A stretch of DNA of 64,000 bases, from positions 1-64,000 of the forward strand of contig NZ_PRDS01000002.1 of NCBI RefSeq assembly GCF_002927635.1. The letters run 5' to 3'. The position numbers were made by a program, and so were the translations under genes. This DNA comes from Albidovulum inexpectatum. Lineage in GTDB: Bacteria > Pseudomonadota > Alphaproteobacteria > Rhodobacterales > Rhodobacteraceae. Below the pieces are notes generated by a model. It saw only the letters and a program-made list of their open reading frames with translations. It searched no databases and was not told the DNA's origin. Positions 1 to 64,000 of the stretch are shown here, one piece after another (within the stretch, counting starts at the first letter, position 1; each line of letters begins with the position of its first letter).

Positions 1-45
1 CGCATCCCGCGACCCGCGCTTCTTTGCTGTCGGTGATTGTCCCAT
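1..45 (-). CDS. 5' end of an unidentified gene leaving the window on the left
   Basis: A start codon on the minus strand at 45-43 is preceded by a near-consensus ribosome binding site, AAAGGAGG, at about 54-61. The open frame then reads MGQSPTAKKRGSRDA to the window edge. Only 15 residues are visible, basic and rich in small residues, so the product cannot be named. The strong Shine-Dalgarno sequence is the main reason to believe it is a gene. It is divergent from ligA. Confidence 0.45.
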   Translation of the reverse strand, partial: MGQSPTAKKRGSRDA

Positions 46-183
46 GGAACGCTCCTCCTTTCCCTGAATTGCACGGAAAGAAGATTAAGTGAACATGCCG
101 ACAAGTCTCGCAAGCTTGCGGTGGGCGCCTGATCTGCCAGCGTGGGCATGGCCCGTCTGGACCTTGGGCGGGTCTGGACGTAA

Positions 184-4769
<4,586 letters not shown>

Positions 4770-4782
4770 CGCGGCGTTCCCG

Positions 4783-4840
4783 TTTGTTCTCACTTGTTCT
4801 CAAAAAGTTCTTTACTTGTTAACCAGCATGTGAGAACAAA
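4783..4840 (+). promoter_or_regulatory. SOS (LexA) box with flanking inverted repeat
   Basis: GTTC at 4796-4799, seven bases, then GTTC at 4807-4810 matches the GTTC-N7-GTTC LexA operator described for Rhodobacter and other alphaproteobacteria. A third GTTC lies at 4786-4789. A perfect 11-bp inverted repeat brackets the site: TTTGTTCTCAC at 4783-4793 and GTGAGAACAAA at 4830-4840. The box lies 62 bp before the start of the 40-residue gene, where a promoter is expected, so LexA binding would repress that gene. Confidence 0.75.
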
Positions 4841-4872
4841 GTGGCAACACAAGCGGTTCCAGGAGGTGCAAA

Positions 4873-4995
4873 ATGAAGACCGATCTGAAATCCGTCCTGA
4901 TGCGCGCGCGCCCGAACCTGGTGCAGGACGCGCTGGGCCTTGGGGCGCTGGTTCTGATGCTGTTCGTCGGGCTGCACCTGCCGCAGATTTTCTAG
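4873..4995 (+). CDS. 40-residue single-TM microprotein, probably SOS-regulated
   Basis: A short gene with a perfect AGGAGG ribosome binding site at 4861-4866, six bases before the ATG. The product has a basic N-terminal part (residues 1-15) and one predicted membrane segment (about 20-36, rich in Leu, Gly and Val), ending LPQIF. It follows a GTTC-N7-GTTC SOS box and is closed by a strong terminator at 5110-5147, so it forms its own small transcription unit. I do not recognise the family. Its architecture and control resemble the Caulobacter SOS-induced division inhibitor SidA (a ~29-residue membrane peptide), but no sequence relationship can be claimed. A role in damage-induced division arrest is inference. 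Confidence 0.7.
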   Translation: MKTDLKSVLMRARPNLVQDALGLGALVLMLFVGLHLPQIF

Positions 4996-5109
4996 ACCCC
5001 GTTCGATCTGCCTGCCTGCGATCGGCTGGCGCTCCGCCCGTCCTGTCCCCAACAGGTCCGCTGTCCCCCAAGACTTTGGCCACGGGCGGCTGTCGCTCGA
5101 TCGCAACTT

Positions 5110-5147
5110 GCCGCCGCCTCTGGACCAGAGCGCGGCGGTCTTTTTTT
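5110..5147 (+). terminator. rho-independent terminator after the microprotein gene
   Basis: A GC-rich hairpin pairs CCGCCGC (5111-5117) with GCGGCGG (5132-5138), with an inner CTCTG/CAGAG stem. A run of seven T follows directly (5141-5147). It lies 115 nt beyond the microprotein stop. Confidence 0.85.
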
Positions 5148-5152
5148 GGGGG

Positions 5153-5596
5153 TCAGGCGGCGCGTTCGGCCTGTTCCATCGCCTCGGCCGTGGCCTCCAG
5201 CGCAAGAAGGATCGAGGCATGACGGTTTCGATAATCGCGCGCGGGCAACAGCGCTTCGTAACCAACGAATGGGGGCGAGGGGACGGGACCGTTTTCCTTG
5301 AGCATGGCGCGCAATTCGTCCCGGGCGCGCTCGACTTCGTCGCGCGTGCGTCCGATCATGACCGCGCCTGACAGGGCGGCCGATGCCTGGCCAAGCGCGC
5401 AGGCGCGCACGTCCTGGCCATATTCGACGATCCGCCCGTCACGCACCACGACATCGACCGTCACGGTCGAACCGCAAAGCGGCGAGCGTTTGCGCACCGT
5501 GGCCGTCGGGTTTTCCAGCCTGCGCGCGTGCGGAATGTTCGCCGCCAGTGCCAGGATCCTTTGCGAATAAAGCTTGATCAGGTCGGTGTCGCTCAT
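5153..5596 (-). CDS. IscU/NifU-like iron-sulfur cluster scaffold protein
   Basis: A 147-residue member of the IscU/SufU/NifU-N scaffold fold, likely involved in assembling or carrying Fe-S clusters in the cytoplasm. Two of the three classical ligand cysteines are visible: Cys41 in LCGS and Cys66 in ACALGQAS. The third position is His126 in RHAS instead of Cys. The start at 5596 is chosen because homology begins at MSDTDLIKLY; an upstream in-frame ATG at 5638 has no support. It is divergent from hisI, a pairing I recall as common in Rhodobacterales. The missing third Cys makes it uncertain that it is a housekeeping scaffold. Confidence 0.85.
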   Translation of the reverse strand: MSDTDLIKLYSQRILALAANIPHARRLENPTATVRKRSPLCGSTVTVDVVVRDGRIVEYGQDVRACALGQASAALSGAVMIGRTRDEVERARDELRAMLKENGPVPSPPFVGYEALLPARDYRNRHASILLALEATAEAMEQAERAA

Positions 5597-5681
5597 GCCA
5601 TGCCCCCGGCGCTTCGGGCTTTCGTTCCTCGCCCGCAAATTCTAGATAGGCCCAAAGGCCATCTTTGCAAAGGTACCAGAC

Positions 5682-6041
5682 ATGCCATTCGACCCTTCGA
5701 CCTTGCGATTTGACGCCCATGGTCTGATCCCGGCGATCGCACAGGACCATCAGAGCGGCGAGGTGCTGATGATGGCGTGGATGAACGCAGAATCCATCCG
5801 CGAAACCTTGCGCACGGGGCGGGTGACATATTGGTCGCGCTCGCGGCAGAAACTCTGGGCCAAGGGCGAAAGCTCGGGCCATATACAGCGTTTGGTCGAG
5901 CTGCGGATAGATTGTGATCGCGACTGCCTTCTGTTGCTGGTCGATCAGTCCGGGCCCGCCTGCCACACCAACCGTCAAAGCTGCTTCTACACCGCCCTGC
6001 GTGGGGGCGAAGAGGTCGAGATCCTGTCACCCGTTGCGTGA
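5682..6041 (+). CDS. hisI: phosphoribosyl-AMP cyclohydrolase HisI
   Basis: Third step of histidine biosynthesis, opening the adenine ring of phosphoribosyl-AMP. The 119-residue protein is the single-domain form without HisE. Motifs include MMAWMN, the RVTYWSRSR segment and the metal-binding cysteines in CDRDC and [11 protein letters not shown]. It is divergent from the Fe-S scaffold gene, and its 3' end overlaps the convergent gluQ gene by 15 bp. Confidence 0.96.
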
Positions 6042-6923
6042 CGTGGGCAGCCTCACCATCTTGCGGATGTCGCTGGGCGTGGCGCCGTCCTCGCGATACT
6101 TCGCGATGGCCCGGGCGTCGTCGCGCTTGGCAAGGCGCTTGCCGTTTTCGTCGCGGATCAGGCGGTGGTGATGATAGAGCGGCGTCGACAGGCCGAACAG
6201 GCGTTGCAGCAGGACATGGATGCGCGTTGCCTCGAACAGGTCCGCGCCGCGAACCACATGCGTGATGCCCTGGAAAGCGTCATCCAGCACGACCGCAAGG
6301 TGATAGGACGACCCCATCTCGCGCCGCGCCAGAACGACGTCCCCCACGCGATCGATCAGCTCTTGCGCGGCAAAGGCGATCTGGCCAACTGACGTTCCTT
6401 CGCCGCCACCGGTTTCGATAAAGCTCAATCTGTCGCCAGACGCCAGGCCAAGCGAAGCCAGCGCGGCACGCATGTCAAGCCGCAGGGCCACATTGCGCGG
6501 CCGGGGCCGGTCGCGCCATGGACGGTTGGCGGCAGGCCGGCAGGTTCCCGGATAGACGATGCCATCCGGCCCCATCGGCGGCTCGCCTTCATTCGGTGCG
6601 CCAGCAGCGGCCGCAATGTCGCGGCGATTGCAGCTGCAGGGATACAGAAGGCCACGCGACCAAAGATCGTCCAGGGCGGTGTCATAGGCAGCCTGCCGAT
6701 CGGATTGGCGCAGGATCGGGCCGTCCCATGTCAGCCCCAGCCACGATAGGTCGCGTTGGATCTGTCTTTCCCATTCGGGGCGTGATCGGCTGCGGTCGAT
6801 GTCTTCGATCCGCAGCAGGAACTGGCCGCCCGCCGCACGCGCCATGTCATGGGCCAATATCGCCGAATAGGCATGGCCCAGATGAAGCGGCCCGGTCGGC
6901 GAGGGCGCAAAGCGCGTGCGCAT
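6027..6923 (-). CDS. gluQ: glutamyl-Q tRNA(Asp) synthetase
   Basis: A truncated class I glutamyl-tRNA synthetase paralogue that attaches glutamate to queuosine at the wobble base of tRNA-Asp. The 298 residues contain the HIGH-type motif [14 protein letters not shown], zinc-type cysteines (CSC and TCR) and a KMSKS-like GKRLAKRD. The anticodon-binding domain of full GluRS is absent, as expected. The start at 6923 gives [11 protein letters not shown], the usual beginning; an in-frame ATG at 6944 is also possible. The start touches the trmFO stop (TGATG), so the two genes are probably co-transcribed and coupled. Confidence 0.92.
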
Positions 6924-8269
6924 CAGCCCTGACGTGCCAGCCATTCGGAGAATGCGGCCTTGGCCCTGTCGGTATAGGCCTTGTAGCGTTCCTTGCGCCC
7001 CTTGCGGCCGCCGCGCGCGTCGATCGGGGGAAACAGGCCGAAATTGACATTCATCGGCTGGAACGTCCTTGCATCGGCCCCGCCGGTTATGTGGTTCACC
7101 AACGCACCCATGGCCGTTTCGGGCGGCGGGGGCGGAAGATCCCGTCCCAGGATCTCGGCCGCGGCCATGCGTCCGGCCAGCAGCCCCATCGCCGCGCTTT
7201 CAACATAGCCTTCGACCCCGGTGATCTGGCCGGCAAAGCGGATATTCGGCCGCGATTTCAGTCTCAGCCGGTCATCCAGAAGCGTCGGAGAATTGATGAA
7301 CGTATTGCGATGAATTCCGCCAAGACGTGCAAACCGCGCGTTTTCAAGTCCCGGAATCATCCGAAAAACATCGACTTGCGCGCCATACTTCATCTTTGTC
7401 TGGAAGCCGACCATGTTGTAGAGCGTGCCCAGCGCATTGTCGCGCCGCAACTGCACCACCGCATAGGGCTTTTCGTCCGGGCGGTGCGGGTTGGTCAGGC
7501 CCACGGGCTTCATCGGCCCATGACGCAGGGTTTCGCGCCCGCGTTCGGCCATGACCTCGATCGGCAGGCAGCCATCGAAATAGGGGGTGTTCTCGACCTC
7601 GCCTTCGTGGAATTCGGTCTTTTCCGCCGCCAGAAGCGCGTCGATGAAGGCGTCGTATTGCTCGCGCGTCATCGGGCAATTCAGATAGGCTTTCCGCTCT
7701 TCCTCGGTTTCGCCCTTGTCATAGCGCGACTGCGCCCAGACCACCGACATGTCGATGGAATCGGCATGGACGATCGGCGCGATCGCATCGAAGAAGGCCA
7801 GCGATCTGGCCCCGGTGACGGCGCGGATGGATTCGGCCAGCGTGCCCGAGGTGAGTGGACCCGTGGCGATGATCCACATGCCCTCGTCGGGCAGTTCGGT
7901 GATCTCTTCGGTGCTGATCGTGACATTGGGGTGCTGGCGCAGCGCGTTCGTCACGGCCTCGGCAAAAGGCTCGCGGTCAACAGCCAGTGCTCCGCCCGCA
8001 GGCAGACGATGGCGATCGGCCATGCGCATGATCAACCCGTTCGCCGTGCGCATTTCCCAGTGCAGAAGGCCGACGGCATTCTGTTCGTCATCGTCCGAGC
8101 GGAACGAATTGGAACATACCATCTCGGCCAGGTTGCCTGTCCGATGTGCGAATGTGCCGACCTTCGGGCGCATCTCATGGATCACGACGGGCACGCCCGC
8201 CCCGGCGGCCTGCCAGGCGGCTTCGGAACCGGCCATGCCGCCGCCAACGATATGCAATGTCTGTGTCAT
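6923..8269 (-). CDS. trmFO: tRNA (uracil-54-C5) methyltransferase, folate/FAD-dependent (TrmFO)
   Basis: Makes ribothymidine at position 54 of tRNAs using methylene-tetrahydrofolate and FADH2. The 448-residue protein begins with the dinucleotide-binding motif [13 protein letters not shown] and carries the GidA-like family pattern throughout ([27 protein letters not shown]). It is the upstream member of a trmFO-gluQ pair devoted to tRNA modification. Confidence 0.96.
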
Positions 8270-8299
8270 GGCGCTGATGTAGCTGTGGCAGACGACAAA

Positions 8300-8340
8300 G
8301 AAAAGGGGGCGCTCGGCCAGTGTGCCGATCGCCCCCCTGC
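8300..8340 (-). terminator. terminator downstream of the DoxX gene
   Basis: A hairpin pairs GGGGGCG (8305-8311) with CGCCCCC (about 8330-8336), with an inner CGGC/GCCG stem. Read on the minus strand it is followed by TTTTCTTT. It separates the DoxX gene from trmFO. Confidence 0.7.
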
Positions 8341-8355
8341 ATTATGGCGCCGTCT

Positions 8356-8751
8356 TCAGCCGTGTTGCAGCCTGCCCCGCGCTAGTGCCGCATCGACCGA
8401 CCACGTCCCGGGGCCCTGCAGCGCCAGAAGCAGGAAGCCGCCGCCAAGTCCCAGATTCTTCATCAGCATGGTCATCTGCATCTGATCGGCCGGGTCGAAG
8501 TGATACAGCAGGCCAGCCAGAACGCTGAACCCGCCCAGTGCCAGCGCCGCGGGCCGCGTGAGAAGGCCGATCAGCACGGCCACTCCGCCCAGGATTTCCA
8601 GCGCAATGACCGGCCAGGCAAGGAATGCCGGCACGCCGCCGGATTCCATGAAGGCGGCAAAGCCCTGGACATTGCCCAGCTTGCCCATGCCGGCGGTGAT
8701 GAACAGGATGGCGAGCAGGATCCGCGCCACGAGAATTCCGATGTCTTTCAT
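8356..8751 (-). CDS. DoxX family membrane protein
   Basis: A 131-residue protein with four predicted membrane segments (near 5-25, 45-65, 68-85 and 97-115). It carries the DoxX family pattern: ILFITAGMGKL near the N terminus and ALEILGGVAVLIGLLTR in the middle. DoxX proteins are small inner-membrane proteins often linked to redox or thiol stress; the exact role here is unknown. The ATG at 8751 is chosen because GGAG sits eight bases upstream; an ATG two codons earlier (8757) is too close to that site. The gene stands alone between two hairpin terminators. Confidence 0.85.
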   Translation of the reverse strand: MKDIGILVARILLAILFITAGMGKLGNVQGFAAFMESGGVPAFLAWPVIALEILGGVAVLIGLLTRPAALALGGFSVLAGLLYHFDPADQMQMTMLMKNLGLGGGFLLLALQGPGTWSVDAALARGRLQHG

Positions 8752-8879
8752 TTCCATGTCTCCGTGCATTCGGGATGCGACCGGCATACCCTGTGCGGAT
8801 GTGCGGATATAGAGCGAATGGGAAACATAATTTGTGCGAAATTGCAGAATCCTTGGCGCGGGCCGGTGTCCATTCGACA

Positions 8880-8901
8880 ACGCCCCGCCAGGGCGGGGCG
8901 T
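8880..8901 (-). terminator. hairpin downstream of gyrA
   Basis: CGCCCCGC at 8881-8888 pairs with GCGGGGCG at 8893-8900 across a 4-base loop. The T-rich tail on the minus strand is weak (TTGT), so termination strength is uncertain. It lies 30 bp past the gyrA stop. Confidence 0.55.
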
Positions 8902-8929
8902 CGCATGATGTTGCTTTCCAAGACGGTCC

Positions 8930-11665
<2,736 letters not shown>

Positions 11666-11721
11666 GAATGCTCGCCCTTGTCTTGATTGGCGCCGTCGGG
11701 CGCTAGATCTTGTTGCGCGCG

Positions 11722-11751
11722 ACTATAGCCCAGCCAGGGCTTGGGGTGCAA
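11722..11751 (-). promoter_or_regulatory. probable sigma-70 promoter of gyrA
   Basis: On the minus strand TTGCAC (11751-11746), an 18-bp spacer and TATAGT (11727-11722) form a plausible housekeeping promoter. It would start transcription about 50 nt before the gyrA GTG. Confidence 0.5.
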
Positions 11752-11868
11752 TGCCGCCCCGGCATGGTTGCGGTCAAAACCCGCGCGGATGCGGTAACAT
11801 ATTGTTTTCGTTGCGCGACGCCTGCTCTGATGTAGCATTGAAGTCAGGAGGAAGTGACGGAGGCAATG

Positions 11869-12150
11869 ATGAAGGCGGAAACGCGTCCCAAGGAAGTCGA
11901 GCTGATGCTGAAGGGGTACGGGCTGACGACGGCGCAGATCTTCTATCGCATGCCGGATTACAGGAATGTTCTGAACACGTTCATCTGGCAGGAATACGAC
12001 CTGGCACCGGACTATCCCGAACTGTTCCGCTTCATCGAATTCTGGCAGGAAAAGATCGAAGGCCCCCTGCATTCGGTTGTCTTCACGCACCGCAAGCTGA
12101 TCGCGCCTGGTGAATGGCAGAACGTGGTGGGCGAATTCCACCTGCACTGA
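11869..12150 (+). CDS. usg: Usg family protein
   Basis: A 93-residue protein of the Usg family, found in alphaproteobacteria and named for its position near tryptophan genes in some of them. The function is unknown. The family pattern is clear: KGYGLTTAQIFYRMPDY, LNTFIWQEYDLAPDYPEL and the C-terminal WQNVVGEFHLH. The ATG at 11869 is chosen because GGAGG (11859-11863) sits five bases upstream. Alternatives are the ATG at 11866 and a GTG at 11854. It is divergent from gyrA and followed by the OsmC-family gene. Confidence 0.85.
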   Translation: MKAETRPKEVELMLKGYGLTTAQIFYRMPDYRNVLNTFIWQEYDLAPDYPELFRFIEFWQEKIEGPLHSVVFTHRKLIAPGEWQNVVGEFHLH

Positions 12151-12230
12151 AACGGCGTTGACGGCCCTTGCGCAGCCGGGGGCGTCACGGCATCCTGCGC
12201 GCCGAAACAACGATCGTGACGGGGGACAGG

Positions 12231-12650
12231 ATGAAAGCGCGCGTGACCTGGGTGGAAGATCGGACCTTTACGGGGCAGGTCGAGTCAGGCCACCAGATCG
12301 TGCTGGGTGCGGCCCATGGCGACAGCCCCAAGCCCGGCCCCAGCCCGATGGAGCTTGTGCTGATCGGCACGGGTGGCTGCGCCAGCTACGATGTCGTGCA
12401 CATCCTTGAAAAGGCACGTCAGCCGGTCGAGCGCGTGACCTGCGAGCTGGAAGCCGATCGGGCCGAAAGCGACCCCAAGGTCTTTACCCGCATTCACATG
12501 AAATTCGTGGTTCGTGGCCGTGGCCTTGACCCCGCGCGGGTCGAACGCGCCGTCGCGCTTTCGGCCGAGAAATACTGTTCCGCCTCGGCCATGATGGCCA
12601 GGACCGCCAAGGTCACCCACAGCGTCGAGGTCATCGACACCACGGCCTGA
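12231..12650 (+). CDS. OsmC family peroxiredoxin-like protein
   Basis: A 139-residue OsmC/Ohr-fold protein. These proteins reduce hydroperoxides with a pair of cysteines. Both are visible: one in GTGGCASYDVVHIL and one in EKYCSASAMMA. The overall pattern is closest to the YhfA-like branch. The ATG at 12231 follows GGGGGACAGG. It lies 80 bp after usg on the same strand and is probably co-transcribed with it. Confidence 0.88.
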   Translation: MKARVTWVEDRTFTGQVESGHQIVLGAAHGDSPKPGPSPMELVLIGTGGCASYDVVHILEKARQPVERVTCELEADRAESDPKVFTRIHMKFVVRGRGLDPARVERAVALSAEKYCSASAMMARTAKVTHSVEVIDTTA

Positions 12651-12658
12651 TCGGTTCT

Positions 12659-13330
12659 TCAGGCGTCGATGGGCTCGATCAGTTCGGGCCCGTCATTGCG
12701 CACCGAGCCCACGGCGCGGGTGACGGGATGCCATGCAAGGCCCGGAAGACCAAGACGGGGCAGGGCAGACGCATCGGCCCCGTCCAGCCAGTCAAGCGCG
12801 CGATCGGGTGACAGGATCACGGGCATCCGGTTGTGGATGCTGCTCATCGGCTCTGGCGCGGTCTCGGTCAGGATCGTGCAGGTCAGCCCTTCGAAGTCCG
12901 GCAGGCGGACCGAGCTCCACAATCCGGCCAGAAGCAGGGCCGGGGCATTGCCGGCCGGGCTGATGTAAAGGGGCTGCCTTTCGGTGCCGCGCTTTTGCCA
13001 TTCGTAATAGCCGGAAACCGGAATCACGCAGCGCGCGCGGCGCCATGCGTCGCGAAAGGTCGGGCTTGTGGCCGCAGTCTCGACCCGCGCGTTGAAGGTC
13101 GTGGCCTTGAACTCTGACAGTGTGCCGCGATGCCAGTGCGGGATGAACCACCAGCGCGCGAGGTCCAGGCGCGCGGTGCCATCCGGCCGCCGCAGGATCG
13201 GAAGGTCCGATGTCGGCGGCACGTTCCAGCGCGAAGGAATCTCGGGCGTTCCGGCCGGCGGCTTGCCCAGTTCGAGCCATTCGAACAATTCGCGGCTGGA
13301 AAGCCCGGCCAGATTCACCCTTCCGCACAT
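12659..13330 (-). CDS. SRAP family (YedK/HMCES-like) abasic-site protein
   Basis: A 223-residue SOS response-associated peptidase-fold protein. Family members crosslink to abasic sites in single-stranded DNA through the N-terminal cysteine exposed after Met removal. The start MCGRVNL places that Cys at position 2 and fixes the start at 13330; GGAGAG lies just upstream. Other conserved pieces are the CVIPVSGYYEWQ segment with its catalytic Glu and the IHNRMPVIL motif with its His. No GTTC-N7-GTTC box is visible directly upstream, so SOS control is not supported here. Confidence 0.92.
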   Translation of the reverse strand: MCGRVNLAGLSSRELFEWLELGKPPAGTPEIPSRWNVPPTSDLPILRRPDGTARLDLARWWFIPHWHRGTLSEFKATTFNARVETAATSPTFRDAWRRARCVIPVSGYYEWQKRGTERQPLYISPAGNAPALLLAGLWSSVRLPDFEGLTCTILTETAPEPMSSIHNRMPVILSPDRALDWLDGADASALPRLGLPGLAWHPVTRAVGSVRNDGPELIEPIDA

Positions 13331-13387
13331 GGCGCTCTCCTTCCCTTGCCCCAGACTGGGCCGGGGCGGGACAGGATGCAACCGCGA

Positions 13388-15208
13388 TCAGCCTTCGGCG
13401 CGGGCCTGACGCTTGCGTTCGTGCGGGTCGAGATAGCGCTTGCGCAGACGGATCGCCTTTGGCGTGACTTCGACCAGTTCGTCGTCGTCGATATAGGCGA
13501 TCGCCTCCTCGAGGCTCATCCGCACGGGCGGGGTCAGGCGCACATTCTCGTCCGATCCGGCGGCGCGGATATTGGTCAGCTTCTTGCCCTTCAGCGGGTT
13601 GACCTCCAGATCGCCGGGTCGGCTGTTTTCTCCGATGATCATGCCGACATAGACCTGCTCTTGCGGCCCGATGAACAGGCGTCCGCGTTCTTCCAGGTTC
13701 CACAGCGCATAGGCCACCGAGACGCCATTTTCCATCGAGATCAGCACGCCCTGCCGGCGACCTTCGATCGGCCCCTTGTAGGGTGCCCAGGAATGGAAGA
13801 TCCGGTTCAGGACGCCGGTGCCACGCGTATCGGTCAGGAACTGGCCGTGATAGCCGATCAGCCCGCGCGAAGGGACCAGAGCGACGATGCGGGTCTTGCC
13901 CGCGCCCGCGGGCTTCATTTCCACCAACTCGCCCTTGCGCTGTCCGGTCAGCTTGTCGATCACCGCTCCGGTGAACTCGTCATCGACGTCGATGATGACT
14001 TCCTCGATCGGCTCCAGCCGTTCGCCATTCTCTTCGCGGAAGATCACGCGCGGGCGCGAGATCGACAATTCGAACCCCTCGCGGCGCATGTTTTCGATCA
14101 GCACGCCCATCTGCAATTCGCCGCGGCCCGAGACGATGAAGGATTCGCCGCCCGGCGTGTCCTCGACCCGGATCGCGACGTTCGATTCCGCCTCGCGCAT
14201 CAGGCGTTCCCGAATGACGCGGCTCTGCACCTTGGACCCGTCGCGCCCGGCCAGGGGGCTGTCATTGATGCCGAAGGTCACGCTGATCGTCGGCGGGTCG
14301 ATCGGCTGGGCGGGCAGGGGCGTCTCGACCTCGGGCGCGCACAGCGTGTCGGCCACCGTGGCGCGAGTCATGCCCGCGACGGTGACGATGTCGCCCGCGA
14401 CGGCTTCGTCGATCGGCTGCTGCGAAAGACCCCGGAAGGCGAGGATCTTGGTGGCCCGGAACTGTTCGATCCGCTCGCCCGTGCGCGACAGCGCCTTGAC
14501 GGTGTCGCCCACGCGCAGGCGGCCGGATTCGACGCGCCCGGTCAGGATGCGGCCGATGAACGGGTCGGCCGAAAGCGTCGTCGCCAGCATGCGGAAGGGC
14601 TCGTCCACGCGCGACAGCTGGGCGGGCATGGGAACATGGCGCAGGATCAGGTCGAACAGCGCCGACAGGTCCTTGCGCGGACCTTCCAGCGACTCGTCGG
14701 CCCAGCCTGCGCGGCCCGAGGCATAGAGATGCGGAAAGTCCAGCTGTTCGTCGCTGGCGCCAAGGGCCACGAACAGATCAAAGACCTCGTTCAGCGCGCG
14801 TTCGGGTTCGGCATCGGGCTTGTCCACCTTGTTCAGTACGACGATGGGTTTCAGGCCCAGCGCCAGCGCCTTTTGCGTGACGAACTTGGTCTGGGGCATC
14901 GGCCCTTCGGCGGCATCGACCAGAAGCACGACGCCATCGACCATGCTCAGGATCCGTTCAACCTCGCCGCCGAAATCGGCATGGCCCGGGGTGTCCACGA
15001 TATTGATGCGCGCGCCGTTCCATTCGACGCTGGTGCATTTTGCAAGAATCGTGATGCCACGCTCACGTTCGATGTCGTTGGAATCCATGGCGCGTTCCGC
15101 GACGGCCTGGTTTTCCCGGAACGCACCGGATTGTTTCAACAGCTGATCGACAAGGGTTGTCTTGCCGTGGTCGACATGCGCGATGATCGCGATGTTGCGA
15201 AGGTCCAT
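13388..15208 (-). CDS. typA: ribosome-associated GTPase TypA/BipA
   Basis: A translational GTPase that aids ribosome assembly and translation under stress, 606 residues. G1 is AHVDHGKTT near the N terminus, followed by the ERGITI switch I motif, [14 protein letters not shown] (G3) and NKVDKPDA (G4). EF-Tu-like domain II, EF-G-like domains and the C-terminal TypA domain ([12 protein letters not shown]) follow. The start at 15208 gives [15 protein letters not shown], the family N terminus; the frame is open upstream but not homologous. Confidence 0.96.
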
Positions 15209-15275
15209 GGGTTTGCCTTTTTGCGTCTTTGGCGCACCCGATACACAAGGCCGTGGCGAAAGGCCAGATGCAGCA

Positions 15276-15300
15276 TGCCCCGCGCCGGGGGCGCGGGGCA
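15276..15300 (-). terminator. GC-rich hairpin between guaA and typA
   Basis: TGCCCCGCGCC (15276-15286) pairs perfectly with GGCGCGGGGCA (15290-15300) around a 3-base loop, 6 bp past the guaA stop. No T run follows on the minus strand, so it could be a weak terminator or an mRNA 3' stabiliser. Confidence 0.5.
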
Positions 15301-15305
15301 CCGGA

Positions 15306-16868
15306 TCATTCCAGTTCGATGGTTCCGGGCGGTTTGGACGTGACGTCATACATGACGCGGTTGATGCCTGGCACCTCGTTGATGATGCGCGTCGCGGTTT
15401 CGCCCAGGAAGTCGTGGCTGAACGGATAGTAATCCGCGGTCATGCCATCGACCGAGGTCACGGCGCGCAGCGCAAGCGCATAGTCATAGGTGCGCCCGTC
15501 ACCCATCACGCCGACCGTGCGCACCGGCAGGATGGCGGCAAATGCCTGCCAGATCTCGTCATAAAGACCATGCTTGCGGATCTGGTCGATATAGATCGCA
15601 TCGGCCTTGCGCAGGATGTCCAGCTTTTCGCGCGTGATCTCGCCGGGACAGCGGATCGCCAGACCCGGGCCGGGGAAGGGATGGCGGCGGATGAAGCTTT
15701 CGGGCAGACCCAGTTCGCGGCCAAGCGCGCGGACCTCGTCCTTGAACAGCTCGCGCAGCGGTTCGACCAGCTTCAGCCCCATCTTTTCGGGCAGCCCGCC
15801 GACATTGTGATGGCTCTTGATCGTGACCGAAGGCCCGCCCGAGAAGCTGACCGATTCGATCACATCCGGATACAGCGTGCCCTGCGCCAGGAACTCGGCC
15901 CCCTCGATCTTGGCGGCCTCGCGCTGGAAGACGTCGATGAAGAGCTTCCCGATCGTCTTGCGCTTCACCTCGGGGTCCGAAACGCCCTCGAGCGCGCTCA
16001 GGAACAGCTCGGATTCATCGGCGTGGATGAGCGGGATGTTGTAGTGGTCGCGGAACATCGAGACCACTTCCTCGGCCTCGCCCAGCCGCAGCAGTCCGTG
16101 ATCGACGAAGACACAGGTCAGCTGATCTCCGATCGCCTGATGGATCAGCACCGCCGTGACCGAGGAGTCGACTCCGCCCGACAATCCGCAGATCACGCGC
16201 TTGTCACCGACCTGGGCGCGGATCTTCTCGATCGCGTCCTCGCGGAATGACGCCATCGTCCAGTCGCCCACGAATCCCGCGATGCGCACGAAATTCTCGA
16301 GCAGTTTCGTTCCCTTCGGCGTGTGGTGCACCTCGGGGTGGAACTGCACGGCAAAGAAGCGGCGTGCGGGGTCGGCCGTGATCGCATAGGGCGCGCCGGG
16401 CGAGGTGGCCAGAACCTGGAACCCCGGCGCCAGTTTCGACACGTGATCACCGTGGCTCATCCAGACCTGCTCGCGCCCATCCTCGGTGAACCAGCCGTCA
16501 AGAATTTCGTGGCGATGTTCTGTCGGGGTCACGAAGGCGCGGCCGAATTCGGCGGTGCCATGGCCGCGTTCCACCCTGCCGCCCAGGCAATGCATCATCA
16601 CCTGCTGGCCATAGCAGATGCCCAGGATCGGCACGCCCAGTTCGAAGACCGAGGCCGGCGGCATGGGCGCCCCTTCGGCAAAGACCGAGGCCGGGCCGCC
16701 CGAGAAGATGACGGCCTGCGGCGCGAAGCTTTTCAGAAAGGCGTCGTCCACCCGGTTGAAGGGGTGGATTTCGCAATAGACCTTCAGCTCGCGCAGGCGG
16801 CGGGCGATCAGCTGCGTGACCTGGCTGCCAAAGTCGATGATGAGGAGGCGTTGATGCGCATGTGTCAT
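15306..16868 (-). CDS. guaA: GMP synthase (glutamine-hydrolysing)
   Basis: Converts XMP to GMP with glutamine-derived ammonia. The 520-residue protein has an N-terminal class I glutamine amidotransferase (nucleophile Cys in GICYGQQVM, His/Glu in QFHPEVHHT). An ATP-pyrophosphatase domain follows ([13 protein letters not shown]), then the C-terminal dimerisation domain ending in the conserved [11 protein letters not shown]. Single-gene unit upstream of typA. Confidence 0.97.
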
Positions 16869-16941
16869 GGGCGCGGAATATTGCCTGATTTGCGTTTCTG
16901 CAAGCGCCTTGGTCGCGCAATGCGCCGGGCGTCCGTATTTT

Positions 16942-18120
16942 TCACGCCAGCAGTCCCAGCGTCCGGCGAAACGATTGCTCGGTCAGGCGCGCGGCCTTGT
17001 CCCAGCCGAACTGGCCTGCCCGGGCAAAGGCATTGCGCCGCAAAGTTGCGCCAAGGCCGGGCTCGGACAGCAGACGGATGGCCTGTGCCGCAAGGGCGTG
17101 CGGATCGGTCGGGTCGAAGAACAGGCCGGCATCGCCCACGACCTCGGGCAGGCTGCCCCGATCGGATGCCAGAACGGGCGTGCCGCAGGACATGGCTTCC
17201 AGAGCGGGCAGACCGAAGCCTTCCCACAGCGATGGCATGACAAGCGCGTCGGCGATGGCCAAAAGACCGGCCATGTCGGGGTCCGAAAGCTCGCCCGCAA
17301 AGACAATGCGGTCCGAGCTGCGCGCGTCACGGCGGGCGGCGTCCTGCAGATCCGCGATATTGTCCCAAAATCGTGCGCCGGTCGTCCGGCCGACGATGAC
17401 CAGCCGCGTGCGTGGCGCATGCGAAAGGATTTCCGGCATGGCCCGGATCAGGCTGACGACATTCTTGTGCCGGTTGAACCCGCCGACATAGACCAGCAGA
17501 CGATCCCGGGGATCGATACCATGGTGGCGCCTGATGTCCTCGGCCCGCCGAGGATCGTCGAGGGGCGCGAAGACAGGCTGGGCGCCTTCGGTCGTCACGT
17601 CGATCCGGTCCCGTGGAACAGAAAGCATCCGGGCGATATCGCGGGCCGAGCTTTCCGAAACGGTCAGGATTCGCCGGGCCTGCCGGCGCGCAAGCCAGCC
17701 CTTGGCACGCCACAGCAGGTGGTTGCGCCGGGTGGGAAACACCAGGTCCGGGAAACGTTCGGGAATCGTGTCATGGATGCAGACCAGCGCCGGGATCCTG
17801 CCAAGAACGGGAAAGAAGGAATAGCTTGCCGGAAAGAACAGCAGGTCGGGCCGCAGTCGGGCCGCACGACGTGCCAATGTCAGCAGGTCGGCCCCGCGCC
17901 GCGCCGAATCCCCCGAGGCGGACTCCGCCATGCTGTGAGACGCGCCAGCCACGACGACATCGATACCGTCGGGCAGGGGGCGTTCAGGCGGGCGGTCGCA
18001 GATCAGGGTATAGCGAAATCCGGCATCCCGCGCGGCAAGGGCACCGACCAGACTGCGGGTGAAGCGCCCAAAGCCCCGTTCGTTGTCCCAGCTTTGCCCA
18101 TCCAGCCCGACATGGATCAT
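16942..18120 (-). CDS. glycosyltransferase family 4 (GT-B fold)
   Basis: A 392-residue GT-B glycosyltransferase with the nucleotide-sugar binding C-terminal domain: [21 protein letters not shown] carries the E-x7-E-type motif, followed by [10 protein letters not shown]. The acceptor is unknown; cell-surface polysaccharide synthesis is the usual role. The ATG at 18120 with AAGGGGG upstream is preferred over the in-frame start at 18174. It is divergent from a second GT4 gene, suggesting a small surface-glycan locus. Confidence 0.85.
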
Positions 18121-18257
18121 GCGCCACCCCCTTGCCACGAACCAAGTCGTAACCCGCTGTTGCGCCTGCGTCACCCGGTTTGGTCGGCCTTGGCGCTTTC
18201 ATTGCCGCGCCGCTCGTGTAGGCTGAAGCCGTATTTGACCCCAAAGGCCTTGTTTCG

Positions 18258-19412
18258 ATGACGGATACCCGCCCGCTTCATGTGCTCGAAATGCAGACCC
18301 AGTTTGGCGTGGGCGGGATCACCCGCCATGTCCTGTCGCTGACGGACTGGCTGCGCGGGCAGGGGCACCGCGTCACGCTTGGCGGCTCGCCCGCTGCATG
18401 GGCCGGTCCGGACGATCAGCCCGATTACCTGGATCTGCCGACCCGCGCGGTTTCGGGCGAGGGGGGCGGGATGCCCAGGCGGATGGTGGCGGTCGCCCGA
18501 TCGGTCTGGCGCCTGCGCGCCTGGCTGAAGGCCAATCCGGTCGATGTGATCCACGCCCATGAATCCGCGCCCGCCCTGGTCGCCAACCTTGCCCGCAAGG
18601 GCCTGGGCGTTCCGCTGATCGTGACCTATCACGGCTCTGAACCCGAACGCATCGCGGCCTTTGGCCGGATCGCGCGCGGGGCCGATCTGGTCATCACGCC
18701 GTCATACAATTCGGCGGCGGATTTGCAGCGGATCGGCGGCGTGGATCCGACGCGGCTCACGGTTCTGGGGCTGGGCGTGCCCGCGGCCCCGTGCGACCCG
18801 CCGCAAGAGGTCGCTGCGTTGCGCCAAAGGCTGCTTGCAGGCGGTGATCGGTTGGTGATGACCCTTGCACGTCTGGAGCGGCAAAAGGGTATCGATGTGC
18901 TGATCAGGGTTGCCGCGCGTCTGGCGGGGTCGCACCCCGGCTGGCGTTTCGCCGTGGCCGGAGACGGCGTGGACGAGGCGCGGTTGAAGACCCAGGCCCG
19001 CGAGGCGGGAGTCGCGGACCGGGTCATCTTTCTGGGTCGGGTCGAGAGGCCACACCTGTATCTTCGCGCGGCCGACCTGTTCCTGCTGACCTCACGTTGG
19101 GAAGCCCTGCCGTTCACCATCGTCGAGGCGTTCCAGGCCGGCATTCCGGCGGTTGCGACGGCCTGTTCCGGCGTCGTCGAGCTGATCGACGACACTGTTG
19201 GCGCGGTCGTGCCGATCGGCGATGTCGAGGCGATCGCCCAGGCCGTCCGCCGTATCCTTGCGGACGAGACGCTGCGATCGGACATGGCCCGGCGCGCCCT
19301 GCAGCGGGCCGCCGAGCCGCGTTTCGACCCCGATTGGGTCCATGCCCAGTTCGTTCAGACCTATCGCAGGCTGGCCGATGGGCGGGCAGGGGCGTGGAAT
19401 CCCGACCCCTGA
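18258..19412 (+). CDS. glycosyltransferase family 4
   Basis: A 384-residue GT-B enzyme. The N-terminal half shows the glycine-rich VGGITRHVLSL acceptor-side motif and IHAHESAPALVANLA. The C-terminal half shows LARLERQKGIDVLI, FLGRVERPHLYLRAADLF and SRWEALPFTIVEAFQAGIPAVAT, the signature for nucleotide-sugar binding. The substrate cannot be told from sequence. It is divergent from the neighbouring glycosyltransferase at 16942-18120, with a 137-bp shared upstream region. Confidence 0.87.
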   Translation: MTDTRPLHVLEMQTQFGVGGITRHVLSLTDWLRGQGHRVTLGGSPAAWAGPDDQPDYLDLPTRAVSGEGGGMPRRMVAVARSVWRLRAWLKANPVDVIHAHESAPALVANLARKGLGVPLIVTYHGSEPERIAAFGRIARGADLVITPSYNSAADLQRIGGVDPTRLTVLGLGVPAAPCDPPQEVAALRQRLLAGGDRLVMTLARLERQKGIDVLIRVAARLAGSHPGWRFAVAGDGVDEARLKTQAREAGVADRVIFLGRVERPHLYLRAADLFLLTSRWEALPFTIVEAFQAGIPAVATACSGVVELIDDTVGAVVPIGDVEAIAQAVRRILADETLRSDMARRALQRAAEPRFDPDWVHAQFVQTYRRLADGRAGAWNPDP

Positions 19413-19416
19413 AGCA

Positions 19417-20082
19417 TCATAGCTCCTCGATGATCGCGTTTTCGGGCAGACGGGACTTGGGCAGAAAGCGATTGTAATCCGCCTTTGGGTCGGAATAGCC
19501 CAAAGCCACCGCCAGGCGGCTGCGATAGCCCTTTTCGCGCAGCCCGAACTCGGCGTCCAGAATTTCGGTATCCACGCCTTCCATGGGCGTTGCATCAATG
19601 CCAAGCGCGGCAACACCCAGCAGGAAATGGCCCAGGTTCAGATACAGCTGCCGGGTCATCCATTCCTCGCCGTCGCCGATCTGGTCCTGGTGGACGCCGA
19701 CAAAGAAGCTGCGCCCGGCATGCATCTGCTGCTTGCGGTCATCGTCGCCGCCAAACCGGCCGTCGGCCTCTTCCTGGGCAAGGATGCGCTTCAGATAGGT
19801 TTCGTCGGCATGCACAAGGCTGGCGAATACCACGACATGCGAGGCCGTCCGGATCGGCACGGTATTGAATGGATACCGTTCCTCGGCCGCCCTGGCGACA
19901 CGCGCCTTGGCCTCATCCGTGGCGGCGATCACGAAATGCCACGGCTGCAGATTGACCGAAGACGGTGCAAGGCGAAGCAGCGCGCGAACCTTTTCCATGT
20001 CCGCGTCAGAGATGCGCCGATCGGGCAAATAGGCTTTCGCGGTATGGCGCTGGCGGGCGAAATCGGTGATATGGATGGTCAT
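19417..20082 (-). CDS. NAD(P)H nitroreductase, NfsB-like
   Basis: A 221-residue FMN-dependent oxidoreductase of the nitroreductase fold, similar to oxygen-insensitive nitroreductase/dihydropteridine reductase NfsB. Visible features are the N-terminal ARQRHTAKAY FMN-phosphate motif, the PSSVNLQPWHFVIA segment and the C-terminal ALGYSDPKADYN. The ATG at 20082 follows AAGGAGAC at suitable spacing; a GTG one codon earlier is an alternative. The natural substrate is unknown. Confidence 0.88.
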   Translation of the reverse strand: MTIHITDFARQRHTAKAYLPDRRISDADMEKVRALLRLAPSSVNLQPWHFVIAATDEAKARVARAAEERYPFNTVPIRTASHVVVFASLVHADETYLKRILAQEEADGRFGGDDDRKQQMHAGRSFFVGVHQDQIGDGEEWMTRQLYLNLGHFLLGVAALGIDATPMEGVDTEILDAEFGLREKGYRSRLAVALGYSDPKADYNRFLPKSRLPENAIIEEL

Positions 20083-20180
20083 CACTGTCTCCTTGTTTCT
20101 GCGCAGAAGGAGTTAGGGGCTGCGCGGAAAATCTGCAGCCCGTTCAATGCAATGCGGCCATGCGCGAAGGGAATGCCTGA

Positions 20181-20462
20181 ATGACGCCGACGGTTCTTTG
20201 GCGCGAAGATCTGGACGCGGTTGCCTTCGACGTGCCCGGCCACGATGCGTCATGCGTGATGCACCGGCGTGCCTTTCGCGTCATCATGCCGACACCCGAC
20301 CCGCAATCCTGCATCGATTTCGTGTTGCGCAATGCCGACGCCTTTCTTCTGGCCGCGCGCGCCAAGATCAAGCGCGAGGCGCTGCCGAAGGGTCGGAACC
20401 TGCATATCAACAGCCGCGATCTGCGGCGCGCTCTGGATGCTCTGGGCCGGGGCGACGGGTAG
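20181..20462 (+). CDS. small hypothetical protein (possibly DUF1488-like)
   Basis: A 93-residue soluble protein with ordinary composition and alternating hydrophobic pattern. It has one Cys in ASCVMHRRAF, a PDPQSCIDFVLRNADAF helix and a basic C-terminal half. The layout (strand, Cys-containing strand, helix with an AF/A-x-I pattern) loosely recalls the DUF1488 family, but I cannot confirm it. AAGGGA lies about 10 bases before the ATG. The last 213 bp are antisense to the extended 3' end of the histidine kinase gene on the other strand, so at least one of the two reading frames there is not under normal protein constraint. Confidence 0.5.
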   Translation: MTPTVLWREDLDAVAFDVPGHDASCVMHRRAFRVIMPTPDPQSCIDFVLRNADAFLLAARAKIKREALPKGRNLHINSRDLRRALDALGRGDG

Positions 20463-21821
20463 CACAAGGCTTGCGCGCAGGCCCGGCCGATTGTCTTCCA
20501 GCACCAGCCTGCCGCCATGGGCGCGCGCGATCGCATCGACCAAAGCCAGGCCAAGGCCATTGCCGGGCGTGGCGCGACTGCGCTCCAGCCGGTAAAGCCG
20601 CCGCGTGACCCTGGGCCGCTCGGCTTCGGGAATGCCCGGCCCGTGATCGGCAACGACCAAGGCGATTTCCGACGCACCTTGTTGCAACCTTATCTCGATC
20701 GGCGTTCCCTGCGGCGTGTGGCGCAGGGCGTTCTCGATCAGGTTCGAAAGCGCCTGCGAGATCAACGTCCTGTGGGCATGCACGACCACGGCGCCTTCGG
20801 GCAGGGCGGCGGTCAGGACATGCCCGCCATCTTCGGCGCTTGGGGCGTAGAGTTCGGCCAGTTCCCTGCAAAGCGCGACCAGATCGACCGGTTCGAATGC
20901 GTCCCGCGCGCTGCCGCCTTCGATCTGCGCGATCTGCAGCAGGGCGCGAAACATGGCGATGGCGCTGTCGGCTTCATCCTGCGCGCGACGGGCAAGATCG
21001 TGGGCCGGGGCGTCTTCGGGCAGCTGAGCGGCCAGATCCTGCAGGGTAACGCTCAACCGCTGCAGCGGTGTGCGCAGGTCATGGGCAATGTCCGCCGATA
21101 CCTGGCGCAGGGCCTCGGTCGCGGATTGCTGGGCCTCGGCCATGCGGTTGATCTGGGCTGCGATTCGGGTCAGGTCGTCGGCGTCTTGCAGATCGGCGTT
21201 GTTCACGGGCAAGCGGGCGGCCAGATCGCCGCGGGTCAGGGCGTCCAGCACCGACTCGATCCGCGCCACGCGCCGTTCCGCCCGCCGTGCCAGCCAGACA
21301 CCCGCGCCCAGCGACAGCGCCGCGCTGGGCACCAGGCTGAGCGCCAGCAGCCAAAGGAAGGTGCGCCGCAGTTCGGCCAGGGGCGTTCGGCTTTCGGCAA
21401 TCACAAGGATGCCGCCGGCCAGGGGTTGCACCAGCGGCAGATAGCCGTCGGGCGACAGCGGGCGACCTTCGGGCTGGGCGCTGATCTCGACCCCGTCGCG
21501 GGCCAGACGTGCCTGCGCGTTGCCCGTCACCCGTCCGTCCGGAGCAATATAGGCAAAGACCCGGCGCGCGGGGTCGGCGGCTGCGGCCTCGGCGGCGACA
21601 AGTATTTCGGCCGCGCGCGGGGATGCCACGACCTCGAAGCCCGCTAGGTGCTGGCGCAGATCGGCCTGCATGCGATCCACGAGTTCCGCGCGCAGCGACA
21701 GATAGGCAAGGCCCAGGGTCACGAGGTGGACAACGGCAAAGACCGCGACCAGCGCAAGCGCCAGCCGGACCGGCGTCGAGCGCAGCGCCCGCGAGAATGC
21801 CTTGCCTGCCCGCTCAGCCAT
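20250..21821 (-). CDS. two-component sensor histidine kinase with a run-on C-terminal tail
   Basis: A membrane sensor kinase partner of the upstream OmpR-type regulator. TM1 is near 18-40, a periplasmic domain runs about 45-150, TM2 near 154-178 is followed by HAMP. The HisKA motif is SADIAHDLRTPLQRL with phospho-acceptor His247. The HATPase domain has the N-box (NLIENALRHTP), G1 (DHGPGIP) and G2 (GNGLGLALV). The conserved kinase fold ends at about residue 455 (ASLVLP), but the frame continues 68 residues to the stop at 20250. That tail lacks family features and is antisense to the small + strand gene. The start overlaps the regulator stop by 8 bp. Confidence 0.88.
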   Translation of the reverse strand: MAERAGKAFSRALRSTPVRLALALVAVFAVVHLVTLGLAYLSLRAELVDRMQADLRQHLAGFEVVASPRAAEILVAAEAAAADPARRVFAYIAPDGRVTGNAQARLARDGVEISAQPEGRPLSPDGYLPLVQPLAGGILVIAESRTPLAELRRTFLWLLALSLVPSAALSLGAGVWLARRAERRVARIESVLDALTRGDLAARLPVNNADLQDADDLTRIAAQINRMAEAQQSATEALRQVSADIAHDLRTPLQRLSVTLQDLAAQLPEDAPAHDLARRAQDEADSAIAMFRALLQIAQIEGGSARDAFEPVDLVALCRELAELYAPSAEDGGHVLTAALPEGAVVVHAHRTLISQALSNLIENALRHTPQGTPIEIRLQQGASEIALVVADHGPGIPEAERPRVTRRLYRLERSRATPGNGLGLALVDAIARAHGGRLVLEDNRPGLRASLVLPVAPAQSIQSAPQIAAVDMQVPTLRQRLALDLGARGQKKGVGIAQHEIDAGLRVGCRHDDAKGTPVHHA

Positions 21822-22488
21822 CGATCCGGTATCCCGCGCCGCGCACGGTCTGGATCAGCTCGCGGTCGAATGGCTTGTCCACCTTGGCCCGCAGGCGGCT
21901 GACCTGCGTTTCGACCACGTTCGTCTGGGGGTCGAAATGCAGGTTCCACACGGACTCCAGAAGCATCGTGCGCGTCACGACGCGACCCTTGTTCCGCAAC
22001 AGGTATTCCAGCAGCGCAAATTCCCGCGGCAACAGGTCGATGCGTTGTCCCGCCCGTGTGACCTTGCGCGCGACCAGATCCATCTCCAGGTCGGCCGCGC
22101 GCAGCACGGTCTCGCGCATCGGCTGGCCGGCCCGGCGCCGGGCCAGGGCCGCGACGCGCGCGGACAATTCGCCAAAGACAAACGGCTTGACCAGGTAGTC
22201 GTCGCCGCCCGCGCGCAGCCCTTCGATCCGGTCGTCCACGCCGCCCAGCGCCGTCAGGAACAGCGCCGGAGTTTCGACCCTTGCCGAACGCAGCGCCCGG
22301 ATCAGGGACAACCCATCCAGCCCCGGCAACATGCGGTCCACGATCAGCACATCATAGCTGCCGTTCATCGCCTGCACCAACCCTTCGCGCCCGTCGGCAA
22401 GATGATCGACGACGTGGCCTTCCTCGCTCAGCCCGCGCCGAACCCAGTCGGCCGTGGTCTTGTCGTCCTCGATCAGCAGGATCTTCAT
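21814..22488 (-). CDS. OmpR/PhoB-family response regulator
   Basis: A 224-residue two-domain regulator. The receiver domain has the acidic pair near the N terminus (IEDD), phospho-acceptor Asp in VLIVDRMLPG, Thr in LTALG and Lys in LVKPF. The C-terminal winged-helix DNA-binding domain (about 130-220) ends RTVRGAGYRIDG. The ATG at 22488 gives MKILLIEDD; upstream in-frame starts add no homology. It is first in a regulator-kinase operon and divergent from a DegP-like protease gene, which it may regulate. Confidence 0.92.
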   Translation of the reverse strand: MKILLIEDDKTTADWVRRGLSEEGHVVDHLADGREGLVQAMNGSYDVLIVDRMLPGLDGLSLIRALRSARVETPALFLTALGGVDDRIEGLRAGGDDYLVKPFVFGELSARVAALARRRAGQPMRETVLRAADLEMDLVARKVTRAGQRIDLLPREFALLEYLLRNKGRVVTRTMLLESVWNLHFDPQTNVVETQVSRLRAKVDKPFDRELIQTVRGAGYRIDG

Positions 22489-22645
22489 CATCCGTCCCGT
22501 CATTGCGCCCAAGCGCTAGGCCAATTCGTGCCGCGCCGCCACCGAGATGGAGAAAGATTGCAGATTTTCAATCCTGCCGAAGGGGCCGTGCAATCGGGAC
22601 AGCCTATCTGCTGAGCCGAGGCAAATTTCACTGCAGGAGGCAGGT

Positions 22646-23770
22646 ATGAAGGAACTGATGAAACATCGTATCTCGGCACTGGCCGTGGCGGCGATGCTGG
22701 GCGCGGGCATGATCGGGGCGGTCTCGCCCATCGCCGCGGTCCCGGCCTTTGCCGAAGCCGCGTCCGAAGGCTATGTCGATCTGGTCGAACAGGTTGCGCC
22801 CGCGGTCGTCTATATCGAGGTCACGCAGCGCGCCGATGTCGCGCAATTGCCCGATACTGCGCCGATCGAGGAATTCATGCGCCGCTTTGGCATGCCGGCC
22901 CCGATGCCGGGCATCCCGGGTCAGATCGGGCGCGAGATACGCGGAGTCGGAACGGGCTTCATCATCTCGCCCGACGGGCAGATCGTGACGAACGCCCATG
23001 TGGTAGACGGCGCGGACGAGGTGAAGGTGACGCTTGGCGATGGCCGCAGTTTCCAGGCCAGGATCGTCGGTGCCGATCCGGCGACGGACATCGCGCTGTT
23101 GCGCATCGATGCGGGTGAAGAGCTGCCGACAGTCCGGTTCGGCAATTCCGACGAACTCAAGGTCGGTCAGCCCGTGGTTGCCATCGGCAACCCGTTCGGT
23201 CTGGGCAATTCGGTGACGGCCGGCATCGTCTCGGCGCTTGGGCGCGACATCAATTCGGGGCCGTTCGACAACTACATCCAGACGGATGCTGCCATCAACA
23301 AGGGCAATTCGGGTGGCCCGCTGTTCAACACGCGGGGTGAAGTCGTGGGAATCAACACCGCGATCTTTTCGCCCAGCGGCGGTTCGGTCGGGATCGGCTT
23401 TGCGGTTCCCGCCGAAACGGCCAAAAAGGTTGTCGCTGATCTGGCGGACGATGGCATGGTCGAGCGCGGCTGGCTGGGCGTCCAGATCCAGCCTGTCACC
23501 GAGGACATCGCCGCCGCGCTGGGCTTTGACCGGCCGAAGGGCGTGCTGATTGCGAATGTTGATCGCGACACGCCGGCGGACAAGGCCGGCATCATGCGCG
23601 GCGACATCGTCATGGCGGTCGACGGCGAAAAGGTCGATTCTCCGCGCGACCTGACACGCGCCATCGCCACCAGCGCACCGGGCAGCAAGGTCAGGATCGA
23701 ACTGCTGCGTGCGGGCGTCGAAAAGACGGTGGAAGTCACCTTGGGCAAGCGGCCCGAACAGGCGTCGTGA
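22646..23770 (+). CDS. periplasmic trypsin-like serine protease, DegP/DegQ type with one PDZ
   Basis: A secreted envelope-quality protease, 374 residues. A signal peptide spans roughly residues 1-38 (cleavage near AFAEA). The catalytic triad is visible: His118 in TNAHVVDG, Asp148 in ATDIALLRI and Ser222 in NKGNSGGPLF. A single C-terminal PDZ domain (about 275-370) makes it the short DegS/HhoB-like layout and not two-PDZ DegP. The start at 22646 has AGGAGG nine bases upstream. It is divergent from a two-component system and ends in a perfect terminator, so it is its own unit. A role in handling misfolded periplasmic proteins fits the neighbouring quality-control genes. Confidence 0.92.
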   Translation: MKELMKHRISALAVAAMLGAGMIGAVSPIAAVPAFAEAASEGYVDLVEQVAPAVVYIEVTQRADVAQLPDTAPIEEFMRRFGMPAPMPGIPGQIGREIRGVGTGFIISPDGQIVTNAHVVDGADEVKVTLGDGRSFQARIVGADPATDIALLRIDAGEELPTVRFGNSDELKVGQPVVAIGNPFGLGNSVTAGIVSALGRDINSGPFDNYIQTDAAINKGNSGGPLFNTRGEVVGINTAIFSPSGGSVGIGFAVPAETAKKVVADLADDGMVERGWLGVQIQPVTEDIAAALGFDRPKGVLIANVDRDTPADKAGIMRGDIVMAVDGEKVDSPRDLTRAIATSAPGSKVRIELLRAGVEKTVEVTLGKRPEQAS

Positions 23771-23820
23771 CCGCCTGACACCATGGGCTGACATGATTGG
23801 GCGACATGCCCCATCCATCC

Positions 23821-23849
23821 GGGCGGAATGCGTGGCATTCCGCCCTTTT
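23821..23849 (+). terminator. terminator of the DegP-like gene
   Basis: GGGCGGAATGC (23821-23831) pairs perfectly with GCATTCCGCCC (23835-23845) around a GTG loop, followed by TTTTC. Confidence 0.88.
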
Positions 23850-23934
23850 CGTGCCTTGACGCGATAATCGTCCTGTGCCGAACGGGCCGCTTCGGCTATC
23901 CTGTCCGCAAAACACATGGGCAAACGGGCAGGAC

Positions 23935-25050
23935 ATGAACATTACACGACGCGCCTTCGGGCTTGGGCTGACGGTTGCGGGCCTTTCGGCCTGTTCTGGC
24001 GGCGGAGCGGTCAATCGGGCTGCGGATTACACCCGCAATCGTGGCTACGAGGCATGGCTGGAAGCATTTGCCGCCCGCGCGCGGCCCGAAGGAATAGACG
24101 ATCGAACCCTGCATTCGGCCCTTTCGCAGGCGACCTACCTTCCCGACGTGGTCGCGCTTGACCGCAATCAGGCCGAATTCACCCGGACGCTTGAAGATTA
24201 TCTGGCCACGGCCGTCTCGGACGAGCGGGTGGAAAAGGGCCGTGCGGCGCATGCGCGGCATCGCCGTACGCTTGACGCGATCGAGCGGCGGTTCGGGGTA
24301 AGCGCGCATATTGTCACGGCGGTCTGGGGGCTGGAAAGTTTCTATGGCGCCCGGCGGGGCGACATTCCCGTGATCTCATCGACCTCGACACTGGCCTATG
24401 ACGGGCGGCGCGGTGCCTTTTTCGAACGTCAACTGATCGCGGCGCTGCGGATCCTGCAGGCGGGCGATACCAATGCCGCGGGCCTGCGTGGCAGCTGGGC
24501 CGGGGCCATGGGGCATACGCAGTTCATGCCGACCTCCTACCTCGCCTATGCCGTTGACTTTACCGGCGACGGACGGCGCGACATCTGGGGCGACGACCCG
24601 ACCGATGCGCTGGCCTCGACCGCCGCCTATCTGGCCCGCAGCGGCTGGCGCACGGGCCTGCCCTGGGGGGGCGAAGAGGGCACGATTGCCGTTCAGGGAC
24701 GCAGGATCGAACCGCAGCCCGGCGGCCCGGGCTTTGTCGTGACGGCGAATTTCGACGCGATCAAGCGCTACAACAATTCCGATTTCTACGCGATCGCCGT
24801 CGGACATCTCGCCGATCGGATCGCGGGGGCAGGGCCGCTGCGCGGGTCTTTTCCGCCGGACGAATTCGGACTGACCCGCGCGGAACGCATCGCCCTGCAA
24901 CGCAGGCTTGCCCAGCTTGGGCACGATGTCGGCAAGCCCGACGGCCTGATCGGGGACCGTACGCGCGCGGCGATCTCTGCCTGGCAACGCAAGAACGGCT
25001 GGCCTGTCACCGGCCAGCCGTCAAAGGCCTTGCTGCGCGCCCTGGGATAG
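23935..25050 (+). CDS. lytic murein transglycosylase, MltB family, lipoprotein
   Basis: Cleaves peptidoglycan glycan strands with formation of 1,6-anhydro ends. The 371-residue protein starts with a twin-arginine-like/lipoprotein signal (ITRRAFGLGL, lipobox LSAC with Cys20). The SLT_2 (MltB-type) domain contains catalytic Glu134 in VWGLESFYG and the GAMGHTQFMPTSYL motif. A C-terminal peptidoglycan-binding domain (about 310-370, LAQLGHDVGKPDGLIGDRTRAAI) follows. The start ATG at 23935 has GGGCAGGAC upstream. It converges on the NDUFS4-like gene with only 3 bp between stops and no terminator visible. Confidence 0.92.
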   Translation: MNITRRAFGLGLTVAGLSACSGGGAVNRAADYTRNRGYEAWLEAFAARARPEGIDDRTLHSALSQATYLPDVVALDRNQAEFTRTLEDYLATAVSDERVEKGRAAHARHRRTLDAIERRFGVSAHIVTAVWGLESFYGARRGDIPVISSTSTLAYDGRRGAFFERQLIAALRILQAGDTNAAGLRGSWAGAMGHTQFMPTSYLAYAVDFTGDGRRDIWGDDPTDALASTAAYLARSGWRTGLPWGGEEGTIAVQGRRIEPQPGGPGFVVTANFDAIKRYNNSDFYAIAVGHLADRIAGAGPLRGSFPPDEFGLTRAERIALQRRLAQLGHDVGKPDGLIGDRTRAAISAWQRKNGWPVTGQPSKALLRALG

Positions 25051-25053
25051 GCG

Positions 25054-25608
25054 TCACTTGTGACGGATCGTCGTGCCCGTCCATGCCGGCGGGTCCGAGG
25101 CGGGAAAGCTTTCCTCGTCGGCCTCCAGCACGGGGTCGAAGCTGTCCGCGTTCAGGTCGCGCGCGCCCTCGGCTTCGACGCCTCGGTACAGATCGTGGGC
25201 CGAGCCCGGTCGCGGCAGCCCGCCGATCCACGAGGCACCGGGGGCATCCGCGCCACGATACAGACGATGCGCCGATCGTCCCGCCCAAGGGTTGCGCCGG
25301 CGCGGCGGGTCCTCGCGCACGATATAGCGCCAGTTCTGGCGTTCGGCGAAATCCACCGCGCTTGTCCGGTCGGGAAAACGCAGGCGGATCGTACGATAGG
25401 GGTCGGTGCCTTGGCGCCAGCCCATCAGCGGGTCGATGCCGCCGTCGGACCAGGGCTCGAATTCCAGGATCCACTCGTCGCGCCTTGGTCCCGATTGGGT
25501 CGCCGAGCGCGAGGGCCTGTAGATGATCGCCATGGGCACGTCGTCCGACACCAGATCGGTGCCCGGAATGCGTGGACGATATGGCGGTCTGTTATGGCCT
25601 TGGCTCAT
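25054..25608 (-). CDS. NDUFS4-domain protein with tandem repeat and ESFPASDPPAW tail
   Basis: A 184-residue protein, last gene of the leftward quality-control operon. Residues 26-100 match the complex I accessory subunit NDUFS4 (ETC complex I 18-kDa) fold: IYRPSRSATQSG, WILEFEP, DPLMGW and AVDFAERQNWRYIV. A basic stretch then leads to two copies of a 15-residue repeat, SAHxLYRGxxAxGAx, at 112-126 and 136-150 (period 24). The acidic C-terminal EESFPASDPPAWTG motif recurs in other small bacterial proteins. A true complex I role is unlikely given the location; the function is unknown. GGAGGTGGAACG precedes the ATG at 25608. Confidence 0.75.
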   Translation of the reverse strand: MSQGHNRPPYRPRIPGTDLVSDDVPMAIIYRPSRSATQSGPRRDEWILEFEPWSDGGIDPLMGWRQGTDPYRTIRLRFPDRTSAVDFAERQNWRYIVREDPPRRRNPWAGRSAHRLYRGADAPGASWIGGLPRPGSAHDLYRGVEAEGARDLNADSFDPVLEADEESFPASDPPAWTGTTIRHK

Positions 25609-25645
25609 CGTTCCACCTCCTTTCCAAGCTGCGGACAGGCGCCCG

Positions 25646-26764
25646 TCACGATAGCGCTTTCTGGATCCGGTCGCGATCCTCGATCGGCTGGGGCACGCGG
25701 ATCGTGGCGGCCAGCGTGACGCGGATCGCCTCGACCGTGCAGCGGTCTTCGGGCAGATCGGCTTCGCTCAGGCGCTGGCGCAGGAAGTCATGCGCCGCGT
25801 CCGCGATGCGCTTGACCTCGTCTTCTTCGATATCCAGGAAGGCCGCCACCTGCTGGGGCGTGTCTCCCTCGATATCCAGCCGTTCGACGACCTTGCGCCA
25901 CAGCGCCGGCATGTCGGCCATCGCCCGGTGCAGCTGGACCGAGGTCTCGTGTTCGACAAGCGTGGTCTCGGGGTCTTCGCTTTCGGGATCTGCGATCAGT
26001 TCCTCGAGCAGCAAAGCGTCATCGGGCTGATAGAATTCGAACATCTCCTGATCGGACTCGGTCGGGTCCTGCGCGGGCTCGCGAGGTGCCTCTTCCAGAG
26101 GTTCGGCATCTTCGGGTACCGCACGACGCGCGGCGCGGGCTTCCTCCAGGATCGTCCGGTGCGCGATCTTCATCAGCCAGTCGCCGACCGAGAATTCGGT
26201 CGGGCGATCCTCGAAGGTTTCCAGGCCGTTGAGTATCACGGCATCGACAAGACCGCGCACCGTCAGACGACCCGCCGGGACGCGGCCTGACGCTTCCAGG
26301 TAGGTCAGTTCGCGCCGTACCGCATCGTAGACGGCGTCCAGGTGCTCCTCGATCAAGTCGAAATACAGCGCGCGGCGCTGGGCCTCGGCCGCGTCGCGGG
26401 CAGGCGGAAGCAGCTCGCCCAGCCGGGCCCGACGCGCCGGGCGTTTGAATTCGGGTTCGTGGCGCAGATGCGCCAGATGGCGTTCAAGCCGCTTGCGCAG
26501 ATCGGCAAAAGCCTTGCGCAGAACGGGCTCGACTTCAAAGCCCTCCTCCTGCGCCGCGATGACGCCCGAGGGCAGCTGCAGGCGCAGGCTGGCATGGATC
26601 CGCTTCTTGCCGCGGGTCTGGGTCACGGTCGCTTCCAGCCGCACCAGCTCGGGGCGGAAACGTTCAAGTCGCGGTTCGATCTGACGGATTTCTTCGGCGA
26701 TGACTTCGGGCGCGCGCAGCTCGCCATGGGAATCGAGATTGCGGAATGCCGTGATGGTCTTCAT
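25646..26764 (-). CDS. fusion of an HPF/RaiA-like ribosome-binding domain with a sigma-70-like module
   Basis: A 372-residue protein with an unusual architecture. Residues about 20-110 resemble the hibernation-promoting factor/RaiA fold (HGELRAPEVIAEEI, then VRLEATVTQTRGKKRIHASLR-type strands). Residues 132-210 resemble sigma-70 region 2 (DLIEEHLDAVYDAVRRELTY, VDAVILNGLETF, FSVGDWLMKIAHRTI). An acidic linker spans 211-270. Residues 273-332 resemble sigma region 4 (HRAMADMPALWRKVVERL, DTPQQVAAFLDIEEDEVKRI). The ATG at 26764 follows AAAGGAGG. It lies downstream of clpG/clpK in the same direction. Ribosome binding, core polymerase binding or both are inference from fold resemblance. Confidence 0.75.
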   Translation of the reverse strand: MKTITAFRNLDSHGELRAPEVIAEEIRQIEPRLERFRPELVRLEATVTQTRGKKRIHASLRLQLPSGVIAAQEEGFEVEPVLRKAFADLRKRLERHLAHLRHEPEFKRPARRARLGELLPPARDAAEAQRRALYFDLIEEHLDAVYDAVRRELTYLEASGRVPAGRLTVRGLVDAVILNGLETFEDRPTEFSVGDWLMKIAHRTILEEARAARRAVPEDAEPLEEAPREPAQDPTESDQEMFEFYQPDDALLLEELIADPESEDPETTLVEHETSVQLHRAMADMPALWRKVVERLDIEGDTPQQVAAFLDIEEDEVKRIADAAHDFLRQRLSEADLPEDRCTVEAIRVTLAATIRVPQPIEDRDRIQKALS

Positions 26765-26800
26765 CTCGAGTCCTCCTTTCATTCGACAATTCCGGGGTAT

Positions 26801-26825
26801 CCGGATGCGGGGACCCCGCATCCGG
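26801..26825 (-). other. perfect palindrome between clpG/clpK and the HPF-sigma gene
   Basis: CCGGATGCGGGG (26801-26812) and CCCCGCATCCGG (26814-26825) form a 12-bp inverted repeat around a single base. Read on the minus strand no T run follows. It looks more like an intercistronic processing or stability hairpin, or a protein site, than a terminator. Confidence 0.6.
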
Positions 26826-26853
26826 CAACGATGTTGATCGGGCCGTCAGACGA

Positions 26854-29673
26854 TCAGGCCGAGGCCGGAGCGTCCGAGCCCTTTTCCTTTTCCGAGGACT
26901 CCTCGGCCTTCGGTGCTTCCTTGCGCTCGAGCTTTTCGAAGACGATCTTCTGATCGTCACCCGACCAGCGCACGCGGACCTTGTCGCCATCCTCGATGCG
27001 GCCCGAGAGCATCTCGCGGGCAAGCTCGGTCTCCAGCTCGTGCCGGATCAGGCGGCGCAGCTCGCGGGCACCGAATTCGGGCCGGAAGCCGACGGCGGCG
27101 AAGTGATCGACCACGCTTTCGTCGAATTCCAGCTCGACACCCTGGCCCATGGCCGTCCGCTTGACGCGGTTCAGCTGCAGCTCGACGATCTGACGGATCT
27201 CCTGCTTGTTCAGCGAATGGAAGACGATGATCTCGTCGATCCGGTTGATGAACTCGGGCCGGAAATGGCCACGCAGGACCTCCATCAACTCGGCCTTCTG
27301 CTTGGCCTCGTCGAACTCCTTGGTGCCGCGCTTGGTCAGGTTTCGCTGGATGATGTCCGAGCCGAGGTTCGAGGTCGCGATGATGATGGTGTTCGAGAAG
27401 TCCACCACGCGCCCCTTGCCATCGGTCAGACGGCCATCGTCAAAGACCTGCAACAGGATGTTGTAGACATCCGGATGGGCCTTTTCGATCTCGTCCAGCA
27501 GCACCACCGAGTAGGGCCGGCGACGGACCTTCTCGGTCAGCTGGCCGCCTTCCTCATAGCCGACATAGCCCGGGGGCGCACCGACCAGGCGCGCGACAGC
27601 GTGACGCTCGCCATATTCGGACATGTCGATGCGGATCAGCGCATCCTCGTCGCCAAAGATGACCTCGGCCAGCGTCTTGGCCAGCTCGGTCTTGCCGACG
27701 CCCGTGGGCCCAAGGAACAGGAAGGTCGCGGTGGGACCGCTGCCTTCGCGCAGGCCGGCGCGGGCCAGCCGGACGGCGTCGGCCACGGCCCGGATGGCCT
27801 CTTCCTGACCGATCACGCGTTCATGCAGCTTCTCTTCCAGCTTCAGCAGCTTGTCCTTTTCCTCGGTCGTCAGTTCGGTCACGGGCACGCCGGTGATCTT
27901 GCTGACGATCTGGGCGACATGGTCGGCGCGCACTTCGGCCGTGGCCGAGGCACGGTCGCGCTTCCAGCTTTCCAGAAGCTCGTCCAGCTCCTTCTGCTTG
28001 GCTTCAAGCTCGCGCTTCAGCTCGGCCGCACGGTCGAACTGCTTGCGCGCCGAGGCATAGTCCAGCTCGCGCTTGATCTGCTCGACCTCGGCCTCCAGCT
28101 CCTGCACGTCCACCGGACGCGCCGTGGCGCTGATCTTCACCCGGGCGGCAGCCTGGTCGATCAGGTCGATCGCCTTGTCGGGCATGAAGCGGCCGGTGAT
28201 ATAGCGATCGGCAAGTTCGGCCGCGGCGACGATCGCCTCGTCCGTGATCTGCACCTTGTGGTGGCTTTCCAGCGAGTCGCGCAGGCCGCGCAGGATCATG
28301 ATGGTCTGCGCCACCGTGGGTTCCTCGACATAGACCGGCTGGAAACGGCGCTCGAGCGCGGCATCCTTCTCGATATATTTCTGATACTCGCTCAGCGTCG
28401 TCGCACCGATCAGGTTCAGCTCGCCGCGCGCCAGCGCTGGCTTGAAGACGTTGGCAATGTCCAGCCCGCCTTCGCCGCCACCCTGGCCGGCCCCCACGAT
28501 CGTGTGGATCTCGTCGATGAACAGGATCAGGGTGTCCTTGTGATCCTGGATTTCCTTCAGGATCTTCTGGACGCGTTCCTCGAATTCACCGCGATATTTC
28601 GACCCGGCCACCATCGAGTTGATGTTCAGCTCGACCAGGCGCTTGCCGCGCAGGGCCTCGGGCACCTCGCCCGCGACGATCCGCTGTGCCAGGCCTTCGA
28701 CGATGGCGGTCTTGCCGACGCCGGGTTCGCCGATCAGGACCGGGTTGTTCTTCTTGCGGCGGGCAAGAACCTCGATCGTGGTTTCGATCTCGCGGGCGCG
28801 GCCGATGACCGGGTCCAGCTTGCCTTCCCGTGCCAGTTTGGTCAGGTCGCGGCTGTACTGGTCAAGGTCGGGCGTGTCCGAAGGCGGTTCGACGCGGCCT
28901 TCCTCGGCGCCGCGGCCCACGACCTTGGTGACCTGCTGACGCAGGGCTTGCGGTGTCAGGCCCAGCTTGCGCAGCATCTCGGCCGCCAGACCTTCGCCTT
29001 CCTCGGCCAGACCGATCAGCAGGTGTTCGGGGCCGACATAGGAATGGCCAAGCTCGTTCGATGCGATGAAGGCGCGGTTCAGCGCGTCCTTCAGGCGCGG
29101 GCTGACACCGATCTCGGTGCCTTCGGGCAGCGGGTCGCCCTTCTTGGAGTCCGCCTCGATCTGACGGCGCAGATCGTCGGCATCCAGCTTGACCTGCGAC
29201 AGCAGGGTGCGCACGACGTCCGACTTGGTCAGCGCATGCAGCAGATGTTCGGTGTCCACCTCGCGGCGGCCGAATTCATGCGCTTTCTGAGCCGCATCCT
29301 GCAACAGCTTGTTTGCCTGCTCGCTCAGCCGGTCGGCGATGTTCACGCCACCCGATCGGCGGCCATGCGCGCGGCGCGGGGCTTCGTCGCCAAAGGCCGC
29401 GTCGACCACATCGTCATCGCGTGCGATGTCGTCGCCGATGCGCGGTGCCCGCCGGTCGAAGATGCTGCCGATTCCGCTGTCGCCGAAGAATTCATCAAAC
29501 AGCGAACTGCGGCCGAAAAGCGATTCCAGCGGCGAGGTGCTGCGCCCGGACCGGCGCACCATTTCGCGGTAATGCTGGTCGCAAAGTTCCATGTTCTGGA
29601 CCTTGCCGTTGATCGAGGCGCGTACGCGCGCCGTGGCGGGACGTCCGCAGACATCACATTTTCCGTTCGCCAT
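26854..29673 (-). CDS. clpK: stand-alone AAA+ disaggregase ClpG/ClpK family
   Basis: A 939-residue two-ring AAA+ unfoldase of the heat-resistance ClpG/ClpK type, expected to dissolve protein aggregates. An N-terminal zinc-type motif (Cys6, Cys9, Cys31, His34) is followed by the SPLESLFG segment, a Clp_N double repeat (about 115-255) and AAA1 (Walker A 315-322 GEPGVGKT, Walker B near 386-390). A short UVR-like coiled-coil middle domain (about 525-575) and AAA2 (Walker A 655-662 GPTGVGKT) complete it. Where ClpC carries the VGF/IGF loop for ClpP, the sequence is [11 protein letters not shown], with no tripeptide of that kind, so action without ClpP is likely. It lies 68 bp after ftsH. Confidence 0.88.
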
Positions 29674-29741
29674 GGTTTTGTCTCCTTGTGATTATTCGTT
29701 TTCGATACTTGTCGGTTTTCCCGGTGCCGCCTTGATCCATG

Positions 29742-31577
29742 TCATGCGGCGGCCTCGGGTGTCTCTTTTCTGACCCTTTGCGCGATCTTCTGCAGATCGG
29801 CGTCATCCAGGGTTTCGCGCTCCAGCAGGTCGCGCGCGCTTTCTTCCAGCAGGTCGCGATTGGCCGAAAGGATCGCGATCGTCCGGTCAAAGACCTTGTC
29901 GATCAGGGCCTTGACGGCTGCGTCCATCCGTTCGGCCGTGGCCTCGGAATAGCGCCGGTTCAGCCAGCTGGACTGATCGCCCGTGCCCAGGAAGCCCGGC
30001 CGGTCGGTGTCATAGCTGACATGGCCCAGATCGGGATCCATGCCATAGCGGGCGACCATCGCGCGGGCGATATCGGTTGCCTTGACCAGGTCGTCGGCCG
30101 CGCCGGTGGACAGGTGGCCATAGATGATCTTTTCGGCCGCGCGACCACCCAGAAGGACCGCGATCTTGTTTTCTAGCTCTTCGCGCGTCATCAGAAAGCG
30201 GTCTTCCGTCGGCCGCTGGATCGTGTAGCCCAGCGCCCCGATCCCGCGCGGAATGATCGAGACCTTGTGCACCGGGTCCACGCCGGGCAGGGCCATCGCG
30301 ACCAGGGCGTGCCCCATCTCGTGATGGGCGACGATCTCGCGCTCGCGCGGGTTCAGGACGCGGTTCTTCTTCTCCAGGCCCGCGATGATGCGTTCGACGG
30401 CATTGTTGAAGTCGTCCATCGTCACCGCATCGGCGCCACGGCGGGTGGCCAGCAGGGCGGCCTCGTTCACCAGGTTCGCCAGATCCGCGCCGGAAAAGCC
30501 GGGCGTCAGGGCTGCGACCTTTTCGGCATCGACATCCGCGGCCAGCTTCACCTTCTTCATGTGAACCTTGAGGATGGCGATGCGGCCTTTCTTGTCCGGC
30601 TTGTCCACCAGGACCTGCCGGTCGAAGCGGCCCGCGCGCAGCAGGGCGGGGTCCAGGATCTCGGGCCGGTTGGTCGCGCCCAGAAGGACGATGCCCACCG
30701 ACGGGTCAAAGCCGTCGAGCTCGGTCAGAAGCTGGTTCAGCGTCTGCTCGCGCTCATCGTTGCCGCCAATCGGGCCGCCAGCGGTGCGGGCGCGACCCAG
30801 CGCATCCAGTTCGTCGATGAAGATGATGGCGGGTGCCGCCTTGCGGGCCTGTTCGAACAGATCGCGGACACGGGCGGCGCCGACGCCGACGAACATCTCG
30901 ACGAATTCGGAACCCGAAATCGACAGGAAGGTCACGCCTGCCTCGCCCGCGACGGCGCGCGCAAGAAGCGTCTTGCCCGTGCCCGGCGGGCCCACAAGCA
31001 GGACGCCCTTGGGAATGCGCGCGCCGAGACGGCCGTATTCGGCGGGGTTCTTGAGAAACTCGACGATCTCCTGCAGTTCGGCCTTGGCCTCGTCCACGCC
31101 GGCGACATCGTCAAAGGTCACGCCGGTTTCCTTTTCGACATAGACCTTGGCTCGGCTCTTGCCGATCTGCATGAAGCCGCCAAAGCCCTGCCTTTCGGCA
31201 AACTTGCGGAAGAACAGCATCCACAGGGCAAAGAAGACGAAGGCCGGTACAACCCACGACAACAGGTTCGACAGCCAGGTATTTTCCGGCACACCGGTGA
31301 TTTCGACGCCCTTGCGGTCGATCCGTTCCAGGATGGCGGGATCGACGATCGTGGTCACGAACTGGCTCTTGCCGTCAACCGGCGTGGTAAAGGTGCCCAC
31401 GATCCGGTCGGTGCCCACGGCGACCGACTGGATGCGGCCGTCGTCAAGATACTGCTCGAACTGGCTGTAGCTGATCGGGGCAACTGTCTTCCAGCTGGCA
31501 ATGATATCCTGGATGAAGATCACGGCCATGAAGGCCAGAACCCAGTACCAGATGTTAAATTCCGTCTTCTTTTCCAT
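29742..31577 (-). CDS. ftsH: ATP-dependent zinc metalloprotease FtsH (island copy)
   Basis: A membrane-anchored AAA+ protease, 611 residues. TM1 spans about 9-28, a periplasmic domain 30-100 and TM2 about 101-124. The AAA domain has Walker A GPPGTGKT at 196-203, Walker [11 protein letters not shown] and the SRH region. The zinc site HEMGH is at 419-423. The sequence [16 protein letters not shown] after TM2 is typical of FtsH proteins from heat-resistance loci and differs from what I expect of the essential housekeeping FtsH. It is the first gene of the leftward operon, with a heat-shock-like promoter about 40-67 bp upstream. Confidence 0.93.
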
Positions 31578-31616
31578 CGCTGTCCCCCTTTTTTCGCCCC
31601 GGCAGGCGCGTTACCG

Positions 31617-31644
31617 AGATGTGACCCAAAAACCACAATTCAAG
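31617..31644 (-). promoter_or_regulatory. RpoH (sigma-32)-like promoter of the ftsH-clpK operon
   Basis: On the minus strand CTTGAA (31644-31639), a 14-bp spacer and TCACATCT (31624-31617) resemble the heat-shock consensus CTTGAA / CCCCATNT. The predicted start gives a leader of about 33 nt before ftsH. Confidence 0.55.
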
Positions 31645-31771
31645 AGTGCGTGATCAAAAAAGTTCGCATTATGAGACTCTTTCGGGACCGACGCCCCGCG
31701 CAGCCCGGATTTGCCTTTGCGCCATGCGCAGATTAGAACGCGGATGAAACGTCGTGATGAAGGCAGGGCAT

Positions 31772-32719
31772 ATGGGACTTTCGCCTCGGCACCGGCTCCT
31801 GAACCTCGTGCAATCGGCGCTGCTGATTGGCGGAATGGCGATCCTTGCCTGGGTCATCGTGTCGGCCATCGCGGGGCCCGAGATGACGCTGGCCATCGTC
31901 GGCGGATCTGTTCTGGGCCTGCTGTTCCTGCCGGCGCTGCCAAAGCGTGTTCTGCTGAACGCATATGGCGCGCGGCCGCTGGGACGGCACGACTTTCCCG
32001 AAGGCGTCCAGATGGTCGAGAGGCTTGCGCAAAGGGCCGGGCTGCCAGCGGTGCCCGCCCTGTATTACGTGCCAAGCCAGATGCCGAACGCCTTTGCCCT
32101 TGGCACGCCCGAGGACAGCGCGATCTGCGTGACCGATGGCTTGCTGCGCATCTTGAACCGCAGGGAACTTGCCGGCGTTCTGGCCCACGAAGTTGCACAT
32201 ATCGTCAACCGCGACCTGTGGATCATGGGACTTGCCGATGCAATGTCGCGCGCGGTGTCGGTCGCCTCGTGGATGGGGCAGATGATCCTGCTGCTGAACC
32301 TGCCGCTGATCATGGTGGGCGTGGCGCATGTGCCATGGATCGTGCCGGTTGTGCTGATCTTTTCGCCAACCTTGATGGCCCTGCTGCAGCTGGCCCTGTC
32401 GCGCACGCGCGAATATGACGCCGATCGCGGCGCGGTCGAGCTGACCGGCGATCCCGAGGGGCTGGCCTCGGCGCTGAAGAAGCTTGAGCGGCGTCTGGGC
32501 CGCTTCTGGGAAGAGATGTTCCTTCCAGGCCGCCGCATCCCCGAACCCTCGCTGCTGCGCACCCATCCCCCGACCGAAGAACGCATCAGGCGGTTGCGCG
32601 AAATGGCGGCCGAGCTTGCGGGTCGCGATGGGGGCGACTGGCCTGCGGCGCCCTTGTCGATCGACCTTGCGCAGCCGCCGCGCCCGCCGCGTTTCGGCCC
32701 GTGGGGCGTCTATCGCTAG
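31772..32719 (+). CDS. M48 family membrane zinc metalloprotease (HtpX-like)
   Basis: A 315-residue membrane protease. Two predicted membrane segments lie near the N terminus (about 10-55) and two more after the active site. The zinc motif is HEVAH in GVLAHEVAHIVNRD, with the downstream glutamate in SRTREYDADRGAVEL. HtpX-type enzymes degrade misfolded membrane proteins together with FtsH, which is transcribed divergently. The ATG at 31772 has AAGGCAGGG upstream; an ATG at 31757 is also in frame. It belongs to the M48 type found in heat-resistance loci and is not a close match to E. coli HtpX. Confidence 0.85.
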   Translation: MGLSPRHRLLNLVQSALLIGGMAILAWVIVSAIAGPEMTLAIVGGSVLGLLFLPALPKRVLLNAYGARPLGRHDFPEGVQMVERLAQRAGLPAVPALYYVPSQMPNAFALGTPEDSAICVTDGLLRILNRRELAGVLAHEVAHIVNRDLWIMGLADAMSRAVSVASWMGQMILLLNLPLIMVGVAHVPWIVPVVLIFSPTLMALLQLALSRTREYDADRGAVELTGDPEGLASALKKLERRLGRFWEEMFLPGRRIPEPSLLRTHPPTEERIRRLREMAAELAGRDGGDWPAAPLSIDLAQPPRPPRFGPWGVYR

Positions 32720-32724
32720 GACCT

Positions 32725-32753
32725 CTTGAAAGCGGCGATCACGCTTCCTTTAT
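32725..32753 (+). promoter_or_regulatory. RpoH-like promoter of the Hsp20 operon
   Basis: CTTGAA at 32725-32730, a 16-bp spacer and CCTTTAT at 32747-32753 fit the alphaproteobacterial heat-shock consensus (CTTG-N17/18-CYTAT). The first Hsp20 gene starts about 200 bp downstream. The stretch 32754-32950 holds no convincing gene and could be a long, possibly temperature-responsive leader. Confidence 0.55.
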
Positions 32754-32961
32754 CGGATGTGAAACGCCCGACAGGGGTTTCGACAGACAGGCGACAGGTT
32801 CGGCTTTGCAGCGGACCAACGGCCATCGCCATAGGGGAGGCCGGGAGTCGCAGATGCTTGCCGTCGCGGATGCGGCGGGACCTGACGCATGTCCGTCCAC
32901 CATGGGCGTTCGCGACCGCGCGATGGCGCGGAACGAAAGACGCAACGGATGGAGGCATGTC

Positions 32962-33390
32962 ATGTTCTACCCTTCCTTTCCACGGCGCAGCGATCCGTTC
33001 GATCTGATGCAGGCGATGCTGCGCGACATGGACGATCTGTTTGGCCTTCGCGCCGAAACCGCAACCTTTCCCGCAGTGAATGTCTGGCAGGGTGATGAGG
33101 CCATCGCCATCACCGCCGAGATCCCGGGCGTGGACATTGCCGACCTGGATATCTCGGTAAAGGACAACGTCCTGACGATCTCGGGCGAACGCAAGCCGCC
33201 TGAACTGCCCGAAGGTGCGCGCTGGCACCGCAGCGAACGCAGCTATGGGCGCTTTGCCCGTTCCATCCGGCTGCCCTTTGCGGCCAGCGATGATCGCGTC
33301 GAGGCACGGCTGACCAATGGTGTCCTGCGTATCGTCGTGGCGCGGCCCGAGGAGGACAAGCCCCGGCGGATCGAGATCAAGGCGGCCTGA
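32962..33390 (+). CDS. small heat-shock protein Hsp20, copy 1
   Basis: A 142-residue alpha-crystallin-domain chaperone that holds unfolding proteins. The N-terminal FYPSFPRRSDPFDLM is followed by the alpha-crystallin core (about 38-130). The core contains ITAEIPGV, NVLTISGER and the A-x-x-x-NGVL motif (ARLTNGVLRIVV). A short C-terminal extension carries the IEI motif. GGAGG precedes the ATG at 32962. First of three consecutive hsp20 genes. Confidence 0.93.
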   Translation: MFYPSFPRRSDPFDLMQAMLRDMDDLFGLRAETATFPAVNVWQGDEAIAITAEIPGVDIADLDISVKDNVLTISGERKPPELPEGARWHRSERSYGRFARSIRLPFAASDDRVEARLTNGVLRIVVARPEEDKPRRIEIKAA

Positions 33391-33408
33391 GAGAAGGGAG
33401 AAGGAAAG

Positions 33409-33789
33409 ATGAGCACTGAAGTCACCCGCAAGTCGAATGGCGCGGACGAAGCCGTCAAGCGTGTGTATCGGCCCCTGACCGATATCGTCGAAACCGAAGA
33501 TGGCGTCACGCTGATGGTCGAGATGCCCGGCGTTGCGCCCGATGACGTGGACGTGACGCTGGAGAAACGGGTTCTGACGATCCGTGGCCGCGTTCATCCC
33601 GTTCGTTCGGACAAGCTGCGGCTTGCCTATGCCGAATATGGTGAAGGCGATTTCGAGCGTTCCTTCACCTTGTCCGAGGATTTCGACCCCGAACGTATCG
33701 AGGCAAAACTGTCGAACGGGGTGCTGACCCTGACCCTGCCGCGCGCGGCCGAAACGACCCCGCGCAAGATCTCGGTCAAGGCGGCGTGA
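33409..33789 (+). CDS. small heat-shock protein Hsp20, copy 2
   Basis: A 126-residue Hsp20 with a very short N-terminal arm, so the alpha-crystallin domain (about 20-120) makes up most of the protein. Core motifs are LMVEMPGVAPDDVDV, VLTIRGR and AKLSNGVLTLTLP, and the C-terminal extension carries KISVK. It lies 18 bp after copy 1. The short arm suggests a different oligomer size from its neighbours, perhaps forming mixed assemblies. Confidence 0.92.
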   Translation: MSTEVTRKSNGADEAVKRVYRPLTDIVETEDGVTLMVEMPGVAPDDVDVTLEKRVLTIRGRVHPVRSDKLRLAYAEYGEGDFERSFTLSEDFDPERIEAKLSNGVLTLTLPRAAETTPRKISVKAA

Positions 33790-33809
33790 GCAAGGAAAGG
33801 AGGCCAGTC

Positions 33810-34313
33810 ATGCAGATCAAGGATCTCATTCCCTGGGCGCGCAAGGACGAAGCCGGCGATGCGAAGGGTTCGGATCAGAACCCGATCGCGGCGCTTCAGC
33901 GCGAGATGAACCAGGTGTTCGAAAACTTCATGAACCGCTTTGGCAAGGGCCTGGGCCAGCTTGACTGGCCCTGGGGCAACAGCGAGGCCAAGTCCGACGT
34001 CGTCCAGACAGACGGCGCGGTCGAAGTCTCGATCGAGCTGCCTGGGATGGACATGAAGGACATCGAGGTCACGGTCACCGACGACATGCTGACCGTGAAA
34101 GGCGAAAAGAAGATCGAGCGTCAGGAAGAGAAGAAGGGCTATTACCTGTCCGAGCGGAGCTATGGCGCGATCTATCGCACCATCCCGCTGCCGCCCGGGG
34201 TCGATGGCGAAAAGGCCGAGGCGACGTTCAAGAACGGCGTTCTGACCATTCGTCTGCCCCAGACGCCCGAAGCCCAGGCCCGGGTCAAGCATATCGAGGT
34301 CAAGGGCGCCTGA
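33810..34313 (+). CDS. small heat-shock protein Hsp20, copy 3
   Basis: A 167-residue Hsp20 with a longer N-terminal region (about 1-60, containing MNQVFENFMNRF). Its alpha-crystallin domain contains VSIELPGMDMKDIEV, MLTVKGEKK, YLSERSYGAIYRTIPLP and ATFKNGVLTIRLP, ending with IEVKGA. AAAGGAGG lies six bases before the ATG at 33810; a GTG at 33786 overlapping the previous stop is less likely. It closes the operon, followed by a perfect terminator. Confidence 0.93.
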   Translation: MQIKDLIPWARKDEAGDAKGSDQNPIAALQREMNQVFENFMNRFGKGLGQLDWPWGNSEAKSDVVQTDGAVEVSIELPGMDMKDIEVTVTDDMLTVKGEKKIERQEEKKGYYLSERSYGAIYRTIPLPPGVDGEKAEATFKNGVLTIRLPQTPEAQARVKHIEVKGA

Positions 34314-34343
34314 TCCGGAGACGGCTTGCAAGGAAATGAAGGA

Positions 34344-34378
34344 ACGCGGCGGATATGTTTGATCCGCCGCGTTTTTTC
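34344..34378 (+). terminator. bidirectional terminator between hsp20 and phoB
   Basis: ACGCGGCGGAT (34344-34354) pairs perfectly with ATCCGCCGCGT (34362-34372) around a 7-base loop, followed by a T run to 34377. The A-rich far side is partly preserved, so it may also serve the convergent phoB transcript. Confidence 0.92.
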
Positions 34379-34394
34379 TTGGCTTGCCGGCTGG

Positions 34395-35084
34395 TTAGCC
34401 CAGCGCGTAGCCCGCGCCGCGCACGGTGCGGATCGGGTCGTCCCCGCCATGCGCCATCAGCGACTTGCGCAGTCGGCCGACATGGACGTCCACGGTCCGG
34501 GTATCGACATAGATGTCGCGGCCCCAGACGCGATCCAGCAACTGCTCGCGGCTGAAGACGCGGCCGGGCTTTTCCATCAGTGTGGACAACAGCCGGAACT
34601 CGGTCGGACCCAGCTTGAGCTCATGCCCGGCGCGAAAGACCTTGTGGCTTTCGGCATCCAGCACGATGTCGCCGAATTCCAGCCTCTCGCCGGCGGCAGC
34701 CGGTCGCGAGCGGCGCAGCTGGCTCTTGACCCGCGCCATCAGCTCGAGCACCGAATAGGGCTTGACCACATAGTCATCGGCGCCGGTCTCAAGGCCGCGG
34801 ACCTTGTCGACCTCTTCGCTGCGGGCCGAGATCATGATGACCGGTATGTGCCGCAAGGCGTTCTGCATCTTGATCTGACGGCAGACCTCGATGCCGGACA
34901 TGCCGGGCAACATCCAGTCAAGCAGGACCACGTCCGGCTCTTGTTCGCGGACGATCAGGATCGCCTCGTTGCCGTCGGCCGCAGAGATGACGTCATAGCC
35001 TTCGGCCTCGAGATTGTAGGTCAGAACCTCGCGTTGGGCGGGTTCGTCCTCGACCACCAGAACCGTCGGATGGGGATTGGCCAT
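34395..35084 (-). CDS. phoB: phosphate regulon response regulator PhoB
   Basis: A 229-residue OmpR-type regulator activating phosphate-starvation genes through PHO boxes. The receiver has VEDEPAQ, phospho-acceptor Asp in VVLLDWMLPG, and a Lys in VVKPYS. The winged helix has RVFSREQLLDRVWGRDIYVDTRTVDVHVGRLRKSL, the PhoB signature, ending RTVRGAGYAL. It is the last gene of the pst operon, starting one base after the phoU stop. Confidence 0.95.
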   Translation of the reverse strand: MANPHPTVLVVEDEPAQREVLTYNLEAEGYDVISAADGNEAILIVREQEPDVVLLDWMLPGMSGIEVCRQIKMQNALRHIPVIMISARSEEVDKVRGLETGADDYVVKPYSVLELMARVKSQLRRSRPAAAGERLEFGDIVLDAESHKVFRAGHELKLGPTEFRLLSTLMEKPGRVFSREQLLDRVWGRDIYVDTRTVDVHVGRLRKSLMAHGGDDPIRTVRGAGYALG

Positions 35085-35085
35085 G

Positions 35086-35802
35086 TCACTCGTCGCTTGG
35101 CTTGAACGTGATCGATGTGCCGTCCTTCTTGGGGCGGTCGTCTTCGGGCAGGGCGCCGGTCACCACATAGATGGTCTGTTCGGCGATGCCGGTGGCATGG
35201 TCGCCGACGCGTTCGATGTTCTTGGCGATGAAATGCAGATGCATCCCCGCGGCGATGCTGCGCGGATCCTCCATCATGTGGGTCAGCAGCGATCGGAACA
35301 GCGTGTTGTACATGTCGTCGGCTTCCAGATCGCGCTCGATCACGGCTTCGGCCAGCGAGGCATCCTTGCGGATATAGGCATCCAGGGCATCCGACAGCAT
35401 CGACAGCACGAATGTGGCCATCCGGCGCAGGGCCGGGACGGTGCCCTCGATCTGGGCGTTCTCGGCCAGCACGATCGAGCGTTTGGCGATGTTCTTGGCA
35501 TAATCGCCGCAGCGTTCCAGGTGGGCCGAGATCTCGATCACCGAAAGAACCAGGCGCAGGTCGCTTGCCGTGGGCGAACGAAGGGCAAGAATGCGCGCGG
35601 CGTCGTGCTTTACCTTCAGGTCGAGCTCATCGACCGAGCGGTCGGACTTGCGAACCTTCTGGGCAAGCTCGGTGTCGCCGGTCTCAAGCGCCTTGATCGC
35701 GCCGCGCAAGGCTTCCTCGACCAGGCCGCCCATTTTCATCACCGTGGCCTGGATCCCCTCCAGGTCGCGGTCGAAAGCCGAAACGATGTGTTCCTTGGTC
35801 AT
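35086..35802 (-). CDS. phoU: phosphate transport system regulator PhoU
   Basis: A 238-residue protein with two PhoU helical-bundle repeats. It signals phosphate status between the Pst transporter and the PhoR kinase. Metal-binding-type E/D-x3-D patterns occur in both halves (RCGDYAKNIAKRS and RVGDHATGIAEQ). It sits between pstB and phoB in the standard order. Confidence 0.95.
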   Translation of the reverse strand: MTKEHIVSAFDRDLEGIQATVMKMGGLVEEALRGAIKALETGDTELAQKVRKSDRSVDELDLKVKHDAARILALRSPTASDLRLVLSVIEISAHLERCGDYAKNIAKRSIVLAENAQIEGTVPALRRMATFVLSMLSDALDAYIRKDASLAEAVIERDLEADDMYNTLFRSLLTHMMEDPRSIAAGMHLHFIAKNIERVGDHATGIAEQTIYVVTGALPEDDRPKKDGTSITFKPSDE

Positions 35803-35806
35803 GGTC

Positions 35807-36604
35807 CTATCCGATCCGTCCGGTGATGTAGGATTCCGTGCGCGGGTCGCGCGGGTTGGTAAAGATTTCGCCGGTGTCGCCGAACTCGACCAGCTGGCCC
35901 AGATGGAAAAAGGCCGTCTTCTGGCTGACCCGGGCGGCCTGCTGCATCGAGTGGGTGACGATGACGACCGAGTAGTTCGCCCGCAATTCGTCGATCAGCT
36001 CCTCGACCTGGGCGGTTGCGATCGGGTCGAGTGCCGAACAGGGTTCGTCCATCAGAAGGACTTCGGGCGAGGTGGCGATGGCGCGTGCGATGCACAGGCG
36101 CTGTTGCTGGCCGCCCGACAGCCCCGTGCCGGGCGCGTCCAGCCGGTCCTTCACCTCGTTCCACAAGGCGGCGCGGCGCAGCGAGCTTTCCACGATGTCG
36201 TCCAGCTCGGCCTTGTTCGCAGCCATGCCGTGAATTCGCGGCCCATAGGCCACGTTGTCATAGATCGACTTGGGGAACGGGTTGGGTTTCTGGAACACCA
36301 TGCCCACCTGGGCACGCAGCTGGACGGGGTCGATGCGCGGATCATAGATGTCCTGCCCGTCAAGCAGGATGGTTCCCTGGACCCGCGCGATGTCGATCGT
36401 GTCGTTCATGCGGTTCAGGCAGCGCAGGAAGGTCGACTTGCCGCACCCCGAAGGGCCGATGAACGCCGTGACGGTCTTGTCGGCGATGTCCACGGTCACG
36501 TCCTTGATCGCGTGGGTCTCTCCATAGAAGACGTTGACGTTCTTCGCCGAGATCTTGGGTTCCGTCATGGTCGGGTTCCGATCGGTTTGATGCATGTCTT
36601 TCAT
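35807..36604 (-). CDS. pstB: phosphate ABC transporter ATP-binding protein PstB
   Basis: The 265-residue ATPase of the Pst high-affinity phosphate importer. Walker A is GPSGCGKST, the signature [14 protein letters not shown] and Walker [13 protein letters not shown]. The ATG at 36604 ([10 protein letters not shown]) has GGGGACA upstream. An in-frame start at 36634 overlaps pstA, and another ATG at 36568 begins just before the conserved domain. Confidence 0.95.
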
Positions 36605-36627
36605 TGTTGTCCCCATGGCGGCCATGT

Positions 36628-37935
36628 CTACCATTTCCGCTCGAAGCGCTGGCGCAGATAGATCGCGATCGCGTTCATCACGACAAGGAAGCCCAGAAGG
36701 ACCAGGATCGCGGCCGAGGTCCGGCTGACGAAGCCGCGCTCGGGGCTGTCGGCCCAGATGAAGATCTGTGTGGGCAGGGCCGTGGCGCTGTCGAAGGGCG
36801 AGGCGGGGGCCGAGGTGATGAAGGCGTTCATGCCGATCAACAGCAGTGGCGCCGTCTCGCCCAGGGCCTGGGCCAGCCCGATGATCGTGCCGGTCAGGAT
36901 GCCCGGCATGGCCAGCGGCAGAACGTGGTGGAACACGACCTGCTGGCGCGAGGCACCAATGCCCAGGGCGGCCTCGCGGATCGAAGGCGGTACGGCCTTG
37001 AGCGCCGCGCGCGTGGCGATGATGATAGTGGGCATCGTCATCAGGGCTAGCGTCATGCCGCCGACGAAGGGCGCCGAGCGCGGCAGGCCGAACCAGCCGA
37101 TGAAGACGGCCAGCGCAAGAAGGCCGAAGACGACCGAGGGCACGGCGGCCAGGTTGTTGATGTTGACCTCGATAAAATCGCTGAAGCGATTGCGGGGGGC
37201 GAATTCCTCGAGGTAAATCGCCGCGCCGATCCCCAGCGGAAAGGCGATCACGAAGCAGGTCAGCAGCGCCCAGAACGACCCCATCAGCGCGCCTTTCAGG
37301 CCCGCAAGTTCGGGAAACCGCGAATCGGCATTCGTGAACAGCCCCCAGTTGAAGGGGCGCGAGACCACGCCCGCCGCGACCAATTGGTCGAACATGGCGA
37401 TTTCGTCGTCCTTCAGGCGGCGGTTGATCTCGGGCGTTTGCCGGTCGATCAACCCCTTGGCAAGCTGGTCATAGGGGTCGGAAACCGGCACGGTCAGGCT
37501 GACCGTCTGGCCGATCAGGCCGGGATCGGCCACGACCATGTCACGCAGGGTGAACTGGGCCCCGTTCGACAGGATGCCCTCGACCTTCTTGCGTGTCTTG
37601 CGATCCTTCAGGTCGACGCCGGGCAGCAGCTCGGCCAGCGCCGCCGTCAACACGTCATCGAAGCCCCCGCGCGGAAGGCGTTCGGCCCTGATTTCGGCAG
37701 GATCGACATAGACCTGCAATGTCACATGGGTCTGGCGGAACGCCTGCCAGCCAGTCGAGACAAGCGACGCGATCAGGATGAACAGCACCAGAAAGGCCGT
37801 GCCGATCGCGGCAATGCCGGCGGCCTGCAGCAGGCGCTGCTTGCGGCGCCGGCGCGGCAGCGAGGCCGCAACGATCTCGGCCGTTCCGCGTTCGCGGCGC
37901 GGGGCGTTCGGGCTTGGCGCGGACAGGTCGGTCAT
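36628..37935 (-). CDS. pstA: phosphate ABC transporter permease PstA
   Basis: A 435-residue inner-membrane permease. A first TM near 36-56 is followed by a long periplasmic insert (about 65-210). The conserved permease core follows, with the EAA-type loop ([30 protein letters not shown]). The insert makes it longer than E. coli PstA (~296); I recall this as common in alphaproteobacteria. Confidence 0.94.
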
Positions 37936-37944
37936 TGTCGGATC

Positions 37945-39321
37945 CTAGTCGTAGATTTCGCGATACTTGCGCACGATGCGTAGCGCGAGAACATTGATCA
38001 GCAGGGTCACGATGAACAGCATCATCCCCAGCGCAAAGGCTGCCAGCGTCTTGGGATTGTCAAACGACGTGTCGCCGATCAGCAGCGTGACGATCTGGAC
38101 GGTGATCGTGGTCACGCTGTCCAGCGGGTTGATCGTCAGCTTGGCAATCAGGCCCGCCGCCATCACCACGATCATGGTTTCGCCGATCGCCCGGCTGACG
38201 GCCAGAAGCACGCCGCCCACGATGCCCGGAATGGCGGCGGGGAACAGCACGTTCAGCATGGTCTCGGCACGCGTCGCCCCAAGCGCCAGCGCCCCGTCGC
38301 GCAACGCCCTTGGCACGGCGGACAGGGCGTCGTCTGCAAAGGACGAGATGAACGGGATCAGCATGACGCCCATGACGCCGCCTGCGGCCAGAGCCGTGTT
38401 GGGCGATACCGGAATGCCCAGGCTGGCCCCGAAACTGCGGATCGCCGGCGCAACGACGAGGATGGCGAAGAAGCCATAGACCACGGTCGGCACGCCGGCC
38501 AGGATCTCCAGCACCGGCTTGGCGACGGCCCTAAGGCGCGGCGAGGCGAATTCGTTCAGATAGATCGCGGTGAACAGGCCCACGGGAACGGCAAAGGTCA
38601 GCGCAACCACCGTGATGACCAGCGTGCCGACCAGTACCGGCACCCATCCAAAGGCGCCTTCGGCAGCAATCTGGCCTTCGCGGATCGGGATCTGGGGCTC
38701 CCAGTTCAGACCGAACAGAAACTCGGTCAGCGGGACCATGGACAGGAATTTCGACGTTTCGAAGACCAGCGCCAGGACGATGCCGATCGTGGTGAAGATG
38801 GCGACAAGCGAACAGAAGATCATCAGCCCCGACACGATCCGTTCAACCGCGTCGCGGGCACGGAAACCTGCCGAGACGCGGCGGCGGGTCACGAACAGGA
38901 TCACGGCGGACAGCAGCGCCGAGACGGCAACCATGAGCCAGCCCGACAGGTTGCGCAGATCGTTCAGACGGTCGGCCGCGGCCAACTTCCACTCTTCCGG
39001 CGTGCCAAAGACGCGGCCCGAGGCGATCGACTTGATCTCGCTCAGGATCAGGCTGCGTTCGTTGACATCCAGATTGGCGATCGCCTCATCGGGCAGGCCC
39101 GACAGCACGATGCGGTCGATCACCGGGCCTTGCAGCAGCAGCCAGGCAAGGATCACCACCAGCACGGGCACCAGGACCGACAGCGCGGCGAACAGACCGT
39201 GATAGGTGGTCAAAGAATGTAGCCTTTCGCCGCGCGCGCGGATCTCGCGCGCCGCACGGCGGTTCAGCCAATACCCGGTCAGAGTGGCGGCCAATAGAAC
39301 GATGAAGGCGGCTGAGGTCAT
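37945..39321 (-). CDS. pstC: phosphate ABC transporter permease PstC
   Basis: A 458-residue permease, longer than the enteric form because of an N-terminal extension with extra membrane segments (two near 1-65 and a loop to about 125). The core has the EAA-type loop (ALALGATRAETMLNVLFPAAIPGIVGGVL). It follows pstS after a hairpin and is 9 bp from pstA. Confidence 0.94.
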   Translation of the reverse strand: MTSAAFIVLLAATLTGYWLNRRAAREIRARGERLHSLTTYHGLFAALSVLVPVLVVILAWLLLQGPVIDRIVLSGLPDEAIANLDVNERSLILSEIKSIASGRVFGTPEEWKLAAADRLNDLRNLSGWLMVAVSALLSAVILFVTRRRVSAGFRARDAVERIVSGLMIFCSLVAIFTTIGIVLALVFETSKFLSMVPLTEFLFGLNWEPQIPIREGQIAAEGAFGWVPVLVGTLVITVVALTFAVPVGLFTAIYLNEFASPRLRAVAKPVLEILAGVPTVVYGFFAILVVAPAIRSFGASLGIPVSPNTALAAGGVMGVMLIPFISSFADDALSAVPRALRDGALALGATRAETMLNVLFPAAIPGIVGGVLLAVSRAIGETMIVVMAAGLIAKLTINPLDSVTTITVQIVTLLIGDTSFDNPKTLAAFALGMMLFIVTLLINVLALRIVRKYREIYD

Positions 39322-39339
39322 GTCCGTCCCGTTTTCAGC

Positions 39340-39368
39340 AAAACCCCCGGGCCATTACAGCCCGGGGA
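39340..39368 (-). terminator. attenuating hairpin between pstS and pstC
   Basis: CCCCGGGC (39345-39352) pairs with GCCCGGGG (39360-39367) around a 7-base loop. On the minus strand it is followed by GTTTTGC. It lies between the pstS stop and the pstC start, where partial termination would keep the binding protein in excess over the permease. Confidence 0.65.
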
Positions 39369-39390
39369 AGGGGTCACGCAAGGCGTGTCT

Positions 39391-40431
39391 TCACGATTTG
39401 GGCGCTTCCATCGGCTTGCCGCTCAGGACGGCATCCTGCAGCTCCATCCGGCGTTCATCCGACAGCGGCACCAGGCCGCGCTCGGACAGGTAGCCGCCCG
39501 GCTCCAGCGCGTCGTCCGACATGTATTCCTCGATGAATTCCTCGAGATTGGGGATCACGCCGCGATGCGCGTTCTTGATGTAGATGAACAGCGGCCGCGA
39601 AATCGGATAGGACTTGTCGGCGATCGTGTCGGCGCTGGGCTCGACGCCCTCGATCTTGACGCCCTTCAGCTTGTCCAGGTTTTCGTACAGGAACGAGTAG
39701 CCGAAGATGCCCAGCGCGTGCGGGTCGGCCTCGAGCCGCTGAACGATCAGGTTGTCGTTCTCGCCGGCTTCGACGAACGGGCCGTCGGTGCGCATGCGCG
39801 AGCAGTTCTCCTCGACCCATTTCGAATCGAATCCGCCGTTCTTGACATAGTCGAGCTCTTCGCAGCCGGCATGCATGGCCAGTTCGACAAAGGCATCGCG
39901 CGTGCCCGAGGTCGGCGGCGGGCCATAGGCCAGGATGTCGACGTCCGGCAGATCCGGATTGATCTCGGACCACTTCCTGTAGGGGTTGTCGACCCATTCG
40001 CCGTTGACCGGCACCTGCGCGGCCAGAGCCAGGTAGACTTCGCCCAGCGTCAGGTCCCAGTCGAAGTCGTTGTCGCGGCTGATCGCCAGCGAAAGACCGT
40101 CAAAGCCGATCAGCGCCTCGCTGATATCGGTCACGCCATTCTGCTGGCACAGGTCATATTCCGATTTCTTCATGGCGCGGCTGGCGCCGGTGATGTCGGG
40201 GAACTGTTCGCCCACGCCTTCGCAGAAGATCTTCATGCCGCCGCCCGTGCCGGTCGATTCCACGATCGGCGAGGGCGCGCCGGTATTGTTGACGAACTGC
40301 TCGGCCACGGCCTGGGTATAGGGGAAAACCGTCGACGAGCCGACGATGCGGATCTGATCGCGCGCGGCCGCGGCGGTGGCCGAAACGGCCAGGACCGCGA
40401 GGAACGAGGTCGAAAGCTTGGCGTAGGACAT
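39391..40431 (-). CDS. pstS: periplasmic phosphate-binding protein PstS
   Basis: A 346-residue substrate-binding protein for high-affinity phosphate uptake. A signal peptide covers about the first 23 residues (cleavage after TAAAA). Phosphate-contact segments are visible: IVGSSTVFPYTQAV, ESTGTGGGMK and GPPPTSGTRDAF. The ATG at 40431 is fixed by the signal peptide; the frame is open upstream without homology. It is the first gene of the pst operon behind a PHO box. Confidence 0.95.
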   Translation of the reverse strand: MSYAKLSTSFLAVLAVSATAAAARDQIRIVGSSTVFPYTQAVAEQFVNNTGAPSPIVESTGTGGGMKIFCEGVGEQFPDITGASRAMKKSEYDLCQQNGVTDISEALIGFDGLSLAISRDNDFDWDLTLGEVYLALAAQVPVNGEWVDNPYRKWSEINPDLPDVDILAYGPPPTSGTRDAFVELAMHAGCEELDYVKNGGFDSKWVEENCSRMRTDGPFVEAGENDNLIVQRLEADPHALGIFGYSFLYENLDKLKGVKIEGVEPSADTIADKSYPISRPLFIYIKNAHRGVIPNLEEFIEEYMSDDALEPGGYLSERGLVPLSDERRMELQDAVLSGKPMEAPKS

Positions 40432-40519
40432 GGATGCTCCTGTTTCGTGGCTGTGGGCCGGTCCATCCGGCCTCGAGCAGCGGTCTAGGCGCGTTACGTG
40501 AACCGTATGCAAAAGTTTG

Positions 40520-40537
40520 ATGACAGTTTTGTGACAG
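40520..40537 (-). promoter_or_regulatory. PHO box (PhoB site) upstream of pstS
   Basis: On the minus strand CTGTCAC-AAAA-CTGTCAT reads at 40537-40520: two direct 7-bp repeats spaced 11 bp, matching the PhoB consensus almost exactly. It lies 89 bp before the pstS start, as expected for a PhoB-activated promoter. Confidence 0.88.
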
Positions 40538-40666
40538 TCGCGGCGCTGCCGGGCCGGGGGGCATGGCCCAAAGCCCGGAAACCGTCAAAGGCGGCTTAAA
40601 GACTTCACGAATACGCCCGTCCGGTGTAACTGGGCCGTCTGTGCCGATATCGCCGGAGCCACGAGG

Positions 40667-41662
40667 ATGCAGAACGACAGGATTCGCCGCGCCGCGCGCC
40701 TTTCCGTCGCGCCGATGATGGATTGGACCGACCGGCATTGCCGCTATTTCCACCGGCAGATCAGCCGGCACAGCCTGCTTTACACCGAAATGGTCACAGC
40801 GGCCGCCGTCATCCACGGAGATCGCGACCGTCTTCTGGGCTTCGATTCGGCCGAACATCCCGTCGCGCTGCAGCTTGGCGGTTCGGACCCCGATGAACTG
40901 GCCCGGGCGGTACGGATCGCCGCCGGTTACGGGTATGACGAGATAAACCTGAATGTCGGTTGTCCTTCGGACCGGGTGCAATCGGGATGCTTTGGTGCGG
41001 TCCTGATGACAAGGCCGCGCCTCGTGGCCGAATGCGTGGCCGCGATGATCGCCGAAAGCCCCGTCGAGGTGACGGTCAAATGCCGCATCGGCGTGGACGA
41101 TCAGGACCCCGAGCGGGTTCTGCCCGAATTCCTGGACCTCGTCGCCGACGCAGGCGTCCGCCGCTTCACGATCCATGCCCGCAAGGCCTGGCTGCAAGGG
41201 CTTAGCCCCAAAGAGAACCGCGAGATCCCGCCTCTGGACTATCCGCTGGTGCTGCGCATGAAACGGGAACGTCCCGATCTGCACATCTCGATCAATGGCG
41301 GCATTGCATCGATCGATCAGGCCGAGGAGTTCCTGGCGCTGGGGGTGGATGGCGTGATGATCGGCCGCGCGGCCTATCACGATCCGTATTCCATCCTGGC
41401 GCCGGCGGATGCGCGCATCTTTGGTGGTGAGCCATGCCCCGGCCGGGTGGAGGTCGTCGAACGCATGAGACCCTATATCGAGGCCCATCTGCGCGATGGC
41501 GGCCGCCTTCACCAGATCACGCGCCACATGCTGGGCCTCTTTCATGGCTGCGCGGGCGCGCGCGGATGGCGTCGCATCCTGTCCGAGCGGGCCACGCGCC
41601 CCGATGCGGGGCTTGATGTGCTTGATGCCGCGCTGGCGCAGGTTTCCGATCTCGCGGCCTGA
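40667..41662 (+). CDS. dusA: tRNA-dihydrouridine(20/20a) synthase DusA
   Basis: An FMN enzyme reducing U20/U20a in the tRNA D-loop, 331 residues. It has the DusA pattern: VAPMMDWTDRHCRYFHR near the N terminus, NLNVGCPSDRVQSGCFGAVLM with the catalytic Cys, CRIGVD, RFTIHARKAWLQGLSPKENREIPPL and INGGI. It is divergent from pstS and monocistronic as far as can be seen. Confidence 0.96.
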   Translation: MQNDRIRRAARLSVAPMMDWTDRHCRYFHRQISRHSLLYTEMVTAAAVIHGDRDRLLGFDSAEHPVALQLGGSDPDELARAVRIAAGYGYDEINLNVGCPSDRVQSGCFGAVLMTRPRLVAECVAAMIAESPVEVTVKCRIGVDDQDPERVLPEFLDLVADAGVRRFTIHARKAWLQGLSPKENREIPPLDYPLVLRMKRERPDLHISINGGIASIDQAEEFLALGVDGVMIGRAAYHDPYSILAPADARIFGGEPCPGRVEVVERMRPYIEAHLRDGGRLHQITRHMLGLFHGCAGARGWRRILSERATRPDAGLDVLDAALAQVSDLAA

Positions 41663-41725
41663 TCGGGTCTGGCAAAGGCGCCGCGCACCGTTTAGCAAGA
41701 TCGCGCCAAAGCCGGAGAGGAAACC

Positions 41726-42544
41726 ATGCCGCCCATGATGGATCTGCTTGCAATGCTTGCCTTGCTGATGGCGATCGGTGCCTTTGCGGGCGTGATCGCC
41801 GGGTTGTTGGGCGTCGGCGGCGGAATCATCCTGGTGCCGGGCTTCTTCTATGCGTTCACATGGCTGGGATATGGCGGACCGGACCTGATGCAGGTCTGCC
41901 TGGCCACATCTCTGGCAACGATCATCGTGACCTCGGCCCGATCGGTCCTGTCGCATAACCGCAAGGGCGCGGTCGAATGGCAGATCCTGCGAAGCTGGGC
42001 GCCCGGTATCGCCGTTGGTGCCGTGATCGGCGTGCTGGCCGTGGCGGCGCTTCGTACGCCGGTATTGCAGGCGATCTTCGGTTGCCTGGCGCTGAGCATC
42101 GCGGCCTATATGGCCTTTGGGCGCAATGACTGGCGGCTGGGCGCAGAAATGCCTCGGGGGATCAAGCGGGCCATACTGTCACCCATAGTCGGATTCCTGT
42201 CCGTCTTGATGGGCATTGGCGGCGGCAGTTTTGGTGTCCCGCTCATGAGCCTGCACGGCGTTCCGATCCATCGCGCGGTCGCCACCGCGGCCGGGTTCGG
42301 GGTTCTCATCGCCGTGCCGTCGGTGGCTGTCTTTCTGGTGACACCGGCGCAAAGCGCGCCGCCTCTGACCATTGGGTCGGTGAACCTGCCGGCATTCCTG
42401 ATCGTGATTGCCATGACGCTGATGACGGCACCGCTTGGGGTCCGCCTGGCCCATGCCATGGACCCCAAACCGTTGAAACGGGTCTTTGCCCTTTTCCTGG
42501 CCGTCGTCGCGCTGAACATGTTGCGCAAGGCCGCCGGCTGGTAG
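41726..42544 (+). CDS. TSUP family (TauE/SafE) membrane exporter
   Basis: A 272-residue protein with about eight predicted membrane segments in two related halves. Each half has the glycine-rich TSUP signature (GVIAGLLGVGGGIILVP and GFLSVLMGIGGGSFGVPL). Members transport sulfite, sulfonates or other organic anions; the substrate here is unknown. AGAGGAAACC precedes the ATG at 41726. It converges on the ornithine cyclodeaminase gene. Confidence 0.9.
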   Translation: MPPMMDLLAMLALLMAIGAFAGVIAGLLGVGGGIILVPGFFYAFTWLGYGGPDLMQVCLATSLATIIVTSARSVLSHNRKGAVEWQILRSWAPGIAVGAVIGVLAVAALRTPVLQAIFGCLALSIAAYMAFGRNDWRLGAEMPRGIKRAILSPIVGFLSVLMGIGGGSFGVPLMSLHGVPIHRAVATAAGFGVLIAVPSVAVFLVTPAQSAPPLTIGSVNLPAFLIVIAMTLMTAPLGVRLAHAMDPKPLKRVFALFLAVVALNMLRKAAGW

Positions 42545-42585
42545 CAGGACGCCGCCGGAGCCCGGGCCCCGGAAGCGCGCATCCG

Positions 42586-43641
42586 TCACGCGGCCTTGGC
42601 CTTGGCCCGCAGCAACATGCCATACAGATCGCGCGGATCGTCGGGGTCGGCGATCATGTCCAGCGGCTCGCTGAAGGGCAGGGTCTTGAGCTGTTCATGG
42701 ACATAGCGCAGGGCCGAGAAATCCTCGATCGCGAAGCCGACGCTGTCGAACAGCGTGATCTGGCTGGCGCTGGTCCGTCCCGGTGCCTTGCCGGCAATGA
42801 CCTGCCACAGCTCGGTCACGGGGTGGTCGGGGTCAAGCTGCTGGATTTCGCCTTCGACCCGTGTCTGGGGCGGGTATTCGACAAAGATCGTGCTGCGCAG
42901 CAGGATGTCGCGATGCAGTTCCGTCTTGCCCGGGCAGTCGCCGCCGACCGCGTTGATATGCACGCCGGGGCCGACCATGTTGTCGGTCAGGATCGTGGCA
43001 TATTGCTTGTCGGCGGTGCAGGTCGTGATGATCTGGGCGCCCTCGATCGCTTCTTCGGATGACCGGCAGGCCACGACCTTCAGGCCCGAGCCCGAAAGGT
43101 TGCGCACGCATTTCTCGGTCGCCGCCGGATCGATGTCATAAAGGCGCACTTCCTGGATGCCGCACAGGGCCTTGAAGGCCAGCGCCTGGAATTCGGCCTG
43201 GGCACCATTGCCGATCATCGCCATCACGCGCGCATCGCGCGGCGCCAGGTGGCGCGCGGCCAGGGCCGACATTGCCGCGGTGCGCAGCGCGGTCAGGATC
43301 GTCATTTCGGTCAGCAGAAGCGGATAGCCGGTATCAACATCGGCAAGCACACCGAAGGCCGTGACGGTCTGCAGCCCCTCGCGCGTGTTCTTCGGGTGCC
43401 CGTTGACATATTTGAAGCCATACATCTCGCCATCGGAGGTGGGCATCAGTTCGATCACGCCCACGGGCGAATGCGAGGCGATGCGCGGCGTCTTGTCAAA
43501 GCTTTCCCAGCGCAGGAAGTCGGCCTCGATATAGCCGGCAAGTTCGGTCAGGACGCGTTCGATCCCAAGATGAAGAACCAGCTTCATCATGTTGTCGACG
43601 CTGACGAAAGGAACGATGTTCAGTGCTTTCATGGCGGTCAT
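42586..43641 (-). CDS. ocd: ornithine cyclodeaminase
   Basis: Converts ornithine to proline and ammonia using bound NAD+. The 351-residue protein has the mu-crystallin/OCD fold: FGVLADVDTGYPLLLTEMTILTALRTAAMSALAARHL, the NAD-binding MIGNGAQAEFQALAF and INAVGGDCPGKTEL with the catalytic Asp. The start overlaps the arginase stop by 4 bp (ATGA), so the two enzymes form a coupled arginine-to-proline pathway. Confidence 0.94.
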   Translation of the reverse strand: MTAMKALNIVPFVSVDNMMKLVLHLGIERVLTELAGYIEADFLRWESFDKTPRIASHSPVGVIELMPTSDGEMYGFKYVNGHPKNTREGLQTVTAFGVLADVDTGYPLLLTEMTILTALRTAAMSALAARHLAPRDARVMAMIGNGAQAEFQALAFKALCGIQEVRLYDIDPAATEKCVRNLSGSGLKVVACRSSEEAIEGAQIITTCTADKQYATILTDNMVGPGVHINAVGGDCPGKTELHRDILLRSTIFVEYPPQTRVEGEIQQLDPDHPVTELWQVIAGKAPGRTSASQITLFDSVGFAIEDFSALRYVHEQLKTLPFSEPLDMIADPDDPRDLYGMLLRAKAKAA

Positions 43642-44564
43642 CCAAAGCTGCGGGTGGGGCGATCGAAAACCTTGCGGCCCATCAGCGAGCCGACCAGCTC
43701 CACCATCAGTTTCGCGGTCTTGCCCCGCTCATCCAGGAACGGGTTGAGTTCGACGAGGTCGAGCGACGTCACCAGACCGGATTCGTGCAGGTGCTCCATC
43801 ACCAGATGGGCTTCGCGGAAGGTCGTGCCGCCCGGGACGGTCGTGCCCACGGCAGGCGCGATTCCCGGGTCCAGGAAATCCACGTCCAGCGAGACATGCA
43901 GCAGACCGTTTTCGGCGCGCACCTTGTCCAGGAATTCGCGCAGCGGCGCCACGATCCCGCGTTCATCCAGAACGCGCATGTCGCACACCGTCATGTCGGT
44001 CTGCAGCAGGGCCTCATGTTCGGGCGCATCGACCGAGCGGATGCCGTAAAGGCAGATCCGTCGCGTCGGAACCGGCGCGGGAAAGGGCGGGAAGGCGTCG
44101 AAACCGGGACGCCCGGCGATATAGGCCACCGGTGTGCCGTGCAGGTTGCCCGACTGCGTGGTCAGAGGCGTGTGATAGTCGGAATGCGCATCCAGCCACA
44201 ACACGAAGAGCGGGCGGCCGATCTGTTCCGCATGCGCCGCAACGCCCGCGACCGAGCCGAGCGAAAGCGAATGGTCGCCCCCCATGAAGATCGGGAAACC
44301 CTTTTGCATCGCGTGGCGGCCCTGTTCTGCCAGGGCGCGCGTCCATGCAACGGTCTCGGCCAGGTGGTGGACGACGGGGTTCGGGCTGCTGACCGGGTCA
44401 GGAACGGGGATCGAAAGGTCTCCCCAATCCTCGACCGGATGGCCAAGTTCGACCAGGCTTTGCGCAAGACCGGCCACGCGATAGGCGGCGGGCCCCATCA
44501 GGCAGCCGGCGCGTTTTTGTCCGGTGTCGATCGGCGCACCGATCAGGATGCAGGTCGGTTTCAT
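43638..44564 (-). CDS. rocF: arginase
   Basis: Hydrolyses arginine to ornithine and urea; feeds ornithine cyclodeaminase downstream. The 308-residue protein has the binuclear manganese sites of the ureohydrolase family: GGDHSLSLG, DAHSDYHT and SLDVDFLDPG. GTTVPGGTTFREAH and DLVELNP also match arginase. The ATG at 44564 (MKPTCILIGAPIDTGQ) is the family N terminus; the frame extends upstream without homology. An Lrp-type regulator is divergent. Confidence 0.94.
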   Translation of the reverse strand: MKPTCILIGAPIDTGQKRAGCLMGPAAYRVAGLAQSLVELGHPVEDWGDLSIPVPDPVSSPNPVVHHLAETVAWTRALAEQGRHAMQKGFPIFMGGDHSLSLGSVAGVAAHAEQIGRPLFVLWLDAHSDYHTPLTTQSGNLHGTPVAYIAGRPGFDAFPPFPAPVPTRRICLYGIRSVDAPEHEALLQTDMTVCDMRVLDERGIVAPLREFLDKVRAENGLLHVSLDVDFLDPGIAPAVGTTVPGGTTFREAHLVMEHLHESGLVTSLDLVELNPFLDERGKTAKLMVELVGSLMGRKVFDRPTRSFG

Positions 44565-44617
44565 GATTATTGTCCTTTCTGCATGGATCGGCGCCATGCT
44601 ATGTCGTTTTGCGGCAC

Positions 44618-44637
44618 GAACAAGCAAATCCTTGTTC
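44618..44637. promoter_or_regulatory. inverted repeat between arginase and Lrp genes, candidate operator
   Basis: GAACAAG (44618-44624) and CTTGTTC (44631-44637) form a perfect 7-bp inverted repeat with a 6-bp spacer in the 110-bp divergent region. Position and symmetry suit binding by the divergent Lrp/AsnC-type regulator. Confidence 0.5.
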
Positions 44638-44674
44638 AAATCGTGCATGGTGTTGGGCAAAGTGAAAAGAAGAG

Positions 44675-45115
44675 ATGACCGAACTGGATGAGATCGACCA
44701 TTCCCTGATCGCGGCCCTGCGGCGCGACGGGCGGGCGTCGCTGTCCGAACTTGCCGCGCGTCTGGGGGTGGCGCGCGCAACGGTGCGGGCGCGGCTGGAA
44801 CGACTGCAGGCGCGGGGCGAGATACAGGGGTTCACGGTCGTGACCCGCGGGGACGTGACCCAGGCCCCGGTGCGCGGGCTGATGATGATCGGGATCGAGG
44901 GGCGGGGCGCCGAGCGCATCACGGCCCGGCTGCTGGGCATGCCCGAGGTTCAGGCCGTTCATACGACCAACGGGCGGTGGGACCTGATCGCCGAGATCGG
45001 GGCGCGAACGCTGGAAGAGTTCGACGCCGTGCTGGCGCGCATTCGCAATATCGAGGGCGTGACCTCGTCCGAAACCAACCTGATGCTGACCACGCGGCGG
45101 GCGGGACGACGCTAG
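44675..45115 (+). CDS. Lrp/AsnC family transcriptional regulator
   Basis: A 146-residue regulator: an N-terminal helix-turn-helix (LDEIDHSLIAALRRDGRASLSELAARLGVARATVRARLERLQARGEI) and a C-terminal RAM ligand-binding domain. It is divergent from arginase-ocd, so it most likely senses arginine or ornithine and controls those genes, as Lrp-type regulators of arginine catabolism do elsewhere. Its 3' end overlaps dsbB by 4 bp. Confidence 0.92.
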   Translation: MTELDEIDHSLIAALRRDGRASLSELAARLGVARATVRARLERLQARGEIQGFTVVTRGDVTQAPVRGLMMIGIEGRGAERITARLLGMPEVQAVHTTNGRWDLIAEIGARTLEEFDAVLARIRNIEGVTSSETNLMLTTRRAGRR

Positions 45116-45576
45116 GCTTTCGCGCCCCGGCGCGCGGCCATGATCCACACGGCCATCAGCGCAAAGGACAGGATCGCGTTCCAGCTGGCCATCGACAAGC
45201 CAAACAGCGACCAGGCGACTTCGTCACAGCGGATCAGCGGGGCCTCCATGATCTGGCGCATCAGGTCCTCGGCCGAACCGGACAGGTTGCCGGACGATGT
45301 GCAGGTCGAAGGACCTTCCCACCAGCGCAGCTCGACCCCGGTGTGATAGATGCCGATTGCGCCGGTCAGGCCCGCGGAAAGCGCACCAATCCAGGTCAGG
45401 AACCGGGCATTCGTCGCGAAGAAGGCAAGACCGGCCACGATCGCCGCCGCATGCGGCCAGCGCTGCCACAGGCACAGCTTGCACGGCGCATAGCCAAGGG
45501 CTTGAAACAGGAAGGCGCCGGCCAGCAGGGCGGCGGAACCGCCGGCGGCAATCAGCACGAGTCCCTTGCGTGTCAC
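45112..45576 (-). CDS. dsbB: disulfide bond formation protein B (DsbB family)
   Basis: An inner-membrane quinone-linked oxidase that recharges DsbA-type thiol oxidases. The 154-residue protein has four predicted membrane segments. It carries the first redox pair in APCKLCLWQRW and a second pair of periplasmic cysteines (in STCTSSG and in LIRCDEV). The start is a GTG at 45576 overlapping the stop of the upstream gene by 4 bp (GTGA); the frame upstream is not homologous. Confidence 0.9.
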   Translation of the reverse strand: MTRKGLVLIAAGGSAALLAGAFLFQALGYAPCKLCLWQRWPHAAAIVAGLAFFATNARFLTWIGALSAGLTGAIGIYHTGVELRWWEGPSTCTSSGNLSGSAEDLMRQIMEAPLIRCDEVAWSLFGLSMASWNAILSFALMAVWIMAARRGAKA

Positions 45577-46151
45577 AGATACCTCACCAATGCAAAGCCA
45601 CCCAGAAGGATCGCGACGAACAGCGTGAACATCAGGCCAAGGCGACGTTCGATGAAATCGCGGATCGGAGGGCCAAACTTCCACAACAGACCCGCGACCA
45701 CGAAGAAACGCAGGCCGCGCGCCACGATGGCCGATACGACGAAGACAGGCAACGAAAGCCCCGTCCATCCCGAGACGATCGTGATGACCTTGAACGGAAA
45801 GGGCGTGACACCCGCGATCAGGACGGCCCAGGCACCATAGGCATTGAACCGGTCGGCGAAGAGATCCGCAGCCTCGGTCTTGCCATAAAATTCAAGGATC
45901 GGCCGACCGAGGCTGTCCCACATCGCCCAGCCGATGAAATAGCCGAACAAGCCGCCCAGGACGGACGTCACCAGCGCGACGGTCGCGATCAGCCATGCCC
46001 GCGAGGGCCGCGCAATGATCATGGGGATCATCAGCACGTCGGGCGGTATTGGGAAAAAGCTGCTTTCGATGAAGGACACCGCCCCAAGCGCCCAGAGCGC
46101 ATGGGGGTGATCCGCGAGCCGGATCGTCCAGTCATATAATGCGCGGATCAT
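45573..46151 (-). CDS. DedA/YqaA family membrane protein
   Basis: A 192-residue VTT/DedA-superfamily inner-membrane protein. It shows SFIESSFFPIPPDVLMIPM, GGLFGYFIGW and GVTPFPFKVITIVSGW, the YqaA-type pattern, with four to five membrane segments. DedA relatives are implicated in lipid flipping and membrane homeostasis; the exact role here is unknown. GAAGGGGCGG precedes the ATG at 46151. Coupled to dsbB downstream by an overlap. Confidence 0.9.
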   Translation of the reverse strand: MIRALYDWTIRLADHPHALWALGAVSFIESSFFPIPPDVLMIPMIIARPSRAWLIATVALVTSVLGGLFGYFIGWAMWDSLGRPILEFYGKTEAADLFADRFNAYGAWAVLIAGVTPFPFKVITIVSGWTGLSLPVFVVSAIVARGLRFFVVAGLLWKFGPPIRDFIERRLGLMFTLFVAILLGGFALVRYL

Positions 46152-46312
46152 TGCCGCCCCTTCATGCCCAACGCAAACTGGCCTTCTTAGGGCACGACCT
46201 GCGACAAGGGTCAAGAAGCTGCGGAACGATTCGGGTTGGAAACGGGTTCGTTTGCGTGACACTCATGGCCCTGAATGGCCCTGAATGGCCGGCAGCAGAC
46301 GGGAGACACGGG

Positions 46313-47161
46313 ATGAAATGGCGGGGGCGGCGTGGCAGCCGAAATGTCGAGGACAGAAGGCGTGCATCGGCCGGCAGGGCGGTTGGCGGGCTTGGGCTGG
46401 GCGGCGTTCTCGCCGTTCTGGCCATCGGCTATTTCCTTGGCGTCGACGTCACGCCGTTGCTGCAGCAAGGAGGATCGATCGGAGGCGGCAGCTCGGCCAC
46501 GATCACGCAGGCCGACGAGGAGCGGGCCGAGTTCGTGTCGGTCGTCCTGGCGGACACCGAACAGATCTGGTCCGACATTTTCGCCGACCAGTTGGGGCGG
46601 CAGTATCGCCCGGCGACACTGGTTCTGTTCAAGGGTGTCACGCAGTCGCCCTGCGGCGGTGCCTCGGGGGCGACGGGGCCATTCTATTGCCCGGCCGACC
46701 GCAAGGCCTATCTGGATACCGATTTCTTTGTCACGCTTTCGCGGAAACTGGGTGCAAAGGGAGATTTTGCAGCCGCCTATGTCGTGGCGCATGAGATCGC
46801 ACATCACGTGCAGAACGAGCTGGGCATCCTTGAACAGGTCAACGAAATGCGAAAGCGCGTGGACAAGGCGCAGTCGAATGCGCTTTCGGTCAGGGTCGAG
46901 CTCCAGGCGGATTGTCTTTCGGGTGTCTGGGCCCATCACGCCGCCGGTCGCCTAGGCACCGTTGAGCGTGGGGACATCGCCGAGGCCATGAACGCGGCGC
47001 GGCAGATTGGTGATGACACGTTGCAGCGCAATGCCGGACGGACCCCGATGCCCCATACCTTTACCCATGGCACCTCGGAGCAGCGGCAGCGGTGGTTCGC
47101 ACGTGGCTTTTCCTCGGGTAACGTGGCCGACTGCGATACATTCGGGACAAGCAGCCTGTGA
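46313..47161 (+). CDS. neutral zinc metallopeptidase, YpfJ family
   Basis: A 282-residue membrane-anchored predicted metallopeptidase. One TM spans about residues 24-43. The zinc motif is HEIAHH in VVAHEIAHHVQNEL, with a further ligand region ELQADCLSGVWAHHA, and the family ends with HGTSEQRQRWFARGF. Substrates are unknown. The ATG at 46313 follows GGGAGACACGG. The 3' end is 52 bp before tRNA-Leu. Confidence 0.9.
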   Translation: MKWRGRRGSRNVEDRRRASAGRAVGGLGLGGVLAVLAIGYFLGVDVTPLLQQGGSIGGGSSATITQADEERAEFVSVVLADTEQIWSDIFADQLGRQYRPATLVLFKGVTQSPCGGASGATGPFYCPADRKAYLDTDFFVTLSRKLGAKGDFAAAYVVAHEIAHHVQNELGILEQVNEMRKRVDKAQSNALSVRVELQADCLSGVWAHHAAGRLGTVERGDIAEAMNAARQIGDDTLQRNAGRTPMPHTFTHGTSEQRQRWFARGFSSGNVADCDTFGTSSL

Positions 47162-47213
47162 TGCCGTGAAGCCGCTTGTCATGGCGCGCGCCGCGCGATA
47201 GATGAGGCACCGG

Positions 47214-47297
47214 GCCCGAGTGGCGGAATGGTAGACGCAGCGGATTCAAAATCCGCCGCCGCAAGGCATGCGAGTTCGAGTCTCGCCTCGGGCACCA
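47214..47297 (+). tRNA. tRNA-Leu (anticodon CAA)
   Basis: GCCCGAG (47214-47220) pairs with CTCGGGC (47287-47293). The anticodon stem GCGGA/TCCGC encloses the loop TTCAAAA, giving anticodon CAA. A variable arm of class II size follows, then a T-arm with GTTCGAGTC. Discriminator A and an encoded CCA end at 47297. Confidence 0.95.
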
Positions 47298-47461
47298 CAT
47301 CCGAACGACAATGTGATTCGCCGTCGTGGGGGAATTTTCCCGGCCAGTCGCTTGCCGACGCCCAACCTGTGGCTGTGACAGTTTCCTGCGAAGTGCAGCT
47401 GGGTTGAATGTGGCGCGCTGCAGGGCTCAATGCCAAATAGTTTTCAGTTTGGCGACAATAG

Positions 47462-47488
47462 CCTGTCGAAAAAGACAGGTCTTTCTTT
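47462..47488 (+). terminator. possible terminator downstream of tRNA-Leu
   Basis: CCTGTC (47462-47467) pairs with GACAGG (47474-47479) around GAAAAA, followed by TCTTTCTTT. It lies 165 bp past the tRNA. Confidence 0.45.
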
Positions 47489-47908
47489 GGAATGGTGAAG
47501 TGGTGCGATGGCTTGGTCTGCCATTCTATTGATAAAACGTATAAAAAGTCGGCGCGCCTTCTTGGTGTGCATTGGTCGATCCACCCTCACATTGTGGCAT
47601 TGTCCACGTATATGGGGGTAATAATCCATCCAATTGCTACATTCGCGGTTCTATTCGCTTCCGTGCGGCAAGCGACATGGCTAGGATCAAACCATGCGTC
47701 CGATGGCGCATGAGTGGTGGTGGTCGTCAGAGCCCTCTCGGTCCCGAAGCGGATCGGGAGGCTCTGTACATCAGGTGAGAAAATGCAGCCCGTCCGCGGT
47801 CTGAACCGTTCGAGCATGCTGTCGATCTCCGAATGCGCACAGGCGAAACGGAAACGACGTAAGGTCATTTGCTCGCGCCATATTCCAGTCCGATTTGCGC
47901 GATAACGT

Positions 47909-47923
47909 GTTCTCAACTTGTTC
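47909..47923 (+). promoter_or_regulatory. GTTC-N7-GTTC match (possible SOS box) before the Hint gene
   Basis: GTTC at 47909-47912 and GTTC at 47920-47923 with a 7-bp AT-rich spacer match the alphaproteobacterial LexA operator, 82 bp before the Hint-domain gene. About two such matches are expected by chance in 64 kb on both strands, so this one is less secure than the site at 4796, which also has the inverted repeat. Confidence 0.4.
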
Positions 47924-48004
47924 CAGTAAAGGTGGCGTGGACAATTCACTGATGCCGCAACCGAATCCTGGCTATGTGGTTGACTATTTGGGTGTTGAAA
48001 AAAT

Positions 48005-48688
48005 ATGAAAGACGCGGGTGTTGGTAGTTTGATTTCTGTTGGGTGTGTGATGCTTGAACGAAATACCGCAGTCATGCGCGAGGTGCCCCGCACCCCGTGT
48101 TTCACTGCGGGTACGATGATTGCGACCGATCGCGGATCGATCCGGATTGAAGACCTTCGCGTAGGCGACCGCGTTCTGACGCGCGACAGGGGCTACAGGC
48201 CGATCCGTTGGATAGGCGCGCGAAGGTTCGATTGCGATGCTCTTGTCGAACATCCGGAACTGCGCCCGATCCTGATTCCTGCCGGCGCGCTTGGCCAGGG
48301 TGTCCCGGCGACGGATCTGATCGTCAGTCCGCAGCACCGGATCCTGCTGTCCGGAAACGCCGCGAAACAGCTTTCGGACGAAACCGAGATCCTTGTTGCC
48401 GCGGTTGATGCGATGCAGGCGATCGGCGCAAGGCGGGCCGATCTGGATGAGGTCGTATATTACCACATCCTTTTCGACGGGCATGAGATCATTCTGTCGA
48501 ATGGTTGCTGGTCTGAAAGCTTTCATCCGTGCAGGGATGCCATCGCCGGGCTTCATGACGCGCAGCGGCAAGAAATTCTGGCGATATTCCCCGAACTTGC
48601 GAATCCGGCCTTCGCTGACAAATTTTCACCCGCGCGCCTGTGCTGGACCCCGTCCAACATGCGTCACGAGACAGGGAAGGCGGCCTGA
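48005..48688 (+). CDS. stand-alone Hint (Hedgehog/intein) domain protein
   Basis: A 227-residue protein whose body is a Hint_2-type domain. It shows PCFTAGTMIATDRGSIRIEDLRVGDRVLTRDRGYRPIRWIG, with the conserved Cys at position 32, then SPQHRILLSG with the conserved His, and YYHILFDGHEIILSNG. Hint domains catalyse N-S acyl shift and autoprocessing. Here no extein or effector domain is fused beyond a 31-residue N-terminal piece and a ~60-residue C-terminal tail. ATG at 48050 is an alternative start. It sits alone in a gene-poor region; the substrate is unknown. I recall orphan Hint_2 proteins as common in Rhodobacterales. Confidence 0.82.
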   Translation: MKDAGVGSLISVGCVMLERNTAVMREVPRTPCFTAGTMIATDRGSIRIEDLRVGDRVLTRDRGYRPIRWIGARRFDCDALVEHPELRPILIPAGALGQGVPATDLIVSPQHRILLSGNAAKQLSDETEILVAAVDAMQAIGARRADLDEVVYYHILFDGHEIILSNGCWSESFHPCRDAIAGLHDAQRQEILAIFPELANPAFADKFSPARLCWTPSNMRHETGKAA

Positions 48689-48742
48689 CCCTCTGTCGGC
48701 CGGTCTGCTACGGCTTCATTTCCGTGTCGCTGGGCTTTGCGG

Positions 48743-49348
48743 TCATGCCTGATCCTGCCTGCGGGAAAACCATCGCTTGAAGTCATCCTCGGTGTCCAGA
48801 TCCGTGGTTGCATGACGGCCGGGCAGGGGAACCAGCAGCACGTTTTCGCCCTGCAGGACGCGTGCGGCGCCACAATCGCCCGCCAGAACCGAAATTTCCT
48901 GGAACAGCCGCCGCGGAAGGATCACCGGATGACCCGGCCGGCCGGTTTCCTCGGCGCCTCGCACGGGTCGATTGGGATTCGACGCGAATGCGGAAATGAC
49001 GCGACGCAGGTCCTGTGTGGTCAGCTCCGGCATGTCCGGCAAATGAACCATCAGCCCTTCGGCCGATCCGGCGATGGCGACACCCGCGCGCAGGCTGGCG
49101 GACATGCCATCCTGGAAGTCATTGATCTGCACAACGCGCACATCCAGCCCGGCCAGTGCAGCGCGTCTTGTTGCCATATGAGGACCTGCCGCCGGAAGCG
49201 TCACGATCACCTCGGCCCCCGTAGCCCGCGCCGCGGCTGCCGCGCGCGCCAACAATGGACGGCCATCGATTTCCACCGTCAGCTTGTCATGGCCATGCAT
49301 GCGGCTCGACTTGCCTGCCGCCGGAATCAGGATAACCACATCTGGCAT
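48743..49348 (-). CDS. MobA-like NTP transferase (molybdopterin cytidylyl/guanylyl-transferase type)
   Basis: A 201-residue nucleotidyltransferase: LIPAAGKSSRMHGHDKL is the glycine-rich NTP loop with its Lys, and LMVHLPDMPEL carries the metal-binding Asp. GHPVILPRRLF also fits the MocA/MobA group. Members add CMP or GMP to molybdopterin, and relatives act in nicotine and purine-oxidase cofactor maturation. No XdhC or molybdoenzyme gene lies next to it, so the partner enzyme is unknown. The upstream neighbour interval has no gene. Confidence 0.85.
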   Translation of the reverse strand: MPDVVILIPAAGKSSRMHGHDKLTVEIDGRPLLARAAAAARATGAEVIVTLPAAGPHMATRRAALAGLDVRVVQINDFQDGMSASLRAGVAIAGSAEGLMVHLPDMPELTTQDLRRVISAFASNPNRPVRGAEETGRPGHPVILPRRLFQEISVLAGDCGAARVLQGENVLLVPLPGRHATTDLDTEDDFKRWFSRRQDQA

Positions 49349-50120
49349 TCGTACTCACCACCATGCAGGACGCGCCGCCCTCTCAACCGATTATCGGCTT
49401 GTGCCGCGGCGCCGTAAAGACTTTGGCAGCGCCGTGTCCTCGGCAGGGGGACAGGAGGCTGAAAGACAGCGAACAGACGATCTTGCCTTGCTTGCGCGGA
49501 TCGTGACTTCCCGTCCGCTTGACTGTGTTCCCGAGCCCCGCTGCCCATGAGTGCCAAATTGTTGCCTGTCCGTGCCCTTCGCGGGTTCTGTCCGCCGTGG
49601 CACAACGAGTATCACGCCGACGCCGGCTTCCATAGGCTGCAATGCGATATGCCCGCATACGGTATCTCCATCCCGCCCGTAGCCCCCGAACCTGCGCTGG
49701 CAGCGAAAGACCGTGGAACCGCTTGACGCTTTCCGCGCCGTCCTTGGCCTGTTCGAGGCGAAGGCGATGGCCAAGCCGGAGCCCGATCCGTTGTGTATCC
49801 ACGCCATGCGACGAAGAAGCTTGGCGTTCGTGATTTCATCGCCCTCGGGTGGGCGGAGACGTTCCCCCCGTCATTCGGCAGGGATGAGGAAATTGACCTC
49901 CGATCTGTGATCGCCCCCCAAAATCACGGGCCTGGCTGCGGCGGCTGGCCTCGAACCGCCGGTTCCCGATCGGGCGCTGTCGATTGTTCCAAAGGTTTGC
50001 GCGCGGGCCGAGGCGCGCGTCCGTAATGGGTGGCGCATTTTCCCTTCGTGCAAGCCGCTTATGATGTTGCCGGTCCCTTTCTACAAGCTGACAGGACATA
50101 TCCGGAGATCGGAGGCTGGG
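49349..50120. other. gene-free interval of about 770 bp
   Basis: High GC and several short open frames in both directions, none with protein-like composition, a good ribosome site or a recognisable domain. It may be a decayed gene or untranslated DNA. I see no repeat, terminal inverted repeat or RNA gene in it. Confidence 0.4.
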
Positions 50121-51677
50121 GTGCGGATTTCTTCAAACGTTTGGCGCGCGCTTGCGCTGGCTGGTGTGTTTGCTGTGCTGGTACTTGCGCGGCCCCTGTT
50201 GCCCGTCGATGAGACGCGCTATCTGGATGTGGCATGGGAAATGCACCTGTCGGGCGATCCGTTTCATCTGACCCGCAATTTCGATCTCTACACACACAAG
50301 CCGCCGCTGTTGTTCTGGCTGATCAACCTGGTCTGGATGCTGACCGGTATGGCCGAGTTTCCCGCAAGGATGGTCGCGCCGCTGATCGGGGTCGTGTCTG
50401 TTGCCTCGGCGGCGCGTCTGGCGCGACAGCTCTGGCCCGATGATCCTGGCATCGATCGCCGGGTCTGGATCATCCTTTCCAGCCTTTCGGTGTTCCTGAT
50501 CTATGCCAGCGCGAAAATGTTCGACACGATGCTGATGCTGGCCTCGGTCCTGGGCGTCGGACTGATCTGGCGTATCGGGCAGGGCGATCACCGGGTGCGA
50601 AACTGGGCCTTGATTGGACTTGTTCTGGGGGCCGGAGTGCTGGCAAAGGGACCCGTGATATTCGTTCACATCCTGCCCGCGGTCGTGCTGATGCCTTTGT
50701 GGGCCACGCGCCGCCCCGGTGCGACGGCATTTGCCCTTGGCCTGACGGTTTCCTTCCTGATCACCGCGGCTGTCGTGGCGCTTTGGCTCGTCCCGGCCTT
50801 GTGGACCGGGTCGCCCGAATATCGCGAAGAGCTCTTGTGGCGCCAGACGGCCGATCGCGTGGCGGGCGGCATGGCCCATGATCGCCCTGTGTGGTTCTTC
50901 CTCGCGACCCTTCCGATATTGCTGTTTCCGTGGGGCTGGTCACCGCGAATGTGGCGCGCGATCGGTGGCCTGCGCCATGACAACGCATCGCGGCTGCTGA
51001 TGATCTGGGCCGCGGCCGCCCTGGTGATCTTTTCGGTGATTTCATCCAAGCAGGCGCATTACCTGCTGCCCGAACTTGGGGCTTTTGCCCTGCTGGTGGC
51101 GCGGGCATGGGGGCAGACCGAGGCGGGTCGCAATCCCGCCCCGCTTGGGCTGCTCGCGGTTTCCCTGGTGGGATTTGCGGCGGCTTTCGGCGCGATCAAG
51201 ACACACCAGCCGGATCTTCTGACCCCGGAATGGGCTTTCGTGGCCTTCGGCATCGTGTGTCTGTCTGTTGCCACCCTGTCGTGGCGAATGGGCGGTCTGC
51301 GCGGCATGGCGGTCTCGGGTTTGGGTCTTGTGCTGGCCGCGCATGGCCTGATCCTCGGCAGCAGGCTGTACCCTGCCTACGATCCCAAGCCTGTCGCCGC
51401 AAGAATGGCCGCGCATGATGGGCCAATTGCCGTTGCGGGGATCGATTACAATGCCGAGTTCAACTTTTCGGCGCGGCTGACAAGACCGGTAGAAGTTTTG
51501 CGCGCCCCGGATGCAAAGGATTGGCTGTCGCAACACCCCGATGGCATGCTGGTCGGCCCCATGAAAAAGATGAGCATCGAAGCCGCGCCCCAGGACCGGA
51601 TCTGGTTTGACCAGATCGAATTCGGCCTGTGGCGCGGCGATGTCGTCAGCGCTCGGGTATCAGGCCCCGCGGGCTGA
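50121..51677 (+). CDS. GT39-type membrane glycosyltransferase (ArnT-like)
   Basis: A 518-residue integral membrane protein with about 11-12 hydrophobic segments. It matches the polyisoprenyl-phosphate sugar:lipid transferase family (PMT/ArnT): LLPVDETRYLDVAWEMHLSGDP contains the catalytic-type DETRY motif, followed by THKPPLLFWLINLVW. Members move sugars, such as aminoarabinose, from undecaprenyl phosphate to lipid A or glycans in the periplasm. The GTG at 50121 is preferred because GGAGG sits five bases upstream; in-frame ATGs at 50061 and 50064 exist. The 3' end overlaps convergent livM by 32 bp. Confidence 0.88.
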   Translation: MRISSNVWRALALAGVFAVLVLARPLLPVDETRYLDVAWEMHLSGDPFHLTRNFDLYTHKPPLLFWLINLVWMLTGMAEFPARMVAPLIGVVSVASAARLARQLWPDDPGIDRRVWIILSSLSVFLIYASAKMFDTMLMLASVLGVGLIWRIGQGDHRVRNWALIGLVLGAGVLAKGPVIFVHILPAVVLMPLWATRRPGATAFALGLTVSFLITAAVVALWLVPALWTGSPEYREELLWRQTADRVAGGMAHDRPVWFFLATLPILLFPWGWSPRMWRAIGGLRHDNASRLLMIWAAAALVIFSVISSKQAHYLLPELGAFALLVARAWGQTEAGRNPAPLGLLAVSLVGFAAAFGAIKTHQPDLLTPEWAFVAFGIVCLSVATLSWRMGGLRGMAVSGLGLVLAAHGLILGSRLYPAYDPKPVAARMAAHDGPIAVAGIDYNAEFNFSARLTRPVEVLRAPDAKDWLSQHPDGMLVGPMKKMSIEAAPQDRIWFDQIEFGLWRGDVVSARVSGPAG

Positions 51678-52941
51678 AGCGCAGGACCAGCAGCAGGACC
51701 AGGCCCATCGTCAATAGCCGCATATGGGCCGCGCTTTCCTGAAGATGGGTCTTCAGGGCGCCGTCCGCCATGCCCGAGGTGATCAGCCCCATCAGGGCAT
51801 GGCCCCAGGGTTCGACCTTGATCCACAGGAACCAGATCAGGAAACCGCCCAGGATTGCACCCCAGTTGTTGCCCGATCCGCCCACGATCACCATCACCCA
51901 GATCAGGAAGGTAAAGCGCAGCGGGTTGTAGGTACCCGGCGTCAGCTGGCTGTCCAGGGTGACCATCATGGCCCCCGCAAGGCCGCAGATGGCCGAGCCG
52001 ATGACGAAGATCTGCAGGTGGCGGCGTGTGACATCCTTGCCCATGGCCTCGGCCGCGATCTCGTTGTCGCGGATCGCACGCATCATGCGCCCCCAGGGCG
52101 AACGAAGCGACAGCTCGGCCCCCCAGATCAAGACCAGAAGAACGGTCGCGAACAGGGCCGCATAGAGCAGCTTGACCACGATGGTCGATGCGGTCATCGG
52201 GTCCGTCCCCATGCTGGCGGCGAATTCAAGAAAGCCCGGATCCTGTTGCAGATCCACCTCGTACGGTACGGGGCGGGGAATGCCGATGACGTTCTTCACG
52301 CCGCGGGCCAGCCAGTCTTCGTTCTTCATCACGGCAATGATGATCTCTCCGATCCCCAGCGTCGCGATCGCCAGGTAATCCGAGCGAAGGCCAAGCGCGG
52401 TCTTGCCGATCGCCCAGGCGGCCCCGGCCGCGAACAATGCGCCGACAGGCCAGGCCAGAAGAACCGGAAGCCCAAGACCTCCGATATTTCCGTATTTCGA
52501 GGGCTCGAAGGATTCGACGAATTCAACGGCCGGGTCGAGCAGCGCGCGATAGGCGAAATAGCCGGCGATCAGGGTGACCGTCATCGCCAGCGCCCGGATG
52601 CGCCCCTTCAGGCGACGGTTCAGGAAGATCGCGGCCGCTATCACGCCAGCACCAACCATTAGCGCAAAGAAAATTCTGTAGGCGCCATCGGTTGTCCAGA
52701 CTTCGCGCACCGGTGGCATCGCGACAAGCACGGGGGCCAGGCCGCCGATCGCAACGAAACCGACGACACCAACGTTGAACAATCCGGCATAGCCCCATTG
52801 CATGTTCACGCCCAGGGCAAGGATGGCCGAGATAAGCCCCATGTTCAGGATGCCAAGGGCGGTGTTCCAGCTCGCCGTCATGCCCTCGATCACGATCAGG
52901 CCGAATACGGCGGCAAACAGCAGGATATTGCGCAGGTTCAT
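51646..52941 (-). CDS. livM: branched-chain amino acid ABC transporter permease LivM
   Basis: A 431-residue permease of the HAAT importer family, about 10 TM segments. It has the LivM core: LGVNMQWGYAGLFNVGVVGFVAIG, GLRSDYLAIATLGIGEII, SPWGRMMRAIRDNEIAAEAMGKDV and GGSGNNWGAILGGFLIWFLW. Last gene of the transporter cluster; its start overlaps the livH stop by 4 bp. Confidence 0.93.
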   Translation of the reverse strand: MNLRNILLFAAVFGLIVIEGMTASWNTALGILNMGLISAILALGVNMQWGYAGLFNVGVVGFVAIGGLAPVLVAMPPVREVWTTDGAYRIFFALMVGAGVIAAAIFLNRRLKGRIRALAMTVTLIAGYFAYRALLDPAVEFVESFEPSKYGNIGGLGLPVLLAWPVGALFAAGAAWAIGKTALGLRSDYLAIATLGIGEIIIAVMKNEDWLARGVKNVIGIPRPVPYEVDLQQDPGFLEFAASMGTDPMTASTIVVKLLYAALFATVLLVLIWGAELSLRSPWGRMMRAIRDNEIAAEAMGKDVTRRHLQIFVIGSAICGLAGAMMVTLDSQLTPGTYNPLRFTFLIWVMVIVGGSGNNWGAILGGFLIWFLWIKVEPWGHALMGLITSGMADGALKTHLQESAAHMRLLTMGLVLLLVLRFSPRGLIPER

Positions 52942-53948
52942 ACCGCTTTCCCCTTGAATAGCCCCGTGGGCTTGAACAGCAGAACGACGACCAGCAACGC
53001 GAAGGAGACGGCGAACTTGTAGTCGGTGGACAGGATCTGCAGCAGCCCGTCAGGCGCAAGCGACTCGGGCAGTACATAGGTCGCAACCTTCTTCCAGGCA
53101 TAGGTCAGGCCGACCTCGGAAAAGGCAATCAGGAAGCCGCCCGCGATCGCGCCCAGCGGATTGCCAAGGCCGCCCACGATCGCCGAGGCAAAGACCGGAA
53201 GCAGAAGCTGGAAATAGTTGAACGGCTTGAAGGCCTTGTCGAGGCCGTAGAGCGTGCCCGCGATGACGGCAAGACCCGCCGCGATGATCCATGTCACGGC
53301 GACCACGCGTTCGGGATTGATCCCGGACAGCAGGGCCAGATCCTCGTTGTCGGAATAGGCGCGCATCGACTTGCCGGTACGTGTGCGGTTGAGGAACCAG
53401 AACAGCGCCGCCACCACGATGACGGCGGTCACGATTGTCAGCGCCTGCGAGGTCTTGAAGGCCAGACCTTCCTTCAGGCCGGTCATCTTGCGGAACTCGG
53501 TGGCGTTGATCAGAAAGCGCGCGCCGTCCTCGAAGCGGATTTCGTCGACGCCGATCATGAAGCGGGTCACGCCGTTCATGACAAACATCACCCCCATCGA
53601 CACGATGACAAGAATGACGGGCGCCGCCTTCTGCCGGCGATAAAAACGATAGACGACGCGGTCGGTCGCAAGGACCAGCGCGGCCGTCGCCGCGATTCCG
53701 AAGGGCAGGGCCAACAGCGCCGTGGGCAGTGGACCCAGACCGATCCCCGCCGCCTGCATCGCCCAGGTGACCAGGATCACGATTGCCGTGCCAAAGGCCA
53801 TCGTGTCGCCATGGGCGAAGTTGGAAAACCGCAGGATGCCATAGATCAACGTGACACCCAGCGCCCCAAGCGCGAGCTGCGCGCCATAGGATGCGGCCGG
53901 AATGACCACGAAGTTCAACAGCACGACGATCGCGTTCAGAAGATCCAT
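52938..53948 (-). CDS. livH: branched-chain amino acid ABC transporter permease LivH
   Basis: A 336-residue permease, eight or more TM segments. It shows ALGALGVTLIYGILRFSNFAHGD, DNEDLALLSGINPERVVAVTWIIAAGLAVIAGTLYG and LLPVFASAIVGGLGNPLGAIAGGFLI, typical of LivH. Slightly longer than the usual ~300 residues because of a middle loop. It is separated from livF by a gene for a small secreted protein on the same strand. Confidence 0.93.
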   Translation of the reverse strand: MDLLNAIVVLLNFVVIPAASYGAQLALGALGVTLIYGILRFSNFAHGDTMAFGTAIVILVTWAMQAAGIGLGPLPTALLALPFGIAATAALVLATDRVVYRFYRRQKAAPVILVIVSMGVMFVMNGVTRFMIGVDEIRFEDGARFLINATEFRKMTGLKEGLAFKTSQALTIVTAVIVVAALFWFLNRTRTGKSMRAYSDNEDLALLSGINPERVVAVTWIIAAGLAVIAGTLYGLDKAFKPFNYFQLLLPVFASAIVGGLGNPLGAIAGGFLIAFSEVGLTYAWKKVATYVLPESLAPDGLLQILSTDYKFAVSFALLVVVLLFKPTGLFKGKAV

Positions 53949-54001
53949 CAGCCCCCCGCTTTCTCTCTTGTTACCCGGATGCCGTGTTTGGCGCTGATTA
54001 G

Positions 54002-54036
54002 CACAAAACCGCCAGCCTGCAACCGCTGGCGGTCGT
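54002..54036 (-). terminator. terminator downstream of the small secreted protein gene
   Basis: ACCGCCAGC (54008-54016) pairs perfectly with GCTGGCGGT (54025-54033) around an 8-base loop, and the minus-strand read-out continues TTTTGTG. It splits the upstream liv genes from livH-livM. Confidence 0.8.
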
Positions 54037-54059
54037 TTCGACGGCCATGGAAAGCAATA

Positions 54060-54398
54060 TCAGTTCTCCAGAACGCGGCATTCGCCGCGACGATTGCCCT
54101 GACGGCTGCCCGATGCGGAATAATCGTACCGGCCTTCCTGGACATTCACCGCGTATTGGAAGGTAAAGCCATCGCCGATATGCAGGAACGTCACCGCGCC
54201 TTCCAGACCCGGCAGCACCATCGCCTCGAACTCCTGATCGCCAAGGACGATGCGGCCCTTGTTTTCCCCGTCGAACAGGATCAGATGGGCGCCCATTTCC
54301 GGCTTGGCCGGGTCCGGCGTTCCACATTCGATCGCCAGATCGCCCGCTTGCGCGAATGCGGGGCACAGGACAAGGGCCAATGTCGCAAGATGTTTCAT
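54060..54398 (-). CDS. small secreted protein of unknown function inside the liv cluster
   Basis: A 112-residue protein with a clear signal peptide (about residues 1-18, cleavage after AQA). The mature part is about 94 residues with two cysteines (one in IECGTPD, one near the end in GECRVLEN) that could form one disulfide. It is acidic and beta-strand-like in pattern. I do not recognise the family. It lies between livF and livH on the same strand and ends in its own terminator, so it may be a separate unit. Confidence 0.72.
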   Translation of the reverse strand: MKHLATLALVLCPAFAQAGDLAIECGTPDPAKPEMGAHLILFDGENKGRIVLGDQEFEAMVLPGLEGAVTFLHIGDGFTFQYAVNVQEGRYDYSASGSRQGNRRGECRVLEN

Positions 54399-54547
54399 GT
54401 CTGCCTGGTCCGATGTGATTGAGCGTAAGTTGCTTTGAGTGCTTTCAGCTAATTGGGGCCGAATGCGGCAGAAGCTTGGCCCCGGATCGTGCGGCCGTTT
54501 TCGCGCATGTCCCGATGCCCCGTCTCGAGCGTTGAGCGGTTTGCAAA

Positions 54548-55375
54548 TCAGCCACCAAGGAACGTCCGCCGCACCTCGGGATCGGCCAGCAATTCCTGAC
54601 CCGTCCCGGTATAGCGGTTCGCGCCCTGGACCAGGACATAGCCCATGTCGGCGATCTCCAGCGCCTGGCGGGCATTTTGCTCGACCATCAGGATCGAAAT
54701 GCCGGTGCGCGCAACTTCGATGATGCGATCGAAGAGTTCGTCCATCACGATCGGCGATACGCCGGCCGTCGGTTCATCAAGCATCAGCAGCTTTGGCCGC
54801 GTCATCAGGGCGCGACCCACGGCCACCTGCTGGCGCTGACCGCCGGAAAGCTCGCCCGCGGGCTGGCGACGCTTTTCCTTCAGGACCGGGAACAGATCGT
54901 AGACCTGCTCCATCGTTTCGCGGAAATCGTCCCGACGAAGAAAGGCGCCCATTTCGAGGTTCTCCTCGACGCTCATGGACGGAAAGACGTTGTTGACCTG
55001 GGGAACGAATCCCATGCCATGCGCCACGCGATCCTGCGGCGACAGATGCGTGATGTCCTTGCCGTCCAGAACGACCCGCCCCTGGCGCAGCTTCAGCATG
55101 CCGAAGACCGCCTTCATCGCGGTGGACTTGCCTGCGCCATTCGGCCCCACGATGACCGCGATCTGGCCCTTTTCGACCTTCAGCGTGCAGCCGTGCAGGA
55201 TATCGGCGGCGCCATAACCGCCGGTCATGTTCTCGGCCAGGAGGAACGGCGTGCCCGGCGCGGGGTGCGCCTCATGGCCGGTCTCGGGGTCGATGATCTC
55301 GGATCCGCCGGGGCGGGTGATCGACCGATCCTTGTTGCCGCGATCTTCCTGCCAGGGGTTCTGCGTCGAGCTCAT
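54548..55375 (-). CDS. livF: branched-chain amino acid ABC transporter ATPase LivF
   Basis: A 275-residue ATPase with an extra ~45-residue hydrophilic N-terminal segment before the domain. Walker A is GPNGAGKST, the signature LSGGQRQQVAVGRAL and Walker B LLMLDEPTAG. The start at 55375 overlaps the livG stop by 4 bp. It follows livG in the leftward transport cluster. Confidence 0.93.
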   Translation of the reverse strand: MSSTQNPWQEDRGNKDRSITRPGGSEIIDPETGHEAHPAPGTPFLLAENMTGGYGAADILHGCTLKVEKGQIAVIVGPNGAGKSTAMKAVFGMLKLRQGRVVLDGKDITHLSPQDRVAHGMGFVPQVNNVFPSMSVEENLEMGAFLRRDDFRETMEQVYDLFPVLKEKRRQPAGELSGGQRQQVAVGRALMTRPKLLMLDEPTAGVSPIVMDELFDRIIEVARTGISILMVEQNARQALEIADMGYVLVQGANRYTGTGQELLADPEVRRTFLGG

Positions 55376-56160
55376 GCCTGCGCCTCTGCCTTGACCTTGT
55401 TCTTCAGACCGCGGCCCAGATAGGCCTCGATCACCGCTTCGTTCTTCATGATCTCGTCGGGATGACCCTCGGCCAGCACCTTGCCCTCGGCCATCACGAT
55501 GACCGGGTCGCACAGGCGACCGATGAAATCCATGTCGTGTTCGATCACGCAGAACGTATAGCCACGTTCGCGATTCAGACGCACGATCGCATCGCCGATC
55601 GTGTTCAGCAGCGTGCGGTTCACGCCGGCTCCGACCTCGTCCAGGAAGACGACCTTGGCATCGACCATCATCGTGCGGCCAAGCTCCAGAAGCTTCTTCT
55701 GCCCCCCCGAAAGGTTTCCCGCCTTTTCGTCGGCAAGATGGGCGATCGTCAGGAACTCCAGAACCTCGTCCGCCTTGGCGCGCAGGGCTTCTTCCTCTTG
55801 CCGGATGCGGCGACGGTGAAACCACGTGTTCCACAGGGATTCGCCCGATTGGCCGGCGGGAACCATCATCAGGTTCTCGCGCACGGTCAGCGAGGAAAAT
55901 TCATGCGCAATCTGGAAAGTTCGCAGCAGCCCCTTGTGAAAAAGCTCATGCGGGGGCAACCCCGTGATGTCCTCGCCATCCATGATGACGCGGCCCGAAG
56001 TCGGTTTGTAGACACCCGCGATCACGTTGAACAGGGTGGATTTACCCGCCCCGTTTGGACCGATCAGACCGGTGATCGAGCCTTTCTCGATCTTCAGCGA
56101 CGCGCCATCCACTGCGCGAAAGCTGCCAAAGTGCTTGTGCAGATTCTCGACGACGATCAT
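55372..56160 (-). CDS. livG: branched-chain amino acid ABC transporter ATPase LivG
   Basis: A 262-residue ATPase: Walker A GPNGAGKST, signature LSGGQKKLLELGRTM and Walker B VVFLDEVGAGVN. The Walker B region has EVGAG where most ABC proteins have EPxAG. The ATG at 56160 with GGGGGACAGGA upstream is chosen; a TTG at 56187 is in frame but unlikely. It lies 109 bp after the binding-protein gene, across a hairpin. Confidence 0.93.
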   Translation of the reverse strand: MIVVENLHKHFGSFRAVDGASLKIEKGSITGLIGPNGAGKSTLFNVIAGVYKPTSGRVIMDGEDITGLPPHELFHKGLLRTFQIAHEFSSLTVRENLMMVPAGQSGESLWNTWFHRRRIRQEEEALRAKADEVLEFLTIAHLADEKAGNLSGGQKKLLELGRTMMVDAKVVFLDEVGAGVNRTLLNTIGDAIVRLNRERGYTFCVIEHDMDFIGRLCDPVIVMAEGKVLAEGHPDEIMKNEAVIEAYLGRGLKNKVKAEAQA

Positions 56161-56216
56161 TCCTGTCCCCCGCTTTGGGGCGTTCAACTCGCTTCCAGAT
56201 GACGTTTTGTCAAACG

Positions 56217-56254
56217 AAAAGTCAGCCCGGATTGCCCGGACTGACCTTTTTTTG
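56217..56254. terminator. bidirectional hairpin between the Liv binding protein and livG
   Basis: GTCAG (56221-56225) and CTGAC (56241-56245) enclose a CCGG/CCGG inner stem. On the minus strand it is followed by TTTTCGTTT, and on the plus strand by TTTTTTT. Leftward it would partly terminate after the binding-protein gene, keeping that protein more abundant than livG-livF. Confidence 0.75.
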
Positions 56255-56269
56255 TTCGATTATGACCGA

Positions 56270-57454
56270 TCAGCGATAGCCGACGGTCGTGATCTTGCCG
56301 TCCTTGAATTCGTATTCGCGATACGAACCTGCCGCCTCGCCCGGTCCGATCAGCTCGACCGCCGAGGCGCCGACATAGTCGATGTCCTGACCGGCGGCCA
56401 GAAGCTCCAGCGCCTTGCCCAGCTCGCCCGGATAGATCGGCTCGCCCGGAGCGTTGGCGACGTCCATCACCTTGTCCTTGAAGTCCTTCGATTCGGTCGA
56501 ACCGGCGGCCTGCATGGCCAGCATGATCAGCGCGGCGGCGTCATAGCTCTCGGGCGCGTAAGAGGCGGTGCCGTCCAGGCCATTCGCCGCGGCGAGTTCC
56601 AGGAAGGTCGATCCGCCGGGGCTGTCGGTGCCCGGAACCGTGCCGAACGAGCCATCCAGCATCGAGCCGAACTTCTCTTCCAGCACGGTGCCATACATGC
56701 CGTCGGGCAGAACGAAGGTCGAGAAGGCGCCGGTGTCCAGCGCGGCCTGGATGATGCCCGAGCCACCCTGATCGACATAACCCGCAACGATCAGCGCGTC
56801 ACCGCCGGCCGATGCCAGCGCGCCGATCTCGGCCGAATAGTCGGCCTTGCCGTCCTCGTGGGCGGCGGAAATCGTGACCGTCCCGCCCATGGCTTCGACA
56901 GCCGCGGCGATCGCGTCGGCCAGGCCCTTGCCGTAGTCGTTGTTGGTGTACGAGATCGCGACCGAGTTGATGCCACGATCCTTCAGCACCTCGGCGATGA
57001 TTTCGCCCTGACGGGCATCCGAAGGCGCGGTGCGGAAGAACAGCCCGTCATCTTCGACCGTGGTCAGGCCCGGCGAAGTTGCCGAGGGCGAGATCATGAC
57101 GATGCCGTTCGGCTTGGCGACGTTGGCAAGGATCGCCCCCGTCACGCCCGAGCAGTCGGCGCCCATGATCGCCTTGACGCCATCGGTCGTGATCAGCCGT
57201 TCGGCGGCAGCCTGCGCGGCGGCAGCGTCGATGCAGGTCGAGTCGGCGCGCACCGGCGTGACGGTCGATCCGCCCATGAACTTGCCGGAATCGTTGACTT
57301 CCTTGATGGCAAGTTCCGCGCCCGCGGCCATCGCCGGCGTGATGGATTCCAGCGGGCCGGTGAAGCCCAGGATGATGCCGATCTTCACGTCCTCGGCCAT
57401 GCCGGCACCGGCGCTCAGCGCGATCAGCGCGGTTGCGGTCAGCAGCTTTTTCAT
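56270..57454 (-). CDS. branched-chain amino acid ABC transporter substrate-binding protein
   Basis: A 394-residue periplasmic binding protein (LivJ/LivK type, Peripla_BP_6 fold). A signal peptide covers about the first 20 residues (ending GAGMA). Core features are IGIILGFTGPLESITPAMAAGAELAIKEV and ICID/DCSGVTGAIL-type loops, with VGYR as C terminus. The ligand may be a branched-chain amino acid or a related amide; sequence alone does not settle it. AAGGGAG precedes the ATG. First gene of the transporter cluster. Confidence 0.93.
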   Translation of the reverse strand: MKKLLTATALIALSAGAGMAEDVKIGIILGFTGPLESITPAMAAGAELAIKEVNDSGKFMGGSTVTPVRADSTCIDAAAAQAAAERLITTDGVKAIMGADCSGVTGAILANVAKPNGIVMISPSATSPGLTTVEDDGLFFRTAPSDARQGEIIAEVLKDRGINSVAISYTNNDYGKGLADAIAAAVEAMGGTVTISAAHEDGKADYSAEIGALASAGGDALIVAGYVDQGGSGIIQAALDTGAFSTFVLPDGMYGTVLEEKFGSMLDGSFGTVPGTDSPGGSTFLELAAANGLDGTASYAPESYDAAALIMLAMQAAGSTESKDFKDKVMDVANAPGEPIYPGELGKALELLAAGQDIDYVGASAVELIGPGEAAGSYREYEFKDGKITTVGYR

Positions 57455-57542
57455 TCGTTGTTCTCCCTTGTTGGAACAATTGCGGCTGGCACGTTAGAGC
57501 GCGGCCGCGGAAAAGAAAAGTGTCAAGCGCTGCACACGTGTC

Positions 57543-58562
57543 CTAGACCGAAAGGCGGGGGTTGGGGGTTCCCGAACCTTGCGTGCCACGTTCGCGATAG
57601 GGGGTCGTCTGGTAATGCGCCCGATAGCATTTCGAGAAATGCGAGGGCGAGGCAAAGCCGCAGGCCAATGCGACATTGATGACGCTCATGTCCGTCTGCA
57701 TCAGCAGGTTGCGCGCCTTCTGCAGGCGAAGCTCCATGTAATATCGCTTCGGGCTGCGGTTCAGGTAGCGCCGAAACAGGCGTTCCAGCTGGCGAGTGGA
57801 CATGCCCACGCGCTCGGCCAGATCGGCGGGGCTGATCGGGTCCTCGATATTCTGCTCCATCATCTTGATGACCTGGGCCAGCTTCGGGTGCCGCACCCCG
57901 ATTCGGGTGGGAATCGACAGCCGCTGGGTGTCCTGGTCGGTCCGGATCGAGGAATAGATCAGCTGATCGGCAACGGTATTGGCGACATCTTCACCGTGAT
58001 CGCGGGCGATGATCTTCAGCATCATGTCGATCGAGGCTGTCCCGCCGGCCGTTGTCATGCGGTTGCCATCGATCACGAAGACGGATTTCGACAAGATCAC
58101 ATCGGGAAATTCCTCGGCAAAGCTGTCCTGGTTTTCCCAATGGATCGTGGCGCGTTTGCCGTCCAGAAGCCCGGCTTTGGCAAGCGTGTAGCCGGCCGTG
58201 CAAAGACCGCCGATCGTGACACCCCGCCGCGCCTCGCGACGCAGCCAGTTCAGGACAGCCTTGGTCGTGGCGCGCTGAACATCGACCCCGCCGCATACCA
58301 GGACGGTGTCGTCGCGCTCAAGCTCGTCCAGCCCCATGTCCAGCCGGAATGCCGCGCCATTGGAGCATTTGACCTCTTCGCCCCCTTCGCCGGCGAGTTT
58401 CCAGACATATGCCTGCCGGCCCAGCACCCGGTTTGCCAGGCGCAGGGGTTCGATCGCGCAGGCAAATGACAGCATCGTGAATTGGTCGAGAAGAAGGAAG
58501 ACGAAGCGCCGCGAACCCGCTTCGCGTTCGGTGCTTCGGTCGGTCGAGGACAAGCCGGCCAT
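57543..58562 (-). CDS. GlxA-family transcriptional regulator (DJ-1/PfpI domain + AraC HTH)
   Basis: A 339-residue regulator. The N-terminal class I glutamine-amidotransferase-like/DJ-1 domain (about 18-190, with VLVCGGVD and [15 protein letters not shown]) is probably a ligand-sensing domain. The C-terminal AraC DNA-binding domain (about 225-325) carries two helix-turn-helix units ([24 protein letters not shown] and [22 protein letters not shown]). Relatives control choline, carnitine, glycine betaine or arginine catabolism. It sits just upstream of the transporter cluster on the same strand and may regulate it. The ribosome site is weak. Confidence 0.88.
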
Positions 58563-58715
58563 TGCCGTTCTACCCTGTGCAGCGTGTTATTCTTGCCGGC
58601 GCATCGCGGGAATGAACCGCGTGCAAGTGCCCGGTGCGACATTGTGACGTCGCCTACGGCACTCAACACGAAATCGATGCCCCCCGCAAGCGGCGGAAAA
58701 TGCTGTCGATACGGT

Positions 58716-58745
58716 TTGCAACCATGCGCAAGGCTGGCTTATAAC
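58716..58745 (+). promoter_or_regulatory. possible sigma-70 promoter of DAHP synthase
   Basis: TTGCAA (58716-58721), an 18-bp spacer and TATAAC (58740-58745) lie 40 bp before the start codon of the class II DAHP synthase gene. Confidence 0.45.
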
Positions 58746-58784
58746 CGCGCCGTTAACGTTATCGGCGAAGGCAAGGAGATAGAT

Positions 58785-60155
58785 ATGCAGAAGGGCTGGA
58801 CGAAATCCGGTTGGCGCGAGAAGCCTCGGGTGCAGATGCCCGACTATCCCGACCTCGACGCCGTGCGCGCGGTCGAGGCACGGCTGGCGCAGTTGCCGCC
58901 GCTGGTCTTTGCCGGTGAGACGCGCAAGCTCAAGCGCGCCCTGGGCGAGGTGGCCGAGGGTCGCGCCTTCCTGCTGCAGGGCGGGGATTGCGCCGAAAGC
59001 TTCTCGGAATTCTCGGCGGACAATATCCGCGACACCTTCAAGGTGCTTCTGCAGATGGCGGTCGTCCTGACCTGGGGTGCCAAGCTGCCGGTCGTCAAGA
59101 TCGGCCGCATGGCCGGACAATTCGCCAAGCCGCGTTCGGCGCCGACCGAAGTGGTCAACGGCGTCGAGCTTCCCAGCTATCGCGGTGACATCATCAACGG
59201 GTTCGAGCCCACACCCGAAGCGCGCGTGCCCGATCCGAACAGGATGCTGCAGGCCTATACCCAGGCCGCTGCCACGCTGAACCTGCTGCGGGCATTTTCG
59301 ACCGGCGGTTTCGCCGACATGCACCGGGTCCAGAGCTGGATCTCGGGCTTCACGGCGGAAGACGAGGCCAAACGCTATCGCGAGATCGCCGAGCGTATCG
59401 AGGATGCGCTGGACTTCATGGCGGCGGCCGGAGTGACCTCGGACACGGTCCATGCGCTTCAGACGGTCGATTTCTACACCAGCCACGAGGCCCTTCTGCT
59501 GGAATACGAAGAGGCGCTGTGCCGAATCGATTCGACCAGCGGTTTGCCCGTGGCGGGCTCGGGGCACATGATCTGGATCGGCGACCGGACCCGCCAGCCC
59601 GATGGCGCGCATGTCGAATTCTGCCGGGGCGTGCAGAACCCGATCGGCCTGAAATGCGGCCCCTCGCTGACCACCGATGACCTGAAGGTTCTGATCGAGA
59701 AACTGAACCCCGAGAACGAACCGGGTCGGCTGACGCTGATCGCGCGTTTTGGCGCGGGCAAGGTCGGCGATCACCTGCCGCGATTGATCCGCGCCGTGCA
59801 GGAGATGGGCGCCAAGGTCGTCTGGACCTGCGACCCGATGCACGGGAACACGATCAAATCGTCCAGCGGCTACAAGACCCGGCCATTCGAATCGGTCCTG
59901 CGCGAGGTGCGCGAGTTCTTCGACATCCACAAGGCCGAAGGCTCGATCCCCGGCGGCGTGCATTTCGAGATGACCGGCAAGGACGTGACCGAATGCACCG
60001 GCGGCGTGCGCGCCGTGACCGAGGAGGATCTCTCGGACCGGTATCACACCGCCTGCGACCCGCGCCTGAATGCCAGCCAGGCGCTGGAACTGGCCTTCCT
60101 TGTCGCCGAGGAGCTGCGGGACCGTCGGCAGATGCAAAAGGCGGCGGGCCTGTAA
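58785..60155 (+). CDS. 3-deoxy-7-phosphoheptulonate synthase, class II
   Basis: The first step of the shikimate pathway: condensation of phosphoenolpyruvate and erythrose 4-phosphate. The 456-residue length and motifs are those of the plant/bacterial class II type (AroG-II): [62 protein letters not shown] and [11 protein letters not shown]. The ATG at 58785 follows AAGGAG. It appears monocistronic, with a GC-rich hairpin downstream. Confidence 0.95.
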
Positions 60156-60194
60156 GGCACCGCCGCCGTCACTCGCTACCAACTACAACTCTGC

Positions 60195-60226
60195 GGGCGG
60201 CCACCTTGGCCGCCCGAATTCCTTTC
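60195..60226 (+). terminator. hairpin after DAHP synthase
   Basis: GGGCGGCC (60195-60202) pairs with GGCCGCCC (60208-60215), followed by GAATTCCTTTC. The T run is interrupted, so termination strength is uncertain. Confidence 0.55.
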
Positions 60227-60965
60227 AATCGCGCGACACGATCAGGCGCAGATGACCGCGCCGCCGGATGGATTGGTCGTGTTTCCTGCCTTCGAACGCC
60301 GCGGGCGGCTCGGCAAAACCCACCTGTCTTGGGGGTTCGGAAACTTCGGGCAAGTCATAGATCCCTTGCCGAGGCACCGCGGGAATTGCGCCGGAAATGG
60401 CGACCAGGTCCTGAGCCACGATCCCGAACCGACGCGGCGGACGGCCGATCGGTCCGTCCGTGACCAAGGCCCCCAGAACCCATTCGATCGTGCCCTGACT
60501 GCCGCGCAATGGCAGCAGGATCATTCGGGCCATCAATTCCGCAACAGAGGGTCCGCCTGGAGAGACAAGCCGCAACTCTGCCGTCGCGGGACCAGCCACG
60601 ACAGCGCGCAGCACTGCGGCGCAATCATTGCGAAAGGCAGGATCGAAGATCGCATCGGCCTTCATGCCCCGCACGTCCATGCCCATCAGGTCGCGCACAA
60701 GACCGCCCGCGCGCCGGAAACGCGCCTGATCGACGGTCTTGCAATCCACGATGAACGCATGGTCCTGCGCCTGGCCCAGGCCGCGCGCTTCGATCGTGCT
60801 GCGCAGGGGCGCGGCGTGCCCGTCACGGCACGATTGCCACAGGTTGCGCAGCTCCTCCAGATTGGTGAATTCCGGTGTCACGATCGTCTCGATGCCTTGG
60901 CCATGCTTGCTTGGCCGGTGGGTCCGGATGTCTGGTCCAGCGCGATTGACGCCTTTCCGCGTCAT
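60225..60965 (-). CDS. PAS_5 (DUF1457) domain protein
   Basis: A 246-residue protein of the alphaproteobacterial PAS_5 family. Residues 30-180 carry the domain: FTNLEELRNLWQSCRDG, FRRAGGLVRDLMGMDVRGM, FDPAFRND and MILLPLRGSQGTIEWVLGAL. Single-domain PAS_5 proteins are inferred sensors; Caulobacter MopJ, a regulator of cell-cycle control, has a related domain. No output domain is attached. The C-terminal 60 residues are basic and rich in Pro. It is divergent from yicC across a TTAA-rich region. Confidence 0.82.
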   Translation of the reverse strand: MTRKGVNRAGPDIRTHRPSKHGQGIETIVTPEFTNLEELRNLWQSCRDGHAAPLRSTIEARGLGQAQDHAFIVDCKTVDQARFRRAGGLVRDLMGMDVRGMKADAIFDPAFRNDCAAVLRAVVAGPATAELRLVSPGGPSVAELMARMILLPLRGSQGTIEWVLGALVTDGPIGRPPRRFGIVAQDLVAISGAIPAVPRQGIYDLPEVSEPPRQVGFAEPPAAFEGRKHDQSIRRRGHLRLIVSRD

Positions 60966-61070
60966 CCTGAGCCCCGGTGCGTTGTTAAAGGTGCAACGGT
61001 TTGTTAACCCTGCCGGTCAGATCCTTACCGAAACGTTAATACAAGATCTCGCACTCGCGCAAAGGGATAA

Positions 61071-61085
61071 TTAATTGATGGTTAA
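61071..61085. promoter_or_regulatory. TTAA-N7-TTAA motif, possible CtrA site
   Basis: TTAA at 61071-61074 and TTAA at 61082-61085 with a 7-bp spacer match the core of the alphaproteobacterial CtrA box. GTTAAC occurs again at about 61001-61006 and GTTAA near 61034. The motif lies in the divergent PAS_5/yicC region and overlaps the upstream yicC start candidate. Confidence 0.4.
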
Positions 61086-62007
61086 TCAGCAGCAGGACGT
61101 TTTGTCGCGCAAGCCGGGCCTGCATTCCATGACGGGCTTTGCCACGCGCAGTGGCGCGGACCAGGGACATGAGTGGGTCTGGGAAATCCGGTCGGTGAAT
61201 GGCAAGGCGCTGGACCTTCGCTTGCGGCTGCCCGATTGGATCGAGGGGCTCGAACCCGCCGCGCGCGCGATCGTGGCGCGGCGCGTGGCGCGTGGCTCGG
61301 TCACGCTCAGCCTGAAGATCGCCCGCCAGCCCGGCGCCGCGACCCTTCGGATCAATCCCGATGCGCTGAAGGCCGTGCTGGACGCGCTGCGCGTGGTTCG
61401 TGACGAGGCGCGCGCGGCAGGGGTGGAAACGGCGCCCGTCGACCCGGTTTCGGTCCTCTCGATGCGCGGTGTTGCCGAGGAATCCGCCGAAGACATCGAC
61501 ACGGCGCCGTTGCGCAATGCGTTGCTGGCCGATCTTGAACCCCTGCTGGAAGACTTCCTGCATGCCCGCGCGCAAGAGGGTTCACGGCTTCAGGAAGCCA
61601 TCGCCTTGCGCCTGGACCAGATCGAGGCATTGATTGCCGAGGCCCGAATTGCCGTGGAAAATCGACGCGAGGATCAGGCACGATCGCTGGGAGACAATCT
61701 GGCGCGCGTGATGGCCGGCGCGGCCGATGCCGACCCGGGCCGCGTGGCGCAGGAACTGGCACTTCTGGTCGTCAAATCCGATGTCAGCGAAGAGCTGGAC
61801 CGCCTGCAGGCGCATGTTGCCGCCGCGCGCGCCCTGTTGTCCGAAGACGGACCTGTGGGACGCAAGTTCGACTTTCTGATGCAGGAATTCATGCGCGAGG
61901 CGAACACGTTGTGTTCCAAGGCAGGGCATGCCGAGCTGACCCGGATCGGGCTTGACCTGAAGACCGTGATCGATCAGATGCGGGAGCAGGTTCAGAACGT
62001 GGAATGA
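61078..62007 (+). CDS. YicC/YloC family endoribonuclease
   Basis: A 309-residue YicC-type protein. This family includes endoribonucleases that act on RNA in stationary phase and sporulation. The N-terminal [28 protein letters not shown] and C-terminal [23 protein letters not shown] are diagnostic. The ATG at 61078 follows AAGGGA at somewhat long spacing. The ATG at 61129 (MTGFATR) is closer to the family N terminus and would leave the CtrA-like motif upstream, so the start is uncertain. It overlaps gmk by 4 bp, a conserved pairing. Confidence 0.9.
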
Positions 62008-62645
62008 TCATGCAGCGTACGGGTTTGCTCATCATCCTGTCCTCGCCTTCGGGCGCGGGGAAATCCACGTTGGCAAGGCGGTTGATGGCGTGGGACCCGA
62101 CGATGAAGTTCTCGGTCTCCGCAACCACGCGCCCGCCGCGTCCGGGTGAGGTGGACGGGCGGGAATACTTCTTCCGCTCGCGCGAGGAATTTCTCGCCAT
62201 GGTCAGGGCCGGCGAGATGCTGGAACATGCCGAAGTCTTCGGCAATCTTTATGGAACACCCAAGGCGCCCGTCGAAGAGGCCATGCGCGAGGGTCGCGAC
62301 ACGCTGTTCGACATCGACTGGCAGGGCGGCCAGCAGATCCGCAACTCGGTACTGGGCAAGAATGTCGTTTCGATCTTCATCCTGCCGCCGTCGATCGCCG
62401 AGCTGGAACGGCGCTTGCGTACGCGCGGACAGGACCCCGAAGAGGTCATCCAGGCCCGGATGGCCAAGTCCGAGGCGGAAATCAGCCATTGGGCGGAATA
62501 TGATTATGTCCTGATCAACGACGATCTGGACCGGACCGAGGACGACCTGAAAACCATCATCCGGGCCGAGAGGATGCGTCGCGAACGCCTTCCGGGGCTT
62601 TCGGAATTCGTGCGATCGCTGAACAAGGAGTTCGAAAGCCGATGA
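62004..62645 (+). CDS. gmk: guanylate kinase
   Basis: Phosphorylates GMP to GDP. The 213-residue protein has the P-loop [16 protein letters not shown] and the GMP-binding [25 protein letters not shown], also [19 protein letters not shown]. It overlaps yicC (ATGA) and the next gene (ATGA), so yicC, gmk and gamma carbonic anhydrase are translated as a tight operon. Confidence 0.96.
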
Positions 62646-63160
62646 TCTGGGAACTGGATGGAATCGCACCCGAAGTCGACGAAACGGTATGGATCGCCCA
62701 CGACGCCAACGTGATCGGGCGCGTGGTCCTGAAGGCCGGGGCCAGCGTCTGGTTCGGTTCGACCCTGCGCGGCGACAATGAGCCCATCACGGTGGGTGAG
62801 GTCACCAACATCCAGGAAAACTGCGTTCTTCATACCGACATGGGATTCCCCCTGACGATCGGTCCCCGTTGCACGATCGGTCACAAGGCCATGCTGCATG
62901 GCTGCACGATTGGCGCGGGCAGCCTGATCGGCATGGGCGCCACCGTGCTGAACGGCGCGCGAATCGGCAACGGATGCCTGATCGGGGCGGGTGCCCTGAT
63001 CACCGAAGGCAAGGAAATTCCCGATGGCAGCCTGGTCATGGGTGCCCCCGGACGCATCGTTCGCGAGCTGGACGAAGCCGCCCGCGCGGCCATCTTGCAA
63101 TCGGCCGCGCATTATCGCGCCAATGCCGACCGCTTCCGCAAGGGCTTGCGGGCGATCTAG
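62642..63160 (+). CDS. gamma carbonic anhydrase family protein
   Basis: A 172-residue left-handed beta-helix protein of the CaiE/YrdA/gamma-CA group. It has repeated hexapeptides ([35 protein letters not shown]). Metal-ligand histidines are visible in VLHTDMG and [10 protein letters not shown]. Catalytic activity is uncertain for many members. The start overlaps gmk by 4 bp. Its 3' end overlaps the convergent hypothetical gene by 4 bp. Confidence 0.92.
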
Positions 63161-63549
63161 GCTGCCGCAAGGAGCGGCAGGGTCACAAGCTGAACCGTAA
63201 GCTCGGGCAGGGCAGTGGTCAGCTCTTCGCGGACGATTTCCGGGTTTGGCAGAGGAGGCGTCAGCACGGCCAGGGTGCCGCGATAGCCAATCTCGGCAAG
63301 GAACGCGCCCAGCTCGCAGATGTCAAGAACGGGTCCGAACAGGGGCGCGACAACCATGTCGGGGCGGGTATCGGCGATCGTTCGGGCGCTCAATTCCGCG
63401 GCATGCGCTTGCAGGACTTGCGTCCCGTTCTGGCGCCTGAGCCGCGCCAAGACGGATGGGGGCACGTCGCAGGCGATCACCCGGCTTTCGGTATCCGCGA
63501 CGGTGTGATCCATCTTCGCGATCGCGCCCTGGGTCTGAATCTCTGCCAT
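63157..63549 (-). CDS. unrecognised 130-residue protein, possibly receiver-like
   Basis: A 130-residue soluble protein. The alternating strand-helix pattern ([78 protein letters not shown]) resembles a degenerate response-regulator receiver fold. I see no confident acidic pocket, though an Asp lies before VVAP. GAGGGGG lies six bases before the ATG at 63549. It is divergent from the PhoR-like kinase gene, which fits a signalling role, but no function can be assigned. Confidence 0.65.
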
Positions 63550-63674
63550 CCGTTGCCCCCTCGATTCATGCAAACGTCACGTCTAGACGCTTGGAATGGC
63601 GAAATGAAGGCAGCAATTGCAATCTGCCCATGGCGCGCCCAGTCTGCGCGCGCCGGGACCTGCTGGAGGGACGA

Positions 63675-64000
63675 ATGCGGATCGAGGAAATTGGCCAGAT
63701 CATGCATGCGGTGCCGACCGCGTTGCTGCTGATCGACCAGGAAGAGCGTGTGCGCGCGGCCAACGAAGCCGCCGATCGCCTGTTGGGAAATGTCAATGTC
63801 GGCCGGCGCGTTTCGGCCACGATCCGGCATCCCGAATTCCTGGGGGCCGTCGAATCCTGTCTTCGGGAAGGCACGCGCCAAACCCGGCGTATCGTCCGGA
63901 CCGAAGGCTGGCACGACACGCATCTGGCCGTGACGATCACCGCGCTGGACCTGACGGGCGAGCGGCTGGCGATGGCGGCCTTCGAGGATGTCACGCCGCT
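63675..64000 (+). CDS. PAS-domain sensor kinase, PhoR-like, cut by the window end
   Basis: The first ~108 residues of a protein that leaves the window on the right. They form a PAS domain: MHAVPTALLLIDQEERVRAANEAADRLLG, then VTITALDLTGERLAMAAFEDVTP. This start (PAS, no membrane segment seen so far) and the AFEDVT junction resemble PhoR kinases of Rhodobacterales, in which the HisKA domain follows directly. Since no phoR lies in the pst-phoB cluster in this window, this is a candidate for that kinase. The ATG at 63675 follows GGAGGGACGA. The kinase domains themselves are not visible. Confidence 0.7.
   Translation, partial: MRIEEIGQIMHAVPTALLLIDQEERVRAANEAADRLLGNVNVGRRVSATIRHPEFLGAVESCLREGTRQTRRIVRTEGWHDTHLAVTITALDLTGERLAMAAFEDVTP

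Follow-up and report, generated by a model that had tools for sequence, protein, structure and literature searches.

The window, the whole 64,000-nucleotide stretch of Albidovulum inexpectatum DNA that was analysed, carries on its reverse strand a run of genes in which ftsH is followed by a clpK-like gene, a third gene that encodes an HPF/RaiA-like domain fused to a sigma factor-like module, and an NDUFS4-like gene, with genes for an M48 peptidase and Hsp20 proteins diverging from the run (Table 1). The initial annotation had placed the fusion in a heat-shock context with clpK and ftsH, and profile searches confirmed both neighbours, the FtsH match lying above its cutoff. Since the product of the second gene scored below the ClpK cutoff, it is described here as ClpK/ClpG-like and not as ClpK by rule. 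One more Hsp20-like frame, ending at position 33390, was matched by tblastn only. The NDUFS4-like protein belongs to a family of complex I accessory subunits. A weak RpoH-promoter-like site lies in front of ftsH, scored against what we take to be the RpoH consensus; by the count of matches in the window it was no better than chance.

Table 1. Positions of the genes, protein domains and sites described in the text
Feature	Position	Strand	Basis
HPF-sigma-like fusion gene, 372 aa	25646..26764	-	single open frame with ribosome-binding site; relatives share the start Met
Ribosome-binding site AAGGAGG, 7 nt 5' of ATG 26764	26772..26778	-	read from sequence
HPF/RaiA-like domain, residues 1-102	26459..26764	-	S30AE match; AlphaFold2 topology E-H-E-E-E-H; Foldseek; hhalign
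Basic tail, residues 103-115 (with KRPARRAR)	26420..26458	-	conservation across fusions
Sigma region 2-like helical bundle, residues 125-214	26123..26392	-	sigma70-ECF match at 136-332; four helices in model
Acidic linker, residues 215-264	25973..26122	-	strongly conserved; pLDDT <50 at 219-228 and 244-250
Linker motif EFYQPD, residues 243-248	26021..26038	-	E243, Q246, P247 and D248 identical in 8/8 divergent members, two of them HPF-less
Sigma region 4-like domain, residues 265-334	25763..25972	-	model helices 265-284, 287-298, 303-310, 314-334
Site equivalent to the -35 recognition helix (residues 314-328), acidic in this protein	25781..25825	-	net charge -3 in window protein
NDUFS4-like protein, gene downstream of fusion	25054..25608	-	PF04800 E 8.4e-20
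ClpK/ClpG-like disaggregase, upstream of fusion in operon	26854..29673	-	NF033606 1587.6 bits, under cutoff 1900
FtsH protease, first gene of operon	29742..31577	-	TIGR01241 774.7 bits, above cutoff 600
RpoH-promoter-like site, weak, 40 nt before ftsH	31617..31644	-	2 window matches vs 1.25 expected, count not significant
Divergent M48 peptidase and Hsp20 genes	31754..34313	+	PF01435 E 3.8e-33 (31754-32719); PF00011 (33409-33789, 33786-34313)

An in-frame ATG is also present upstream, at 26821, and the relatives start at M(K)..FRNLD, the same place as the ATG at 26764. Each of the 19 fusions collected occupies one frame, 356-396 aa long; on this basis a frameshift or chimaera was rejected, and the initial annotation was right to treat the locus as a single gene. 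A lone oddity of the A. inexpectatum genome was rejected as well, given the relatives on 270 plasmid records. Along the chain, the HPF/RaiA fold (residues 1-102) is followed by a basic tail (107-114), a sigma2-like bundle (125-214), the acidic linker and a sigma4-like helix-turn-helix domain (265-334).

The HPF-like and sigma-like halves

The reading of this protein as an HPF/RaiA-like N-terminal domain fused through an acidic linker to sigma regions 2 and 4 was borne out by profiles, by structure and by tests made clade by clade. In the window protein, Pfam Ribosomal_S30AE matched residues 31-98 (E 5e-4) with 21.2 bits, slightly under the cutoff of 23.7, and scored slightly above it, at 23.9 bits, in a six-frame search of the genome; NCBIfam sigma70-ECF matched residues 136-332 (E 1.8e-10) with 40.7 bits against a cutoff of 42.9, and in another search with 42.5 bits, or 43.1 when frame neighbours were included. 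Among 11 relatives including the window member, sigma70-ECF matched ten at E <= 0.1, and S30AE and Sigma70_r4_2 matched nine each at E <= 1 (best Sigma70_r4_2 match 2.3e-7), the window member itself being unmatched by Sigma70_r4_2. The Cupriavidus relative exceeded the Pfam cutoffs on both halves (S30AE 28.4 > 23.7; Sigma70_r4_2 35.9 > 25.7). The Burkholderia relative reached 18.4 bits with S30AE, and the tLST member, taken alone, had no S30AE match and a weak Sigma70_r4_2 match (E 0.022). For profile-profile comparison with hhalign, the 19 fusions were divided into alpha (15), beta (2) and tLST-type (2) sets. Against 30 housekeeping HPF domains, taken from 29 other genomes and the organism's own, the HPF parts gave p values of 1.2e-5 (alpha), 2.5e-7 (beta) and 4.6e-6 (tLST-type), and the reversed-sequence controls of the same comparison gave 0.15, 0.42 and 0.52, respectively. 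Against seven sigmas of the organism's own genome, the sigma parts gave p values of 5.8e-11, 1.8e-8 and 1.7e-4 in the same order, so that the tLST-type set by itself is weak in its sigma half. In a comparison of sets with no members in common, the tLST-type set matched the alpha set directly, both in the N-terminal half (p 2.3e-6) and in the sigma half (p 8.4e-25).

Structure comparison likewise shows both the HPF and the ECF fold. An AlphaFold2 model built from 12 sequences (pLDDT 80.9, pTM 0.57) shows strands and helices in the order known from HPF, and after them helices of sigma2 and sigma4 type on either side of a linker with little order; since the pTM is moderate, the model does not fix the relative placement of the domains. 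In a Foldseek search of the PDB, three matches of which had E <= 0.001, the top ranks went to chains of ECF sigmas, the best at E 7.7e-5, and to chains of HPF type, among them 3tqm at E 9.5e-4; the HPF-type chains 4hei and 2rql had TM scores of 0.84 and 0.81 by target length. A phmmer search of PDB sequences gave a single match of no use (E 3.6).

We compared the basic residues of the HPF half with those of the 30 housekeeping HPFs, whose basic columns used here we take to be rRNA-facing. In helix 2, a basic residue stands at position 95 in 19/19 fusions and at 101 in 15/19. The tail carries K or R at 107 and 108 in all 19 and at 111 and 112 in 18, in columns that are basic in at most 10% of the housekeeping proteins, most of which are gapped there. 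Five basic columns of the housekeeping proteins (equivalents of R18, K24, K81, N/K87 and K90) are lost in the fusions, the window protein has His in one column that is basic in 30/30 of them, and DMYAAID is absent. Because helix 2 is partly basic and the new tail is nearly invariant, binding of the HPF domain to the ribosome is plausible, even though the other basic positions and DMYAAID are gone.

In the sigma-like half, all 19 fusions carry the motif RExxYxxxxG, and WLxx(I/L)A of region 2 is kept in the alpha set. The glutamine of DLVQE, the core-binding motif of region 2.2, is replaced, with VDA, VDE or similar residues there; two sigmas of the same genome (L039 and L034) likewise deviate from DLVQE. 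The linker motif E(F/Y/W)(Y/W/H)QPD is among the most conserved parts of the family. The E, Y and G of (R/H)ExxYxxxxG are identical in 8/8 divergent proteins, two of them HPF-less, as are four residues of the linker motif (Table 1). Since these residues are kept without the HPF domain, their partner appears to go with the sigma module, independently of the ribosome domain. At the place of the recognition helix, the net charge across the 19 fusions averages -2 (range -4 to 0); it is -1 in the organism's own PhyR, and 0 and -1 in two HPF-less relatives. By comparison, five ECF-type sigmas of the same genome average +3.2 (range +1 to +6), in a small control that was picked and aligned by hand and excluded L033, L034 and L037 (above the cutoff, not ECF-type) together with seven matches below the cutoff. 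Relative to these five sigmas, the fusion helix is without the basic character typical of ECFs that read a -35 element.

These features bear on whether the protein is a true alternative sigma gated by the state of the ribosome, that is, kept on ribosomes by its HPF domain until it is let go to transcribe stress genes. The sigma70-ECF match, the Sigma70_r4_2 match of the Cupriavidus member above its cutoff, the retained WLxx(I/L)A and the existing annotation of several alphaproteobacterial plasmid copies as sigma-70 family factors are in keeping with it. However, the recognition helix is acidic, no transcription phenotype is known to us, and visual inspection of the aligned regions upstream of ftsH from the window and ten alphaproteobacterial loci (one of them short) showed no common promoter, nor did two regex promoter forms match there; we consider a true sigma unlikely. 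The same loss of basic charge, which is family-wide, speaks against the suggestion of the initial annotation that ribosome protection is coupled to transcription of a recovery programme, as this would need a sigma that reads promoters; its other suggestion, that the sigma fold serves another partner, fits better.

Because the recognition helix resembles that of PhyR in its lack of basic charge, and because the PhyR_sigma-like profile matched 4/11 members, a protein-binding mimic is likelier than a promoter reader. One such mimic would be a PhyR-like anti-anti-sigma that titrates NepR or another anti-sigma and so frees a stress sigma. The organism's own genome has a PhyR-type match above the cutoff, with an EcfG-like sigma (by reading) less than 1 kb away on the other strand, and an RpoE/NepR complex is among the Foldseek matches. 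We nevertheless hold the PhyR-like role to be improbable, as no receiver domain was found in the fusion by Pfam and NCBIfam scans, and the tLST gene has matches in 152 of 5426 complete E. coli genomes, with relatives also present in other gammaproteobacteria, a class from which, to our knowledge, NepR is not known.

Distribution, neighbourhoods and relatives

A search of 72,556 plasmid records with the window protein matched 270, and 269 of these matched over at least 80% of the query. Among the matches listed, alphaproteobacterial copies are about 60% identical to the window protein, and copies from Burkholderiales, Klebsiella, Enterobacter, Escherichia, Acinetobacter and others are about 27-31% identical. 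The Burkholderia protein matched 308 plasmid records, and in 273 the match spans at least 80% of the query; the other 35, without a place over 80% of it, include split copies. Of the 152 matched E. coli genomes, 144 have a place that matches 80% or more of the tLST gene and eight have none. Near the window's organism the fusion is sporadic (3/101 genomes, its own included), and five of 299 genomes searched with the Burkholderia protein were matched: two by full fusions, one by a truncated copy, one by an HPF-less protein and one by what was called, by reading, an ordinary ECF (L023). Among 398 Pseudomonadota genomes searched, 43 had the linker motif, at 44 places in all; the 34 places examined comprised 26 frames with the motif and eight without, and five of the 26 are family members (G000, G043, G436, G392, which is truncated, and G199, without HPF). 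The remaining motif frames look unrelated and were set aside, e.g. LptD-like, RuvB-like and amylomaltase-like frames (named by eye).

In 15/15 distinct alpha loci (L015 and L004 being treated as one contig, and L014 and L087 as one genome) clpK lies upstream of the fusion, as the next of the genes sought in 14 and with hdeD between them in L004, whereas the two beta loci have hsp20, groEL and dnaK as neighbours instead. As the loci were collected through the fusion, these counts are silent on how often clpK occurs without it. The NDUFS4-like gene lies downstream in 13/15 alpha loci, and in some alpha loci hdeD adjoins the fusion and trx- or kefB-like genes follow 2-6 kb downstream. Of the 19 distinct loci scanned that carry the fusion, 18 have a gene for a chaperone or protease nearby; the exception, L085, has only a short ftsH-like stretch at its end. 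Distant versions of the gene belong to the tLST, a stress-tolerance island borne by plasmids of Klebsiella, Enterobacter and other bacteria. In L016, the one tLST locus examined, the gene is annotated as hypothetical and lies between hdeD-GI and trx-GI. L085 (G436:C77), from an alphaproteobacterium of the window's family, has trx-, kefB- and NDUFS4-like neighbours; its product, assigned to the tLST-type set by reading, was later found closest to that of L016 among five compared (38.3% identity, against 25.1% to the window protein). This alphaproteobacterial copy, nearest in type to tLST orf11, links the alpha and gamma types. One locus (L024) was found in the viral collection, an alpha-type island on a contig of 41 kb that IMG/VR lists as viral; frames in the last 2 kb of the locus look phage-like by eye.

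Three sigma-like proteins without an HPF domain in frame were found, L022, L027 (Azospirillum) and L026 (Phenylobacterium, with an in-frame stop), and all three share (R/H)ExxYxxxxG, or a like motif, and the linker motif E(W)(Y)QPD(D/E). Their presence without an HPF domain assigns these motifs to the sigma module, irrespective of what is joined to its N-terminus. In L026 (7594-8600) and L027 (7594-8642) the start of the HPF-less gene is overlapped by 4 nt by a DUF5335 gene (Pfam E 1.1e-36 in L027), and the pair is possibly a two-gene counterpart of the fusion; no mention of DUF5335 was found in the literature searched. The L026 plasmid also has hsp20, lon and trxC nearby, and the L027 plasmid a dnaJ-type gene and trxC. 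These relatives weigh on a further explanation, a two-site hibernation factor like archaeal HibA, in which the HPF domain would sit on the 30S subunit and the sigma-like module would cover a site on the 50S. There is a precedent in HibA, described in the part of the source consulted as an HPF domain with a second module that reaches the 50S (PMC13324472), and the HPF-like domain with its basic tail would suit such a role. But two HPF-less relatives conserve the linker motif and ExxYxxxxG just as strongly, and the linker and recognition helix are acidic, which leaves a HibA-like factor quite unlikely.

Selection, proposed role and known systems

Six of seven pairs gave a whole-gene dN/dS of 0.15-0.31, the window/L003 pair being near saturation in dS (1.14) and the remaining pair saturated; from these values, the fusion is judged to be under purifying selection. 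The HPF part has the lowest dN/dS in three of the six pairs. Region 4, at 0.14-0.64, is loosely constrained in some pairs (0.64 in one), and the value of 1.5 for the linker of the L007/L008 pair rests on very few changes. A low-probability reading is that the gene is a passenger of stress islands with little function left. In the parts of the reports consulted, orf11 is not one of the genes whose deletion made E. coli MG1655 lacZ::LHR less resistant to heat or chlorine, and its loss left oxidation probes unchanged (PMC8407380); orf11 is interrupted in LHR2 (PMC5383660). The 35 plasmid records and eight E. coli genomes with incomplete matches point the same way, as does a truncated copy (L021 1378-2115, genome G392), which has lost its HPF half, adjoins HdeD and NDUFS4-like genes and looks truncated by rearrangement. 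Against a passenger stand the dN/dS values, motifs kept across three bacterial classes and the near-complete matches of 269/270 plasmid records. The absence of a reported heat or chlorine phenotype for the orf11 deletion is the main evidence against a role. In the portion of Li 2020 consulted, one hypothetical protein, unnamed there, is among 11 expressed LHR proteins, and we do not equate it with orf11 (PMC7010813).

We tentatively propose, with somewhat less than even confidence, that the fusion is a sigma mimic anchored to the ribosome, working through protein contact with core RNA polymerase as its most likely partner, or else with a sigma regulator. Heat or oxidative stress would bring the HPF-like domain, together with the basic tail, onto the 30S subunit of ribosomes that are idle. 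The sigma-like module tethered there keeps its sigma2 and sigma4 folds and acidic linker but would no longer read the -35 element; it would work by contact, most likely by occupying core RNA polymerase with the linker in place of sigma region 3.2, and transcription would be held down or parked beside resting ribosomes. Sigma region 3.2 threads towards the RNA exit channel in holoenzymes, and we put core RNA polymerase first among the possible partners because the acidic linker at this position is conserved. The lost glutamine of region 2.2 would weaken binding to RNA polymerase, and the loss of five basic columns and of DMYAAID in the HPF half, with the loosely constrained region 4, would also count against the sigma-mimic reading. 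A bolder form of the proposal, possible but rather unlikely, is that one protein rests both machines, the HPF domain gripping the 30S subunit and a promoter-blind sigma fold gripping core RNA polymerase, and that it has spread widely in stress islands as the overlooked orf11. Binding of RNA polymerase by the sigma mimic, if it occurs, would tie ribosome hibernation physically to transcription, a connection that stress physiology has left open. The analysis gives domain content and a testable role to orf11, a gene without a role in the tLST papers examined, and points to a family of linker-motif sigma mimics, some of them HPF-less and encoded next to DUF5335.

Among the papers listed from the open-licence PMC literature, neither an HPF-sigma fusion nor a connection of the tLST with hibernation was found described. 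The initial annotation had known of no function for such a fusion; no description of one was found, but the protein is related to tLST orf11, which had already been deleted in E. coli (PMC8407380, consulted in part). Each part is of a known kind, whereas their joining in one protein was not met in the literature searched. The closest known relative, orf11 of the tLST/LHR, shares the domain order and the linker motif, matches in both halves by profile, and is 28-30% identical over about 84% of the query (tblastn, among the matches listed; 28.2% between L016 and the window). It differs in being only about 30% identical and in its neighbours, the tLST order being hdeD-orf11-trx-kefB and that of the window ftsH-clpK-fusion-NDUFS4. 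From the gene order in a figure legend, orf11 probably corresponds to ORF10 of TLPQC in P. aeruginosa clone C (PMC7685784, consulted in part). HPF/RaiA (YfiA) shares the fold and part of the basic second helix, but the sequence match is weak, and the fusion lacks DMYAAID and has an extra basic tail. Long HPF carries a C-terminal domain, in place of which the fusion has its sigma module. HibA of archaea, like the fusion, joins an HPF-type domain to a second module; unlike in the fusion, this partner is a CBS module that comes first in the chain, according to the part of the source consulted (PMC13324472). The sigma-like domain of PhyR is likewise a sigma2-sigma4 mimic with a non-basic region 4, but PhyR has a receiver domain where the fusion has HPF. 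ECF41, an ECF sigma with a fused domain, resembles the fusion in combining sigma2 and sigma4 with an extra domain; its extension is C-terminal and, in the source material consulted, of a different kind, and the region 4 of the fusion, unlike that of ECF41, is without a basic helix.
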